A DNA stretch of 49,476 nucleotides from an uncultured Bacteroidales bacterium. Lineage in GTDB: Bacteria; Bacteroidota; Bacteroidia; Bacteroidales; Paludibacteraceae. A model generated the notes under the pieces. The model was not told the DNA's origin. It did no database searches and worked only from the letters and a program-made list of their open reading frames with translations. This document shows, piece after piece, positions 1 through 49,476 of this stretch (the first letter of the stretch is position 1; each line of letters begins with the position of its first letter). The translations under genes and the position numbers were made by a program. The stretch lies in contig CASFUX010000193.1 in the NCBI GenBank assembly GCA_949297975.1, forward strand, positions 1-49,476, given 5' to 3'.

Positions 1-1
1 A

Positions 2-355
2 CACACGTTCGGGCATGCGTTCGAAAGCCTCTCCTACCGCACGCCGCACCCGCTGCCGCACGGCTACGCGGTGATGTGGGGGCTGGTGTGCGAGGCCTAC
101 CTGTCGCACGTCCGCCTGGGCTTCCCGGCAAGCGACGTGCAGGCCTTGCTCCGCCTGGCCAAGGCGCATTACGGCGGCTTCGGCTTCACCTGCAAACAAT
201 ACGACACGCTGCTGGAACTGATGACGCACGACAAGAAAAACGCCTCGCAGGCCATTAACTTCACGCTGCTGGGCGCTGCGGGCGACGTGCGCATCAACCA
301 GACCGCCACCCGCGACGAGATACTGGAATGCCTGGACTATGCACGGGAGGGGTAA
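2..355 (+). CDS. aroB: 3-dehydroquinate synthase, C-terminal part (5' end outside window)
   Basis: This is the C-terminal ~117 residues of 3-dehydroquinate synthase, which converts DAHP to 3-dehydroquinate in the cytoplasmic shikimate pathway. The frame is open from base 2 and begins HTFGHAFES, the family's zinc-ligand histidine motif, followed by PLPHGYAVMWG and the DKKN motif (THDKKN) near the end. The start codon lies upstream of the window. The stop codon TAA lies inside a G/C-rich palindromic repeat (GGGGTAACCCCCC), so the last residues may have been set by the repeat. The family call is confident; the full length is unknown. Confidence 0.93.
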   Translation, partial: HTFGHAFESLSYRTPHPLPHGYAVMWGLVCEAYLSHVRLGFPASDVQALLRLAKAHYGGFGFTCKQYDTLLELMTHDKKNASQAINFTLLGAAGDVRINQTATRDEILECLDYAREG

Positions 356-364
356 CCCCCCATA

Positions 365-445
365 CCCCCTAAAGGGGGAGCTTTAATTACTTTACGAAAC
401 AATAAAACAGACTTGAAAGCCTCCCCTCGGGGGAGGTTGGAGGGG
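365..445. repeat. G/C-rich palindromic intergenic repeats between aroB and dapB
   Basis: Two short hairpins sit here: CCCCCTAAAGGGGG at 365-378 and CTCCCC-TC-GGGGGAG near 421-435, followed by GGTTGGAGGGG. The first is followed by a T-rich stretch and may terminate aroB. Similar CCCCTAAAGGGG or CTCCCC/GGGGAG pieces recur at about 1160-1185, 2845-2875, 3480-3510, 11560-11620 and 16513-16547. Confidence 0.7.
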
Positions 446-451
446 CAGACA

Positions 452-1177
452 ATGAAAATAGCTCTCATAGGATACGGCAAGATGGGCAAGCTCATTGAGC
501 GGATAGCCCGCGAACGGGGACACGAGATTGTCGCCGTGATAGACGTTAACAACACGGACGACTTCGCCTCGCCCGCTTTCCGCAGTGCCGATGTGGCCAT
601 CGAGTTCACCGCACCGCAAGTGGCGGTGGAAAACTACCGCCGGGCATGGGCGGCAGGCGTGCCGGTGGTGTCGGGCACCACCGGGTGGACGGCGCAACTG
701 GACGAGGTGAAGCGCGAAGTGGCCGAAGGGGGACACACGCTGTTCTGGTCGTCCAACTTCAGCCTCGGCGTAAACCTCTTCATGATGCTGAACAAGTACT
801 TGGCCGGGCTGATGAACCGCTACCCGCAATACGACGTGGCGATGACCGAGGTACACCACACACACAAGCTCGATGCCCCGAGCGGCACGGCCATCACGCT
901 GGCCGAAGGCATCCTGGAAAAGCTCGACCGCAAAACCCGTTGGGTGAAGGAGCAGGCTTCCGCGCCTGATGAACTGCCTATCCGCTCCATCCGCGAAGGC
1001 GAAGTGCCCGGCATACACACCGTGCGCTACGAGTCGGCGGTGGACAGCATCACCATCACGCACGATGCCAAGAGCCGCGAGGGCTTCGCGCTCGGCGCGG
1101 TGGTGGCAGCCGAGTTCACCGTGGGCAAGAAAGGCTTTTTGAGCATGGAGGACCTGATGCAACCCCCAACCCCCTAA
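452..1177 (+). CDS. dapB: 4-hydroxy-tetrahydrodipicolinate reductase
   Basis: DapB reduces hydroxy-tetrahydrodipicolinate in the lysine/diaminopimelate pathway. The 241-residue protein begins MKIALIGYGKMG, with the nucleotide-binding glycine motif at residues 7-12. It carries SGTTGWT (74-80) and the catalytic signature EVHHTHKLDAPSGTA (133-147), in which His135 and Lys139 match E. coli His159 and Lys163. I chose ATG 452; the frame stays open upstream, but those residues (ASPRGRLEGQT) are translated repeat. It is somewhat shorter than E. coli DapB (273 residues), as in other Bacteroidota. The last residues (MQPPTP) and the stop are encoded by another G/C repeat. Confidence 0.97.
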   Translation: MKIALIGYGKMGKLIERIARERGHEIVAVIDVNNTDDFASPAFRSADVAIEFTAPQVAVENYRRAWAAGVPVVSGTTGWTAQLDEVKREVAEGGHTLFWSSNFSLGVNLFMMLNKYLAGLMNRYPQYDVAMTEVHHTHKLDAPSGTAITLAEGILEKLDRKTRWVKEQASAPDELPIRSIREGEVPGIHTVRYESAVDSITITHDAKSREGFALGAVVAAEFTVGKKGFLSMEDLMQPPTP

Positions 1178-1304
1178 AGGGGGCTTTGACAACGGAGGTA
1201 AAAAGGGAAAAGCAGAAAGGTGAAAGGCCTATCCGCGTTAATCCGTTTAGTCCGTGTATTCCGTATGCTAATAATCCGGAATTTGAAATATGAAATCTGA
1301 AATA
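1160..1304 (+). repeat. formulaic intergenic repeat, copy 1
   Basis: A CCCCCTAAAGGGGG-like palindrome (about 1168-1182) is followed by a purine-rich part (GGGAAAAGCAGAAAGGTGAAAG), a 9-nt-periodic part made of variants of GTTAATCCG / TTTAGTCCG / TGTATTCCG, and a part repeating TGAAAT. A very similar block lies at 3662-3770 in the same orientation. The end of this block supplies an upstream ATG in frame with lepB. Confidence 0.8.
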
Positions 1305-1307
1305 AAT

Positions 1308-2774
1308 ATGAATACAATACTCTCTCGTCTGAAAGAAGCCACCGTGGCACAATGGGTGAAAGGTTGCGCGGCATCGGTGGTGTACATCCTGTTTATCGTG
1401 TGGGTGGACAGCTATTGGTGGCTGTTGCTCACGCCGTTTTTCTTTGACGTGTTCGTCACCAAGCTCGTTCCGTGGGACTGGTGGAAGCGCATCAAGAACA
1501 AGGCCTTGCGCAGCATCATGGGCTGGGTGGATGCCATCGTGTTTGCCCTCGTGGCGGTGTATTTCATCTTCACCTTCCTGTTCCAGAACTATCAGATACC
1601 CACCTCGTCGCTCGAAAAGACGCTCCTCGTGGGCGACTTCCTGGCAGTGAGCAAAGCCACCTACGGGCCGCGCGTACCCATGACGCCGCTGTCGTTCCCC
1701 CTGGCGCAGCACACCATGCCCATCATCGGCACCAAGTCGTACATCGAAAAACCGCAATGGGAATACCGCCGCCTGAAGGGCCTCCGCAATGTGGAGCGCA
1801 ACGATATCGTGGTATTCAACTTCCCCACCGGCGACACGGTGGCACTCAAGCAGCAGAACCCCGACATCTACACCTTGATGCATGTCTATGGGCGCGACCG
1901 AGTGATGAACGACAAGGCCACGTTCGGTGAAATCGTCTATCGCCCCGTGGACCGGCGCGAAAACTACGTGAAACGGTGCGTGGGCTTGCCGGGCGATACG
2001 TTCCTGCTGAAAGACAACCAAGTGTACATCAACGGCACGGCACAGCCGCACTTCGAGGGCATCCAGCATAATTATTTCATCCAGACGGACGGGAAAAGAC
2101 TGGGACAAGATTTCTTGAAAAAGCTGGGTGTAAGCTATGAAGATTACCAAGATAGCAATGATTTTTTCAATAGGTGGTTTAAATATTTTTATAGCAAAGA
2201 GGCCTACTTGTCTTACTTAATTGGTTTGGGTTTGGAAATTGACCTGGAAAACAATCCTACATATGTGAAATTTCCTACGTACTATGTGCCTCTTACGCAA
2301 GAAATGCATGCAAAATTATCCAAAGTGAAAGGAGTGGAACGTATCGTGATGGCAACACCTTACCTTGGTGGTGAAGTGTTCCCCTTGGGCAAAAGCAGGG
2401 AATATGGCTGGAACCGCGACAACTTCGGTCCGCTCTACATCCCAAAGAAAGGTGACCGACTGGCCTTGACCCTGGACAACCTGCCCGTGTACGAACGCAT
2501 CATCTCCACCTACGAACACAACCTGCTGGAGGTGCGCGACAGCACCATCTACATCAACGGGCAGCCTGCCACGCACTACGACGTGAAGATGGACTACTAC
2601 TGGATGCTGGGCGACAACCGCCACAAGTCGGCCGACTCGCGCTATTGGGGCTTCGTGCCCGAAGACCACATCGTGGGAACGCCCATGTTCGTGTGGCTGT
2701 CTCTTGACAAGGACAAAGGTCTCTTCGAAGGAAAAATCCGCTGGAACCGCTTCTTCAAGGCGGCGGGAAGATAA
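1308..2774 (+). CDS. lepB: Signal peptidase I, long Bacteroidota form
   Basis: Leader peptidase that removes Sec signal peptides at the inner membrane. The 488-residue protein has about three hydrophobic segments near residues 22-32, 36-48 and 74-93, then the serine box IPTSSLEKTLLVGD with nucleophile Ser101. This differs from the classical S-M-x-P-T-L but keeps the spacing. The general-base lysine is in VKRCVGLPGD (Lys222), and the last box is LGDNRHKSADSRYWG. The long region between the boxes is typical of Bacteroidota LepB. I prefer ATG 1308 (MNTILSR); an in-frame ATG at 1290 lies in repeat DNA. Bases about 2095-2360 are visibly more A/T-rich than the rest of the gene. Confidence 0.95.
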   Translation: MNTILSRLKEATVAQWVKGCAASVVYILFIVWVDSYWWLLLTPFFFDVFVTKLVPWDWWKRIKNKALRSIMGWVDAIVFALVAVYFIFTFLFQNYQIPTSSLEKTLLVGDFLAVSKATYGPRVPMTPLSFPLAQHTMPIIGTKSYIEKPQWEYRRLKGLRNVERNDIVVFNFPTGDTVALKQQNPDIYTLMHVYGRDRVMNDKATFGEIVYRPVDRRENYVKRCVGLPGDTFLLKDNQVYINGTAQPHFEGIQHNYFIQTDGKRLGQDFLKKLGVSYEDYQDSNDFFNRWFKYFYSKEAYLSYLIGLGLEIDLENNPTYVKFPTYYVPLTQEMHAKLSKVKGVERIVMATPYLGGEVFPLGKSREYGWNRDNFGPLYIPKKGDRLALTLDNLPVYERIISTYEHNLLEVRDSTIYINGQPATHYDVKMDYYWMLGDNRHKSADSRYWGFVPEDHIVGTPMFVWLSLDKDKGLFEGKIRWNRFFKAAGR

Positions 2775-2835
2775 TTTAGCTACGAGCTACAAGTTACGAG
2801 CTACAAGTGCGTTAATAATAACTGGTAAATAGTCA
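2775..2835. repeat. short direct repeats between lepB and the WbqC gene
   Basis: The 14-nt word TACGAGCTACAAGT occurs twice in tandem (about 2780-2808). Related TACAAGCTACGAG words recur at about 11172-11205, and GAGTTACG-type words at 46757-46800. No gene is seen here. Confidence 0.6.
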
Positions 2836-3516
2836 ATGGCAAACAGGAAGTCCCCTTTAGGGGATTTAGGGGTCGCTGTTTTATCCTCCGCCTACCTCGC
2901 CCCGGTGGAGTATTACCGGGTCATGGCCGGGGCGGGCACGGTGTGGCTCGAAGCGTGCGACCACTACGTGAAGCAGACCTACCGCAACCGATGCCGCATC
3001 GCCACGTCCAATGGCGTGATGGACCTGACCGTACCGGTGGAGAAACTGAGCGGCGAAAAGCAACTGATGCGCGACGTACGCATCGCTTACCATGCCGACT
3101 GGCAGGCGCAGCATTGGCGTGCCCTGGAGGCGGCTTACCGCTCGACCCCGTATTTCGAATATTACCAGGATGACTACCGCCCGCTGTACGAGAGGAAGTG
3201 GACGTACCTGTGGGACTTCAACGAGGCTTTGCGGGAAGTAACCCTCCGCCTGCTCGACCTGCATCCCCGCGTGGAACTGACCACGGAATACCGGACCGAC
3301 TGGGGCTGCAATGTACTTGACCTGCGCGAAGCCATCCACCCGAAACGCCCTCCCGTGCTTTCGGATTGCAAGCCCTATTATCAGGTATTTGCACAAAAAT
3401 ACGGCTTCCTGCCGAACCTAAGCGTGATAGATTTGTTATTCAATATGGGTAATGAAGCCATGCTGTGGCTGGGACAGGAGAAGCCTCCCCAAGCCCCTCC
3501 CGAGGAGGGAATGTAG
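2836..3516 (+). CDS. WbqC-family protein
   Basis: The 226-residue protein matches the WbqC-like family (PF08889) through AYLAPVEYYRVM near the N-terminus, the QTYRNRCRIATSNGVMDLTVPVE stretch, and the acidic/aromatic middle. Members are often linked to surface glycan loci; the reaction is not established. Both ends look made of repeat DNA. Residues ~5-14 (KSPLGDLGVAV) translate a CCCCTTTAGGGG repeat, and the last residues (KPPQAPPEEGM) translate another. The native start may therefore have been nearer residue 15 (VLSSAYLAP), where no ATG remains. It may be cotranscribed with lepB. Confidence 0.8.
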   Translation: MANRKSPLGDLGVAVLSSAYLAPVEYYRVMAGAGTVWLEACDHYVKQTYRNRCRIATSNGVMDLTVPVEKLSGEKQLMRDVRIAYHADWQAQHWRALEAAYRSTPYFEYYQDDYRPLYERKWTYLWDFNEALREVTLRLLDLHPRVELTTEYRTDWGCNVLDLREAIHPKRPPVLSDCKPYYQVFAQKYGFLPNLSVIDLLFNMGNEAMLWLGQEKPPQAPPEEGM

Positions 3517-3780
3517 AAAGGTGAATGGGAAAAGGTGAACGGGAAAAGTCTGAGGCCAACGGCCTTGTGGCATTCAGCGTAGGGCATCGCCCTACGGCTT
3601 GTAGGGGCGAAAAATCTTTCGCCCGCAATCCGCGTCCATCTGCGCAATCTGCGGGAAACAACAGAGGTGAAAGGGAAAAGTAGAAAGGTGAAAGGCTTAT
3701 CCGCGTTAATCCGTTTTGTCCGTGTATTCCGTGTGCTAATCTGAAATCTGAAATTTGAAATCTTATAAATCATAAGAATT
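3517..3780. repeat. repeat-filled gap with three hairpins and formulaic repeat copy 2
   Basis: No gene is seen. In order: purine-rich GGTGAA/GGGAAAAG words; hairpins AGGCCAACGGCCT (3553-3565), CGTAGGG-CATC-GCCCTACG (about 3578-3596) and GGGCGAAA-AATC-TTTCGCCC (3605-3624); a 9-nt-periodic CCGCGT / CTGCGC / CTGCGG part; then a block at 3662-3770 close in sequence to 1195-1300. The block ends a few bases before the ilvE ATG. Confidence 0.8.
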
Positions 3781-4800
3781 ATGGAAAGTATTGATTGGAG
3801 CAATCTGTCATTCGGTTACATGAAGACCGATTACAACGTCCGTTGCAAATATGCGAACGGCGCATGGGGCGAACTGGAAGTGCATACCGACGAACAGGTC
3901 ACCCTGCACATGGCGGCTACCTGCCTGCATTACGGGCAGGAAGCGTTCGAAGGACTGAAGGCGTTTCGCGGACGCGACGGCAAGATACGCATCTTCCGCA
4001 TGGACGAGAACGCCAAGCGCCTGCAATCGTCCTGCGATGGCATCGCCATGGCCAAGTTGCCGGTGGAAACGTTCGAGAAAGCCGTCATCCAAGCGGTGAA
4101 ACTCAACGAACGTTTCATCCCGCCTTACGAGTCGGGCGCGTCGCTGTACATCCGCCCGCTGCTCCTCGGCACGAGTGCCCAGGTAGGGGTGAAGCCCGCC
4201 ACAGAATACGAGTTCATCCTGTTTGTCACCCCGGTAGGCCCGTACTTCAAGGGCGGTTTCCAGACCACCCCGTTTGTCGTAACCCGCAAGTACGACCGCG
4301 CCGCCCCGCTCGGCACCGGCATTTACAAAATAGGGGGCAACTACGCCGCCAGCCTCAACGCCGGGGAAGAAGCACACCACTTGGGCTACTCCAACGTGTT
4401 CTACCTCGACGCAAAGGAACGCAAGTACATCGATGAATGCGGCGCGGCCAACTTCTTCGGCATCAAGGGCAACACGTATGTTACCCCCAAATCCACCTCC
4501 ATCCTGCCCTCCATCACCAACAAGAGCCTCATGGTGCTGGCCGAGGACTTGGGTCTCAAGGTGGAACGCCGCCCCATCGCCCTGGAAGAGCTGGACACCT
4601 TCGACGAAGCCGGGGCGTGCGGCACGGCAGCGGTCATCAGCCCCATCGAACGCATCGACGACCTGGACAACAACAAGTCCTACGTCTTTGCCAAGGACGG
4701 CAAGCCGGGTCCCTGGTGCGAAAAACTCTATCACAAGCTGCGTGCCATCCAATACGGTGACGAACCCGACACGCACGGTTGGGTGACGGTGCTGGATTAA
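3781..4800 (+). CDS. ilvE: Branched-chain amino-acid aminotransferase
   Basis: A PLP-dependent fold-type IV aminotransferase that performs the last step of Val/Leu/Ile synthesis (or first of their breakdown) with 2-oxoglutarate/glutamate. The 339-residue protein shows CLHYGQEAFEGLKAFR (48-63), IRPLLLGT (124-131), the PLP-lysine motif GIYKIGGNYAAS with Lys183, and ECGAANFFGIKG. Length and motifs fit the long, mitochondrial-type BCAT group. The ATG at 3781 follows the repeat gap directly. The BIG2 lipoprotein gene starts 5 bases after its stop, suggesting cotranscription. Confidence 0.97.
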   Translation: MESIDWSNLSFGYMKTDYNVRCKYANGAWGELEVHTDEQVTLHMAATCLHYGQEAFEGLKAFRGRDGKIRIFRMDENAKRLQSSCDGIAMAKLPVETFEKAVIQAVKLNERFIPPYESGASLYIRPLLLGTSAQVGVKPATEYEFILFVTPVGPYFKGGFQTTPFVVTRKYDRAAPLGTGIYKIGGNYAASLNAGEEAHHLGYSNVFYLDAKERKYIDECGAANFFGIKGNTYVTPKSTSILPSITNKSLMVLAEDLGLKVERRPIALEELDTFDEAGACGTAAVISPIERIDDLDNNKSYVFAKDGKPGPWCEKLYHKLRAIQYGDEPDTHGWVTVLD

Positions 4801-4805
4801 AGCCT

Positions 4806-5588
4806 ATGGGAACGATGACCAACCGACTGCTGATCGCGCTCATGCTGCTGGCTTTCGTGGCCTGCAAGCGCAACGAGGTGACCTCCATCACGTTAAGTGA
4901 GACCGATGTGGTGCTTTCGATAGGCGAGACCTTGCAGCTGGCTGCACAGGTGGAAGCCACCAAGGATGCCGCCGAGTTCCCGCCCGTGTGGCAGTCGGAG
5001 GACGAGTCGGTGGTGACCGTCGCACCCGGCGGACTGATAGCCGCCGTTGCACCCGGCGACACGTATGTCACCGTGACGGCAGGCGGAGTCGAAGCCCGCT
5101 GCCGGGTGGGGGTGAAATACTTCGTGCAAGCCGCCCGCCAATACATGCGCGAACCGTACAGCACGGGCAAGTCCGACCTGTTCACCTTGTGCCTGGCCAC
5201 GGGAGGCATCGACCTGGCCGACCTGACCGGCACGGGCGAATACCTCACGCTGGAGTTGTTTGTGCCCGTGGACGTGCGGGACAGCCTACCCCAAGGCATG
5301 TACGGGATGGTGACGGACTTCCGCCCGCCTGCCGCGAAAGGCCCGGATGCGGAATACGACAAGTTCCTGCCTTACACGCTCTCGCCCGGGTTTGTCATGG
5401 AAGGCGAGCATTGGGGCACGTGGCACACCGTGCAGCCCGCAGGCACTACCCTGCCACTCAATTCGGGCACGGTCGAAGTAAGCCATTCCTCTGCCGGGCA
5501 ATACATCATCCGCTACGATTTGCAGAGCGAGCAAGGCAACTCCCTTACCGGTGTGTACGAGGGCGACATCGAAACCTTCCCCCGGTAA
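4806..5588 (+). CDS. Lipoprotein with BIG2 (Ig-like group 2) domain
   Basis: The 260-residue protein has a lipoprotein signal ending LLAFVAC, then a BIG2 domain (about residues 24-102) recognisable from SITLSETDVVLSIGETLQL, W-S-E-D-E-S-V-V-T-V and GDTYVTVTAGG. The C-terminal ~150 residues are beta-rich and resemble nothing I recognise. Envelope location is inferred from the lipobox. I chose ATG 4806; the reading frame extends upstream into ilvE but the signal peptide starts here. It follows ilvE closely, though no functional link is evident. Confidence 0.75.
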   Translation: MGTMTNRLLIALMLLAFVACKRNEVTSITLSETDVVLSIGETLQLAAQVEATKDAAEFPPVWQSEDESVVTVAPGGLIAAVAPGDTYVTVTAGGVEARCRVGVKYFVQAARQYMREPYSTGKSDLFTLCLATGGIDLADLTGTGEYLTLELFVPVDVRDSLPQGMYGMVTDFRPPAAKGPDAEYDKFLPYTLSPGFVMEGEHWGTWHTVQPAGTTLPLNSGTVEVSHSSAGQYIIRYDLQSEQGNSLTGVYEGDIETFPR

Positions 5589-5639
5589 AGCAGCCAAACA
5601 ATTTTCAACCGCAAGGATTTTATTTTTCGCAGACTTCTT

Positions 5640-5705
5640 AACCGCAAAGAGCGCAAAGGACGCAAAGGCATCTCCCCCTATGCGTCCTTTGCGCTCTTTG
5701 CGGTT
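5640..5705. repeat. perfect 25-bp inverted repeat built of 9-nt units
   Basis: Arms 5640-5664 and 5681-5705 are exact reverse complements around a 16-nt loop. Each arm consists of tandem CGCAAAGAG / CGCAAAGGA / CGCAAAGGC units. The hairpin lies between two convergent genes and could act as a terminator, but its regular internal repeats place it with the CGCAGA- and CGCAAA-type intergenic repeats (compare 9935-9960). Confidence 0.85.
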
Positions 5706-5743
5706 TTAAAAAACACTCTCTGCGGTTAAGCACCCCAAAACAA

Positions 5744-5774
5744 AACCGCCGGACTTGTCGCAAGCCCGGCGGTT
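5744..5774 (-). terminator. rho-independent terminator of the TPR gene
   Basis: On the minus strand a stem AACCGCCGG / CCGGCGGTT, extended by GCTTG/CAAGT, is followed by TTGTTTTG. It lies 70 bases beyond the stop of the minus-strand TPR gene. Confidence 0.75.
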
Positions 5775-5843
5775 CTTTTCCATAAACCTTTCAAAATCTA
5801 ATTATGAGCGATACTTGTACCGCAAGATTAACAGGCAGGAGAC

Positions 5844-7061
5844 CTACCCGTTAATTTCTTTGTCGATGGCTTCGTATTCCGCATCCATGCCGAGGCGGTA
5901 GTACAGTGTGCGAAGCATCACCTTGTAACTCATTTCATCGGGAGCCAGTTCGTGCGCCTTGCTGTAGAAAGGCAGGGCGGCTTCGAATTCGGCCGTGGCC
6001 TTTTCCTGTTCGGCGGCGAAAGCCTTGCGGTCGCCTATCAGCTTGTCGGCTGCATCGAGGATGGCGATGGCGGCGTTGTAGTGCAGGCGTCCCAAGGCAT
6101 CGTAGGCCGAGGCCATGGTCGGGTCAAGCTCGATGGCTTTGTTGTAAGCGGCTTCGGCCTTGTCAAAGTCCTTCAAGGCTTCATGCAAGCCGCCTTCCAC
6201 GAAGCGGTACTGCGCCATGTTGGGGTCGCTTTCAATGGCCTGGTTCAAGTAAGTCAACGCCGTTTCGGGCTGGCCGGAATAGATGTAGAAGTTGATGAGG
6301 TTCTGCAAGAACCACGGTTCGGTCGGGAATTTTTCCACCCCTTCCTTCAAGGTCTGGACAAAGTTCACCGTGTCCTTCTGCTTGTTGTATTCTTCATACA
6401 GCAGCTGGTACACGGCCAGCGTTTCATAATCCTTGTCCTTCAAGTTCGTGTAGTGGCGGATGGCTTCTTCCGGCTTCTGCGCCTGCGATGCCGCGATGCC
6501 CGCATAGTACTCTATCATGTTATAGGTAGAGTCCTTCGGGATTTCGTTTTCCGACAGAGGCATGTCCGGGATGGCGAGGAAAGCGTTGAACACGTTCAGC
6601 GCGTCATCGTACCGCTGTTCGTCAAACAAAGCAGCCCCGTAACCGATGAGGTCGAAATTGTAATACTCACGCATCATGCGCTTGATGTCCTTGCGGAAGC
6701 GGGGTTTCACCTTGCCTTTTTCGTTAGGCAACTGGTCGAGGCTGTCGGCCTTCACCAGGTAGGCATACGACTCCATCACCGCCGCACCTTTCGCGTTCTG
6801 GTCTATCTTGGTCGGATCAAGGATGTTGTCGGTTTCCATCTTAGCTTTTTCCTTGTAGCCGATAAGACCGGCCACGTACCACGTGTTGGCCTGGTTCTTG
6901 GTGGTTTCTTCTTCCAATGCCGGTTTGATAAGTTCCCGTGCCCCGGCGAAGTCGGGCGTTTCCATCAACACTTTGTTCTTCGCCTTGCTCACATTGGCTT
7001 TCTGGGCATACATGCCGCTGATGCTCCCTACGAGCAGCAGTGATAATACAAGTTTTTTCAT
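5844..7061 (-). CDS. Secreted tetratricopeptide-repeat protein
   Basis: A 405-residue protein with a Sec signal peptide (MKKLVLSLLLVGSISGMYA, predicted cleavage near residue 19) and several TPR units. The clearest are in the C-terminal half (for example AQYRFVEGGLHEALKDFDKA then AAYNKAIELDPTMASAYDALG). It is probably a periplasmic scaffold; no enzyme signature is visible. Bacteroidales carry such proteins beside gyrA, with no defined role I can name. A -7-like TACCTTTG lies on the minus strand at 7135-7142, about 75 bases upstream of the start. It is transcribed in the same direction as gyrA, 193 bases downstream of it. Confidence 0.8.
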   Translation of the reverse strand: MKKLVLSLLLVGSISGMYAQKANVSKAKNKVLMETPDFAGARELIKPALEEETTKNQANTWYVAGLIGYKEKAKMETDNILDPTKIDQNAKGAAVMESYAYLVKADSLDQLPNEKGKVKPRFRKDIKRMMREYYNFDLIGYGAALFDEQRYDDALNVFNAFLAIPDMPLSENEIPKDSTYNMIEYYAGIAASQAQKPEEAIRHYTNLKDKDYETLAVYQLLYEEYNKQKDTVNFVQTLKEGVEKFPTEPWFLQNLINFYIYSGQPETALTYLNQAIESDPNMAQYRFVEGGLHEALKDFDKAEAAYNKAIELDPTMASAYDALGRLHYNAAIAILDAADKLIGDRKAFAAEQEKATAEFEAALPFYSKAHELAPDEMSYKVMLRTLYYRLGMDAEYEAIDKEING

Positions 7062-7254
7062 TTCTGAATGATGATAATTTATAGTTTGTTTATTTATTCT
7101 TCCTTAAACCCTTATTCCGTTGGGATTGCGGGGACAAAGGTATTCAATTTTTCACGAGCCTTGCCTAATATTCATATTTTTTAAACAATGCCCGTGCGGG
7201 GAGGGGGGGCACAGAGAGCACATAGCTTTTCAATGCCCCGCCTCAACGTCCGGC

Positions 7255-9855
7255 CTATTCTTCCGCCGGGGTATCCGGGGTAACATCGGGCTGCCCTTCC
7301 ATCGGTTCGGTGTTTTCGGCGGGTTCGCCTTCGGCTATTTCCTCTTCCGTTTCGGAGAGCACCTTGCACACGGAGGCTATCTCGTCGTTGCGCTTGTCCA
7401 GGTTGATGAGACGCACGCCCTGCGTGGCACGTCCCATGACGCGGATGTCGGCCACCTTCAATCGGATGGTCACGCCCGACTTGTTGATTATCATCAGGTC
7501 GTTGTCGTCGTTCACGCTCTTGATGGCCACCAGCTTGCCGGTCTTTTCGGTGATGTTCATCGTCTTCACGCCCTTGCCGCCCCGGTTGGTGATGCGATAG
7601 ACGGCTATCGGTTCGCCCTGTTCGTCGAGCACCCGTTCGCCGTTTTCATCCATTTCGTCCAGCCAGGTACGTTTGCCATAGCCCTTCTGCGACACCACCA
7701 TCACGGTGTCCTTCGAATCCTTCGGCACGCATATCATGCCTACCACCTCGTCGGTCCCGTCCTCGTCCAACGTCATGCCGCGCACGCCGGTCGCCACACG
7801 TCCCATGGGACGCACCTTGCTTTCGGGGAAGCGGATGGCGCGGCCGTTGCGGTTGGCCATCACGATGTCGCAGGTGCCGTCGGTGAGGCGCACCTGTATC
7901 ACCTGGTCGTCTTCGCGTATGGTGATGGCGTTCACGCCGTTCTGCCTCGGGCGCGAGTAGGCCTCCAGGGACGTTTTCTTGATGATGCCCTGCTTGGTAC
8001 AGAACACCAGGTAGTGCGTGTTGACGTATGCCTCATCGCTCAGCAGCCCCTTGACGCGGATGAAGGCGTTCACCTTGTCGTCCGGGTCGATGTTCAGCAG
8101 GTTCTGGATGGCGCGACCCTTCGAGTTCTTGCCGCCTTCGGGTATCTCGTACACCTTCAGCCAGTAGCAGCGTCCTTTTTGGGTGAAGAACAACATGGTG
8201 TTGTGCATGGAGGCGGGGTAGATGTATTCGATGAAGTCCTCGTCGCGGGCATCGCTTCCCTTCGAACCGACACCGCCGCGCCCTTGCGCCCGGAATTCGC
8301 TCAAGGCCGTGCGCTTGATGTAGCCGAGGTGCGAAATGGTGATTATCATTTCCTCATCGGCATAGAAATCTTCGGGATTGAACTCTTCGGAGGCGTAGAC
8401 GATTTCCGTGCGCCGTTCGTCGCCGAAGTTTTTCTTCACTTCCAGCAATTCGTCCTTGATGATTTGCATGCGCAGTTCCACCTTGTCCAGCACTTCCTTC
8501 AAATGTTCTATCAAGGCCTGCACTTCCTCGTATTCGGCGCGGAGCTTGTCCTGCTCCATGCCGGTGAGCTGGCGCAGGCGCATTTCCACCACGGCGCGGG
8601 CCTGCACGTCCGACAAGCCGAAGCGTTCCATCAGACGCGTGCGGGCCTCGTCGGGCGTTTTCGATTCGCGGATGATGCGGATGGCCTCGTCCAGGTTATC
8701 CAATATTATCATGAAACCTTCGAGCAGGTGCGCCCGTTTCTCGGCCTCGGCCAGTTCAAAGCGGGTGCGGCGGGTAACCACCTCGTGCCGGTGTTCCACG
8801 AAGTAATGTATCAAGTCCTTCAGGCTCAACAGGCGGGGACGGCCGTGCACCAGGGCGATGTTGTTCACGCTGAACGACGATTGCATTTCGGTAAACTTGA
8901 ACAGCTTGTTGAGCACCACGTTGGAATTGGCATCACGTTTGATGTCCACCACGATGCGCATACCGTCCTTGTCCGACTCGTCGTTCACGTTCGATATGCC
9001 CTCAATCTTCTTTTCGGTAACCAGCGCAGCGATGTGCTCGATGAGTTCCTTTTTCACCACGTTGTAGGGTATCTCGTTCACCACGATTTTCTCGCGCCCG
9101 TTGTCGTCCACTTCGATGTTCACCTTCGAACGGATGACAATGCGTCCGCGCCCGGTTTCGTAGGCCTCCTTCACCCCGGCATATCCATAAATATAGCCAC
9201 CGGTGGGGAAGTCGGGCGCCTTGATGTATTTCATCAATTCATCGATGCTTATTTCGGGATTGTCGATGTAGGCCACAATGCCGTCCACCACCTCGCCGAG
9301 GTTGTGCGGGGCCATGTTCGTAGCCATGCCCACGGCGATACCCGCCGCACCGTTCACCAGCAGGTTAGGGATGCGGGTCGGCAGCACGAGAGGTTCTTGA
9401 AGGGTGTTGTCGAAGTTGGGTTGGAAGTCCACCGTGTCCTTGTTGATATCCACCAGCATGGCCTCGGCCAGTCGGCGCAAACGTGCCTCGGTGTAACGCA
9501 TGGCCGCCGCGCCGTCGTTGTCCACCGACCCGAAGTTGCCTTGCCCGTCCACCAGCGTGTAGCGCATGGCCCACGGTTGCGCCAACCGCACCAACGTACC
9601 GTAGATGGACGAATCGCCGTGCGGGTGATATTTCCCCATGACGTCGCCCACGATTCTCGCACTCTTCTTATATGGTTTGTCGGAATTGTTTCCCAACTCA
9701 TCCATGCCGAAAAGCACACGGCGTTGCACCGGCTTCAAACCGTCGCGCACATCGGGCAACGCCCGCGCCACGATGACCGACATGGAATAGTCAATGTACG
9801 AAGATTTCATTTCTTCGTCAATGTTCACTCTGATAATTCTGTCTTGTTCAGCCAT
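7255..9855 (-). CDS. gyrA: DNA gyrase subunit A
   Basis: The breakage-reunion subunit of DNA gyrase, which with GyrB introduces negative supercoils. The 866-residue protein has the N-terminal winged-helix/QRDR region ([19 protein letters not shown], residues 75-93) and the catalytic Tyr121 in [11 protein letters not shown]. The C-terminal beta-pinwheel carries a GyrA box of the form QGRGGVG (family QRRGGKG). The tail is acidic ([14 protein letters not shown]...). By alignment with E. coli, Ser82 equals Ser83 and Gly86 equals Asp87. A promoter candidate lies at 9891-9922. An antisense frame of more than 900 codons across the gene is an artefact of codon bias. Confidence 0.98.
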
Positions 9856-9890
9856 TTAATACCTTTTTATGTCTTTTCTGAAAAAACGTA

Positions 9891-9922
9891 CTAAAGTACG
9901 GCTTTTTCGTGACATATGCAAA
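9891..9922 (-). promoter_or_regulatory. gyrA promoter with overlapping palindrome
   Basis: On the minus strand TTTG (9922-9919) and TACTTTAG (9898-9891) are 20 bases apart, fitting the Bacteroidota TTTG / TAnnTTTG consensus with one mismatch. The -7 box lies inside the 14-nt palindrome CGTACT-AA-AGTACG (9887-9900), a possible operator site. Confidence 0.6.
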
Positions 9923-10365
9923 TGGCTGTTTCCCGCAGATAGCGCAGATTGACGCAGATAACACGAATGAACGTATATTGAGGGGAACACAGATGACATA
10001 GGTCGAACGGATTAACTTCCCATGCCATATATCAAAACACAATAGACACAATAGCTTAGCTCCAACATCGTACATTAAAAAGAGATTGCGGGAGAAAAGG
10101 CTCACCTTTTCTCCCGAAGAACACAATAGCCGCCGTCCCTATGTGACCCTCGGGGAAAGCAGAAAGCTTTCCCCGATTACCTCCTTGTTTATCGCAAGCA
10201 AGGCAAAAAAAACTATTGTATCTATTGTGTTTCAAATTCATCCCCATACTTCACGACCGGAGCAGGCCGTTACAAACTGCCTTTGTTTCAGGCACAAGTC
10301 GCAGACTTGCAACTGTGTAGGCAAAAAAATCAATCCGTGTTAATCCGTTCATTCCGTATGCTTCG
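9923..10365. repeat. intergenic repeats and nested hairpins upstream of gyrA
   Basis: No gene is seen. Contents: 9- to 10-nt-periodic CGCAGATAG / CGCAGATTGA / CGCAGATAA (9935-9960); an inverted pair of AAACACAATAGA(C/T)ACAATAG (about 10033-10051 and 10213-10232). Inside that pair are hairpins with 12-bp arms (10089-10100/10105-10116, CGGGAGAAAAGG) and 10-bp arms (10151-10160/10166-10175, CGGGGAAAGC). Then come CAAGTC-GCA-GACTTG (10295-10309) and GTTAATCCG words near 10338. The minus-strand acyltransferase ends at 10366. Confidence 0.7.
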
Positions 10366-11172
10366 CTACAGCCCGTAGCACACGCCTTTCACCCATTCCG
10401 CCCATTGGGAGGGGGTGCGGCTGCGGTCGAAGGTCTGCCAAGGGATGGGCTGGCCGATGCTCAGGCGGAAGTGCGCTCCCCGCTGGCGGAAGAATTCATC
10501 GGCCAAGTACAGCATTTCGAGGTTGGCCTTGATGCCCAACGCCGTGCGCAGGCGAGCCAAGTTGTAGAAGAAATTGGAATTGCGTCCCTCGAAGTGGATG
10601 GGCACCACGTCGCGCCGGAGTTCCACCGCCTTGACGATGAAGTTCTTCTTCCATTCTGGGTCGATGATGCGCCCGTGCATCTTGCGAGAACACTTGCCCG
10701 AGGGGAACGTGATGAGATGCAGCCCTGACCGGTAAAACTCGTTCATCCGCTCCACGTTCATCTTGCCCTGCGCACCCGTCTTGTTCACCGGCAGGAACAG
10801 CTCGCGCAACGGCTCGATAAAGGTCAGGATGTCGTTCACCAACAAGCGGATGCGACCATCGTACTCCCGGCCGATGACGTAGGCCAGGATGATGCCGTCC
10901 AGCCCGCCCAAAGGGTGGTTGCTGGCAAAGGTGTACGTGCGCCCATCGTGCGGCAGATGCCCGCGTCCTTCCACCGTATAACTGATACCCAGATAATCAA
11001 TGAGGTGGCCGATGAAATCAAGCCCCCGGGCATCAGGATAAAGTTCAAACGTGCGGTTCACCTCGTCGATGTGGACGATGTGCTTCAGGTAGCGCATGAC
11101 GAAGCCCGGCAACTTCCGTCCGGGCAGTTTGGCGGAGACTATCTGCTCCAAGTCAATATGATAGGGTTGCAT
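10366..11172 (-). CDS. Putative glycerolipid/aminolipid acyltransferase (PlsC-like, 'hemolysin' family)
   Basis: The 268-residue protein carries the acyltransferase HxxxxD motif in FASNHPLGGLDG (residues ~88-99) and a second block FPSGKCSRK. Such proteins transfer fatty acyl chains to lyso-lipids at the inner membrane. In Bacteroides a relative (GlsA) O-acylates glycine lipids together with GlsB, but no glsB-like gene is adjacent, so the substrate is left open. There is no clear hydrophobic anchor. It is monocistronic in this window, with repeat DNA on both sides. Confidence 0.75.
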   Translation of the reverse strand: MQPYHIDLEQIVSAKLPGRKLPGFVMRYLKHIVHIDEVNRTFELYPDARGLDFIGHLIDYLGISYTVEGRGHLPHDGRTYTFASNHPLGGLDGIILAYVIGREYDGRIRLLVNDILTFIEPLRELFLPVNKTGAQGKMNVERMNEFYRSGLHLITFPSGKCSRKMHGRIIDPEWKKNFIVKAVELRRDVVPIHFEGRNSNFFYNLARLRTALGIKANLEMLYLADEFFRQRGAHFRLSIGQPIPWQTFDRSRTPSQWAEWVKGVCYGL

Positions 11173-11321
11173 GACAGTTACAAGCTACGAGTACAAGCTA
11201 CAAACGACAAACTATGCTTCCGAATTTCTACAGGGCAAGCACAACACAAACGATGCTGTCCATGCCGCCCTGCCCGGCTGCAAAATTAACGCTTTTCTCA
11301 AGAAATGCGGAACGAACGATG

Positions 11322-11353
11322 TTTGCATATCTTCAATATTATACTTACATTTG
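11322..11353 (+). promoter_or_regulatory. Bacteroidota-type promoter
   Basis: TTTG (11322-11325) and TACATTTG (11346-11353) are separated by 20 bases, an exact match to the TTTG / TAnnTTTG consensus and spacing. The next gene on this strand starts at 11847. Confidence 0.6.
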
Positions 11354-11477
11354 CATTATCCTTTCATAACACTTCGCCATTTGCGGGTTTCCGCATACGT
11401 CCGCACGGCGTTTATCCCGTATTTTCCACTTTCAACTTACCGTGTAGCCATCAGCACACAAGCCTTGGGCTATCTAT

Positions 11478-11572
11478 TCCTTTTGCTCAAAGGGGTTGTA
11501 CCCTTTTGCCCAAAGGAGTCGCACCCTTTTGCCCAAAGGGGTCATACCCTTTTGCCTAAGTGCCTCCCCCAC
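11478..11572. repeat. 23-nt tandem hairpin array (array C)
   Basis: TTTTGC starts recur at 11481, 11504, 11527 and 11550, exactly 23 bases apart. Each of the first three units is a small dyad of the form CCTTTT-GC(C/T)C-AAAGG. The units abut with no spacers. It resembles the architecture of the 22-nt arrays at 16.6 and 49.3 kb with a different sequence. Confidence 0.85.
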
Positions 11573-11846
11573 CCCCTCCAAAAAGAGGAGCTTTGCTTTA
11601 GCTCTCCCGGCGGGCGGGATTAATGCTCATAAGACAAGGTACGACTTGCTTCTATCATGCGCCATTGCTCGTTAAACTTTCGTAAACTTTCTTAATGGCG
11701 GTATAATGCTTATCCTTATCACACGTGGGTCGGGATAAGAACGAGCATTTATCCAACCCGCTAAACATTCCTCCCTATTCGTGTGTTACAAAGAACAAAG
11801 ATTAAGCCCTAACAACAGCCATCCACTAACACAAAAAAACATCGAC

Positions 11847-13379
11847 ATGAACGAGAAATTACTCATCACGCTTCTCTGCCTATGGGTGGGAGCAGGAGCC
11901 GGACGTGCCAGGGAGCACTCCCTATGCACAGATCCCCAAGAAACACCTTGGCCCAAGACTATCGTTAACGATTCAACACGCCAGCACTTCTGGCACACAC
12001 GCCTCATGCGGGCACAAGCCCCGGAAACGGAAGCGGATGCCTTGCTGCTGGACAGCGTGGTATCTTTTTGGCTAGGAACAGAAAGAGAACACAAATCCAT
12101 CTTCAGCTATGCCGACGGTGTGACCACCGAGACCCGCTATGACTGGAATAACGGGCGATGGAACGAACGCGACCGCACAGCCACAGCCGAGGACGAACAG
12201 GGGCGACGCACGCACCATGAAACTTACCTGTGGCAAAGCACAAACGGTTATTGGCAAGGCACAAACTACGAGTTATGGGAGTACGACGACCAAGGACGCA
12301 TCATCGTTCACACACAACATGCATGGGACGATGCCGCCCGCGCTTGGGCAAGCAAGCAAATAACCCGCACCGCCTACAACGACCAAGGCAACACAATAGA
12401 GACAGAGCGTTACCAAACGGACGACACCGGCACATGGCAAGGCGTTTCAAAAAGCACTATGACCTACGACACCCCCAACAACGCGCGAACCAAAATCGAG
12501 TATATTTGGGATGATACCCGGCAAACCTGGAACAACAGCTACAAAACCGAGTACAAAAAAGACGGACAAGGCCGCGACACCTTGCAGATAGGAGCTTACT
12601 GGGATGCAGCGGCCTCCATTTGGCAAAATGAGACCAAAATAATTGTGGGCTACAACGACCGAGGAGAAGCAAACCGACAGGAATATTACGATTGGGACCA
12701 TAGTTGCGCCTGTTGGTGCGGCTTTGCCAAAATGCTTGCCGACATACTGCCGACCGAAGACCCGGACATCGTGCGGGCTTACATGGTGGAACTGGTCGGG
12801 CAGGACTGCTCCACCGGCCATTGGGAATATGGCACGAAACTGGTAACCGACATCTGGAATGGAAAATGGAACGTATGGGGCGAAGAGCACACCCTTGACC
12901 CGGAAACGCAAGAATGGAAGCTCACCGAGACCATCTCCTGCGAATGGGACGAGCAAGAACATCTCACGCTGCAAGTTTACACCAGCATTGACCCGACCAC
13001 CGGTGTCACAATCCCAGACACCACCTACCAAGCCATCTATGAAGACGGGCGGCTACTGGAAGAACACTTTTACTCCAATGGCGAACCGCTGGAAACCATC
13101 CTATATTATTATGGGTATGGAGTGGAGATAAACGCGACCCCCATCCATCCCGAACAACGGAACGTGTCTCTCTTCCCCAACCCGGCGGACGACAGTTTCA
13201 CCGTAGCAACCGATGCCCCCGCCTGGCTGGAGATAACCGACCTCAACGGACGCACCTTGCTGCGCCAACCTGTGAACGACGGCGAACGGGTGGATATCTC
13301 TCCCTTCCCGGCAGGCACGTATGCGGTCACAATTCACCAACCCGGGCGGAAAGTGCCGATGAAAGTAGTAAAACGATAA
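11847..13379 (+). CDS. Secreted protein with T9SS type A sorting domain
   Basis: The 510-residue protein starts at ATG 11847 with a Sec signal peptide (MNEKLLITLLCLWVGAGAGRA). It ends in a ~75-residue Por-secretion tail: VSLFPNPADDSFTV, then WLEITDLNGRTLL, VDISPFPAGTYAV and a terminal KVVKR. This marks export by the type IX system, whose core genes lie at 36.4-42.3 kb. The middle (residues ~80-430) consists of ~35-45-residue repeats with a Y-x-D-Q-G-R ... W ... W rhythm, resembling YD/RHS-like wrap motifs or DUF3836-type repeats. It is likely a surface or released protein of unknown ligand. Confidence 0.82.
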   Translation: MNEKLLITLLCLWVGAGAGRAREHSLCTDPQETPWPKTIVNDSTRQHFWHTRLMRAQAPETEADALLLDSVVSFWLGTEREHKSIFSYADGVTTETRYDWNNGRWNERDRTATAEDEQGRRTHHETYLWQSTNGYWQGTNYELWEYDDQGRIIVHTQHAWDDAARAWASKQITRTAYNDQGNTIETERYQTDDTGTWQGVSKSTMTYDTPNNARTKIEYIWDDTRQTWNNSYKTEYKKDGQGRDTLQIGAYWDAAASIWQNETKIIVGYNDRGEANRQEYYDWDHSCACWCGFAKMLADILPTEDPDIVRAYMVELVGQDCSTGHWEYGTKLVTDIWNGKWNVWGEEHTLDPETQEWKLTETISCEWDEQEHLTLQVYTSIDPTTGVTIPDTTYQAIYEDGRLLEEHFYSNGEPLETILYYYGYGVEINATPIHPEQRNVSLFPNPADDSFTVATDAPAWLEITDLNGRTLLRQPVNDGERVDISPFPAGTYAVTIHQPGRKVPMKVVKR

Positions 13380-13436
13380 AAACCTTTTTAAATCACTCTT
13401 AAAATAGCGTGAGCCCGGCAAAAATGGCATCATGCT

Positions 13437-13491
13437 ACAGCCGGAAAGGCTGTGAGATAGTAGAGACGTCACACTGTGGCGTCTCTGCTTT
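13437..13491 (+). terminator. terminator after the T9SS-cargo gene
   Basis: A stem AGAGACGTCAC / GTGGCGTCTCT (13462-13472 and 13476-13486, one G-T pair) is followed by GCTTTT. A smaller ACAGCC / GGCTGT hairpin precedes it (13437-13453). Confidence 0.65.
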
Positions 13492-13519
13492 TACCTGTAA
13501 ACAATTTGTCGTACATTTG
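13489..13519 (+). promoter_or_regulatory. dsbD promoter candidate
   Basis: TACATTTG at 13512-13519 matches the -7 box. The -33 position has TTTT (13489-13492) with a 19-base spacer, overlapping the T-run of the preceding terminator. The dsbD start lies 40 bases downstream. Confidence 0.5.
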
Positions 13520-13558
13520 TCCCACGATTACACATTTCCACAATTCCACAATTCCACA

Positions 13559-15610
13559 ATGAAAAAAGCAACTACCCTGTTCCTGGCGTTGACCGCCAGC
13601 CTCCTGATAGGGGCGATAGCCCAGATATACGAACCCATCCGCTGGCACGTGGAGCAAAAGGCGACCGGCGAGGGCACGGCCGACCTGTACCTGCGGGCCT
13701 CGATTGACGAAGAGTGGCACCTGTATGGCCTGCAACTGCCCGAGGGGGGGCCACTGGCCACTTCCATCGTGTTCACCGAGGTGAAGAATGCCCAACTCGT
13801 GGGCGAGGTGAAACCGCTGTCGGAACTGCATTACGAATATGATGCCAACTTCGACATGGAACTGAACTGGTACACGGGCGAGGCAGTGTTCGTACAATCC
13901 ATCGCGTTCGACCAAGCTGACGCGGTGCGCATCGAGGGGCATGTGGAATACATGGCGTGCAACGACCAGACCTGCCTGCCTCCCGCCGAAGCCCCCTTTG
14001 CCATCGGCCATGCTCCCGCCGGGGAGGCCGACCGCCCGTCCACACCGGATGCGCCCGCGCAACCGGCTGTCGCGCAAACCGCTACCCCCCTGCCCCTCGG
14101 CCCAGCGACCCTGCCCGTGACCGCCGCCCCCGCCGACGCGGCCGGAAACGGCACGCCGGACACGCCTTCGAAATACTGGACACCCGTGGTGGACGAACTG
14201 CAAGCCTTGGGCGAAAGCCGCGCGGACGATTTCTCCCTCGGCTGGATATTCCTCGTGGGAATGCTGGGCGGGTTGCTGGCCCTGGCCACCCCTTGTGTGT
14301 GGCCCATCATCCCCATGACGGTGAGTTTCTTCCTGAAACGGGCGCAAGACAAGGCGCGGGGCCGCCGCGATGCCGTGCTCTACGGCGTGGCCATCCTTAT
14401 TATATATGTAGGGCTGGGGTTGCTCATCACGCTGCTGTTCGGCGCAAGTGCGTTGAACGACCTGTCGACCAACGCCGTGTTCAACCTCTTCCTGTTCGCC
14501 CTGCTGGTGGTGTTCGCCGTGTCGTTCTTCGGCGCATTCGAAATCACCCTACCGGCCAGCTGGACCACCCGGATGGATGCCAAGGCCAGCAGCACCGCCG
14601 GGTTCGTCAGCCTGCTGTTCATGGCCTTCACGCTGGTGCTGGTATCGTTCTCGTGCACGGGTCCCATCATCGGCTTCCTGCTGGTGGAGGTGTCGGGCAG
14701 CGGCTCCATGCTCGCCCCGCTGGTGGGCATGGCGGGGTTCGCCGTGGCGCTGGCCGTGCCTTTCAGCCTGTTCGCCTTCTTCCCCACCTGGCTCAAATCG
14801 CTGCCCAAGTCGGGCGGATGGCTCAACCGGGTGAAGGTGGTGCTGGCGTTCGTCGAACTGGCATTCTCCCTCAAATTCCTCTCCGTGGCCGACCTGGCCT
14901 ATGGCTGGGGACTGCTGGACCGCGAGGTGTTCATCGTGCTGTGGGCGGTCATCTTCGCCCTGCTGGGCTTCTACCTGCTGGGCAAGCTGCGCTTCCCGCA
15001 CGACACCCCCTCGGAACACACCGGCGTAGGCAGCGCGCTGCTGGCCACCGTGTCGCTGGCGTTTGCCCTGTACCTGGTGCCGGGGCTGTGGGGCGCACCG
15101 CTCAAGGCCGTCAGCGCCTTCCTGCCACCGCTCTACACGCAAGACTTTAACCTGAACACGCAGGTGGTGGAGGCCGACTTCACCGACTTCGACGAAGCCA
15201 TGCGCCAGGCCGAACGCACCGGCAAGCCCGTCATGGTGGACTTCTCGGGCTACGGATGCGTGAACTGCCGCAAGATGGAAGCCAAGGTGTGGACCGACCC
15301 GCGCGTGATGGACATGCTGGAGCGCAACTACCTGCTCGTCACCTTGTACGTGGACGACAAGACACCGCTGCCCGCCCCCTACGAAGTGGAAGAGGGCGGC
15401 CGCATCCGCCGCATCCGCACCGTGGGCGACCAATGGAGCTACCTGCAACGCCACAAGTTCGGCTCGAACGCGCAGCCCTTCTACGTGCTGCTCGCGCCGG
15501 ACGGCCAGCCGCTCAACCGCTCCTACGCCTACGATGAAGACCCGGCTAAGTTCCTGGACTGGCTGAGGGAAGGGCTGGAGAGGATGGAGGAAGTAAGAGG
15601 TAAGAGGTAA
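13559..15610 (+). CDS. dsbD: Thiol:disulfide interchange protein DsbD
   Basis: Moves reducing equivalents from cytoplasmic thioredoxin across the inner membrane to periplasmic thiols. The 683-residue protein has a signal peptide (1-21), a DsbD-alpha-like beta domain with Cys134/Cys139 (YMACNDQTCLPP), and a Pro/Ala-rich linker. An eight-helix core follows, with ATPCVWPIIPM and SFSCTGPIIGFL, each bearing one redox cysteine. The C-terminal thioredoxin domain has SGYGCVNCRKME (CxxC). I chose ATG 13559 because the signal peptide begins there; the frame extends 50 codons upstream through the promoter region. In an organism secreting many folded proteins it may supply envelope disulfide isomerisation. 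Confidence 0.95.
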   Translation: MKKATTLFLALTASLLIGAIAQIYEPIRWHVEQKATGEGTADLYLRASIDEEWHLYGLQLPEGGPLATSIVFTEVKNAQLVGEVKPLSELHYEYDANFDMELNWYTGEAVFVQSIAFDQADAVRIEGHVEYMACNDQTCLPPAEAPFAIGHAPAGEADRPSTPDAPAQPAVAQTATPLPLGPATLPVTAAPADAAGNGTPDTPSKYWTPVVDELQALGESRADDFSLGWIFLVGMLGGLLALATPCVWPIIPMTVSFFLKRAQDKARGRRDAVLYGVAILIIYVGLGLLITLLFGASALNDLSTNAVFNLFLFALLVVFAVSFFGAFEITLPASWTTRMDAKASSTAGFVSLLFMAFTLVLVSFSCTGPIIGFLLVEVSGSGSMLAPLVGMAGFAVALAVPFSLFAFFPTWLKSLPKSGGWLNRVKVVLAFVELAFSLKFLSVADLAYGWGLLDREVFIVLWAVIFALLGFYLLGKLRFPHDTPSEHTGVGSALLATVSLAFALYLVPGLWGAPLKAVSAFLPPLYTQDFNLNTQVVEADFTDFDEAMRQAERTGKPVMVDFSGYGCVNCRKMEAKVWTDPRVMDMLERNYLLVTLYVDDKTPLPAPYEVEEGGRIRRIRTVGDQWSYLQRHKFGSNAQPFYVLLAPDGQPLNRSYAYDEDPAKFLDWLREGLERMEEVRGKR

Positions 15611-15639
15611 AAGTTGAAAGGTAAAAGGAGAAATAAATC

Positions 15640-15948
15640 ATGAACACTACCACCAGAGATATTATCATTCCCAAACTAAAAGCATACTTCACCACCCAGC
15701 CGATCACAAAAGCCTGGTTGTTTGGTTCATTTTCAAGGGGCGAGGAAACCGATACCAGCGATATAGACATCCTGGTCGTTTTTGACCAGGATGCACACAT
15801 CGGGTTGTTCAAGTTCGCCCGCATCTATGGAGACTTGAAAGAGCTGTTAGGCAGGGAGGTGGACCTGGTAAAAGAAGGTTCCCTCAAACCGTTTGCCCGA
15901 GAAAGCACCGACCGCGATAAAATATTGATTTATGAGAGAAGCAATTAA
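15640..15948 (+). CDS. mntA: MNT-type nucleotidyltransferase antitoxin
   Basis: The 102-residue minimal nucleotidyltransferase carries the active-site signature GSFSRGEETDTSDID, i.e. GS followed by ten residues and D-x-D (Gly29, Ser30, Asp41, Asp43). In characterised MntA-HepT systems this enzyme inactivates the HEPN toxin by adding AMP units to a tyrosine. It overlaps hepT by 17 bases, so the pair is probably translationally coupled. An A/G-rich run (GTAAAAGGAGAAATAAATC) precedes the start. Key catalytic residues are present, so the gene looks intact. Confidence 0.9.
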   Translation: MNTTTRDIIIPKLKAYFTTQPITKAWLFGSFSRGEETDTSDIDILVVFDQDAHIGLFKFARIYGDLKELLGREVDLVKEGSLKPFARESTDRDKILIYERSN

Positions 15949-16285
15949 AAACCGCACCCGACTGCTCCACATGCTGGAAGGCATCAACAATATCATGGAG
16001 TTCAAAGAGGGCGTTGACTACACCGCATTTGCAGAAAACAAACTGCTCAAGTTCGGCATTTTCTACAACGTGGCCATTATCGGAGAAGCCGCCTATAAGC
16101 TGACTAAAGACTTTATCGCAACCCACCCAGACGTGCCTTGGCGGGACATCATCAACATGCGGCACATATTGGTGCATGGATATTACCAAATCGATGCCGA
16201 CATCTTATGGGAAACCATCAATCACGATCTGCCTCCATTGAAAGAAGCAATCGAAAGATACTTGCAAGAAGATGTGGAACTATAA
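15932..16285 (+). CDS. hepT: HEPN-domain RNase toxin (HepT/DUF86)
   Basis: The 117-residue alpha-helical HEPN protein has the catalytic motif R-x4-H-x-Y at Arg77, His82 and Tyr84 (MRHILVHGYY). HepT proteins are RNases, and the motif tyrosine is the residue modified by the partner MntA. The start lies within the end of mntA. The pair sits beside a decayed gene resembling a restriction-modification enzyme and repeat DNA, a common setting for such modules. A stabilisation or phage-defence role is inferred from the family, not shown here. Confidence 0.9.
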   Translation: MREAIKNRTRLLHMLEGINNIMEFKEGVDYTAFAENKLLKFGIFYNVAIIGEAAYKLTKDFIATHPDVPWRDIINMRHILVHGYYQIDADILWETINHDLPPLKEAIERYLQEDVEL

Positions 16286-16295
16286 TCCCCCACCA

Positions 16296-16485
16296 TGCCA
16301 TACGGAAACATACAGGAAGAAGAACTGAAGAACAAGGTAGCGCACGACTACTTTGCTGACTACGACAGCACGCCCATCATCGGGAAGATAGACTTCTGCA
16401 TCGCCATCCCCAAAAGCGAGGGGGGGAAACTGTTCGATGAAATATAGAACCCAAGGTGTACGAATACGGCTTCCTGAAACGGTAA
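16296..16485 (+). pseudogene. Remnant of a large Eco57I-like restriction/DNA methyltransferase gene
   Basis: From ATG 16296 a 50-codon frame encodes MPYGNIQEEELKNKVAHDYF, then DYDSTPIIGKIDFCIAIP, and stops at a TAG after LFDEI. From memory, this is how large Bacteroidota Eco57I-class restriction/methylase proteins of over a thousand residues begin. Directly after, in the +1 frame (16447-16485), EPKVYEYGFLKR and a stop could be a leftover C-terminus. I infer an internal deletion that kept only the ends; a short functional ORF is less likely. It starts 10 bases after hepT. The family call rests on recall and is tentative. Confidence 0.55.
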
Positions 16486-16512
16486 GCCACAGCACCCCCC
16501 GGTTTCGCCACG

Positions 16513-16547
16513 CTCCCCTATCTTAGGGGGAGTACCCGCGAAGCGGG
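16513..16547. repeat. paired G/C-rich hairpins
   Basis: CTCCCC-TATCTTAG-GGGGAG (16513-16532) is followed directly by CCCGC-GAA-GCGGG (16535-16547). It belongs with the other G/C palindromes of the window. Confidence 0.7.
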
Positions 16548-16555
16548 AGGGATAT

Positions 16556-16870
16556 TGCATTTTCCCAGCATGACTTTTCCGGTTTCCCGGCATGATTTTT
16601 CCCTTTTCTGCTGACAAGTTTTACAGCCCACAGTTATGGGTTGTACAACTCACAGTTATGGGTTGTACGACCCACAGTTGTGGGTTATATAACCCATAAC
16701 TGTGGGCTGTAAAAGTTATGCTCACGATTGGGAAAACATCTGCCCACGTTTTGGAAAACATCTGCTCACGATTGGGAAAACTTCCCCGCACATTCCAGAC
16801 AAACTATGCGGACAAAACGGCAAACTTGCCCGCGCACAACTGACATTATGCCCGCATCTCTGCCAAAACC
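16556..16870. repeat. 22-nt repeat array with palindromic core (array A, copy 1)
   Basis: The core at 16619-16714 has exact 24-bp inverted arms (16619-16642 and 16691-16714). It is built of 22-nt units CCCACAGTTATGGG+TTGTACAA, CTCACAGTTATGGG+TTGTACGA, CCCACAGTTGTGGG+TTATATAA and a fourth unit reversed. On both sides, units of the same length read outward from the core with a shared theme (TGC..CA....TTGGGAAAA). On the right, for example, GCTCACGATTGGGAAAA and GCCCACGTTTTGGAAAA are 22 bases apart. Right-hand units become degenerate towards 16870. There are no spacers and no coding frame. Confidence 0.9.
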
Positions 16871-16892
16871 CGTACAGGCAAAGGGTTTTGGC
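16862..16892. promoter_or_regulatory. inverted repeat upstream of grpE
   Basis: GCCAAAACCC (16862-16871) and GGGTTTTGGC (16883-16892) form a perfect 10-bp dyad with an 11-nt loop, 64 bases before the grpE start. It does not match the CIRCE heat-shock operator and has no T-run, so its role is open. It may be the last unit of the 22-nt array. Confidence 0.4.
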
Positions 16893-16955
16893 AAAATTAT
16901 TGTGCAGCCGCCTGCGCGTAATGGATTATCACGAATAATAAAAAGCCACAACGAT

Positions 16956-17540
16956 ATGAAACAGGAAAAAGACCTCAACGAAAAGGAAGAAAAAACCGCC
17001 CAAGAACCGGCAGCCGAAGCGCAAACCGCTGCTTCCGAGGCCGCTGAAGCGGAAAACGCCCCTGCGGCAGAAGAAAAAGAGGGCGAAACCGACCCGATGG
17101 AAGCCCTCGAACAGAAAGTAGCCGAACTGACCGACCGCAACCTGCGCCTAATGGCCGAGTTCGACAACTACCGCAAACGCACGCTGAAAGAACGCGCCGA
17201 CCTCATCAAGACGGCGGGCGAAAACATCTTCGTGAACATGTTGCCCTTGATAGACGACTTCGAACGCGCCCTCAAGGCCATGGAAACGGCTCAGGACGTG
17301 GCGGCAGTCAAGGAGGGCGTGCAGTTGATTTACGACAAGTTCATCGGCTTCCTGGCCCAGAACGGAGTGAAGGAAATCCCGACCGAGAACGCCGTGTTCG
17401 ATGTGGACCGACACGAAGCGGTAACCACCTTCCCCGCCCCGAGCGAAGACATGAAGGGCAAAATCATGGACTGCGTGACCAAAGGCTACACGCTCAACGA
17501 CAAAGTGATACGCTACCCCAAAGTAGTGGTATGCGACTAA
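16956..17540 (+). CDS. grpE: Nucleotide exchange factor GrpE
   Basis: GrpE releases ADP from DnaK and works with DnaJ in protein folding and heat-shock recovery. The 194-residue protein has a disordered Glu/Ala-rich start, a long coiled coil around LEQKVAELTDRNLRLMAEF and DNYRKRTLKER, and the C-terminal beta domain with the family ending VIRYPKVVVCD. I chose ATG 16956; the frame is open upstream but runs through repeat DNA. It lies 38 bases before dnaJ, the usual pairing, and is likely cotranscribed with it. dnaK is not in the window. Confidence 0.96.
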   Translation: MKQEKDLNEKEEKTAQEPAAEAQTAASEAAEAENAPAAEEKEGETDPMEALEQKVAELTDRNLRLMAEFDNYRKRTLKERADLIKTAGENIFVNMLPLIDDFERALKAMETAQDVAAVKEGVQLIYDKFIGFLAQNGVKEIPTENAVFDVDRHEAVTTFPAPSEDMKGKIMDCVTKGYTLNDKVIRYPKVVVCD

Positions 17541-17578
17541 ATGGCCTCCGTTAAACCTGTAAAAGAAGCATTGCACCT

Positions 17579-18733
17579 ATGTCAAAAAGAGATTACTACG
17601 AAGTGCTTGAGGTCAGCAAGACGGCCACAGCCGAGGAAATCAAGAAAGCATACCGCAAGAAAGCCATCCAGTACCACCCGGACAAAAACCCGGGCGACAA
17701 GGCGGCGGAAGAGAAGTTCAAGGAAGCGGCCGAGGCCTACGAGGTGCTGAGCGACCCGCAAAAACGGCAACGCTACGACCAGTTCGGCCATGCGGGCGTG
17801 GGAGGCGCAGCCGGAGGAGGATTCGGCGGCGGTGGCATGACGATGGACGACATCTTTGCCCACTTCGGCGACATATTCGGCGACATAGGCGGGTTTGGCA
17901 GCTTCGGAGGTTTCGGAAGGGGACGCAGCCGGGGACCGCGCATGAGGCGGGGTTCGGACCTGCGCGTCAAGGTAAAACTCACCCTGGCCGAAGTGGCCAA
18001 GGGCGTGGAAAAGAAAATCAAAGTAAAAAAATACGTGCCCTGCTCCGAATGTGGCGGCACGGGCGCAGCCAAAGGCGCACACGCCGTGACCTGCGACACC
18101 TGCCACGGCAGCGGACGGGTGACGCGCGTGCAGCAGACCATCCTCGGGGCCATGCAGACCACCTCGGACTGCCCCACCTGCGGCGGCGACGGCACGGTAA
18201 TCAAGGACAAATGCCCGCACTGCAACGGCGAAGGCATCGTCCGCGGCGAGGAAGTCATCACCATCAACATCCCCGCCGGGGTGATGGAAGGCATGCAACT
18301 GAGCGTGAGCGGCAAGGGCAACGCCGCCCGCCGGGGAGGCGTGAACGGCGACCTGCTCGTGCTGATAGAAGAGGAGGAACACCCCGACTTGATACGTGAT
18401 GGCAACGACTTGGTGTACAACCTGCTGCTATCCGTGCCCACCGCCATCCTGGGCGACTCGGTGGAAGTACCTACCGTGGACGGCAAGGTGAAGGTCACCA
18501 TCCCGCCCGGCACACAACCCGGCAAGGTGCTGCGCCTGCGGGGCAAGGGACTGCCCAGCGTGAACTCCTACGGCACAGGCGACCTGCTGGTCAACATCGG
18601 CGTGTACATCCCCGAACACCTCACCAAGGAAGAACGCACGCTCGTGGAAAAACTGGCCAAGCTGGAAAACGTGCAACCCCACGAATCCGCCGCCAAAGGC
18701 TTCTTCTCGCGGGTAAGGAACATGTTCGAGTAA
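17579..18733 (+). CDS. dnaJ: Chaperone DnaJ
   Basis: The Hsp40 partner of DnaK. The 384-residue type I protein has a J domain with HPD at residues 33-35 ([10 protein letters not shown]), a Gly-rich region (GGGFGGGGM ... [13 protein letters not shown]), and four zinc-binding repeats: [24 protein letters not shown] and CPHCNGEG. The C-terminal substrate-binding domains follow ([18 protein letters not shown]). Length and domain order are typical. It is followed by a strong terminator. Confidence 0.97.
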
Positions 18734-18750
18734 GACTACAAGATGTATAA

Positions 18751-18786
18751 AAAAACGCAAGGTGCAGTCAAACACCTTGCGTTTTT
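18751..18786. terminator. bidirectional terminator between dnaJ and the HTCS gene
   Basis: AAAAACGCAAGGTG and CACCTTGCGTTTTT are perfect 14-bp arms around an 8-nt loop, with A- and T-runs at the ends. It can serve both convergent genes. Confidence 0.9.
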
Positions 18787-18794
18787 CATAATTC

Positions 18795-21566
18795 TCACTT
18801 CGCTTTTAAGTGCTCCACATAAACAGAAGGAGCTTCCTTGAAAAACTCCTTAAAACACTTGGTGAAATAAGCTGGCGATGAAAAGCCCGTTTCATAGGCA
18901 ATTTCGGAAATGCTCTTCTCACCACGCACCAACAACTTCTCGGCTTCTTTCAATCGAATAACACGCACGAACTCATTAGGCGAGTAATTGGTCAAAGCCT
19001 TAAGCTTACGGTAAAGTTGAACGCGAGAAAGTCCCACCATGCTCCCGAGCTCGTCCACTCCAAGCTCATTGTTAGCCAGGTTGTCCATCACGATTTGACG
19101 GATTTTCTCGATAAGATCTTTGTCCATCTTCGTTACAGCTCTCTTGCCCTCGCCGAACGTGAGAGTTTCGCGGAAATGCTCTTTGATTTGGGCGCGGTTT
19201 TCTATTAGCTTCCGAATGCGTATTTTCAACAGCTTGTCGTTAAATGGCTTGGAGATATAAGCATCCGCCCCGCTTTCAAATCCCTCTGCCCGCTGTTCGT
19301 CCAGCGAACAGGCAGTAAGCAAAATCACCGGGATATGACATGTCGAGAGATTACATTTCAATTGCTTGCACAATTCGAAACCATCCATCCCCTCCATCAT
19401 AACATCGCTCACGACCAATTCTGGAATCCAAACCATGGCTTTTTGCAGGCCGACCATCCCATTGGAAACCTCCAACACCCTATAATCGTCCATCAACAGT
19501 GTTTTTAAATACAAACGCATATCTGCATTGTCCTCCACCAACAACACTAAAGGCTTTCCCGAATCCTCGAACTGTCCGGAAATCAGGTCTGAATCATCTG
19601 GCATTGACGCGGTCTGTACCCAGGATGACTCTTCCTGCTGTACTTTCGCCGGAAGTAAATCCAACCGGGCAGCCTTCTCCCGATGCTCCATTGGGATAAT
19701 CACCGTAAAACATGTGCCTTTCCCAAGCTCACTTTCCACCGAAATATTTCCGCCATGCAAATCAACCAACATTTTAGTCAGATTGAGGCCAATGCCCGAT
19801 CCCATCACTTTATCGTCCACCTTATAAAACCGTTCAAACACATGCGGCAAATGCTCTGCCGGAATGCCCACACCCGTATCCGCCACCTGCAACCGCACCG
19901 CCTCTTTTCCTTGAAAATCGGGCATATGCGACAAAGTCACAACTACCCGTCCATTCTCTGGCGTATACTTCAACGCATTAGACAACAGGTTATAACATAT
20001 TTTTTCTATCTTCTCCGCATCAAACCACATGTAGAAATCCTCACCAGACGCATTACACTGCAAATGCAGATGCTTTTCCGCAGCCAACTGACGGAATGAA
20101 TTGACAACATTTTCCACAAAGCCCTTAAAATCGCCATAGTTGAAAGCCATCTTCATCTTCCCGTTTTCCACCTTGCGAAAGTCAATAACTTGATCAATGA
20201 GCCGTTGCAGCACCTCAATGTTTTGCCGAATGAGCAAAACCATACTCTTCCCCCTTTCGCTCAATTGCTCCTGTTCCACAATCTGGTCAAGCGGCCCGGA
20301 GATAAGCGTAAGCGGTGTACGGAACTCGTGCGACACATTGGTAAAGAACACCAACTTGGCCTGCGTGGCATCTTCCAAATCCTTCGACAACAAAGCCAAC
20401 TGGTCACGTTGTTCTGTAAGTTCCGCACGCTGTTTACTAACCAATGCGTTGCGTTCCTTTAGCAAACGATTGATACGGTTCGCTTTCCAATTAGCCCTCA
20501 TCAGCATCGCCAACAAGACAAAAAAGACCACCAACACGCCCAAAGAAGCATACAGCACAAAACGTTGCGTGGCATACTGCACCAGGCTCTCATCCAAGGC
20601 ATTATTTAACTTTGCCAATTTTTCCTGCTGCTCCGTGATTTGGTCTGTCTGCAATTTGAGCACACGGGCATTGGTCTTATCCACCACTGCCGTATAAAGC
20701 CTATTGTCACGATTATAAGGCAACCCGTTCAAGATACTGAACGCAGTCTGCACCACCCGTTCACCACCCGTTGGATATAGGAAAGTAGCATCGATACGCC
20801 CGTCAAGCACCATCTGAATTCCACCGTCCGGTCCTGCCAGCGCATCTATACCGACAATTTCAGGCCGCTTCTTTTCTACCTCCAAATAGACGGAAGAAGC
20901 CCCCAAGGCCATCTGGTCGTTGTGGGCGAATATCAAATCAACAGGTTGTCCCGTAGCCATAAAACGCCGGGTCTCGGACTCCGCTACATGACGAAACCAG
21001 CCTCCATCCACCGAAGCCACCACTTCTATACCTGGATAAGCACGAATAGCATCCATGAAACCAGCATGCCGCTCGGTTGCTGGAGACGAACCCGTCAGTC
21101 CTTGGATCTCGAACACTCGCCCTCGCCCATGCAACCGCTCGGCTATGTAAATGCCTGCATCATGGCCTATCGTATAATTATCAGCCCCGACAAAAGCCGT
21201 ATAATGGTCGGAAGCTATTTTGCGGTCGGCCAGCACCACGGGGATGCCCGCTTCCATAGCCTTTTCCACCACCTCCACCAATGGTTCGGCTTCGTTAGGA
21301 ACAAGTATGATAAGATCGACACGATCTGCGATAAACTGCTCCACGTCCTTTATCTGCTGCTGCGTATCATCTTTCACACTCTTGATGCGCAACTCAAGCC
21401 CTGGATGGAACGACACCTCCTGCATAGCCTCCTTGTTCATTGCCGTGCGCCAATCATCCTTGCTGCATTGTGAGAACCCGATGACTTGCACATCGGGCTG
21501 CGAGGTGCATGTACACAGAAAAAACAGTGCTCCTAACATGAATACCGACAGATGAAAACTCTTCAT
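18795..21566 (-). CDS. Hybrid two-component regulator with periplasmic-binding-protein sensor
   Basis: A one-protein two-component system that probably senses fructose. The 923-residue protein has a hydrophobic N-terminus ending LFFLCTC, which may be a lipobox or an anchor. A type I periplasmic-binding domain (~25-295, with ADRKIASDHYTAFVGADN) is followed by a membrane helix (~336-357). The histidine kinase has His413 in NVSHEFRTPL, an N-box around Asn526/530 and DTGVGIP at 563-569. The receiver has Asp721 (VVSDVMMEGMDG), and an AraC-type DNA-binding domain covers ~830-923. This is the BT1754 architecture, which binds fructose. I chose ATG 21566; the frame extends 43 codons upstream through array B. 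Confidence 0.93.
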   Translation of the reverse strand: MKSFHLSVFMLGALFFLCTCTSQPDVQVIGFSQCSKDDWRTAMNKEAMQEVSFHPGLELRIKSVKDDTQQQIKDVEQFIADRVDLIILVPNEAEPLVEVVEKAMEAGIPVVLADRKIASDHYTAFVGADNYTIGHDAGIYIAERLHGRGRVFEIQGLTGSSPATERHAGFMDAIRAYPGIEVVASVDGGWFRHVAESETRRFMATGQPVDLIFAHNDQMALGASSVYLEVEKKRPEIVGIDALAGPDGGIQMVLDGRIDATFLYPTGGERVVQTAFSILNGLPYNRDNRLYTAVVDKTNARVLKLQTDQITEQQEKLAKLNNALDESLVQYATQRFVLYASLGVLVVFFVLLAMLMRANWKANRINRLLKERNALVSKQRAELTEQRDQLALLSKDLEDATQAKLVFFTNVSHEFRTPLTLISGPLDQIVEQEQLSERGKSMVLLIRQNIEVLQRLIDQVIDFRKVENGKMKMAFNYGDFKGFVENVVNSFRQLAAEKHLHLQCNASGEDFYMWFDAEKIEKICYNLLSNALKYTPENGRVVVTLSHMPDFQGKEAVRLQVADTGVGIPAEHLPHVFERFYKVDDKVMGSGIGLNLTKMLVDLHGGNISVESELGKGTCFTVIIPMEHREKAARLDLLPAKVQQEESSWVQTASMPDDSDLISGQFEDSGKPLVLLVEDNADMRLYLKTLLMDDYRVLEVSNGMVGLQKAMVWIPELVVSDVMMEGMDGFELCKQLKCNLSTCHIPVILLTACSLDEQRAEGFESGADAYISKPFNDKLLKIRIRKLIENRAQIKEHFRETLTFGEGKRAVTKMDKDLIEKIRQIVMDNLANNELGVDELGSMVGLSRVQLYRKLKALTNYSPNEFVRVIRLKEAEKLLVRGEKSISEIAYETGFSSPAYFTKCFKEFFKEAPSVYVEHLKAK

Positions 21567-21600
21567 GGCTTTATTTCTTTGTCTATTATCGAAAAGTTCA

Positions 21601-21690
21601 CTTTTTCCGTACTGACGCAAGTTTAGCTGCGTCAGTACGGAATTTTCATTGCATTCGTGTGAAATTCTTTTTTCTTCCGCACGCAATTTT
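21601..21690. repeat. 22-nt repeat array upstream of the HTCS gene (array B)
   Basis: Perfect 13-bp inverted arms CCGTACTGACGCA (21607-21619) and TGCGTCAGTACGG (21628-21640) lie within about four contiguous ~22-nt units. These begin at 21607, 21629, 21651 and ~21674 and carry a recurring C-G-x-AATTTTC element. The word CGTCAGTACG(G/C)AATT also occurs in array D at 42.66 kb. The array occupies most of the 146-bp gap between fructokinase and the regulator. Confidence 0.75.
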
Positions 21691-21712
21691 CCCATAGCCG
21701 GGAATGGCCGGG

Positions 21713-22600
21713 TCAGGCTTTAACCCGCCGTTTTAGTTCTTCCGGCAAAGTCGGCATTCCGCCCTGGCAAGTACACACATAGGCCGACACATCTACCGCC
21801 AAGCGATGAGCCTCATGCATGTTCTTTCCATACAACAAAGAAGCTATGAACGCCGCCGTAAAAGAATCGCCAGCACCGACCGTGTCCACCACCTCGACCT
21901 GCGGCGTAGGCAGGAACGAACTGTCCGCGCTGGTAAACACATAACTGCCTTGCGTGCCACACGTCATAACCACCATGCGCAAGTCGTAATCGCGCAACAG
22001 CGAACGGCACACGTCCTGTTCCGTTTTATTTTCCCAACCCCACAAGCGAGCTATAGCCGCCACCTCTTCATCATTGATTTTCAACATATCCGAACAACGC
22101 AACGAGGCATCGAGTACCTGCCGGGTGTAATAATGCTGACGCAGGTTGATGTCGAACACTTTCAGCGCATCGGCTGGCAACGCGCCAAGGAAGGCTCTTA
22201 TCGTACTGCGCGAAACTCCGTTACGCTGTGCCAACGAGCCAAAACAAACGACTTTTGTTTTCTTGGCAAGCTGCAACAAACGCTCGGTAAAGGGGATATT
22301 ATCCCACGCCACTCCTTCGCGGATATCATATTGCGGCACCCCCTGCGCATCAAGCGACACCTGCACCGTGCCTGTCGGGAAAGGCACTTCCTCCGCCAAT
22401 AAATTCAACTCCCGACCGACCAACGCCCGATGTATTTCTCCTCCTAAATCATCACTCCCGATGGCACTGACTGCATATCCTTCATAACCCAACTGCGACA
22501 CATGATGGGCAAAATTGGCAGGCGCACCGCCCAATACCTTCCTGTCGGGGAACACATCCCACAAAATTTCCCCTAAACCTACTATAATTTCTTTTTCCAT
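21713..22600 (-). CDS. PfkB-family fructokinase
   Basis: The 295-residue ribokinase-fold sugar kinase probably phosphorylates fructose released from fructan. The N-terminal glycine signature is VLGGAPANFAHHVSQLG (~22-38). The C-terminal signature is DTVGAGDSFTAAF, with Asp245 as catalytic base. The length is normal for the family. Its place between a fructose-type permease and the fructose-sensing regulator, as in the B. thetaiotaomicron fructan locus (BT1757), supports the substrate; the sequence alone would allow another hexose. Confidence 0.9.
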   Translation of the reverse strand: MEKEIIVGLGEILWDVFPDRKVLGGAPANFAHHVSQLGYEGYAVSAIGSDDLGGEIHRALVGRELNLLAEEVPFPTGTVQVSLDAQGVPQYDIREGVAWDNIPFTERLLQLAKKTKVVCFGSLAQRNGVSRSTIRAFLGALPADALKVFDINLRQHYYTRQVLDASLRCSDMLKINDEEVAAIARLWGWENKTEQDVCRSLLRDYDLRMVVMTCGTQGSYVFTSADSSFLPTPQVEVVDTVGAGDSFTAAFIASLLYGKNMHEAHRLAVDVSAYVCTCQGGMPTLPEELKRRVKA

Positions 22601-22635
22601 GATTATTCAGTTATACAACACCATTCCTGATGTTT

Positions 22636-23790
22636 TTATCCTTTCCTCATATAAAATGTAAACGCTCCCAAATAGACCACCCCGACCGCAATGACGAGTA
22701 CAGCTCCAAGCTGCGTGGCCATGGCATCGGACAATAGCCCCATAAAGAAGGGGAACACCGTACCTCCAAACAGCCCCATAATCATCAAGCCCGATATTTC
22801 ATTCTTCTTACCGGGCATGTAGAGCATCGCCTTTGACAAGATGATGGAGAACACATTCGAGTTGCCGAAGCCGACCAGTGCAATAGCGACATAAATCAAT
22901 GCAAAGCTTTGCCCCAATGCCAGACCCACCACACCCAGCAACATGGTAGCCACACTAACTGCAAAGAATTTATTGGCCGAAAAGCGGGATAAAATAAACG
23001 TACCACTCAAGCAACCTATCGTGCGGAAGAGGAAATAAACGCTGGTGGCAAACCCCGCGTCCGCAAGAGCCATGCCCAAGCGTTCCTGCAAGACTTTAGG
23101 TGCGGTAACATTCAACCCCACATCTATTCCTACATGGCACATGATGCCAAGGAACGACAGCAAAATGACCCGATCGCCCAACAGCGAGAAACACTGGCCG
23201 AAAGTGGACGAGGCCTGGCCAGTACCGACATCTTCCTCCTTGATGGAAGTAAACCCCAACCAACAGACAGCTATCACCGCCACCGCCATAAAAAGCGGAT
23301 AAAGCAATTTCCAATCGCCCAACGAAGCCGCCGCCCATGCTGCCAATATGGGTGCAATGAATGAAGCGATTGCCTTGACAAATTGCCCGAACGTAAGCGA
23401 ACTAGCCAAACGATTGCCTCGCACGACATTGGAAAGCAAAGGATTGATAGACACCTGCATCAACGTATTCCCTATGCCGAGCAAGGAAAAGGACACCAAC
23501 ATCATCACGAACGAATAGCCTAACAAAGGCAACACCAGTGACAAGATGGTAACCGCCAAGCTAAGCAAAACGGTCTTACGCCGTCCAATGCGGTTCATCA
23601 ACATGCCTGTTGGCACAGAGAATATCAAAAACCAAAAGAACACCATTGATGGGAACAGATTGGCAAGCGTGTCGTTCAATCCGAAGTCGACTTTTACATA
23701 ATTGGTGGCTATACCAACCATATCCACAAACCCCATGCAGAAAAAAGCCAGCATGACGGGGATGAGTTTTGAAATATTTGTTTGCTTCAT
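22636..23790 (-). CDS. MFS sugar permease (fructose/fucose-permease-like)
   Basis: The 384-residue protein has about twelve hydrophobic segments and starts MKQTNISKLIPVMLAFFCMGFVDMVG. The conserved loop MNRIGRRKTVLL follows the second to third segment, as in the major facilitator superfamily. It probably imports fructose across the inner membrane, the role assigned to its positional counterpart BT1758. I prefer ATG 23790; a GTG at 23820 would add ten residues. It follows the upstream GH32 gene within tens of bases and precedes fructokinase by 35 bases, so the three are one transcription unit. Confidence 0.9.
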   Translation of the reverse strand: MKQTNISKLIPVMLAFFCMGFVDMVGIATNYVKVDFGLNDTLANLFPSMVFFWFLIFSVPTGMLMNRIGRRKTVLLSLAVTILSLVLPLLGYSFVMMLVSFSLLGIGNTLMQVSINPLLSNVVRGNRLASSLTFGQFVKAIASFIAPILAAWAAASLGDWKLLYPLFMAVAVIAVCWLGFTSIKEEDVGTGQASSTFGQCFSLLGDRVILLSFLGIMCHVGIDVGLNVTAPKVLQERLGMALADAGFATSVYFLFRTIGCLSGTFILSRFSANKFFAVSVATMLLGVVGLALGQSFALIYVAIALVGFGNSNVFSIILSKAMLYMPGKKNEISGLMIMGLFGGTVFPFFMGLLSDAMATQLGAVLVIAVGVVYLGAFTFYMRKG

Positions 23791-23822
23791 AACTGAGAGA
23801 TAAACATGTTTGTTTTCCACTT

Positions 23823-26042
23823 TTATTCACCCAGTGGATATACCTTCAAGCCTTTCACCATCCAATGGTCCGCATCCGGAGAGGAAAATACCAGGCTGCT
23901 GAACGTATCCGTAGGAAATATGATGTTAGTCATTGTCACTTCACCCCCATTGACGAACAACTCCACGGATGCCTTGTCCTTGAACAATCGTATGTGATAT
24001 TCATCATGCGGGGCGATTGGAGCTTTCGTCTGGGTGACAAACTTATCGCTAAAACCGAACAGCCCGGCCTTTGTGCGGTCGAACACCATCGTACCCGCCA
24101 GCTTATCGAAAGCATAAGCTATGCTTTCGCCTTTGCCATTGACAAAGCCAAAGCCAAACTTTGTCGCATCGGTAAGCACCACTGTCATCTCCAATTCAAA
24201 GCAATCCGTGTTGCCCGGAAGTAATGTACCGATAGAGTCTCCCCGAGCGCAAATCTGCCGGGTATCGTAAGCCACAACCTGCCCACGCAAATCCTTGCAT
24301 TCGCCCACGGGGCTACTGGCTACCACCCAATGTTGCCCATTGTGCCGGAGCGACAAGTCGCGGGGTAAAGTCATTGCGTTACGAAAGTTCACCGTCGGCA
24401 CTTGGTTGGCATAATCCCAATTGCTCATCCAACCGATAAACACACGCCGCCCACCGGGGGCGTTGTTCCACGTCACGCCCGCATAATTATCGCGCCCATA
24501 GTCTATCCAAAGAGGATAAGTCAGAGCATCTGCCGTAAAGGATGTGCCGTTGAAGTCGCCAATAAAATACTGCGTCGCACTTCCACCGTTCGGTCCTCCC
24601 GGGTTGACGCTGACCAGCAGCACCCACTTGGTTTCCCCTGCAGGAGTTTGCAACGGGAACAAATCGGGACATTCCCACACGCCACCATGCGCACCAATCC
24701 CATCGCCGAACTCGCTTAATTTATCCCATGATTTCAAATCGGCAGAGCCGTAAAACGTAATAGTCTGCGAAGTAGCCAACGCCATCACCCACTTCCGGCT
24801 TTCCTTGTGCCAAAACACTTTCGGGTCACGAAAATCCGCAATATCCGGGTCGGTCAGCACCGGATTGCCATCGTATTTGGCAAATGTCCGCCCTCCGTCC
24901 GTACTATAAGCAAGGGACTGCACCTGCCGCTTGCCCGCCGAAGTGAACAAAGCAATGATAGCCCCCTTACCAAAACCCGCTGTATTCTGCTCGTCCACCA
25001 CCGCACTACCCGAGAAGACACAGCCCAAGCTATCGGGCGCAAGAGCATCGCCCCAATGCTCCCAATGCAGCAAATCCTTGCTCACAGCGTGCCCCCAATG
25101 CATATTTGCCCACATGGAACCATAAGGGTTGTGCTGATAGAACAGATGATAAACTCCATTATGATACACCATTCCGTTGGGGTCATTCGTCCATCCATAA
25201 TGGGGTGAGAAATGATATGCAGGGCGATAAGGCTCGTCATAATCAAACTCATAAGTGTCCGATTGGCAAATCTGCCTGTAACCGATGTCGGTGGATTTCA
25301 CATGCTGAAACCACATGGTCAACTCCATGCCCTTGTATGCCTCCACATCCATCGGCATCCAGTAATCCACCTTAGTCTGCGCCACCCGTATATGCATAGT
25401 CTCACAGAGTTTTTCCGTACCACGATAAAGCACAACCTGCGATTCAGGACCTTTGTCCTCTATGGGTATCAACAAGTATTTTTTCGTGATGTTGAAAGAC
25501 TGCTTATAATCGGGCACAATCACGCTTTTGCTTTTATCGCCTTGCTCTATTTGATCCACGAGGATATGCCCCCAACCGCCACGCTGGTTATCAACAATGC
25601 GTATCTGTGCCTGCTTTCCATAGTAGGGCTGTGCGTCCCACGAGTACCATTGCAACGTTTCGCTGTCCACCACGGGGCGGGTTTTGTACACCTGCTTTCC
25701 ATCTACCTCCAAAGCAATGTACACTCCCTCTCCCCTGCCGCCCCCCAGCAGGAAGTTGACATAATCGCGCTCCAAGGCAAAGAAAGGCGATATCAATTCA
25801 CCACACGCATCATCGCCGCCATGGAAACTGTTGGCCAGTCCTCCGCCTGCAAAACCAGCAACTGGCTGCTGGTCACCGACTGCTCCTGCGGCAGGTGCAT
25901 TGCCAAATGCTTCTCCTTGCCTTGTCCAGCCATCATAACCATTACGCTCGAAATCAGCCACGACCACGTCCTGCCTTGCACAGGAAGTTCCCAGAGCCAG
26001 CAACAATGTTGCTATGCATATGCCTACACGTATTCCACTCAT
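23823..26042 (-). CDS. GH32 fructanase lipoprotein with N-terminal beta domains
   Basis: A glycoside hydrolase of family 32 (levanase/inulinase). The 739-residue protein has a lipobox (ALGTSC, Cys21) and ~250 residues of beta-sandwich resembling the DUF4980 region of Bacteroides GH32 enzymes. The five-bladed catalytic domain has nucleophile Asp287 in GWTNDPNG, the stabilising Asp406 in RDPKVF and acid/base Glu457 in WECPDLF. A C-terminal lectin-like beta-sandwich follows. The residues after Cys21 (ARQD) are not strongly acidic, which I read as periplasmic rather than surface location. The exo or endo mode cannot be told from sequence. Confidence 0.95.
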   Translation of the reverse strand: MSGIRVGICIATLLLALGTSCARQDVVVADFERNGYDGWTRQGEAFGNAPAAGAVGDQQPVAGFAGGGLANSFHGGDDACGELISPFFALERDYVNFLLGGGRGEGVYIALEVDGKQVYKTRPVVDSETLQWYSWDAQPYYGKQAQIRIVDNQRGGWGHILVDQIEQGDKSKSVIVPDYKQSFNITKKYLLIPIEDKGPESQVVLYRGTEKLCETMHIRVAQTKVDYWMPMDVEAYKGMELTMWFQHVKSTDIGYRQICQSDTYEFDYDEPYRPAYHFSPHYGWTNDPNGMVYHNGVYHLFYQHNPYGSMWANMHWGHAVSKDLLHWEHWGDALAPDSLGCVFSGSAVVDEQNTAGFGKGAIIALFTSAGKRQVQSLAYSTDGGRTFAKYDGNPVLTDPDIADFRDPKVFWHKESRKWVMALATSQTITFYGSADLKSWDKLSEFGDGIGAHGGVWECPDLFPLQTPAGETKWVLLVSVNPGGPNGGSATQYFIGDFNGTSFTADALTYPLWIDYGRDNYAGVTWNNAPGGRRVFIGWMSNWDYANQVPTVNFRNAMTLPRDLSLRHNGQHWVVASSPVGECKDLRGQVVAYDTRQICARGDSIGTLLPGNTDCFELEMTVVLTDATKFGFGFVNGKGESIAYAFDKLAGTMVFDRTKAGLFGFSDKFVTQTKAPIAPHDEYHIRLFKDKASVELFVNGGEVTMTNIIFPTDTFSSLVFSSPDADHWMVKGLKVYPLGE

Positions 26043-26053
26043 AAGCTCTTATT

Positions 26054-27289
26054 TTATTTCCACAATTGGATTTTCCTGGCACGAACCGCACCGTTGCTAT
26101 CTGTTTCCTTCACAATATAGATGCCATTCGGCAAGAGCGTTTCATCGAGACCTGTCCCCACATATTTTCCCATGATATTATAGTAAACAGTTTCAATGAC
26201 CGATTCCTCGTCAAAGATAACATGGCTATTAGTCGACGTGTTTTCTTCATAATAAGCTATCACGTTATCCCAATACATTAGTGTACCCTCGGCAGTCAGG
26301 CCATCCTGCGTGTCATGCGGACGGATGAGCAGGCGGTGAATTTCTTCCGTACTGCCACTAATGTCAAACACAAGCTGCTGCCACTTGCCCACTTCTTCCT
26401 CCGTATATTGTGCGGTAACAAAGCGATTGTCCACACCATCTTTCTGCAATTCAAGCGTTACTGGTCCAGCGATGCCTTTCAGCACCATGACGGACAGACG
26501 GTTGTATTCTGCCGGATTGATGCGCATTCTTTCACACCCGAAGAGGGCACCACCGGAATGTTGCACCCCGTTGGGTTCTGTACCGGTATTCGTACGCAAC
26601 ACCGACACGCAATGATCGGATGTATTGATGCCTGCCTTATCCGGGTTTTCCACATCGCGGTTGACTGTAGCCGCCAAATCACCCCAATAAAAATTAGCAT
26701 CTTCCCCATTGTACAACGTCATTATACTATCTTTAACGGGATAATCATTTTCCCAATACAAGGTCACATCGTCCCAATACATGGTTTCTTCCATGTCAGC
26801 GGGAACGGCGGTATCATGTATCAGCACTAAGAGGTTGTTGACTTTGATGGTACGGCATTTGATGTCAAACACCAACTTCTGCCATTCACCACCACCGGTA
26901 TACTCAACCGTATAACCGTCTTTATCCACTTCCGCGCCGCCGTCCATACGCTGCAACTCGATTTTGACCGGACCATTCGTCTGCTTCTTCACCAACATGG
27001 AGATGCGATTGAAATAATTCGGATCTATATCCAAATCATACAAACGGCCGCCGGAAAAAGTCTGCTTCCCGTTACCCTCCACACTTTCACCACGCCGCAC
27101 AATCGACATGCAGCGTTCAGACGGATTGATTCCATCCTTATCAGGATTATCAACCTCCGACACCGTGGCTTCCAAATCCACCCAAGTAGGCTTTACTTGC
27201 TCTCCATCATATACGATGACAGACTCTTGCGCATAATTGCAAAACATTACGCTTGCTACAAGCGATGATAAAAGAAATAAACGCTTCAT
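26054..27289 (-). CDS. Secreted protein with two copies of a locus-specific beta module and T9SS-like tail
   Basis: The 411-residue protein has a signal peptide (MKRLFLLSSLVASVMFCNYA) and two homologous ~160-residue modules (about 23-180 and 190-345). Each has an opening like VIVYDGEQVKPTWVDL, a core DNPDK-x-GIN-x-S-x-x-C, an LxLQ strand, W-Q-x-L-V-FDI and a closing MYWDxV. The same module ends the SusE-position lipoprotein. The tail has YNIMGKYVG, LLPNGIYIVK and ARKIQLWK, like a short T9SS type A sorting domain. No catalytic motif is visible, so fructan binding is the best inference from position. It lies 11 bases upstream of the GH32 gene. Confidence 0.7.
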   Translation of the reverse strand: MKRLFLLSSLVASVMFCNYAQESVIVYDGEQVKPTWVDLEATVSEVDNPDKDGINPSERCMSIVRRGESVEGNGKQTFSGGRLYDLDIDPNYFNRISMLVKKQTNGPVKIELQRMDGGAEVDKDGYTVEYTGGGEWQKLVFDIKCRTIKVNNLLVLIHDTAVPADMEETMYWDDVTLYWENDYPVKDSIMTLYNGEDANFYWGDLAATVNRDVENPDKAGINTSDHCVSVLRTNTGTEPNGVQHSGGALFGCERMRINPAEYNRLSVMVLKGIAGPVTLELQKDGVDNRFVTAQYTEEEVGKWQQLVFDISGSTEEIHRLLIRPHDTQDGLTAEGTLMYWDNVIAYYEENTSTNSHVIFDEESVIETVYYNIMGKYVGTGLDETLLPNGIYIVKETDSNGAVRARKIQLWK

Positions 27290-27326
27290 AAATAACAAGT
27301 TTTATAAGATTATACTATAAACAATT

Positions 27327-28907
27327 TTATTTTTTAGACACTTTGATATTAGAGAACTTCACTTTACCGCTGTTCGTATAAATCATCCAAGGGTTTTGTT
27401 CCATATCCTCTATACGGTTGGCAAAGGCAACCTGATTGTTGACGTAAGTTACGCAGACACATTTCTCCGCAATAATTTTCACATCAAACTGTTTATCGGC
27501 TGGCACTACCAGCGGTGTGAAGTTGTATTCTTCCTCCCAGTGCTTCATATAAAGAGCGGGAGTCCCATCAGCATTATCCGCCGTAAGGTCGAACTCAATG
27601 TTATATGTACTCCTCTGGTTGTCGCAAGCAGCGAATCCTATTCCGAATCCCTTCTCTGCCTGCGAAGCATCAATATGCATCTCTATTTTAAACGAAGACG
27701 CATTGCGGTTGAACACGACCATGCTCTCATCGTCAAGCGTAAAAGCATTGCTCCCGCCACTTACCACACCAACACGTTTCAACTCCTTGCACTCTGCCGC
27801 CTGGGCAAAGAGAGCATCCACAGCAGGCGGGACGGTAGGATAAAGCCGTCCATTGGATTGCTGTTCCAGTTTATGTGAAATGAGCATACCAGCCCAAGCC
27901 AATTCACCATTGCCGCCTACGCGCTGTCCACTCGATGCCCATCCGCAAAGATAGCGATCCGTCCCGTTACTCACGGTTTTAGCAGCATAGAGATAGAGTC
28001 CATCGAACGTTTCGTGATGTCCTGAGTCGTCTTTCACCTGATGCCACGGTCCATCAGGACTGTCCGCCACACGGTAAAAAGTCTTACGGTGTTTATCTGC
28101 ATTGATACGCGAGAACACCAAATACCATTTGTCCCCCATTTTGAACATATCGGGGCATTCCAACACGCGCGAATCAGACTGTATCTGATATTTTTGCGGT
28201 TCGCCCGTAACCGCCACCAAAGGTTCTATCTCTTTCCAAGACTTTGTCCAGTCGGTTACAGTGAGTTCGTCCGATTCATAGCGCAACAACACGGCACCTC
28301 CTCCAATGCGCGTACTGGCCACCAGCATGACATACTTATTACGCGTATCGTCCCAGTAAACAAGAGGATCACGATAATCAAAACCGTTATAACCAGCGGG
28401 AGGACCCATAAAGCCATCGTGCTTCGTCCAGTTACGCAAGTTGGTAGAAGTTGCCAACATGACAGACTGAGCAGGATTGAACTTACTGTTCAAGGTGCTG
28501 TAGTAAAAATAATACGTCCCTTCCTTTTCCACACAACTTCCCGTGCCAATCCATTGGTCACGCTCATCATCGGTACCTGTGGGGAATGTTTCTATCACAC
28601 TGCCAAAAGCGGCAAAATCTTTGGTTCTTGTATCAAAGATGTGATTGCGGAACGCACTGCCATCATACGGCTCCAGCAGGAAAAAACAGTGATACTCATT
28701 TGCCTTGGGGTCATAATAAGGCATCGGGTCCCCAGTCTCTCCATTAGACGGTTTGAAATACAATTGGTACAATCCTTTGTCCTCACCGGCATCCCAACAA
28801 TCAAGCGTCAAGTCCGTAACAGGCTGAGGCTGCTCCTTGGGCTTCTCCTCGCATGACAACAAGGAGAATGCCACACATAACATTAAGAAAGTTTTCATAA
28901 TACTCAT
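27327..28907 (-). CDS. Divergent GH32-type fructanase lipoprotein
   Basis: The 526-residue protein has a lipobox ending FSLLSC (Cys19) followed by acidic/lysine residues EEKPKEQ, which resembles the surface-export signal of Bacteroides lipoproteins. The five-bladed catalytic domain replaces the usual W-x-N-D-P-N-G with NGETGDPMPYYDP (Asp60). It keeps DYRDPLVYW (Asp180) and RVLECPDMF (Glu250), so all three acidic residues of the GH32/GH-J clan are present. A C-terminal beta-sandwich follows (~360-526). I infer a surface enzyme that makes the first cuts. An ATG at 28898 is an alternative start. Confidence 0.85.
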   Translation of the reverse strand: MSIMKTFLMLCVAFSLLSCEEKPKEQPQPVTDLTLDCWDAGEDKGLYQLYFKPSNGETGDPMPYYDPKANEYHCFFLLEPYDGSAFRNHIFDTRTKDFAAFGSVIETFPTGTDDERDQWIGTGSCVEKEGTYYFYYSTLNSKFNPAQSVMLATSTNLRNWTKHDGFMGPPAGYNGFDYRDPLVYWDDTRNKYVMLVASTRIGGGAVLLRYESDELTVTDWTKSWKEIEPLVAVTGEPQKYQIQSDSRVLECPDMFKMGDKWYLVFSRINADKHRKTFYRVADSPDGPWHQVKDDSGHHETFDGLYLYAAKTVSNGTDRYLCGWASSGQRVGGNGELAWAGMLISHKLEQQSNGRLYPTVPPAVDALFAQAAECKELKRVGVVSGGSNAFTLDDESMVVFNRNASSFKIEMHIDASQAEKGFGIGFAACDNQRSTYNIEFDLTADNADGTPALYMKHWEEEYNFTPLVVPADKQFDVKIIAEKCVCVTYVNNQVAFANRIEDMEQNPWMIYTNSGKVKFSNIKVSKK

Positions 28908-28924
28908 ATTTATACACTCGCTTC

Positions 28925-28973
28925 CCCCAAGGGGAAACTTGGTGCCACTTTTGCCACCAAGTTTCCCTTGGGG
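28925..28973 (-). repeat. intra-operon hairpin between SusE-position gene and GH32
   Basis: Arms 28925-28944 and 28955-28973 (CCCCAAGGGGAAACTTGGTG against CACCAAGTTTCCCTTGGGG) pair fully except for one bulged base, with a 10-nt loop. The hairpin sits in the longest gap (81 bp) between the sus genes and the enzyme genes, and could attenuate transcription or protect an mRNA end. Confidence 0.75.
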
Positions 28974-28988
28974 TATTTGGGGGCATTG

Positions 28989-30089
28989 TTATTCCTCTGT
29001 CGGTATGGCCTCTATTTGATCCCAGTACATGTTTTGCGGAGTGAAACTGCGATCTTCCGTATTGTGCGGGGCAATCAGGATGCTGTTGACCACTTCCGTA
29101 CGTTCCGATATGTCGAACTCAAGGCGTTGCCATTGTCCAGGTGTAGTATACGCCACCTTGTGATAGCTTTTGTTCTGCTCACCTGCCGACTGTAATTCCA
29201 ATTGCACATCGCCTTCCACGTCTTTCAACACCATAACAGCAATCTTGCCATATTCTTTCGGGTCGATATTCACACCATTTTCGTTCCATAATGCACCGCC
29301 CGACCAAGGTTTACCACCATCGTCCGTATCCTCATTTGTACGATAGATAGCAGCACACTTATCCGATGTGTTAATGCCTTCTTTCTTCGGATTATCTATT
29401 GGGCTAAATACTTCCTTGGCTGCAATATTTACCCATGACGGTCTGATGTCTTCACCATTGTAGATAACCATTATCGGCTTGCCCAAATGTACTGTTACCG
29501 TATATTCAAACGTAGACTCTTCGTATTCCAACGTAAATACCACTGGCGAGGTGAAGTCAACCGCCGTGCCGGGAGCTGGGGTCATCTGTGCTCCTTCCGT
29601 ATAAGTCACCTGCGGCACAAGTGCCGTTACATCCGTGCCTTGAGGTAAATAGAGTTCGATGGTCCTCGCCTCTTGGTCGATTACACCATCGACACCACTC
29701 AGACTGAATGCCGTAATCTTCGCCTGTACTTCCTCCACCGTCACTTTCCAATCTTGGTAGAGGTCGTTATGCATGACACGATATTTAACTTCCTTGCCCG
29801 CAATGTTCGATGAAACAAAATTCTGCGGTTCACCACTTCCGGGAGTTACTGCCGCTCCTTCTGCAATTTCAATTGCCGGCACCATGGAGGTTAAGTCCGT
29901 ACCGAGAGGCACAAGCAAATAAACGGTAAAGTTTTCATCATCGATTACTGCCTCCCGCCCATTGATGGAGAAAGAATGAATGCTGACATCGCCTTCCATC
30001 TTCAACGTGGGCGCATTATCTTCCCCACAGGAAGCCAGCAACAGAACTCCTGCGAAGAAGGTAGCCACCTTATTTATTGTCTTTTTCAT
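28989..30089 (-). CDS. SusE-position surface lipoprotein
   Basis: The 366-residue protein has a lipobox (LLLASC, Cys21) followed by GEDN. Two Ig-like repeats of DUF5018 type follow (about 35-118 and 120-200; each has an SFSINGREAVID / AFSLSGVDGVID start and a PLGTDLTSMVP / PQGTDVTALVP strand). One copy of the beta module shared with the protein at 26054-27289 comes next (~205-362, from MVIYNGEDIRPSWVN to NMYWDQIEA). Its place directly after susD and its architecture fit a surface glycan-binding protein. Fructan binding is inferred from the locus. Confidence 0.82.
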   Translation of the reverse strand: MKKTINKVATFFAGVLLLASCGEDNAPTLKMEGDVSIHSFSINGREAVIDDENFTVYLLVPLGTDLTSMVPAIEIAEGAAVTPGSGEPQNFVSSNIAGKEVKYRVMHNDLYQDWKVTVEEVQAKITAFSLSGVDGVIDQEARTIELYLPQGTDVTALVPQVTYTEGAQMTPAPGTAVDFTSPVVFTLEYEESTFEYTVTVHLGKPIMVIYNGEDIRPSWVNIAAKEVFSPIDNPKKEGINTSDKCAAIYRTNEDTDDGGKPWSGGALWNENGVNIDPKEYGKIAVMVLKDVEGDVQLELQSAGEQNKSYHKVAYTTPGQWQRLEFDISERTEVVNSILIAPHNTEDRSFTPQNMYWDQIEAIPTEE

Positions 30090-30121
30090 ATCTGTTGATT
30101 TTATTTGTTTTCTACACTATT

Positions 30122-31807
30122 TTATCTGTCCCAACCATAGTTTTGCTGATACGCACCTTTACTGAAGTTAATCTGCTTGGTAGGTATGGGGGCATATTCA
30201 AATTTGTTCTTCACGAACTCCGCCGCATTGTAATAGGAATGAGCAGCCTTTTCCTTCGCGTAATAATTATTCATCACTTCGTCTGCAATTCCCCAACGCA
30301 CAAGGTCAAAGAAGCGGAATCCTTCCATGGCCATTTCGAGGCGGCGTTCCCAGCGCACGGCTTCACGAGCATATTCTTTCGTCCAAGTACAATTCTTTCC
30401 ATTTTCGTAAAGTGCTATGTCGGCATTCGTCACCCACGAGATACGTCCCATGCTGGCTTTTGCACGGCTGCGCAGCTCATTGATAATGGGTAGGGCTTCG
30501 TCTTGCCGATCCAGTTCAACCAAAGCCTCGGCCTTGAATAGCAACACATCCGAATAGCGCAAAATAATCCAGTTTTTCGAGTTGGCAAACCAGGGGCCGG
30601 TTTTCACACGGTATTCACTTTGCGGGTCAACGTTTTCTTTCAAGGATGAGTAACTGCCATACAGTCCGACATTGCGTCCAATAGTTATCTGCAAAGCATC
30701 ATTGTTTTCAAACAAGACCTCCGTGTATTTGTACGGCTTACCCGGGATGGCCACCGTATGGAACAGACGCGGGTCTACTTTATCGGTTGCTTCGTTGTAA
30801 TCGGCCTTGTTATAGCCTTCAAAGTCTGGCAATCCATTCTTCGTGATAAAAGCATTCACGAGGCTTTGACTCGGCTTGTTAAAGTCTCCACCAGGAGTGG
30901 GAGAGGTCAAAGCGCAGCCTTTATTCAAACGCCCCCAAGTCGTACCGTCCTCACGCGAATATTGAATGGCAAAAAGTGACTCCTTTCCATTTTCATATTC
31001 CCCAGGCAAGAAGTTATTGGCAAAGTCAGGCTCCAACTCGTAAGGCGAGTTAATCACTTCATCTGCATAGAACACCACTTTCTCAAGTTCTTCCTTGTTT
31101 ATCTCCGTCACATTATTCATCTCATCTTGTCGATAGGCCTTGTACAGATATGCCTTGGCACAATAGGCTGCGGCAGCATACTTGTTGGCACGCCCCACCT
31201 CATCCTGCTGGGCGGGCAAATTATTGTAAGCAAACTCCAAGTCATCGATGATTTTTTGCCACACCTCATCACTGCTCAACGCACGGTTGGACTCCTTGCT
31301 TATGTCATCCGTGGTCATGTTTTCCGTAATATATGGAATGTGCTTGAACACCACCTTCAACACAAAGTGAATGTGAGCTCTCAGAAAACGCATTTCGGCG
31401 ATACGGGTCGTTCGGTTTTCCATCGTTTCGTCCGTCTGCTCGTTTAAGGCACGCAAAGCAAGGTTGATACGGGAAATCGTGCAATAATTATTATACCACC
31501 ACCCGTCGTCATACCAGTTGCCTTCGTTAATCAGAGAACTGGAACAGATTTCAAAATAGTGCAGCCACTCACCGTCATTGATGTCATTTCCGCCTTTGTA
31601 GGCATCATCGGCACGCACATTTCCATACCCCCAGAAACTAATAGGCCGGTTGATTTCGTCATTGCCCACACCGGCGTAAGCCGCCAGACAAAGCTTCTCC
31701 GCATCTGTGTTGTCTTCGCCCAAAACGCCATAAGCTGGTTGATCTAGAAAATCGCAAGAAGTGCACAAACTCGCGACAGATAAGAATGCTAAAAATATCT
31801 TTTTCAT
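30122..31807 (-). CDS. SusD/RagB-family starch-binding-like lipoprotein
   Basis: The 561-residue outer-membrane lipoprotein (signal ending SLCTSC, then DFLDQPAYG) has helical TPR-like segments and the family's C-terminal part (WERRLEMAMEGFRFFDLVRWG). SusD proteins cap the SusC channel and bind glycan fragments for import. It starts 12 bases after susC ends, as in nearly all Sus pairs. The ligand is probably fructo-oligosaccharide or levan, judged from the neighbouring GH32 enzymes and fructose-type sensor. Confidence 0.95.
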   Translation of the reverse strand: MKKIFLAFLSVASLCTSCDFLDQPAYGVLGEDNTDAEKLCLAAYAGVGNDEINRPISFWGYGNVRADDAYKGGNDINDGEWLHYFEICSSSLINEGNWYDDGWWYNNYCTISRINLALRALNEQTDETMENRTTRIAEMRFLRAHIHFVLKVVFKHIPYITENMTTDDISKESNRALSSDEVWQKIIDDLEFAYNNLPAQQDEVGRANKYAAAAYCAKAYLYKAYRQDEMNNVTEINKEELEKVVFYADEVINSPYELEPDFANNFLPGEYENGKESLFAIQYSREDGTTWGRLNKGCALTSPTPGGDFNKPSQSLVNAFITKNGLPDFEGYNKADYNEATDKVDPRLFHTVAIPGKPYKYTEVLFENNDALQITIGRNVGLYGSYSSLKENVDPQSEYRVKTGPWFANSKNWIILRYSDVLLFKAEALVELDRQDEALPIINELRSRAKASMGRISWVTNADIALYENGKNCTWTKEYAREAVRWERRLEMAMEGFRFFDLVRWGIADEVMNNYYAKEKAAHSYYNAAEFVKNKFEYAPIPTKQINFSKGAYQQNYGWDR

Positions 31808-31819
31808 GTTATTCCCGTT

Positions 31820-34800
31820 TTAAAATTGTACATTAAGTCCAATGGTTACTGAAGTTGAAATAGGATAAGCCAAATTCGGATTTTCTGGGTCAAGTCCTGT
31901 AAACTTACGACTCTTAACAGTGAATAGATTCTGTCCACTCACGTAGAAACGGATGTTATCAAACTTGATTTTTTGTACTGCGGATTTCGGCAACGAATAG
32001 CCTACCTGCAAATTACGCAACTTCAAGTACGAGCCAGGCTCTAGATAATAGGTCGAAAGACGGCCTTCATCGTTATCGTTGCTATAAGATATCATCGGAA
32101 TATCCGAATTGGGATTGCTCACCGGGTCGAATGCATCAAGCAATCGCACGCCTTTGTTCATACCTGTTTCCGCCACCGCCCAGAAATCGGTGAACTGCTT
32201 TACATTGTTCTGTACCAAATTTCCGCACAAACCTTGGAAGAACATGGTAAGGTCGAAACCTTTATAGGCAAGATATACATTCAGGCCGAATTCCACTTTC
32301 GGGTGAGGATCGCCCAGCCACGTGCGGTCGTTGATATCAATAATGCCATCTTCCTTCAAATTAGCATAACGAATACGTCCTAAACCTTTTCCCGGCTGGT
32401 TTACATAATTATCTACCTGATCTTGTGTGCGGAACAATCCATCCGCCACATATCCATAGTAAGAGTTGATAGGACGCCCCAGGATGTTGTCATCTACCGT
32501 ACCGCCGTAAGTAAGCAATACACTTTCTGGCAAGTCTGTAATTTTGTTACGGAATCCCGACACATTGGCAACCACGTCATATTCCAGTCCAAAAGCTGTT
32601 TTGTTGCGGTATCCCAGACTTAGTTCTATACCTTGATTCTCCATGGAAGCCCCATTCACCCACTGATCACCCCCTTCACCTATTGTACCCAAATAAGCTG
32701 GCTTCACAAGGATGTCTTTTGTGTTCTTCAAATACCATTCTGCCGTACCGTAAAGAGTTGAATTGAAAAAAGCAAAATCAATACCGACATTTGTCATCGT
32801 GGTTGTTTCCCAGCGGATATTGTCGTTGGCGCGTTGCGTCATTTTGTAACCGGAAGGCAACATGCCTGTATCATTTCCTTCAATGTCATAAGCTGTACCG
32901 TCATTTACGCCATCGCCGCCTCCACCATTATAGCTGGGAACGAGGATAGTCCGATTGGCAAGATTGTCTATTTCTTGATTACCAGTTTGGCCCCATGCTG
33001 CACGAAGTTTCAAATCCGATACCACACCAGCTGCATCTTCCATAAAGCTTTCCTCACTGATACGCCACCCTGCCGAAAATGCGGGGAATGTACCGAAACG
33101 ATTCTGTTTGCCGAAGCGCGACGAACCATCACGACGCACCGTGGCAGAAAGCAAATAGCGGTCATCATACACATAATTGACTTTTCCAAAGAACGAAAGC
33201 AGCTTGTAACCTGTCGCATTACCATAGGCGTACATTTCACCCGTACCGACATCTGGCCACATAAAATCAGGAATTTCCAATTCATAATCACGACGTTCAG
33301 CGTCAAAAGAGATGTCCTGTTGGTTGAACATTTCCATCCCAACAAGAAAATCCATGCGATTCTTACCAAACGAAAGGTCATAAGTAACCGTATTCGACCA
33401 GTTCCACTTCATCCAGTGACGCTGCCCCATTTTAGAAGTTGAATAACCCGGGCCCAAACGTCCACTATAAGTAAAGCCAAGCGAGCGTTGATAGAAATTG
33501 CCGTAATCCACCCCAAAGTTAGACTTCAAGTGTAAATTCTTTATTGGTTCTATGTCAATGTAAGCATTACCAAAAAGTCTCCAATAAGTATAGGGATTGT
33601 TTTTATTTGCATCAAGCACACGCATAGGGTTATCACGGTCGTTCATACCTGAAGTCACACTGGCCCAATCACCATCCAACTTCTTGACCGGCATAATGGG
33701 CAAAGCCATCTTGGCCATGTCAAGCACTCCACCAGGCATACTTAATTCTTGCGTACGATTAAGAGTGAAATTTTCTCCGATTGTTACCTGGTCGTTGAAA
33801 AGCTTGTATGAGGAATTAAGACGGGCGGAAATGCGACTGAATTCGGTCGTTTTTACCGTACCTTTATTGTCAAGGTATCCCAACGAGAAGAAAGTGTTCG
33901 CTTTGTCTGAACCATGGCTCAACGAAAGATTGTAAGACTGCATGAAACCTGTGCGTGTCAACTCGTCAAACCAATCCGTATCAGCAGAAGGCATCGTGTA
34001 AGTACCATCATACGAGTCAACATACTGGGGGACACGCATCCCATTCAGCGTGGCATAACCATTGGCACCAATCGTATAGTCATACAGATAGCCGATCGTA
34101 TTGTCATCTGGGTTCAAGCCCGCATTCACCCTCGAACGGAAGAGGGCTTCACCATATTGAGCGGTATTCATCATCTCCACATCCTTGCCATAGAAGCTAC
34201 TGGTGACATAAGCATCAAAATTTACTTTTGTTTCTCCTTCTTTCCCTCCTTTCGTTGTTATAATAATGACACCATTGCCCGCTCGCGAGCCATAAATGCT
34301 TGCCGATGAAGCGTCTTTCAAAACTTGAATACTGGCAATATCGTTGGAATTCAATTCATGCATTCCTGCTTTAGTCGGTACTCCATCTATAATATAGAGC
34401 GGATCATTGTTATTCAATGTACCAATACCACGGATGCGTACCGTCGATGCCCCGCTTGGATTACCATCTGCCGTAATTGACATCCCAGCTACACGCCCCT
34501 GCAAAGCTTTAATCGGGTTGTTTTCCGGGACATTCTGGATTTCATCCATATTTACTACTGAAATCGCACCCGTTAAATCTGCCTTGCGCTGTGTCGTATA
34601 ACCAGTCACCACCACTTGTTCCAATAAGTGCGTATCTTCAGCAAGAAAAACCTTAATATCAGACTGCCCGCTTAAACGGATTTCCTGTGTTACAAAGCCA
34701 ATGTACGACACCTCCAATACAGCGTCTTCGTCCGCCATAATGGAAAAAGCACCATCTATGTCCGTCACTGTACCGAATTTAGAACCTTTTACCACGATAT

Positions 34801-34963
34801 TCGCTCCGATGATGGGTTCGTCATCCGCCTGCGAATACACCACACCTCTTACATTTCTTGCCTGCGCATAAAATGGCAACGCAATAGCCAAACAGCAAGC
34901 CAATAGAAGAAACCTCACACTACAGGCTTCAAATCTTTTCTTTTTCATACATCTGTTTTTCAT
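31820..34963 (-). CDS. SusC/RagA-family TonB-dependent outer-membrane transporter
   Basis: The 1047-residue protein has a signal peptide, a carboxypeptidase-like beta domain (VRGVVYSQADDEPIIGANI ... VSYIGF), a TonB-box region (LEQVVVTGYTTQRK), a plug with GIGTLNNNDPLYIIDGVP, and a long beta-barrel ending VTIGLNVQF. It imports bound glycan with energy from TonB. It is the first gene of the fructan locus. ATG 34963 and ATG 34948 (MKKKRFEA) are both possible starts. A -7 box lies 47 bases upstream of the first. The locus is visibly more A/T-rich than gyrA or dsbD. Confidence 0.96.
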   Translation of the reverse strand: MKNRCMKKKRFEACSVRFLLLACCLAIALPFYAQARNVRGVVYSQADDEPIIGANIVVKGSKFGTVTDIDGAFSIMADEDAVLEVSYIGFVTQEIRLSGQSDIKVFLAEDTHLLEQVVVTGYTTQRKADLTGAISVVNMDEIQNVPENNPIKALQGRVAGMSITADGNPSGASTVRIRGIGTLNNNDPLYIIDGVPTKAGMHELNSNDIASIQVLKDASSASIYGSRAGNGVIIITTKGGKEGETKVNFDAYVTSSFYGKDVEMMNTAQYGEALFRSRVNAGLNPDDNTIGYLYDYTIGANGYATLNGMRVPQYVDSYDGTYTMPSADTDWFDELTRTGFMQSYNLSLSHGSDKANTFFSLGYLDNKGTVKTTEFSRISARLNSSYKLFNDQVTIGENFTLNRTQELSMPGGVLDMAKMALPIMPVKKLDGDWASVTSGMNDRDNPMRVLDANKNNPYTYWRLFGNAYIDIEPIKNLHLKSNFGVDYGNFYQRSLGFTYSGRLGPGYSTSKMGQRHWMKWNWSNTVTYDLSFGKNRMDFLVGMEMFNQQDISFDAERRDYELEIPDFMWPDVGTGEMYAYGNATGYKLLSFFGKVNYVYDDRYLLSATVRRDGSSRFGKQNRFGTFPAFSAGWRISEESFMEDAAGVVSDLKLRAAWGQTGNQEIDNLANRTILVPSYNGGGGDGVNDGTAYDIEGNDTGMLPSGYKMTQRANDNIRWETTTMTNVGIDFAFFNSTLYGTAEWYLKNTKDILVKPAYLGTIGEGGDQWVNGASMENQGIELSLGYRNKTAFGLEYDVVANVSGFRNKITDLPESVLLTYGGTVDDNILGRPINSYYGYVADGLFRTQDQVDNYVNQPGKGLGRIRYANLKEDGIIDINDRTWLGDPHPKVEFGLNVYLAYKGFDLTMFFQGLCGNLVQNNVKQFTDFWAVAETGMNKGVRLLDAFDPVSNPNSDIPMISYSNDNDEGRLSTYYLEPGSYLKLRNLQVGYSLPKSAVQKIKFDNIRFYVSGQNLFTVKSRKFTGLDPENPNLAYPISTSVTIGLNVQF

Positions 34964-35009
34964 TTAATTGTTTAACATGCTAAAAATAAATTTGGAAGTA
35001 ATCCGGTTG

Positions 35010-35017
35010 CAAAAGTA
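35010..35017 (-). promoter_or_regulatory. -7 box of the susC promoter
   Basis: TACTTTTG followed by CAACC on the minus strand matches TAnnTTTG. No good TTTG lies at the usual -33 spacing, which fits a promoter that needs an activator such as the hybrid regulator. Confidence 0.5.
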
Positions 35018-35083
35018 CCCCATAAGCATATTTCACAATTATAAATAATGTTTCATACTATTACACTTTTGTTACACCCCCTA

Positions 35084-35132
35084 AAACAAACGAGGCAAAT
35101 ACACCTCAGTTGGTTTATTTGCCTTGTTTTCT
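35084..35132 (-). terminator. mnmA terminator
   Basis: On the minus strand AGGCAAATA and TATTTGCCT arms (35116-35124 and 35093-35101) are followed by CGTTTGTTTTAG. It sits between the mnmA stop and the susC promoter. Confidence 0.65.
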
Positions 35133-35150
35133 TGCTCTATGTTACAAATA

Positions 35151-36212
35151 CTACCCTATCTCCCCACTGCCGATGCAGATATGCGACTGCGCATCGTACA
35201 CCACACCGAACTGACCACGGGCAATACCCTGGAGTTTTTCCTCGGACACGATGCGGTAGCCGCCGCTTGTCTTATAGAGTTTGCCCCGTGTGAACTCGGG
35301 GGTGTGGCGTATCTTGAAAGTCACATCCACGGGCATGGGACGGCCTTCCCACGGGTTGTCGGTGATGAAGTTAAAATCGCGCATGGAGAACTCGCGGCCG
35401 TACTGCTTCTCGGTGTCATAACCCTTGGACACGAACACTACGTTGCCCGGCACGTCCTTTCCTACCACGTACCATGGCCCGCCGGAGAGCGAAAGCCCCT
35501 TGCGCTGCCCCACGGTGTGAAACCAATAGCCCCGGTGCGTACCCAATATCTTGCCGGTTTCCACTTCGACTATCGGACCTTCCTTCTCGCCCAGATAACG
35601 AGCGATGAAGTCATTGTAATTGATTTTCCCCAAGAAGCAGATGCCCTGGCTGTCGTGCCGCTTGGCACTGGGCAGGTTGGCCTCGGCGGCGATACGGCGC
35701 ACTTCGTCCTTCATCAGATGCCCCACCGGGAACATCAGCTTGGACACCTGCAAATTGTCCAACTGCGCCAGGAAGTCGGTCTGGTCCTTCAACGGGTCCT
35801 TGGCCGTAGAAAGGTACACCTTGCCGTCCTGCTCCGTGATGGTGGCATAGTGTCCGGTGGCCGTCTTGTCATACGCCTTGCCCACCCGCTGCTCGAACAC
35901 GCCGAACTTGATGAGCTTGTTGCACATCACGTCGGGGTTGGGGGTCAAGCCCTTCCTCACCTTGTCGATGGTGTAGGCCACCACGTTGTCCCAATAGTCG
36001 CGGTGCAAGTCCACTATCTCCAACTTGCAACCGTACTTGTGCGCAATGAGCGTGGCCATCTCGATATCTTCCTCCGATGTGCAATGCAGTTCGTCATCAT
36101 CGTTCGAGCCTATCTTGATGTAAAACAAATCCGGCGTGTACCCCGCTTCCTTCAGCAGATGTACCGCCACGGAGCTATCGACCCCGCCGGAAAGAAGTGT
36201 CGCTATTCGCAT
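35151..36212 (-). CDS. mnmA: tRNA-specific 2-thiouridylase
   Basis: MnmA puts sulfur on U34 of Lys, Glu and Gln tRNAs. The 353-residue protein has the ATP PP-loop [11 protein letters not shown] (residues 7-17), the catalytic-cysteine region [13 protein letters not shown], the second cysteine region [16 protein letters not shown], and the C-terminal beta-barrel. Length and motifs are typical. A -7 box TATTTTTG lies at 36282-36289 on the minus strand. It is separated from gldN by a terminator, so it is probably a single-gene unit. Confidence 0.96.
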
Positions 36213-36281
36213 ATTTTTACTGAAATATAGAGGTTTCCATTCAGAGATACCACAGAGGAGGCATCTTTACAAAATCATTTG

Positions 36282-36289
36282 CAAAAATA
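36282..36289 (-). promoter_or_regulatory. -7 box of the mnmA promoter
   Basis: TATTTTTG followed by CAAATG on the minus strand, 70 bases upstream of the mnmA start; no clear -33 TTTG is present. Confidence 0.45.
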
Positions 36290-36322
36290 GGACTATTCTC
36301 GCTTCATCTATCCTCTTTCAAA

Positions 36323-36365
36323 CAAAAAAAGCGTAGCAGACCGCCTCTCGGCTTACCGCTACGCT
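36323..36365 (-). terminator. terminator of the T9SS core operon
   Basis: Minus-strand stem AGCGTAGC / GCTACGCT (36358-36365 and 36330-36337) is followed by a run of seven or more T. It lies 28 bases beyond the gldN stop. Confidence 0.85.
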
Positions 36366-36392
36366 GCCAGTAGAATATAAATTATTCCCTTA

Positions 36393-37322
36393 TTAGTATT
36401 CCCACAAGTCCTGCTCGAAGTTGAGCAATTCTGTTTCGATACGTTTCTGCTCCTTCTTCACGTAGGCTTCGAACTTTTCTTCGTCCACCATCTGGTCATA
36501 GTCGAGCAACATGCGCCCGAACATGTTGTTGTCGCCCAGCAGATAGCTGTTGTACAACCGTTGGGCAAAGAATTCGTCCATGGTGAGGCGTTGCACCTCG
36601 TTGCCGTTGTTGATCATGTACTGCTTGGCCAAATAAGGACGCAAGTCATCAAACAGCACCCAGAACAGGATGCTGGTGTGCAACGACGACATGGCCGATG
36701 CATCCTGCTTGTGCGGATGCGCCGAGTACATGGGGGCGATGCCGATGATTTTCGAATACAGGCGGGAAGAATGCTTGTCGAAGAAAATCACCTCCTGAAT
36801 GATGTATTTCAACTGGTTCTTCACATAGTAGCTGAAGTTATCCACATTCAGCGTGGGCGTGCCCAGCGCATCGGCCTCAATCAAGTAGGCATTTTCCTCG
36901 TCCTCCGATTCCTTGGGCAGCTGGGTATTGGCCTGCAAGTCCTCCGCCGTGAGCGGACGGCTGTATTGCGGCAGAAATTCCACGCCGCGTTCGTAAGCGG
37001 TAAGACCATCTTCGCAAATAGCATCCAACATCACCTTGAACAAATTCCGATACGTAGGATTGTCATACCGGGTGGGGAAGTACAGGCGATAATTCTGCTT
37101 CTCGCGCATGTCGATGACGCGGTACACCACCCGTGCCCACACAATGTCGTCCGCCCGGTGCGATATCACGGCAATCGTGTCGGCCAGCGCGTCCAGTTCG
37201 GTGGTCTGCAAGCGGATTTTCCCGCTTTGGTCAAAGAACGGGAAAGCGGTCTTTTGCGCCTCTACCGAGCATAACGAGCATAAAGCGAACAACAATACTA
37301 CTATGGAAAGTCTATTTCTCAT
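36393..37322 (-). CDS. gldN: Type IX secretion / gliding protein GldN (PorN)
   Basis: GldN forms periplasmic rings with the lipoprotein GldK around the type IX secretion channel. The 309-residue protein has a signal peptide (MRNRLSIVVLLFALCSLCSVEAQ) and family features such as WARVVYRVIDMREKQNYRLYFP and GIAPMYSAHP. It is the last gene of porP-gldK-gldL-gldM-gldN. I chose ATG 37322 because the hydrophobic signal begins there; ATG 37331 would add MCF. A strong terminator follows. Confidence 0.93.
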   Translation of the reverse strand: MRNRLSIVVLLFALCSLCSVEAQKTAFPFFDQSGKIRLQTTELDALADTIAVISHRADDIVWARVVYRVIDMREKQNYRLYFPTRYDNPTYRNLFKVMLDAICEDGLTAYERGVEFLPQYSRPLTAEDLQANTQLPKESEDEENAYLIEADALGTPTLNVDNFSYYVKNQLKYIIQEVIFFDKHSSRLYSKIIGIAPMYSAHPHKQDASAMSSLHTSILFWVLFDDLRPYLAKQYMINNGNEVQRLTMDEFFAQRLYNSYLLGDNNMFGRMLLDYDQMVDEEKFEAYVKKEQKRIETELLNFEQDLWEY

Positions 37323-37355
37323 AAAACACATCCTCCTTGATTGGATAAGTAAATT

Positions 37356-38891
37356 TTAAACGATTTCTATCTGAAGCAAGCCCAATGTACGGATTTTGCC
37401 ATCCGGCCCCTTGGCTTTTATGTTCCTGAACGTAATGATATCACCACGTTCCAAGCGGTTGATATCCTGCAACTGGCGATTGGTCAGCTTGTCACCGGTA
37501 GCATCCACCGTCCCGATCTTCGTGGTCATGGAGAACGACACCACGTCGAAGTTGGCCTGTATCAGCTCATCCGCGCCGTAGCTGGCAATGATGGCAAACT
37601 TGTCGTCCCGCAAGATGCGTTTGGACAGGCGGCCTTCCTGCACCTGACGTTCCACGCCGCCCGCATCGTAATAACGGATGAACGACTTGGGGTCGGGGAT
37701 ATACTTCACGCGGTATTGCATGTTGCCCATCTGCACAAGTTTGTCCTCCAAACGGGCGGAGACGATGATGTTGATGTCCTTGTCCTGCGTGGGATTGATG
37801 ATGTAGTACGCGCCCGACTTCTGCACGTTGGCTCCACGGGCTGTCACTTCGATATCCTCCGCCGTGACCCCAGGCACCGAGATGCTGAACTTGTTGTCAA
37901 TGCCCAGATAGACCACGTTCAAATCCACATTGGAGATGGTAGCCGTGGGTTCGCCTACCGTATATTCGGAAGCGAATGGATAATTGCGCATGATGCCGTC
38001 GTTGCCCAGCAGACTGATTTGCCCCTCGTACTTCTGCACACCGGTCGAGGTGGCCGGACGTTCGAAAATGCCGTCGCCCCCTATCTGCTTGCCATCGACG
38101 TAATAAGTAGGCCGTGCCGTAGAGTCTACCGCCGAGAGCACGATTTGAGCCGTGTAAGTACTACCTTTCATCACATAATTGGAGTTGGGCACAACCAAGG
38201 CTTCTATCTTGTTCACCCGGAAGTCGGAGGCATCGGTCTGAGCCTTCAGATATTGTATCATGTCTATTTCCGCCGAGCGGACATCACTTTGGTACTTAGT
38301 GAGCAACGTCACCGCTGCTGCAAGCGGCATCATCTCGAACATCGACTGCTCCCAAGTCTTGCCCTTGGGATCGTCCACATTAAACGCTCTTTGGTATATG
38401 GATTGCTTCAAGGTGTCACCTGCCGAAAGATCCACCAACAGCTGGCGGTATTCTTCCAACTTCCTTTTCAGCACCTTGCCGTTGCCTTCCACCAAAGCAT
38501 ATTGCCCTGCCACATCCAAATTGTCTCTCGCCTCAATCTGCACGGCATTGGGGTCAGCATCCTTGCCATCCGCCAAGCGTATCATCTGGTATTTGAAATC
38601 CTGAATGTAATCAAACAACGAGTCTGACTTTTGTTTCACAACATCCGCCTTGTCAAGCCACTCTTTCACCTTGGTCGGATTTAGGTCGTACAGGCTTTGG
38701 AAACTTCCATACAACGCCCCCATCCGTGCATCGGTCGCTTGAATGGAAGAGCGCAGAGACGTATCTACCAACGAGAAGCCTTGCAACACCTCGCTCGACA
38801 CATTCAGTGCCAACATGGCCGTCAGCACCAAATACATCATCCCTATCATTTTCTGCCTCGGGGTTTCCGGACAATTTTTCGCGCCACTCAT
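37356..38891 (-). CDS. gldM: Type IX secretion motor protein GldM (PorM)
   Basis: GldM is the long periplasmic shaft of the rotary T9SS motor, anchored by one inner-membrane helix. The 511-residue protein starts SGAKNCPETPRQKMIGMMYL, with the conserved helix MIGMMYLVLTAMLALNVSSEVLQGF (~15-39). A coiled-coil-rich part and the beta-rich D domains follow. It is 38 bases downstream of gldL and 33 bases upstream of gldN. Length agrees with the family. Confidence 0.95.
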   Translation of the reverse strand: MSGAKNCPETPRQKMIGMMYLVLTAMLALNVSSEVLQGFSLVDTSLRSSIQATDARMGALYGSFQSLYDLNPTKVKEWLDKADVVKQKSDSLFDYIQDFKYQMIRLADGKDADPNAVQIEARDNLDVAGQYALVEGNGKVLKRKLEEYRQLLVDLSAGDTLKQSIYQRAFNVDDPKGKTWEQSMFEMMPLAAAVTLLTKYQSDVRSAEIDMIQYLKAQTDASDFRVNKIEALVVPNSNYVMKGSTYTAQIVLSAVDSTARPTYYVDGKQIGGDGIFERPATSTGVQKYEGQISLLGNDGIMRNYPFASEYTVGEPTATISNVDLNVVYLGIDNKFSISVPGVTAEDIEVTARGANVQKSGAYYIINPTQDKDINIIVSARLEDKLVQMGNMQYRVKYIPDPKSFIRYYDAGGVERQVQEGRLSKRILRDDKFAIIASYGADELIQANFDVVSFSMTTKIGTVDATGDKLTNRQLQDINRLERGDIITFRNIKAKGPDGKIRTLGLLQIEIV

Positions 38892-38929
38892 TTATATAAT
38901 ACTTTATTGGTTGATAGCCCTACCTTCCA

Positions 38930-39820
38930 TCAGCTCAAGGCGTTCAACATGTTACCATATACCTTGTTCAATTCGGTCACTTGAGCCGTCAGTCGGGCAG
39001 CCGACTCTTTGTATTTCTTCACCTCTTCGCCGGCTTCCACGGTCAGTTGCTGCACTTTCTTGTTTTCGGCCGCCACGCTATTCGTGCTGTCGGCCAGCAA
39101 ACGTGCATTTTCCGCTTGCACAGCAATAGCTTCGGACTGTGCCTGAAGATTCTTCAACTGGATTTCATACACGGCGTTCAATGATGCCAAGCTCTTGTTG
39201 ATGCCGTCCACCTTGTCCGCGTACTGCTTGGTGCGGTCCACCACCGTGTTCATGTCGCCGTTCAAGGCTTCGTAGGAGGTCAACAAGTTGCCCGTCACGT
39301 TATTCAGGGACTGCTGCACTTCCGCATACTTGGCCGCCACTTCCGTAGCCGTTTCCATGTGTTCGGTAAACTTCTTGGCCGACCCCATGGCCACAGATAA
39401 CGAACTTAAGTCCTTGGCCGTTTCCGCCAAACCTTTTATTCCCTCCGACAGGCTTGCCAAATCCTTTTCGTCCAGCTTGCCCGTGGCTGTCATCGTACCT
39501 TCCTTGCCCGCAGGCATGCTACCCGCGCCAGCCAATGCCTGGCCTTCGCCATCGAACGAGAACACACGATCCCATTCATACTCCTTGTGAGGTTTTTCAA
39601 ACACCCCGATAGTAAACAATATCGCTTCGGTCAGCATACCTGCGGTCAACAGCACGCCAGCCATCGGCCAGTGCATGATTTTAAACAGTGCACCGACGAT
39701 AACCACCGCCGCACCAACGCTATACACCATCCCTACCGCGCGCTTGCCAGAGTCACTATTATACCAAATGGCAAATTTCGATTGCTTCTTTTCTTTTGGG
39801 GAAGTCTTGTCTTTTTTCAT
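38930..39820 (-). CDS. gldL: Type IX secretion motor protein GldL (PorL)
   Basis: GldL pentamers use proton flow to drive GldM. The 296-residue protein has a basic N-terminus, two inner-membrane helices (~28-48 and ~53-72) with Lys47 (ALFKIMHWP) and Glu65 (MLTEAILF). These positions correspond to charged residues needed for motor function in studied relatives. A long cytoplasmic coiled coil follows. A Gly/Ala-rich stretch (GEGQALAGAGSMPAGKEG) links the two parts. Confidence 0.95.
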   Translation of the reverse strand: MKKDKTSPKEKKQSKFAIWYNSDSGKRAVGMVYSVGAAVVIVGALFKIMHWPMAGVLLTAGMLTEAILFTIGVFEKPHKEYEWDRVFSFDGEGQALAGAGSMPAGKEGTMTATGKLDEKDLASLSEGIKGLAETAKDLSSLSVAMGSAKKFTEHMETATEVAAKYAEVQQSLNNVTGNLLTSYEALNGDMNTVVDRTKQYADKVDGINKSLASLNAVYEIQLKNLQAQSEAIAVQAENARLLADSTNSVAAENKKVQQLTVEAGEEVKKYKESAARLTAQVTELNKVYGNMLNALS

Positions 39821-39853
39821 TGTTATATTAATATGAATAGTTATCTATGTGGT

Positions 39854-41224
39854 TCAATCACCGTTGAAAGAGCGCACGCAGCGGAACCCGATGTATGGGC
39901 GGCATTCGTATTGATACTCGTACGTTTTCGTGCCACATTGCAGGTAATAGGCGATGTCCTTCCACGAACCGCCTTTCACCACCTTGCGCTTCAGCACGTC
40001 CGAGTCGCTGTTCTTCGCGTCGTATTGGAAGTTCGGGTTCATGTCGTACACCAACGTGTTGCTTGACACGCTGTAGGCCGACGAGGTCCACTCGGCCACA
40101 TTGCCCGCCATGTCATACAATCCAAAATCGTTCGGCATGTACGAACCCACTTTCATGGTCGTGGAACCGGTATCGTCCGTGTAATTTCCCTGCATGGGCT
40201 TGAAGTTGGCCATGTAGCAGCCCCTATTGTCACGCACATAATTACCACCCCACGGGTACAGAGACAAACGACGCCCGCCACGGGCGGCATATTCCCACTC
40301 GGCCTCGGTCGGCAGGCGGTAGTCCTGCGCCTTTACTTTATTGGACGCATTGTAATAATCCGTTCTCCAATGGCAGAACGCCTGCGCCTGATCCCACGTC
40401 ACGCCCACCACCGGGTACTGGGCGTAGCCCTGATGCGAGAAGTACATTTTCATGCGGGGATCGTTGTAGGCGTATTGGAAGTCGCGCACCCACGTCATCG
40501 TGTCCGGGTACACGTTCACGATGCGCGATGAAACGAAGTCACGGCGCGACACCAACTTACGGGTAATCGTCTCATGGCGTATCACGCCCGTTTCATCCAC
40601 ATACGAAGTATCGACACGCACCGTGGCATTGGGCGAATAAGCACCCGTATTCACATCGTATTTGTTTTCCGGCAAGGCCGCTTGGTCGTAGTTCAACCAT
40701 TCATAGCGGTATTGCAGCACCGAAGGGTTCATTTCTTTTGTAGGAGAAAGACCATCCTCCCCACTGTAATACATGAACGACAGGATATCGCGAACTTCCT
40801 CATCGTCCGTGTCCCAAGGGATTTTCGCCTTCCAGTTCAGGTGGGCAAATTCCGGATCGGCCAAGTAGGGGTCTTCGCTGTTGCAGGTCAAGCAATAATC
40901 CTCCATGCCCGCCATGACCAAGGCACGCAAGGCAATGGAGTCGCGCACCCACGTCACGAACTGCTTGTATTCGTCGTTTGTCACCTCCGTCTCGTCCATC
41001 CAAAACGCATCGACCGTCACGTTGACCGACTTGTCGTTGATGCCACCGATGGCCGACTGGTCGTTGGGACCCATCAGGAACGTGCCTTTCTTCACGAACA
41101 CCATGCCATAAGGTACGGCTTCAACAAACGAGCCGTTCACACCCATGCCGACCAACTCGCCGGCCGGTTTGTTGCAGGCGAAAAACAAAAAGGGAAGAGC
41201 AAAAATTATCAGTTTCTGTTTCAT
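39854..41224 (-). CDS. gldK: Type IX secretion lipoprotein GldK (PorK)
   Basis: An outer-membrane lipoprotein of the SUMF1/formylglycine-generating-enzyme fold that forms the T9SS ring with GldN. The 456-residue protein has a lipobox (PFLFFAC, Cys17), then SUMF1 features: MVFVKKGTFLMG, AFWMDETEVTNDEYKQFV, RLPTEAEWEYAARGG, and DMAGNVAEWT. The C-terminus is YIGFRCVRSF. I chose ATG 41224 (MKQKLIIF); an ATG at 41239 would add MNDMV. It lies between porP and gldL in the standard order. Confidence 0.95.
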   Translation of the reverse strand: MKQKLIIFALPFLFFACNKPAGELVGMGVNGSFVEAVPYGMVFVKKGTFLMGPNDQSAIGGINDKSVNVTVDAFWMDETEVTNDEYKQFVTWVRDSIALRALVMAGMEDYCLTCNSEDPYLADPEFAHLNWKAKIPWDTDDEEVRDILSFMYYSGEDGLSPTKEMNPSVLQYRYEWLNYDQAALPENKYDVNTGAYSPNATVRVDTSYVDETGVIRHETITRKLVSRRDFVSSRIVNVYPDTMTWVRDFQYAYNDPRMKMYFSHQGYAQYPVVGVTWDQAQAFCHWRTDYYNASNKVKAQDYRLPTEAEWEYAARGGRRLSLYPWGGNYVRDNRGCYMANFKPMQGNYTDDTGSTTMKVGSYMPNDFGLYDMAGNVAEWTSSAYSVSSNTLVYDMNPNFQYDAKNSDSDVLKRKVVKGGSWKDIAYYLQCGTKTYEYQYECRPYIGFRCVRSFNGD

Positions 41225-41287
41225 AACCATATCATTCAACTATACCAAGTGAATATACCTGTTTTTTCATTACTAACCTGTTTCGGA

Positions 41288-42256
41288 TCACAATATCCGG
41301 ATGCTTTTATATTTCTTGTCGTGCTTGTTCAGCAAAATCTCAAAGTTGTACTGCAACGTCAGCTCGACCGACCCCACCGTGTTGATCATCCGGGTAGTGG
41401 GCAAGTCGTACACCACGCCCGCCGAAAGTCCCCCGAACACGTTCATCCCGAAGGCGAAACCCACCGAAGTGGCCCAGCGGTAGGACAGCCCGCCCCACAG
41501 CTTCTCGTTGTATTCCAGCAAGGCCCCCACGTTCCAGTCCCACATGATAAAATTGGTCTTCAGCAACGTGTGCGGCTTGAGCACCAACTTGGTATCGGGT
41601 ATTTTGTATTCATAGGCGGCCATCACATGCATGGTCGCGTTGATGGTGTCGGTAAAACTCTCGTCCACCTCGGGCTTCGGTTTGGTGACGTGCGTGAGCG
41701 ACACGCCTGCATACCCGCCCTTGAACGCGTACATCACGCCAACGTTGAGGTCGAACGCCATGCCCGACACGTCCGCCTGCGGCACTTTCTCGTCCGCATC
41801 CTCGTGGTAGCCACCGTCTTCACCTTCCGAAGGGGTCTCAGGCTTCGGTACGGCCTTCGTGCCGTCAATGCGGGAGTTGAAGAACCCCAAGTCCACCCCG
41901 ATGCCCCAGCGGCCTATCGGCGAATCATATTTATAAGCATATTGCAGGTAGGCGTTCTGGTCGCTCCAAAAGCTTCCCCTCACCATGTTGACAAAGCGCA
42001 CGCCTGCGCCATGCGTATGTTTGCCTTTGCCGAAGGGCATGTTCACCCCCACGTTGGTCGTCTGCACGCCGCTGCCCGCCGTGAGGAAGTCCATGCGGTG
42101 CATACCCGCCACCTGCATCATCCCTCCCTCGCCCGCAAAAGCCGGGTTGACGGCAGCCGGGAAGAACACGTATTGGCTCATCTGGGAGTCGCGTTGGGCA
42201 ACAAGGTCGGTCAGGCAAAACAGCAGCAGCACAACACCTGAAAGAACTTTTTTCAT
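41288..42256 (-). CDS. PorP/SprF-family outer-membrane protein
   Basis: The 322-residue protein (signal MKKVLSGVVLLLFCLTDLVAQ) matches the PorP/SprF family through QRDSQMSQYVFFPAAVNPAFAG near the N-terminus and repeated amphipathic strands suggesting a beta-barrel. PorP-like proteins are T9SS accessory barrels that help retain cargo at the cell surface. As the first gene of the gldKLMN operon it is likely the system's main PorP. I chose ATG 42256; ATG 42265 would add MVC. A -7 box lies at 42486-42493. Confidence 0.9.
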   Translation of the reverse strand: MKKVLSGVVLLLFCLTDLVAQRDSQMSQYVFFPAAVNPAFAGEGGMMQVAGMHRMDFLTAGSGVQTTNVGVNMPFGKGKHTHGAGVRFVNMVRGSFWSDQNAYLQYAYKYDSPIGRWGIGVDLGFFNSRIDGTKAVPKPETPSEGEDGGYHEDADEKVPQADVSGMAFDLNVGVMYAFKGGYAGVSLTHVTKPKPEVDESFTDTINATMHVMAAYEYKIPDTKLVLKPHTLLKTNFIMWDWNVGALLEYNEKLWGGLSYRWATSVGFAFGMNVFGGLSAGVVYDLPTTRMINTVGSVELTLQYNFEILLNKHDKKYKSIRIL

Positions 42257-42485
42257 ACAGACCATACTGTTTGTTTACCAAGTTTCACCCTGCATCGCCG
42301 AGCCACCCTTGACTTTGTCCTTTGTATTTAAACCGAAAAATACGCAAAAAATTGTGTAACGCCCCGCTTTTAACACACGTTTCGCCTCCACAACGCCACC
42401 GAGAGGCTTTTTACCCGCGACTTCGTCCTGCCGCGCCCCTCCAACACGCCAAGGAGAGGCTTCATTTTACTCTCTATAGCGGGTG

Positions 42486-42493
42486 CAAATATA
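42486..42493 (-). promoter_or_regulatory. -7 box upstream of the porP-gldKLMN operon
   Basis: TATATTTG followed by CACCCGC on the minus strand matches TAnnTTTG. A GTTG lies 17 bases further up in place of the -33 TTTG. Confidence 0.5.
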
Positions 42494-42627
42494 ACGATTT
42501 TTCAAATAAACAACCTACATCGGGGGACAGAAATATTTCAAGAAAACGCATAAAAGACAAAGAACAGGACCACGCAAACAAAACGACCGAGCCGCCGCAA
42601 AGCAGTGATGCCGGGCAAGCGGGCAAT

Positions 42628-42724
42628 GTTTCCTGCGTGCCTGCGGAATTTTTGCTCCGTCAGTACGCAATTCCGGCCGCGTACCTACGGAATTTTCGCT
42701 CCGCAGGCACGCCTTTTCACGGCA
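42628..42724. repeat. 22-nt repeat array (array D)
   Basis: Four contiguous 22-nt units begin at 42635, 42657, 42679 and 42701. Outer 12-bp arms GCGTGCCTGCGG (42635-42646) and CCGCAGGCACGC (42701-42712) are exact inverted repeats. The inner pair CCGTCAGTACGC / GCGTACCTACGG is an imperfect inverted repeat (10 of 12). Units share (C/G)CGT..(C/G)TACG(G/C)AATT. The word CGTCAGTACG(G/C)AATT is shared with array B. Confidence 0.8.
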
Positions 42725-42761
42725 GTACCGACCAGCCGCTTTTTCACTATTTTTCACCCTC

Positions 42762-42796
42762 TTTGCCTGCCGTTTCATTTTTTTACTTTATCTTTG
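42762..42796 (+). promoter_or_regulatory. promoter of the SPOR lipoprotein gene
   Basis: TTTG (42762-42765) and TATCTTTG (42789-42796) fit the Bacteroidota boxes, with a spacer of 23 that is longer than the usual 19-21. The start codon follows 31 bases later. Confidence 0.5.
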
Positions 42797-42826
42797 CCCG
42801 CAGAAATTTTCCAAAATCATCTGTTT

Positions 42827-43291
42827 ATGAAAAGACATTTTTATTGGCTGATGCTGGCCGCACTCCTCGGCGTGGGGCTGTGTGCCTGCAAATCGAAACA
42901 AACCGTGGTCACCATACCCAACGCACACGCCGAAGCCGTGAGCGCCCCGGCCGAAACACCCGCCCCGCAGAAACCCGCCACCCAACCGGAAGAGGTGCGC
43001 GATGAAGTGTTCGAACTGGACAAGGAAGAAACAAACACCACCGTCATGGAGCAGAAATACCACGTGGTGGTGGGCAGCTTCAAGAACCGCGACAATGCCA
43101 AGGGGCTGCAACAGACGCTGAACAACGAGGGGAACAACGCCGTCATCGTGCTCAACGAGCATGGCATGTACCGCGTGCTGATTGCCTCCTTCCAGGAATA
43201 CCAGCAGGCCCGCACCAAAATCAACGAGATAAAGGGCCGCTTCCCCGATGCCTGGGTGCTGGTGCAAAAGGAAGAAACGCCTGCCCTCTAA
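42827..43291 (+). CDS. SPOR-domain lipoprotein
   Basis: The 154-residue protein has a lipobox (GVGLCAC, Cys21), a Pro/Ala/Glu linker, and a C-terminal SPOR domain (~75-150) starting YHVVVGSFKNRDNAKGL with a second strand MYRVLIASFQEYQQA. SPOR domains bind glycan strands stripped of stem peptides at division sites, so an envelope or division role is likely. I chose ATG 42827, just after the promoter; a longer open frame upstream runs through array D. A perfect 18-bp hairpin follows. Confidence 0.88.
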   Translation: MKRHFYWLMLAALLGVGLCACKSKQTVVTIPNAHAEAVSAPAETPAPQKPATQPEEVRDEVFELDKEETNTTVMEQKYHVVVGSFKNRDNAKGLQQTLNNEGNNAVIVLNEHGMYRVLIASFQEYQQARTKINEIKGRFPDAWVLVQKEETPAL

Positions 43292-43319
43292 GGCGTTTCC
43301 CACCACAAACCTGACACAA

Positions 43320-43360
43320 GAAAATGGCGGGCGAACCGATGTGGTTCGCCCGCCATTTTC
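43320..43360. terminator. bidirectional terminator
   Basis: Perfect 18-bp arms GAAAATGGCGGGCGAACC (43320-43337) and GGTTCGCCCGCCATTTTC (43343-43360) with a 5-nt loop, followed by TTTTCC. It lies between the convergent SPOR gene and ettA. Confidence 0.9.
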
Positions 43361-43420
43361 TTTTCCTTTATACTTTCACCTTTCTACTTTTCCCTTTTTG
43401 ACTTTCTACTTTCACCTCCT
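43361..43420. repeat. pyrimidine-rich formulaic words
   Basis: Repeated CTTTCTAC / TTTTCCC / CTTTCACC words. The reverse complement matches the GAAAAGTAGAAAGGTGAAAG part of the blocks at 1195-1300 and 3662-3770. Confidence 0.6.
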
Positions 43421-45094
43421 CTACACCATCAGCTTCTTATAGCGGAAGCGTTTGGGCGTGTCGTCGCCGCCCAGCCGACGGCGTTTGTTTTCCTCGTATT
43501 CCGAATAGGAGCCTTCAAACACGAACACCTGCGAATCGCCCTCGAAGGCGATGATGTGCGTGCAAATGCGGTCCAGGAACCAACGGTCGTGCGAGATGAC
43601 CACGGCACAACCGGCAAAGTTTTCCAACCCTTCCTCCAAGGCACGGAGCGTGTTCACGTCAATATCGTTGGTGGGTTCGTCGAGCAGCAGCACGTTGGCC
43701 TCGGACTTCAAAGTGAGGGCCAGGTGCAGCCGGTTGCGCTCACCGCCCGAAAGCACGCCGCACAACTTCTCCTGGTCGCCGCCCGTGAAGTTGAAGCGCG
43801 ACAGGTAGGCACGGGCATTGATTTCTCTGCCGCCCACGCGGATGAACTCCGTGCCGCCCGAAATGACCTGGAACACCGTCTTGTTCGGGTCTATCACCGT
43901 GTGCGCCTGGTCCACGTAGCCTATCTTGACCGTCTCGCCCACGTCGAACGTGCCGTGGTCGGGCTTCTCCAACCCCATGATGAGGCGGAAGAGCGTGGTT
44001 TTCCCCGCCCCGTTCGGACCGATAACCCCCACGATGCCATTCGGCGGAAGCATGAAGTTCAGGTGTTCGAACAGGAGCTTGTCGCCGTAACCCTTCGCCA
44101 CATCGATGGCTTCCACCACCTTGTTGCCCAGCCGCGGGCCATTCGGGATGAATATCTCAAGCTGCTCCTCGCGCTCCTTCTGGTCTTCGTTCAGCAAGCG
44201 GTCGTAAGCGTCCAAGCGGGCCTTTCCCTTGGCATGACGCGCCTTCGGAGCCATGCGCACCCATTCCAACTCGCGCTCCAGGGTCTTGCGGCGTTTGCTG
44301 GCCTGCTTTTCCTCCATGGCCATGCGGGCCGTCTTCTGCTCCAGCCACGAGGAGTAGTTGCCCTTCCACGGAATGCCTTCGCCCCGGTCGAGCTCCAGTA
44401 TCCAACCCGCCACGTTGTCAAGGAAATAGCGGTCGTGCGTGATGGCGATGACCGTGCCCGCGTACTGCTGCAAGTGGTGCTCCAGCCATTCCACCGACTC
44501 GGCATCGAGGTGGTTGGTCGGTTCGTCAAGCAACAGGATGTCCGGTTGCTGCAACAGCAGGCGACACAAGGCCACGCGGCGGCGTTCGCCCCCCGACAGG
44601 TTGGCCACCAGGGCATCCTCGGGCGGGCAACGCAGGGCATCCATGGCGCGTTCCAGCTTGTTGTCGATATTCCAGGCATCCACATGGTCGAGCCGTTCCT
44701 GCAATTCGCCCTGCCGGGCAATCAGCTTGTCGAAATCGGCATCCGGTTCGGCAAACTGCTCGTTGATGCGGTCATACTCGGCCAGCAGGTCCATTACTTC
44801 CTGTACGCCTTCCTGCACCACCTCCTTCACCGTCTTATTGGCATCCAGTTTGGGTTCCTGTTCCAGATAACCGACCGAATAGCCGGGCGAGAACACCACT
44901 TCACCTTCATACGACTTTTCCACACCGGCAATAATCTTCATGAGCGTGGACTTGCCCGAACCGTTCAACCCGATAATGCCGATTTTGGCACCGTAAAAGA
45001 AGGACAGGTAAATATCGTTCAACACTTTCTTCTGCGGGGAGAAGGATTTACCCACCCCGACCATCGAGAAAATAATCTTTTTGTCGTCTGCCAT
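43421..45094 (-). CDS. ettA: ABC-F translation factor EttA
   Basis: EttA is a cytoplasmic ABC-F ATPase that gates the ribosome's first elongation step by energy state. The 557-residue protein has two ATPase domains with Walker A GLNGSGKST and GPNGAGKTT, signatures LSGGERRR and LSGGERNR, and Walker B/D-loop LLLDEPTNHLDA and LLLDEPTNDIDV. The interdomain linker (PtIM) contains LEWVRMAPKARHAKGKAR. There are no membrane segments, and length and motifs match EttA rather than resistance ABC-Fs. It is 11 bases downstream of def. Confidence 0.94.
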   Translation of the reverse strand: MADDKKIIFSMVGVGKSFSPQKKVLNDIYLSFFYGAKIGIIGLNGSGKSTLMKIIAGVEKSYEGEVVFSPGYSVGYLEQEPKLDANKTVKEVVQEGVQEVMDLLAEYDRINEQFAEPDADFDKLIARQGELQERLDHVDAWNIDNKLERAMDALRCPPEDALVANLSGGERRRVALCRLLLQQPDILLLDEPTNHLDAESVEWLEHHLQQYAGTVIAITHDRYFLDNVAGWILELDRGEGIPWKGNYSSWLEQKTARMAMEEKQASKRRKTLERELEWVRMAPKARHAKGKARLDAYDRLLNEDQKEREEQLEIFIPNGPRLGNKVVEAIDVAKGYGDKLLFEHLNFMLPPNGIVGVIGPNGAGKTTLFRLIMGLEKPDHGTFDVGETVKIGYVDQAHTVIDPNKTVFQVISGGTEFIRVGGREINARAYLSRFNFTGGDQEKLCGVLSGGERNRLHLALTLKSEANVLLLDEPTNDIDVNTLRALEEGLENFAGCAVVISHDRWFLDRICTHIIAFEGDSQVFVFEGSYSEYEENKRRRLGGDDTPKRFRYKKLMV

Positions 45095-45105
45095 ATTACT
45101 CGTAA

Positions 45106-45651
45106 CTATTTTATCTTATAATCGGCATGAGCCTTGCCTTTCACGATGTTGGTCAGCTTGCCCTTCAGCAGCTGCCGGCGCAGCGGGTTTATCCGGTCGG
45201 TAAACACCTTGCCTTCCAGGTGGTCGTACTCATGCTGCACCACCCGGGCCTTATAGTCCTCGAAGACCTCGGTATGCTCGTTGAAGTCCAGGTCCTGATA
45301 CGTTATCTTGATGCGCCTGGCGCGGGGCACCGACTCGTGAATGCCGGGCAGGCTCAGGCATCCTTCCTCGCCCATGACCGTTTCCTCGCTCATCTCCAGC
45401 ATTTGGGGGTTGACCATCGTCACCTTGAAGCTGCCCAATTCCGGGTCTTCTGCCTTGAAAGGAGCCAGGTCAATAACCAGCAGGCGAATGTCCAGCCCTA
45501 TCTGCGGAGCGGCCAAGCCCACCCCGTCGGCATGGTACATGGTTTCATACATATTGTCCACCAATGTCCGCAGTTCCGGATAATCGGCGGTTATTTCCTT
45601 GCTTTCCTTGCGCAATACGGCGTTGCCGTACGTATAAACTGGCAATATCAT
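45106..45651 (-). CDS. def: Peptide deformylase
   Basis: Removes the formyl group from nascent proteins. The 181-residue metalloenzyme has the three motifs GVGLAAPQIG (43-52), EGCLSLP (96-102, metal ligand Cys98) and QHEYDHLEG (139-147, ligands His140 and His144, catalytic Glu141). Length is typical. It lies just upstream of ettA and downstream of ruvX across an ~80-bp repeat gap; def-ruvX proximity is common in Bacteroidales. Confidence 0.97.
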   Translation of the reverse strand: MILPVYTYGNAVLRKESKEITADYPELRTLVDNMYETMYHADGVGLAAPQIGLDIRLLVIDLAPFKAEDPELGSFKVTMVNPQMLEMSEETVMGEEGCLSLPGIHESVPRARRIKITYQDLDFNEHTEVFEDYKARVVQHEYDHLEGKVFTDRINPLRRQLLKGKLTNIVKGKAHADYKIK

Positions 45652-45654
45652 GTA

Positions 45655-45731
45655 TAAACGATTAGTGATTAGTGACCAACGGTTAGTGATTAACGGTTAA
45701 TGGCGCAGCACTAATCGTCAATCACTAACCG
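45655..45731. repeat. TTAGTGATTA-type repeats between ruvX and def
   Basis: Direct words GATTAGTGA, GGTTAGTGATTA and ACGGTTAATGG are followed by their inverse forms (CACTAATCG, CAATCACTAACCG), so the gap can fold into a long imperfect hairpin. No gene is present. Confidence 0.7.
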
Positions 45732-46151
45732 TCAATCGTTGAATATCGATTCCATATAAGTCTGCAAGATGATTACCGCGCTGATTTTGTCGACCAACGC
45801 TTTGTCTTGCCGTGCCTTTTTCCTCAGTCCGCCATCCAGCATGGCCTTATGGGCCAACACCGAGGTAAACCGTTCGTCCATAAAAACGATCTCTTTGTCC
45901 GGGAACGTCTGGCGCAACTTGTTCACAAAAGGCCGGATATACGTCATGGATTCCGAGTCGCTACCGTCCATCTGCTTGGGCAGCCCGACCACGATTTTAT
46001 CCACTTTCTCGCGAGCCATGTATTGTTGCAGATAAGCCAGCACATCTTTTGCATGCACGGTATCCAAGCCATTGGCCACAAGGCGCAAGGGATCGGTCAC
46101 TGCCAGCCCCACACGCTTCCGTCCATAATCGATTGCCAAAATCCGTCCCAT
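45732..46151 (-). CDS. ruvX: Holliday-junction resolvase-like protein RuvX/YqgF
   Basis: The 139-residue RNase-H-fold protein starts MGRILAIDYGRKRVGLAVTDP, with the first catalytic Asp in IDYG. It has VVGLPKQMDGSDS in the middle and FMDERFTS with the second acidic site. YqgF/RuvX proteins are implicated in processing pre-16S rRNA 5' ends. I chose ATG 46151 because the family starts at this M; the frame runs 13 codons further up into the gap after rsmD. Confidence 0.94.
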   Translation of the reverse strand: MGRILAIDYGRKRVGLAVTDPLRLVANGLDTVHAKDVLAYLQQYMAREKVDKIVVGLPKQMDGSDSESMTYIRPFVNKLRQTFPDKEIVFMDERFTSVLAHKAMLDGGLRKKARQDKALVDKISAVIILQTYMESIFND

Positions 46152-46211
46152 AAAAGCACGCAAAAATACTGATTTATCAAAAAACGGCAAAAACCGCCAC
46201 CTGCCGACGCA

Positions 46212-46754
46212 TCATCCCTCCCGGTTGCGGAAGAAAGAGAAATTGACATTCCCGTAACTCCGGTGTTCCACAAAGTTCGGATGCCCGTCAAACTGCTGCT
46301 TGCCCGAATGCTCCAACACGAACAGGCCACCTTCCGCCAACAACCCCTTGGCAAACAGCAAATCGGGCAAGTCAGGCAACTGCTTCAAATTGTAAGGCGG
46401 GTCGGCAAATATCAAGTCGTACCGGAAGCGGGCACGCTCCACGAACTTGAACACATCCGCCCGGATGAGCAGCAAAGTATCTATCTTCAAATCCGCACAG
46501 GTCTTGCGAATAAAGGCGCAATGCTTCTCGTTCGATTCGATGGCCGTCACGCTCTTGCATCCCCGCGACACCAATTCCAGGCTGATGCTGCCCGTGCCCG
46601 AGAACAAGTCGAGCGCATTGGCCTGCTCAAAATCCACCCGCGTGGCCAGCAGGTTAAACAATCCCTCCTTGGCAAAATCGGTCGTCGGCCTTGCCTCGAT
46701 ATGGGCAGGAGGCACAATCCGCCTGCCTTTATATGTTCCGCTTATGATACGCAT
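46212..46754 (-). CDS. rsmD: 16S rRNA (guanine966-N2)-methyltransferase RsmD
   Basis: Methylates G966 of 16S rRNA using S-adenosylmethionine. The 180-residue protein starts MRIISGTYKGRRIVPP, has SAM motif I ALDLFSGTGSISLE, the acidic loop TAIESNEKH, and the catalytic motif LIFADPPYN. I chose ATG 46754, where the family begins; the 27 codons of open frame upstream are repeat-like DNA. It is likely cotranscribed with the DUF3822 gene upstream of it. Confidence 0.95.
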   Translation of the reverse strand: MRIISGTYKGRRIVPPAHIEARPTTDFAKEGLFNLLATRVDFEQANALDLFSGTGSISLELVSRGCKSVTAIESNEKHCAFIRKTCADLKIDTLLLIRADVFKFVERARFRYDLIFADPPYNLKQLPDLPDLLFAKGLLAEGGLFVLEHSGKQQFDGHPNFVEHRSYGNVNFSFFRNREG

Positions 46755-46886
46755 TCTTGTTGAGTTACGAATTACTGAGTTACGGGGTACCAAATTACAA
46801 GTTGCCACGTTACCAGCCACGAAGTCAGGCTTCAAGAAATCTCAACGCATGGCACACGCAACCTGTAACCGCCAACCCGCAACCGG
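46755..46886. repeat. TTACGA / TTACCA word repeats
   Basis: Loose repeats of GAGTTACG, AAATTACAAG and GTTACCAG, then AACCCGCAACC words, between the DUF3822 stop and the rsmD start. They resemble the short words at 2780-2808 and 11172-11205. No gene is seen. Confidence 0.5.
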
Positions 46887-47603
46887 CTATACTTCCACCA
46901 CCTCACACCGCTCCACGTATTGAGCGAGCAAGGCCCGGCATTCCGCAGACTTGCCGCGCTGATAAAGCGTGATGGAGGTCGTTTCTATTCCCAGGTTAAA
47001 TTGTTCCAAGCAGTTCAGCGTAAAATACACCACGTCTTCCACCGTCTGGCAAGCAAAGCGGTTGACCAGTTGCAAACGGCCATCGGACACCACCGCCACA
47101 TCCATGCAGCCCGTCCGCATCCACAAGGCCACTTGCGACCCGCGCACCCGCCTCAACCGGGCAAGGAAATCCGTGACATGATGCACCGGCAACGCATCGG
47201 GAAAGAAATCGGACAACGCCCTGTACAACACTGCCGGCATGGCGAAGACATTCACGCATTCCCATTGCGGCACACGGTTGAACAGCACAAGCCCCTGCCC
47301 GTCCTGTTCATGCTGAAAGTAAAAATAATCGTCCAACTGCTTCGGGCGGAAGAGCGCGTCAGGCACCAGCACGTAACGATCGGCCTCCACGCACAACGAC
47401 ACATCCGCACAACCGGCCAGCAAGGCCTCCACCTCTTGGGCGAACAAGGCCAGCAACTTCTCACGCGACATGCCGAACAAGGCCGCCCGCACCTCGCGGC
47501 GCATCAGCACCGCATCCCCCGCACCATCGAGCACAGATAAAGAAAATCCATCCGACGCAAGCCGGATGGATAAACGATATTCGCTTTTATTGTTTTCTGA
47601 CAT
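46887..47603 (-). CDS. DUF3822 family protein
   Basis: The 238-residue protein fits the Bacteroidota family DUF3822 by its start (SEYRLSIRLASDGFSLSVLDGAG), its place beside rsmD and overall strand pattern. I recall a structure from this family with an actin/FtsA-like fold, but no ATP-binding motif is obvious here. No signal peptide or membrane segment is visible, so it is probably cytoplasmic. I chose ATG 47603 (MSENNKSE); the frame extends nine codons upstream. The function is unknown. Confidence 0.78.
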   Translation of the reverse strand: MSENNKSEYRLSIRLASDGFSLSVLDGAGDAVLMRREVRAALFGMSREKLLALFAQEVEALLAGCADVSLCVEADRYVLVPDALFRPKQLDDYFYFQHEQDGQGLVLFNRVPQWECVNVFAMPAVLYRALSDFFPDALPVHHVTDFLARLRRVRGSQVALWMRTGCMDVAVVSDGRLQLVNRFACQTVEDVVYFTLNCLEQFNLGIETTSITLYQRGKSAECRALLAQYVERCEVVEV

Positions 47604-47629
47604 GCAACGGTCTTGACGACAACGTGGCA

Positions 47630-48313
47630 TTATTCCCAGTTGCCCGCATTGTTGTTGGGAGCTTCCACCGAACCCACTTTCAAGCCCGCATACTTGTCCA
47701 TCTGCCTGGCCTTGTCTATCAGGTTCAGCATTTCCTGGTTATCCAGGTCGGAGAGGTACGAACGATAGGGAGCCGTCACTTCAAACAACGGAACGCGGAT
47801 GCCAATGTCGTTCTTGTATTCATTGTCCACTTCGATGCCGAACTTCTTGCCACCCGAATACGGGATAACCACCATGTCGGCCACATTGTCGCGCGTGTAC
47901 TTGTTGCCGTAGAGTTCCGTTATCACGTCCACTTCGGTCGTGTCGCGACGGAAGCCGACCAAGCCGTTTTCTTCGATTTCACGCTTGTTGCCACGATTGA
48001 CAATCCGCACGGCCTTCGCTTCCGTCAGCCCGGCTTCCAACTGCGCATCGGTCAGCGTACCTTCCTTCAGCACGATTTTCTTCTTGCCGGTCTTCACGAA
48101 ATCAACCAGCGAATCCAAGTCGCTCACAAAGCGGTTGTATTGGTCCTTATATTCCAACTGCGCCGCACGGATGTCTATCAAGTGCGACACGATGGCCCGT
48201 TCGCGCACCGTCCGCGTATTCTCGAACTGTATCGGCGTTACGATGCTCATTACACACAGGTAAACGAGAAACACAATGGCTACTCCCAGTAAAATTTTCA
48301 CTACTGTTTTCAT
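47630..48313 (-). CDS. Membrane-anchored protein of unknown function
   Basis: The 227-residue protein has an N-terminal signal anchor (~5-25, VVKILLGVAIVFLVYLCVMSI), a helical stretch resembling pilin-like starts (RERAIVSHLIDIRAAQLEYKDQYNRF), and a beta-rich rest. The C-terminus (EAPNNNAGNWE) is polar. I do not recognise a named family. It is conserved-looking, 26 bases upstream of the DUF3822 gene, and likely in one operon with it and rsmD. A -7 box TAAATTTG lies on the minus strand at 48393-48400. Confidence 0.72.
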   Translation of the reverse strand: MKTVVKILLGVAIVFLVYLCVMSIVTPIQFENTRTVRERAIVSHLIDIRAAQLEYKDQYNRFVSDLDSLVDFVKTGKKKIVLKEGTLTDAQLEAGLTEAKAVRIVNRGNKREIEENGLVGFRRDTTEVDVITELYGNKYTRDNVADMVVIPYSGGKKFGIEVDNEYKNDIGIRVPLFEVTAPYRSYLSDLDNQEMLNLIDKARQMDKYAGLKVGSVEAPNNNAGNWE

Positions 48314-48505
48314 GCAAAACTATTTAAATATATGAATGACTATATTGTATTCGTTCTGAGGCAACGCGGAATGCCCAACTGCCTACGGTGTGCAAATTTA
48401 GAAAAGAAAATCCAAATACGCGCACATCTCTCTCCGCTTTTTTTCTTTTTTTTGCTTTTGGACTAACAGATTACCCCGCACAGGCTCTTCTACTGCCACA
48501 AACAG

Positions 48506-48534
48506 TCAAGCCGACCAAACATTGGCCGGCTTGA
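48506..48534 (-). terminator. terminator after the HdeD-like gene
   Basis: TCAAGCCGACCAA and TTGGCCGGCTTGA pair except for one position, with a 3-nt loop. The T-runs on either side are weak. It lies 29 bases beyond the HdeD-like stop. Confidence 0.55.
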
Positions 48535-48562
48535 TTTCATTTGACCCCCAATTGCACTTGGC

Positions 48563-49153
48563 TTACCATTCCATTTTCCCCTTCAGTTCCTTCACCTCAT
48601 CGCCGATGCCTTTCAGGCGGAAGCCCAGATAGATGCGGAACACGCCGTACAATATCAGGGCGAAGCCGACCAGGTACACGGCAAACGAGGCCGCCATGAG
48701 CGGGAAGAACAGCATCAACGCCGCCAGCACCACCCCGATGATGGACAAGGCCAGCAGCCAGCCCCAGCCCCGCACGTTGTAGTCGTTCAGGTCAATGGAA
48801 ACCGTAATGCCCCACACGGCACGGAACAGCAGCCAAAAGGCGATGACATAGCCGAACACCAGCGGGGTGAGTTCAAGGTTGCGCATCAGGAACACGGCAA
48901 ACACCACGTCCACCACGCCCATGACCAGACCCCAGCCCCAGCCATGCACCACCCGGTGGTTGGAGATGGCGAACACCACCTCAAGCACGCCCTCCACAAA
49001 GAAAGCCACGACAAACAACAACGTCAAGGCCAAAAACGTATCCACCGGCGTGCACAACGACCACACGCCCACCACGATGGCCAGCACCCCGACCACCAGC
49101 GAAAGCCACCAATGCTTGACAGCCCGCTTAACTCCTGCAATCAAATCTTCCAT
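48563..49153 (-). CDS. HdeD/DUF308 family membrane protein
   Basis: The 196-residue protein has six hydrophobic segments in three pairs (for example SLVVGVLAIVVGVWSL, FLALTLLFVVAFFVEGV, LLALSIIGVVLAALMLFF), the HdeD/DUF308 pattern. It ends in a charged cytoplasmic tail (GDEVKELKGKMEW). HdeD is linked to acid stress in E. coli; the role here is unknown. I chose ATG 49153 (MEDLIAGVK); an ATG at 49180 would add MNAYLNKQI. A repeat array lies directly upstream. Confidence 0.85.
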   Translation of the reverse strand: MEDLIAGVKRAVKHWWLSLVVGVLAIVVGVWSLCTPVDTFLALTLLFVVAFFVEGVLEVVFAISNHRVVHGWGWGLVMGVVDVVFAVFLMRNLELTPLVFGYVIAFWLLFRAVWGITVSIDLNDYNVRGWGWLLALSIIGVVLAALMLFFPLMAASFAVYLVGFALILYGVFRIYLGFRLKGIGDEVKELKGKMEW

Positions 49154-49198
49154 AATCTGTTTGTTTAAATATGCATTCAAGACTTCCTAACAAATGGC

Positions 49199-49476
49199 TT
49201 GCCAAATAGTTCAACTCATGAAACGAAAAAACGCCACGCACTTGTTTTTCCACATGATGAGCAGATGTTTTCCCAATCGTGAGCAGATGTTTTTCCAAAC
49301 GTGAGCACAACTTCTACAGCCCACAGTTATGGGTTATACAACTCACAGTTATGGGTTGTACGACCCACAGTTGTGGGTTATATAACCCATAACTGTGGGC
49401 TGTAAAACTCATGAACAGAAATTGGAAAACTTGTGCGCAGAAATTGGAAATATCATGCTGGCAAACAAGAAAAACC
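49199..49476. repeat. 22-nt repeat array with palindromic core (array A, copy 2; runs off the window)
   Basis: The core 49316-49407 matches 16623-16714 at 91 of 92 bases (one G-to-A change in the first TTGTACAA) in the same orientation. Outward-reading 22-nt units flank it. Left-flank units, read in reverse complement, are GCTCACG(A)TTTGGGAAAA with ACATCT, like the right flank of copy 1. Right-flank units (CTTGT-x-x-GCAGAAA, then ATCATGC-x-GG-x-AAAC) match the reverse complement of the left flank of copy 1. The array continues to the window end. Confidence 0.9.

Follow-up and report, generated by a model that had tools for sequence, protein, structure and literature searches.

Dispersed palindromic repeats in a 22-bp register in one genus of Bacteroidales: a probable protein-binding array with an interior found in both orientations

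Two copies of an element of about 228 bp in a 49,476-nucleotide stretch of a Bacteroidales genome (the window) are members of a family of palindromic repeats, scattered between genes, that is probably of a new variety and probably forms a protein-binding array. Its architecture, 22-bp register, near-fixed number of units, and largely intergenic position are established from the genome sequences, as is the fact that two relatives lack it at one matching site. Inversion of the interior of the element in evolutionary time is accepted here, and a dedicated genetic switch is unlikely. The explanation that we favor, with slightly more confidence than doubt, is that the element is a dispersed intergenic array of protein-binding sites whose interior is flipped by template switching or conversion, its orientation being a neutral by-product and not a switch.

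The element is mirror-symmetric, in the order flank units, four core units, flank units (Table 1). Read in the same direction, the cores of the two window copies (16619-16714 and 49312-49407) agree at 94 of 96 bases, the differences being counted by eye; with slightly wider slices the match is 94 of 98 direct and 84 inverted. The 48-bp interiors agree at 47 of 48 positions in direct comparison but at only 35 of 48 when one of them is inverted. The flanks are related in the opposite sense. When the left flank of copy 2 is reverse-complemented, it agrees with the right flank of copy 1 at 39 of 44 positions. The left flank of copy 1, treated likewise, agrees with the right flank of copy 2 at 35 of 44 when copy 2 is moved outward by a single 22-bp unit. 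The wrong pairings of flanks give 23 and 28 of 44, and the best of 200 shuffles gives 25 and 24, although shuffling tests are not probabilities because the copies are related. Other choices of slice give 32 and 40 for the flank matches. The core of one window copy is inverted relative to its own flanks. An earlier note on this DNA had reported the crosswise matching of both flank pairs and the same-way reading of the asymmetric core interior; all of this was reproduced, including its count of about 35 of 44 for the weaker flank pair. The repeat units occur far above chance in the window, with 8 matches to a 20-mer (0.00 expected) and 5 matches to a flank 17-mer (0.18 expected).

Table 1. Positions in the window of the parts of the two element copies.
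Feature	Position	Strand	Remark
Copy 1 left flank, made up of three degenerate units of 22 bp that mirror the right-flank type	16553-16618		
Copy 1 left 24-bp arm	16619-16642		
Copy 1 16-bp palindrome 1 (TGRGTYRTAYRACYCA)	16637-16652		
Copy 1 48-bp interior, core units 2 and 3 with linkers, same direction as copy 2	16643-16690	+	47/48 direct, 35 inverted
Copy 1 16-bp palindrome 2	16659-16674		
Copy 1 16-bp palindrome 3	16681-16696		
Copy 1 right 24-bp arm, repeating the left arm in inverted form	16691-16714		
Copy 1 right flank, three 22-bp units, GCTCACGATTGGGAAAACATC type	16715-16780		
Copy 2 left flank, three 22-bp units, matches copy 1 right flank in reverse complement	49246-49311		39/44
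Copy 2 four-unit core, interior 49336-49383, 16-bp palindromes starting at 49330, 49352, and 49374	49312-49407		
Copy 2 right flank, three 22-bp units, reverse-complement match to copy 1 left flank, one unit shifted	49408-49473		35/44

The window copies represent 2 of 40 places in the 3.05-Mb draft genome G000, where 83 overlapping matches on both strands were merged into 40 places by manual reading and all 40 were fetched. Genome G002 likewise has 40 places, partial ones included, and genome G001 has about 23, of which 19 were examined; these genomes represent two further species of the genus, that of G002 being the closest to G000. The element was not detected in G003, a fourth genome of the genus, which is 99% complete. 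G000 and G002 are only about 88-89% complete, and all three element-bearing genomes are drafts. A profile of 31 cores, used with stricter filters and with 13 candidates scored per genome, found the element in 3 of 300 genomes of the family and in 1 genus of 33. Of 393 genomes of the order, nine were matched by the profile, namely G000 and eight genomes of other families, the latter weakly (20.7-29.4 bits). Loci L215-L221 and L223 in other Bacteroidales families are tandem arrays of different sequence, with units mostly of 22 bp (also 21 and 24); they lie mostly between ORFs, the one in G601 overlapping an ORF, and they came from weak profile matches by a method that favors such periods. Plasmids and phages searched with copy 1 gave no match, and neither did viral contigs searched with an exact 23-letter pattern. 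The named records with an exact pattern match were an uncultured Bacteroidales bin (11 stretches) and an uncultured Porphyromonadaceae bin (one stretch).

When the core is re-cut at its linkers, it resolves into three 16-bp palindromes of the TGRGTYRTAYRACYCA type with 6-bp spacers between them and a half-site at each end. Four units make up the core in 78 of 88 parsed copies (33 of 38 in G000, 27 of 31 in G002, and 18 of 19 in G001), and two of the three 3-unit copies of G002 are cut by contig ends. The 31 cores, drawn from three species, form a gapless 96-column alignment with invariant columns every 22 bp, one 3-unit copy having been padded. The information in flank units 1-4 is 26.0, 21.6, 14.0, and 2.5 bits in G000 and 24.6, 22.4, 16.3, and 4.6 bits in G002. 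Because it falls to background after unit 3 in both genomes, the element is taken to end after about three flank units. The flanks in G001 are shorter, with only about two units clear (18.4, 9.8, 5.2, and 1.8 bits). Two G000 copies, L068 and L070, were left out of parsing, since an insertion sequence splits the core, and in seven parsed chains one flank unit was cut off manually. The unit counts omit nine G002 loci that lack a core chain. An arm was found in five of these: L165 starts at a contig end, L170 is cut by other sequence, and L163, L167, and L171 look core-less, with flank units joined straight to an arm.

Sequence variation within the 16-mers consists almost wholly of transitions at six positions. 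Comparison of 234 internal 16-mers with one reference gave 404 transitions and 3 transversions, and 398 of the transitions fall at the symmetric positions 3, 6, 7, 10, 11, and 14. Because the unit parser looked for YYCA...TGRR and tolerated one mismatch, part of the conservation at those eight positions comes from the parsing itself; it made no demand on the T..TA..A center. In G001 the 6-bp spacers contain 24 transversions in 432 positions as against 1 in 864 positions of the 16-mers. The spacers of G000 and G002 vary by transitions only (39 and 32, with no transversions), and the transition bias in these two genomes may therefore be mutational. In all three species, a 16-mer has two identical half-sites less often than shuffling would give (16 of 99 against 25.0, 11 of 81 against 19.3, and 4 of 54 against 10.9).

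These features suggest how the element might work. Its 22-bp units form a helically phased array, each unit spanning about two turns of DNA, and the 16-mers would be putative sites for a DNA-binding protein whose dimers lie on one face of the helix. The core would then be a multivalent binding platform for which its own orientation is immaterial. If such a platform works in either orientation, and if inversion comes about by ordinary routes, orientation would be a neutral by-product and not a switch.

The surroundings of the copies were classified by a crude ORF method, whose calls across some cores were treated as spurious. Codirectional, divergent, convergent, and undecided contexts number 18, 9, 5, and 6 in G000 (n = 38), 12, 5, 8, and 6 in G002 (n = 31), and 9, 9, 0, and 1 in G001 (n = 19). 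The motif TAnnTTTGC, which we take to be the Bacteroidetes promoter motif of the -7 type, occurs within 250 bp in the outward direction on 24 of 71, 20 of 57, and 11 of 36 sides in G000, G002, and G001, respectively, but inward on only 1, 2, and 1 sides, so the copies tend to lie upstream of promoters. Twenty proteins neighboring G000 copies were scanned; their functions are mixed, and five have no Pfam match. A regulon is thus unsupported, and the lack of an obvious one counts against the binding-array reading.

Copy 1 sits at the grpE site. The G002 alignment with the window breaks off near 15582, inside the dsbD-like gene, and picks up again at 16807, about 150 other bases filling the interval in G002; the element and the nucleotidyltransferase/HepT pair are both missing from G002 at this site. 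The element is also absent upstream of grpE in G001. The pair itself, a nucleotidyltransferase and a HepT-like ribonuclease of toxin-antitoxin type, occupies 15640-16285 of the window and adjoins copy 1. A separate 23-bp tandem repeat of 3.4 copies is found at 11479-11556.

The two interior orientations seen in the window recur in the family. Relative to the flanks, the interior reads one way in 10 copies and the other way in 16, counting the 26 of 63 scored copies whose flanks are clearly asymmetric by a threshold that we chose; the split is 5 against 14 in G000 and 5 against 2 in G002. Coupling of interior orientation to promoters or to gene direction was considered and is unsupported. With a single outward promoter motif as the frame, the two orientations number 5 and 7 in G000, 5 and 4 in G002, and 1 and 4 in G001, where one further copy is undecided; in codirectional gene frames, summed, they number 24 and 14 with one undecided. 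The skews in G000 (5 against 14) and in the codirectional frames nevertheless weaken the case for full neutrality of orientation.

Five sites could be paired between G000 and G002. At L061/L154 the interiors have the same direction (47 of 48), and the two copies are nearly identical, both flanks included. The direction is also the same at L047/L096 (42 of 48 against 34), the units are swapped at L035/L073 (39 against 37), the interior is closer when inverted at L033/L094 (44 of 48 against 32 direct), and the G000 copy has one unit fewer at L067/L095. Unrelated G000 and G002 copies match at a mean of 41.1 of 48 in their better orientation, and only L061/L154 is clearly above this background. 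Neighboring sequence aligns on both sides at L061 and L067 and on one side at L033, L035, and L047. The flank units adjoining the core at L033/L094 differ too, so an exchange with another copy is possible there. In comparisons with the more distant G001, the interior is closer inverted at L061/L145 (38 against 32) and closer direct at L131/L091 (38 against 32), and the two orientations are equal at L050/L134 (37 and 37). The two flanks of L047 each match a separate element-bearing contig of G002 (L096 and L082), which may reflect a rearrangement at the repeat.

The earlier note had explained the window pair by inversion of the interior between the arms of one copy, had suggested that this would make it an invertible element or a conversion hotspot, and had proposed to compare orientations in relatives and to set flank type against core orientation in more copies. 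The relatives give a divided answer, with two site pairs in the same direction, one inverted, one unit-swapped, and one with a unit fewer. The inversion proposal gains one site, L033/L094, which is closer inverted but not clean, and two sites keep their direction. The larger set of copies bears out that both orientations occur with respect to the flanks. The notion of a conversion hotspot fits the unit swaps and unit losses at the gene-matched G000 and G002 sites, whereas that of a dedicated invertible element, although compatible with an interior found both ways, is opposed by the absence of a recombinase domain among 39 scanned window proteins.

Inversion by ordinary routes can be pictured as follows. 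The interior is flanked by near-perfect inverted arms, and template switching between these arms during replication would invert the spacer. In yeast, template switching is reported to invert spacers between short inverted repeats (PMC8604942). Recombination or conversion among the approximately 40 copies may also insert the interior either way and would shuffle, lose, and gain units; ectopic conversion among about forty related copies is an equally ordinary route. Template switching predicts that arms should be more alike within a copy, and such an excess was not seen.

In a reading of the element as programmed to invert, the 22-bp unit is divided into an 8-bp arm, a 6-bp spacer, and an 8-bp arm, a layout resembling that of recombinase sites. 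In such a scheme the unit would be the site of a tyrosine recombinase, and the inverted outer units 1 and 4 would be exchanged, flipping the interior. The first and last units are indeed inverted in 22 of 38 G000 copies and 29 of 31 G002 copies, they differ on average at only 1.30 (G000) and 0.41 (G002) of 14 bases in 4-unit copies, and the interior is found in both orientations. However, the outer units in G001 are often not inverted, the candidate sites are only 66 bp apart, and orientation has no clear relation to promoters, nothing obvious being switched. Furthermore, a Pfam scan of the 39 window proteins, seven of which have no match, recognized no site-specific recombinase or transposase domain, although a recombinase might be encoded at a distance. 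We regard programmed inversion as highly improbable. The window does encode a RuvX-type protein (45732-46151), for which the Pfam name is Holliday junction resolvase. Another possibility, to which we give some weight while thinking it unlikely, is a non-autonomous mobile repeat of MITE or REPIN type without host function, with the internal repeats and orientation changes being debris of transposition and recombination. Dispersal to about 40 intergenic places, restriction to one genus as searched, and the empty matching site upstream of grpE in G002 and G001 all accord with it, as does a ACGTGAGTTCG-type repeat seen by eye at or beside the end of about seven copies and pointing outward in two. 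The remaining copies are, by eye, without such terminal repeats, and functionless debris would not be expected to keep an almost constant number of units or conservation with a 22-bp period. Nor was a target-site duplication shown, the one empty site being too diverged for this. The RAYT-type Y1 transposase domain PF01797 has 0 matches in G000 and 0 in G002, both about 88-89% complete, 1 in G001, and 5 in G003, in which the element was not detected.

The palindromic core might instead be selected as a transcript forming a very stable hairpin with a role in termination or RNA processing. Either strand of the core folds very stably, the mean minimum free energies being about -51 to -66 kcal/mol, and variation restricted to transitions could reflect tolerance of G-U pairs. 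Wobble polarity within copies is borderline in G001, where 0.055 of random sign draws were as strong, but is absent in G000 (0.83) and G002 (0.97). Among the parsed copies, the arms within a copy are no more complementary than the arms of different copies, which argues against selection for an RNA helix, and complementarity in units 2 and 3 and in linkers 1 and 3 tends to fall below that of shuffled ones. Convergent gene contexts are in the minority (5 of 32 decided cases in G000, 8 of 25 in G002, and 0 of 18 in G001), and an Rfam scan of the window gave 0 matches at the gathering threshold. With no arm covariation, no wobble polarity in two genomes, and a borderline value in the third, the RNA helix was dropped as the selected form; the arm and wobble results would favor protein-DNA recognition, and we consider a structured RNA or terminator improbable. 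It is scarcely credible that the apparent inversion arose from collapsed or mis-joined repeats in metagenome bins. The three genomes are drafts, and 12 of 40 G000 loci lack full 2-kb flanks owing to a contig end, but both interior directions recur in many copies and in separate assemblies, and L061 and L154 are almost identical in two species with both flanks included.

The element was not found described in the literature searched. Iteron and operator arrays are repeated protein sites at helical spacing. Unlike these, the element is dispersed at about 40 chromosomal places, is mirror-symmetric, and has only a candidate binder. Porphyromonas gingivalis, another member of the order Bacteroidales, harbors the nearest relative in kind that we found in the literature, the BrickBuilt MITE. 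BrickBuilt is dispersed, always intergenic, limited in host range, and present or absent according to strain, and its tandem unit of 23 nt is close to the 22 bp found here (PMC4596501). The same text gives BrickBuilt 1 to 22.8 direct repeats, a non-repetitive leader and tail, and IS5-type terminal repeats (PMC4596501), whereas the element has four core units as a rule, palindromic units in both orientations, and flanks that are themselves 22-bp units. The ACGTGAGTTCG-type repeats, noted by eye at or beside the ends of the element at L032, L033, L037, L043, L046, L048, and L069, resemble the MITE239/ISPg3 ends tabulated for P. gingivalis in that source (PMC4596501).

The REP/BIME repeats associated with RAYT and the REPINs are also extragenic palindromes, with mosaics of units in both orientations and inverted doublets (PMC2817692, PMC3116915). 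The element consists of extragenic palindromic units in both orientations, as do REP and BIME. A REPIN is a pair of inverted palindromes that replicates as one unit and forms a hairpin. The outer units of the element are inverted in the G000 and G002 proportions given above but often not in G001, and arm covariation is absent. Its approximately 40 copies contrast with the more than 100 usual for those repeats (PMC2817692, PMC3116915), and it differs further in its fixed 22-bp register and in the absence of a RAYT-domain match from G000 and G002, the two element-richest genomes. A RAYT-driven REP was rejected on this ground, although absence from incomplete genomes is weak evidence. REP sequences are known targets of insertion sequences (PMC1525189), and the element resembles them, in another repeat and another host, in that one type of insertion sequence lands repeatedly inside it. 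IS110-type elements above the Pfam cut-off lie inside cores in 2 of 2 cases in G000 (L068 and L070) and 1 of 1 in G002 (L123). By eye, these insertions share the same 3' junction within the 6-bp spacer, the G002 insertion being seen at that end only, and L068 carries extra sequence at the other end. The IS110-type transposase genes at L068 and L070 look broken. The G001 IS110-type element above the cut-off (L122) has no core beside it, and a second G001 match is weak.

A candidate for the binding protein is encoded next to the only place where the element was found in all three species (L061/L154/L145), where the neighboring gene (2306-2932 of L061) encodes a HU-HIG protein. The protein matches PF18291 at 85.7 bits. 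Its HU domain is assigned from the Pfam match and a PDB sequence search, and a C-terminal winged helix is predicted from the C-terminal secondary structure of a model with a mean pLDDT of 71.7 (81-94 in the last blocks). A fold search with the model gave no match at an E value of 0.001 or better. HU-HIG proteins were reportedly the subject of an analysis in 2017. The proposal that the element is the cognate site of this genus-specific protein, within a dedicated nucleoid or silencing system, is in our view doubtful. Each genome would then carry some forty platforms of four units, and HU dimers would bend every one of them. The kinks introduced by a HU dimer are spaced 9 bp apart, and this spacing would fit the pyrimidine-purine steps of the 16-mer, 1-2 with 10-11 and 6-7 with 15-16. 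Among the 300 family genomes, homologues of 62-87% identity were found besides G000 only in G001, which has two, and G002; at a threshold of 1e-10, G021 has a remote homologue (31%), and G000, G001, and G002 have remote paralogues. Since a single control gene, present in 162 of the 300 genomes, is likewise missing in G003, the co-occurrence of protein and element is weak evidence. No element was present in the examined stretch surrounding the HU-HIG paralogue of G001, and no HU-HIG gene was present at the other element loci examined. The search for HU-HIG genes beside other arrays of the 22-bp type found none in nine loci with weak profile matches.

Should the HU-HIG proposal be true, the weakly related 22-bp arrays of other families of the Bacteroidales would represent counterparts bound by different proteins. 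On the broader reading of the element as a protein-binding array, four helically phased palindromes kept per copy in three species, with spacers drifting in one of them, would constitute natural binding platforms. The family would allow passive mobile debris to be tested against a protein docking site as explanations of dispersed bacterial intergenic repeats, and its nearly ninety parsed natural copies offer a resource for following inversion and unit shuffling between short inverted arms.
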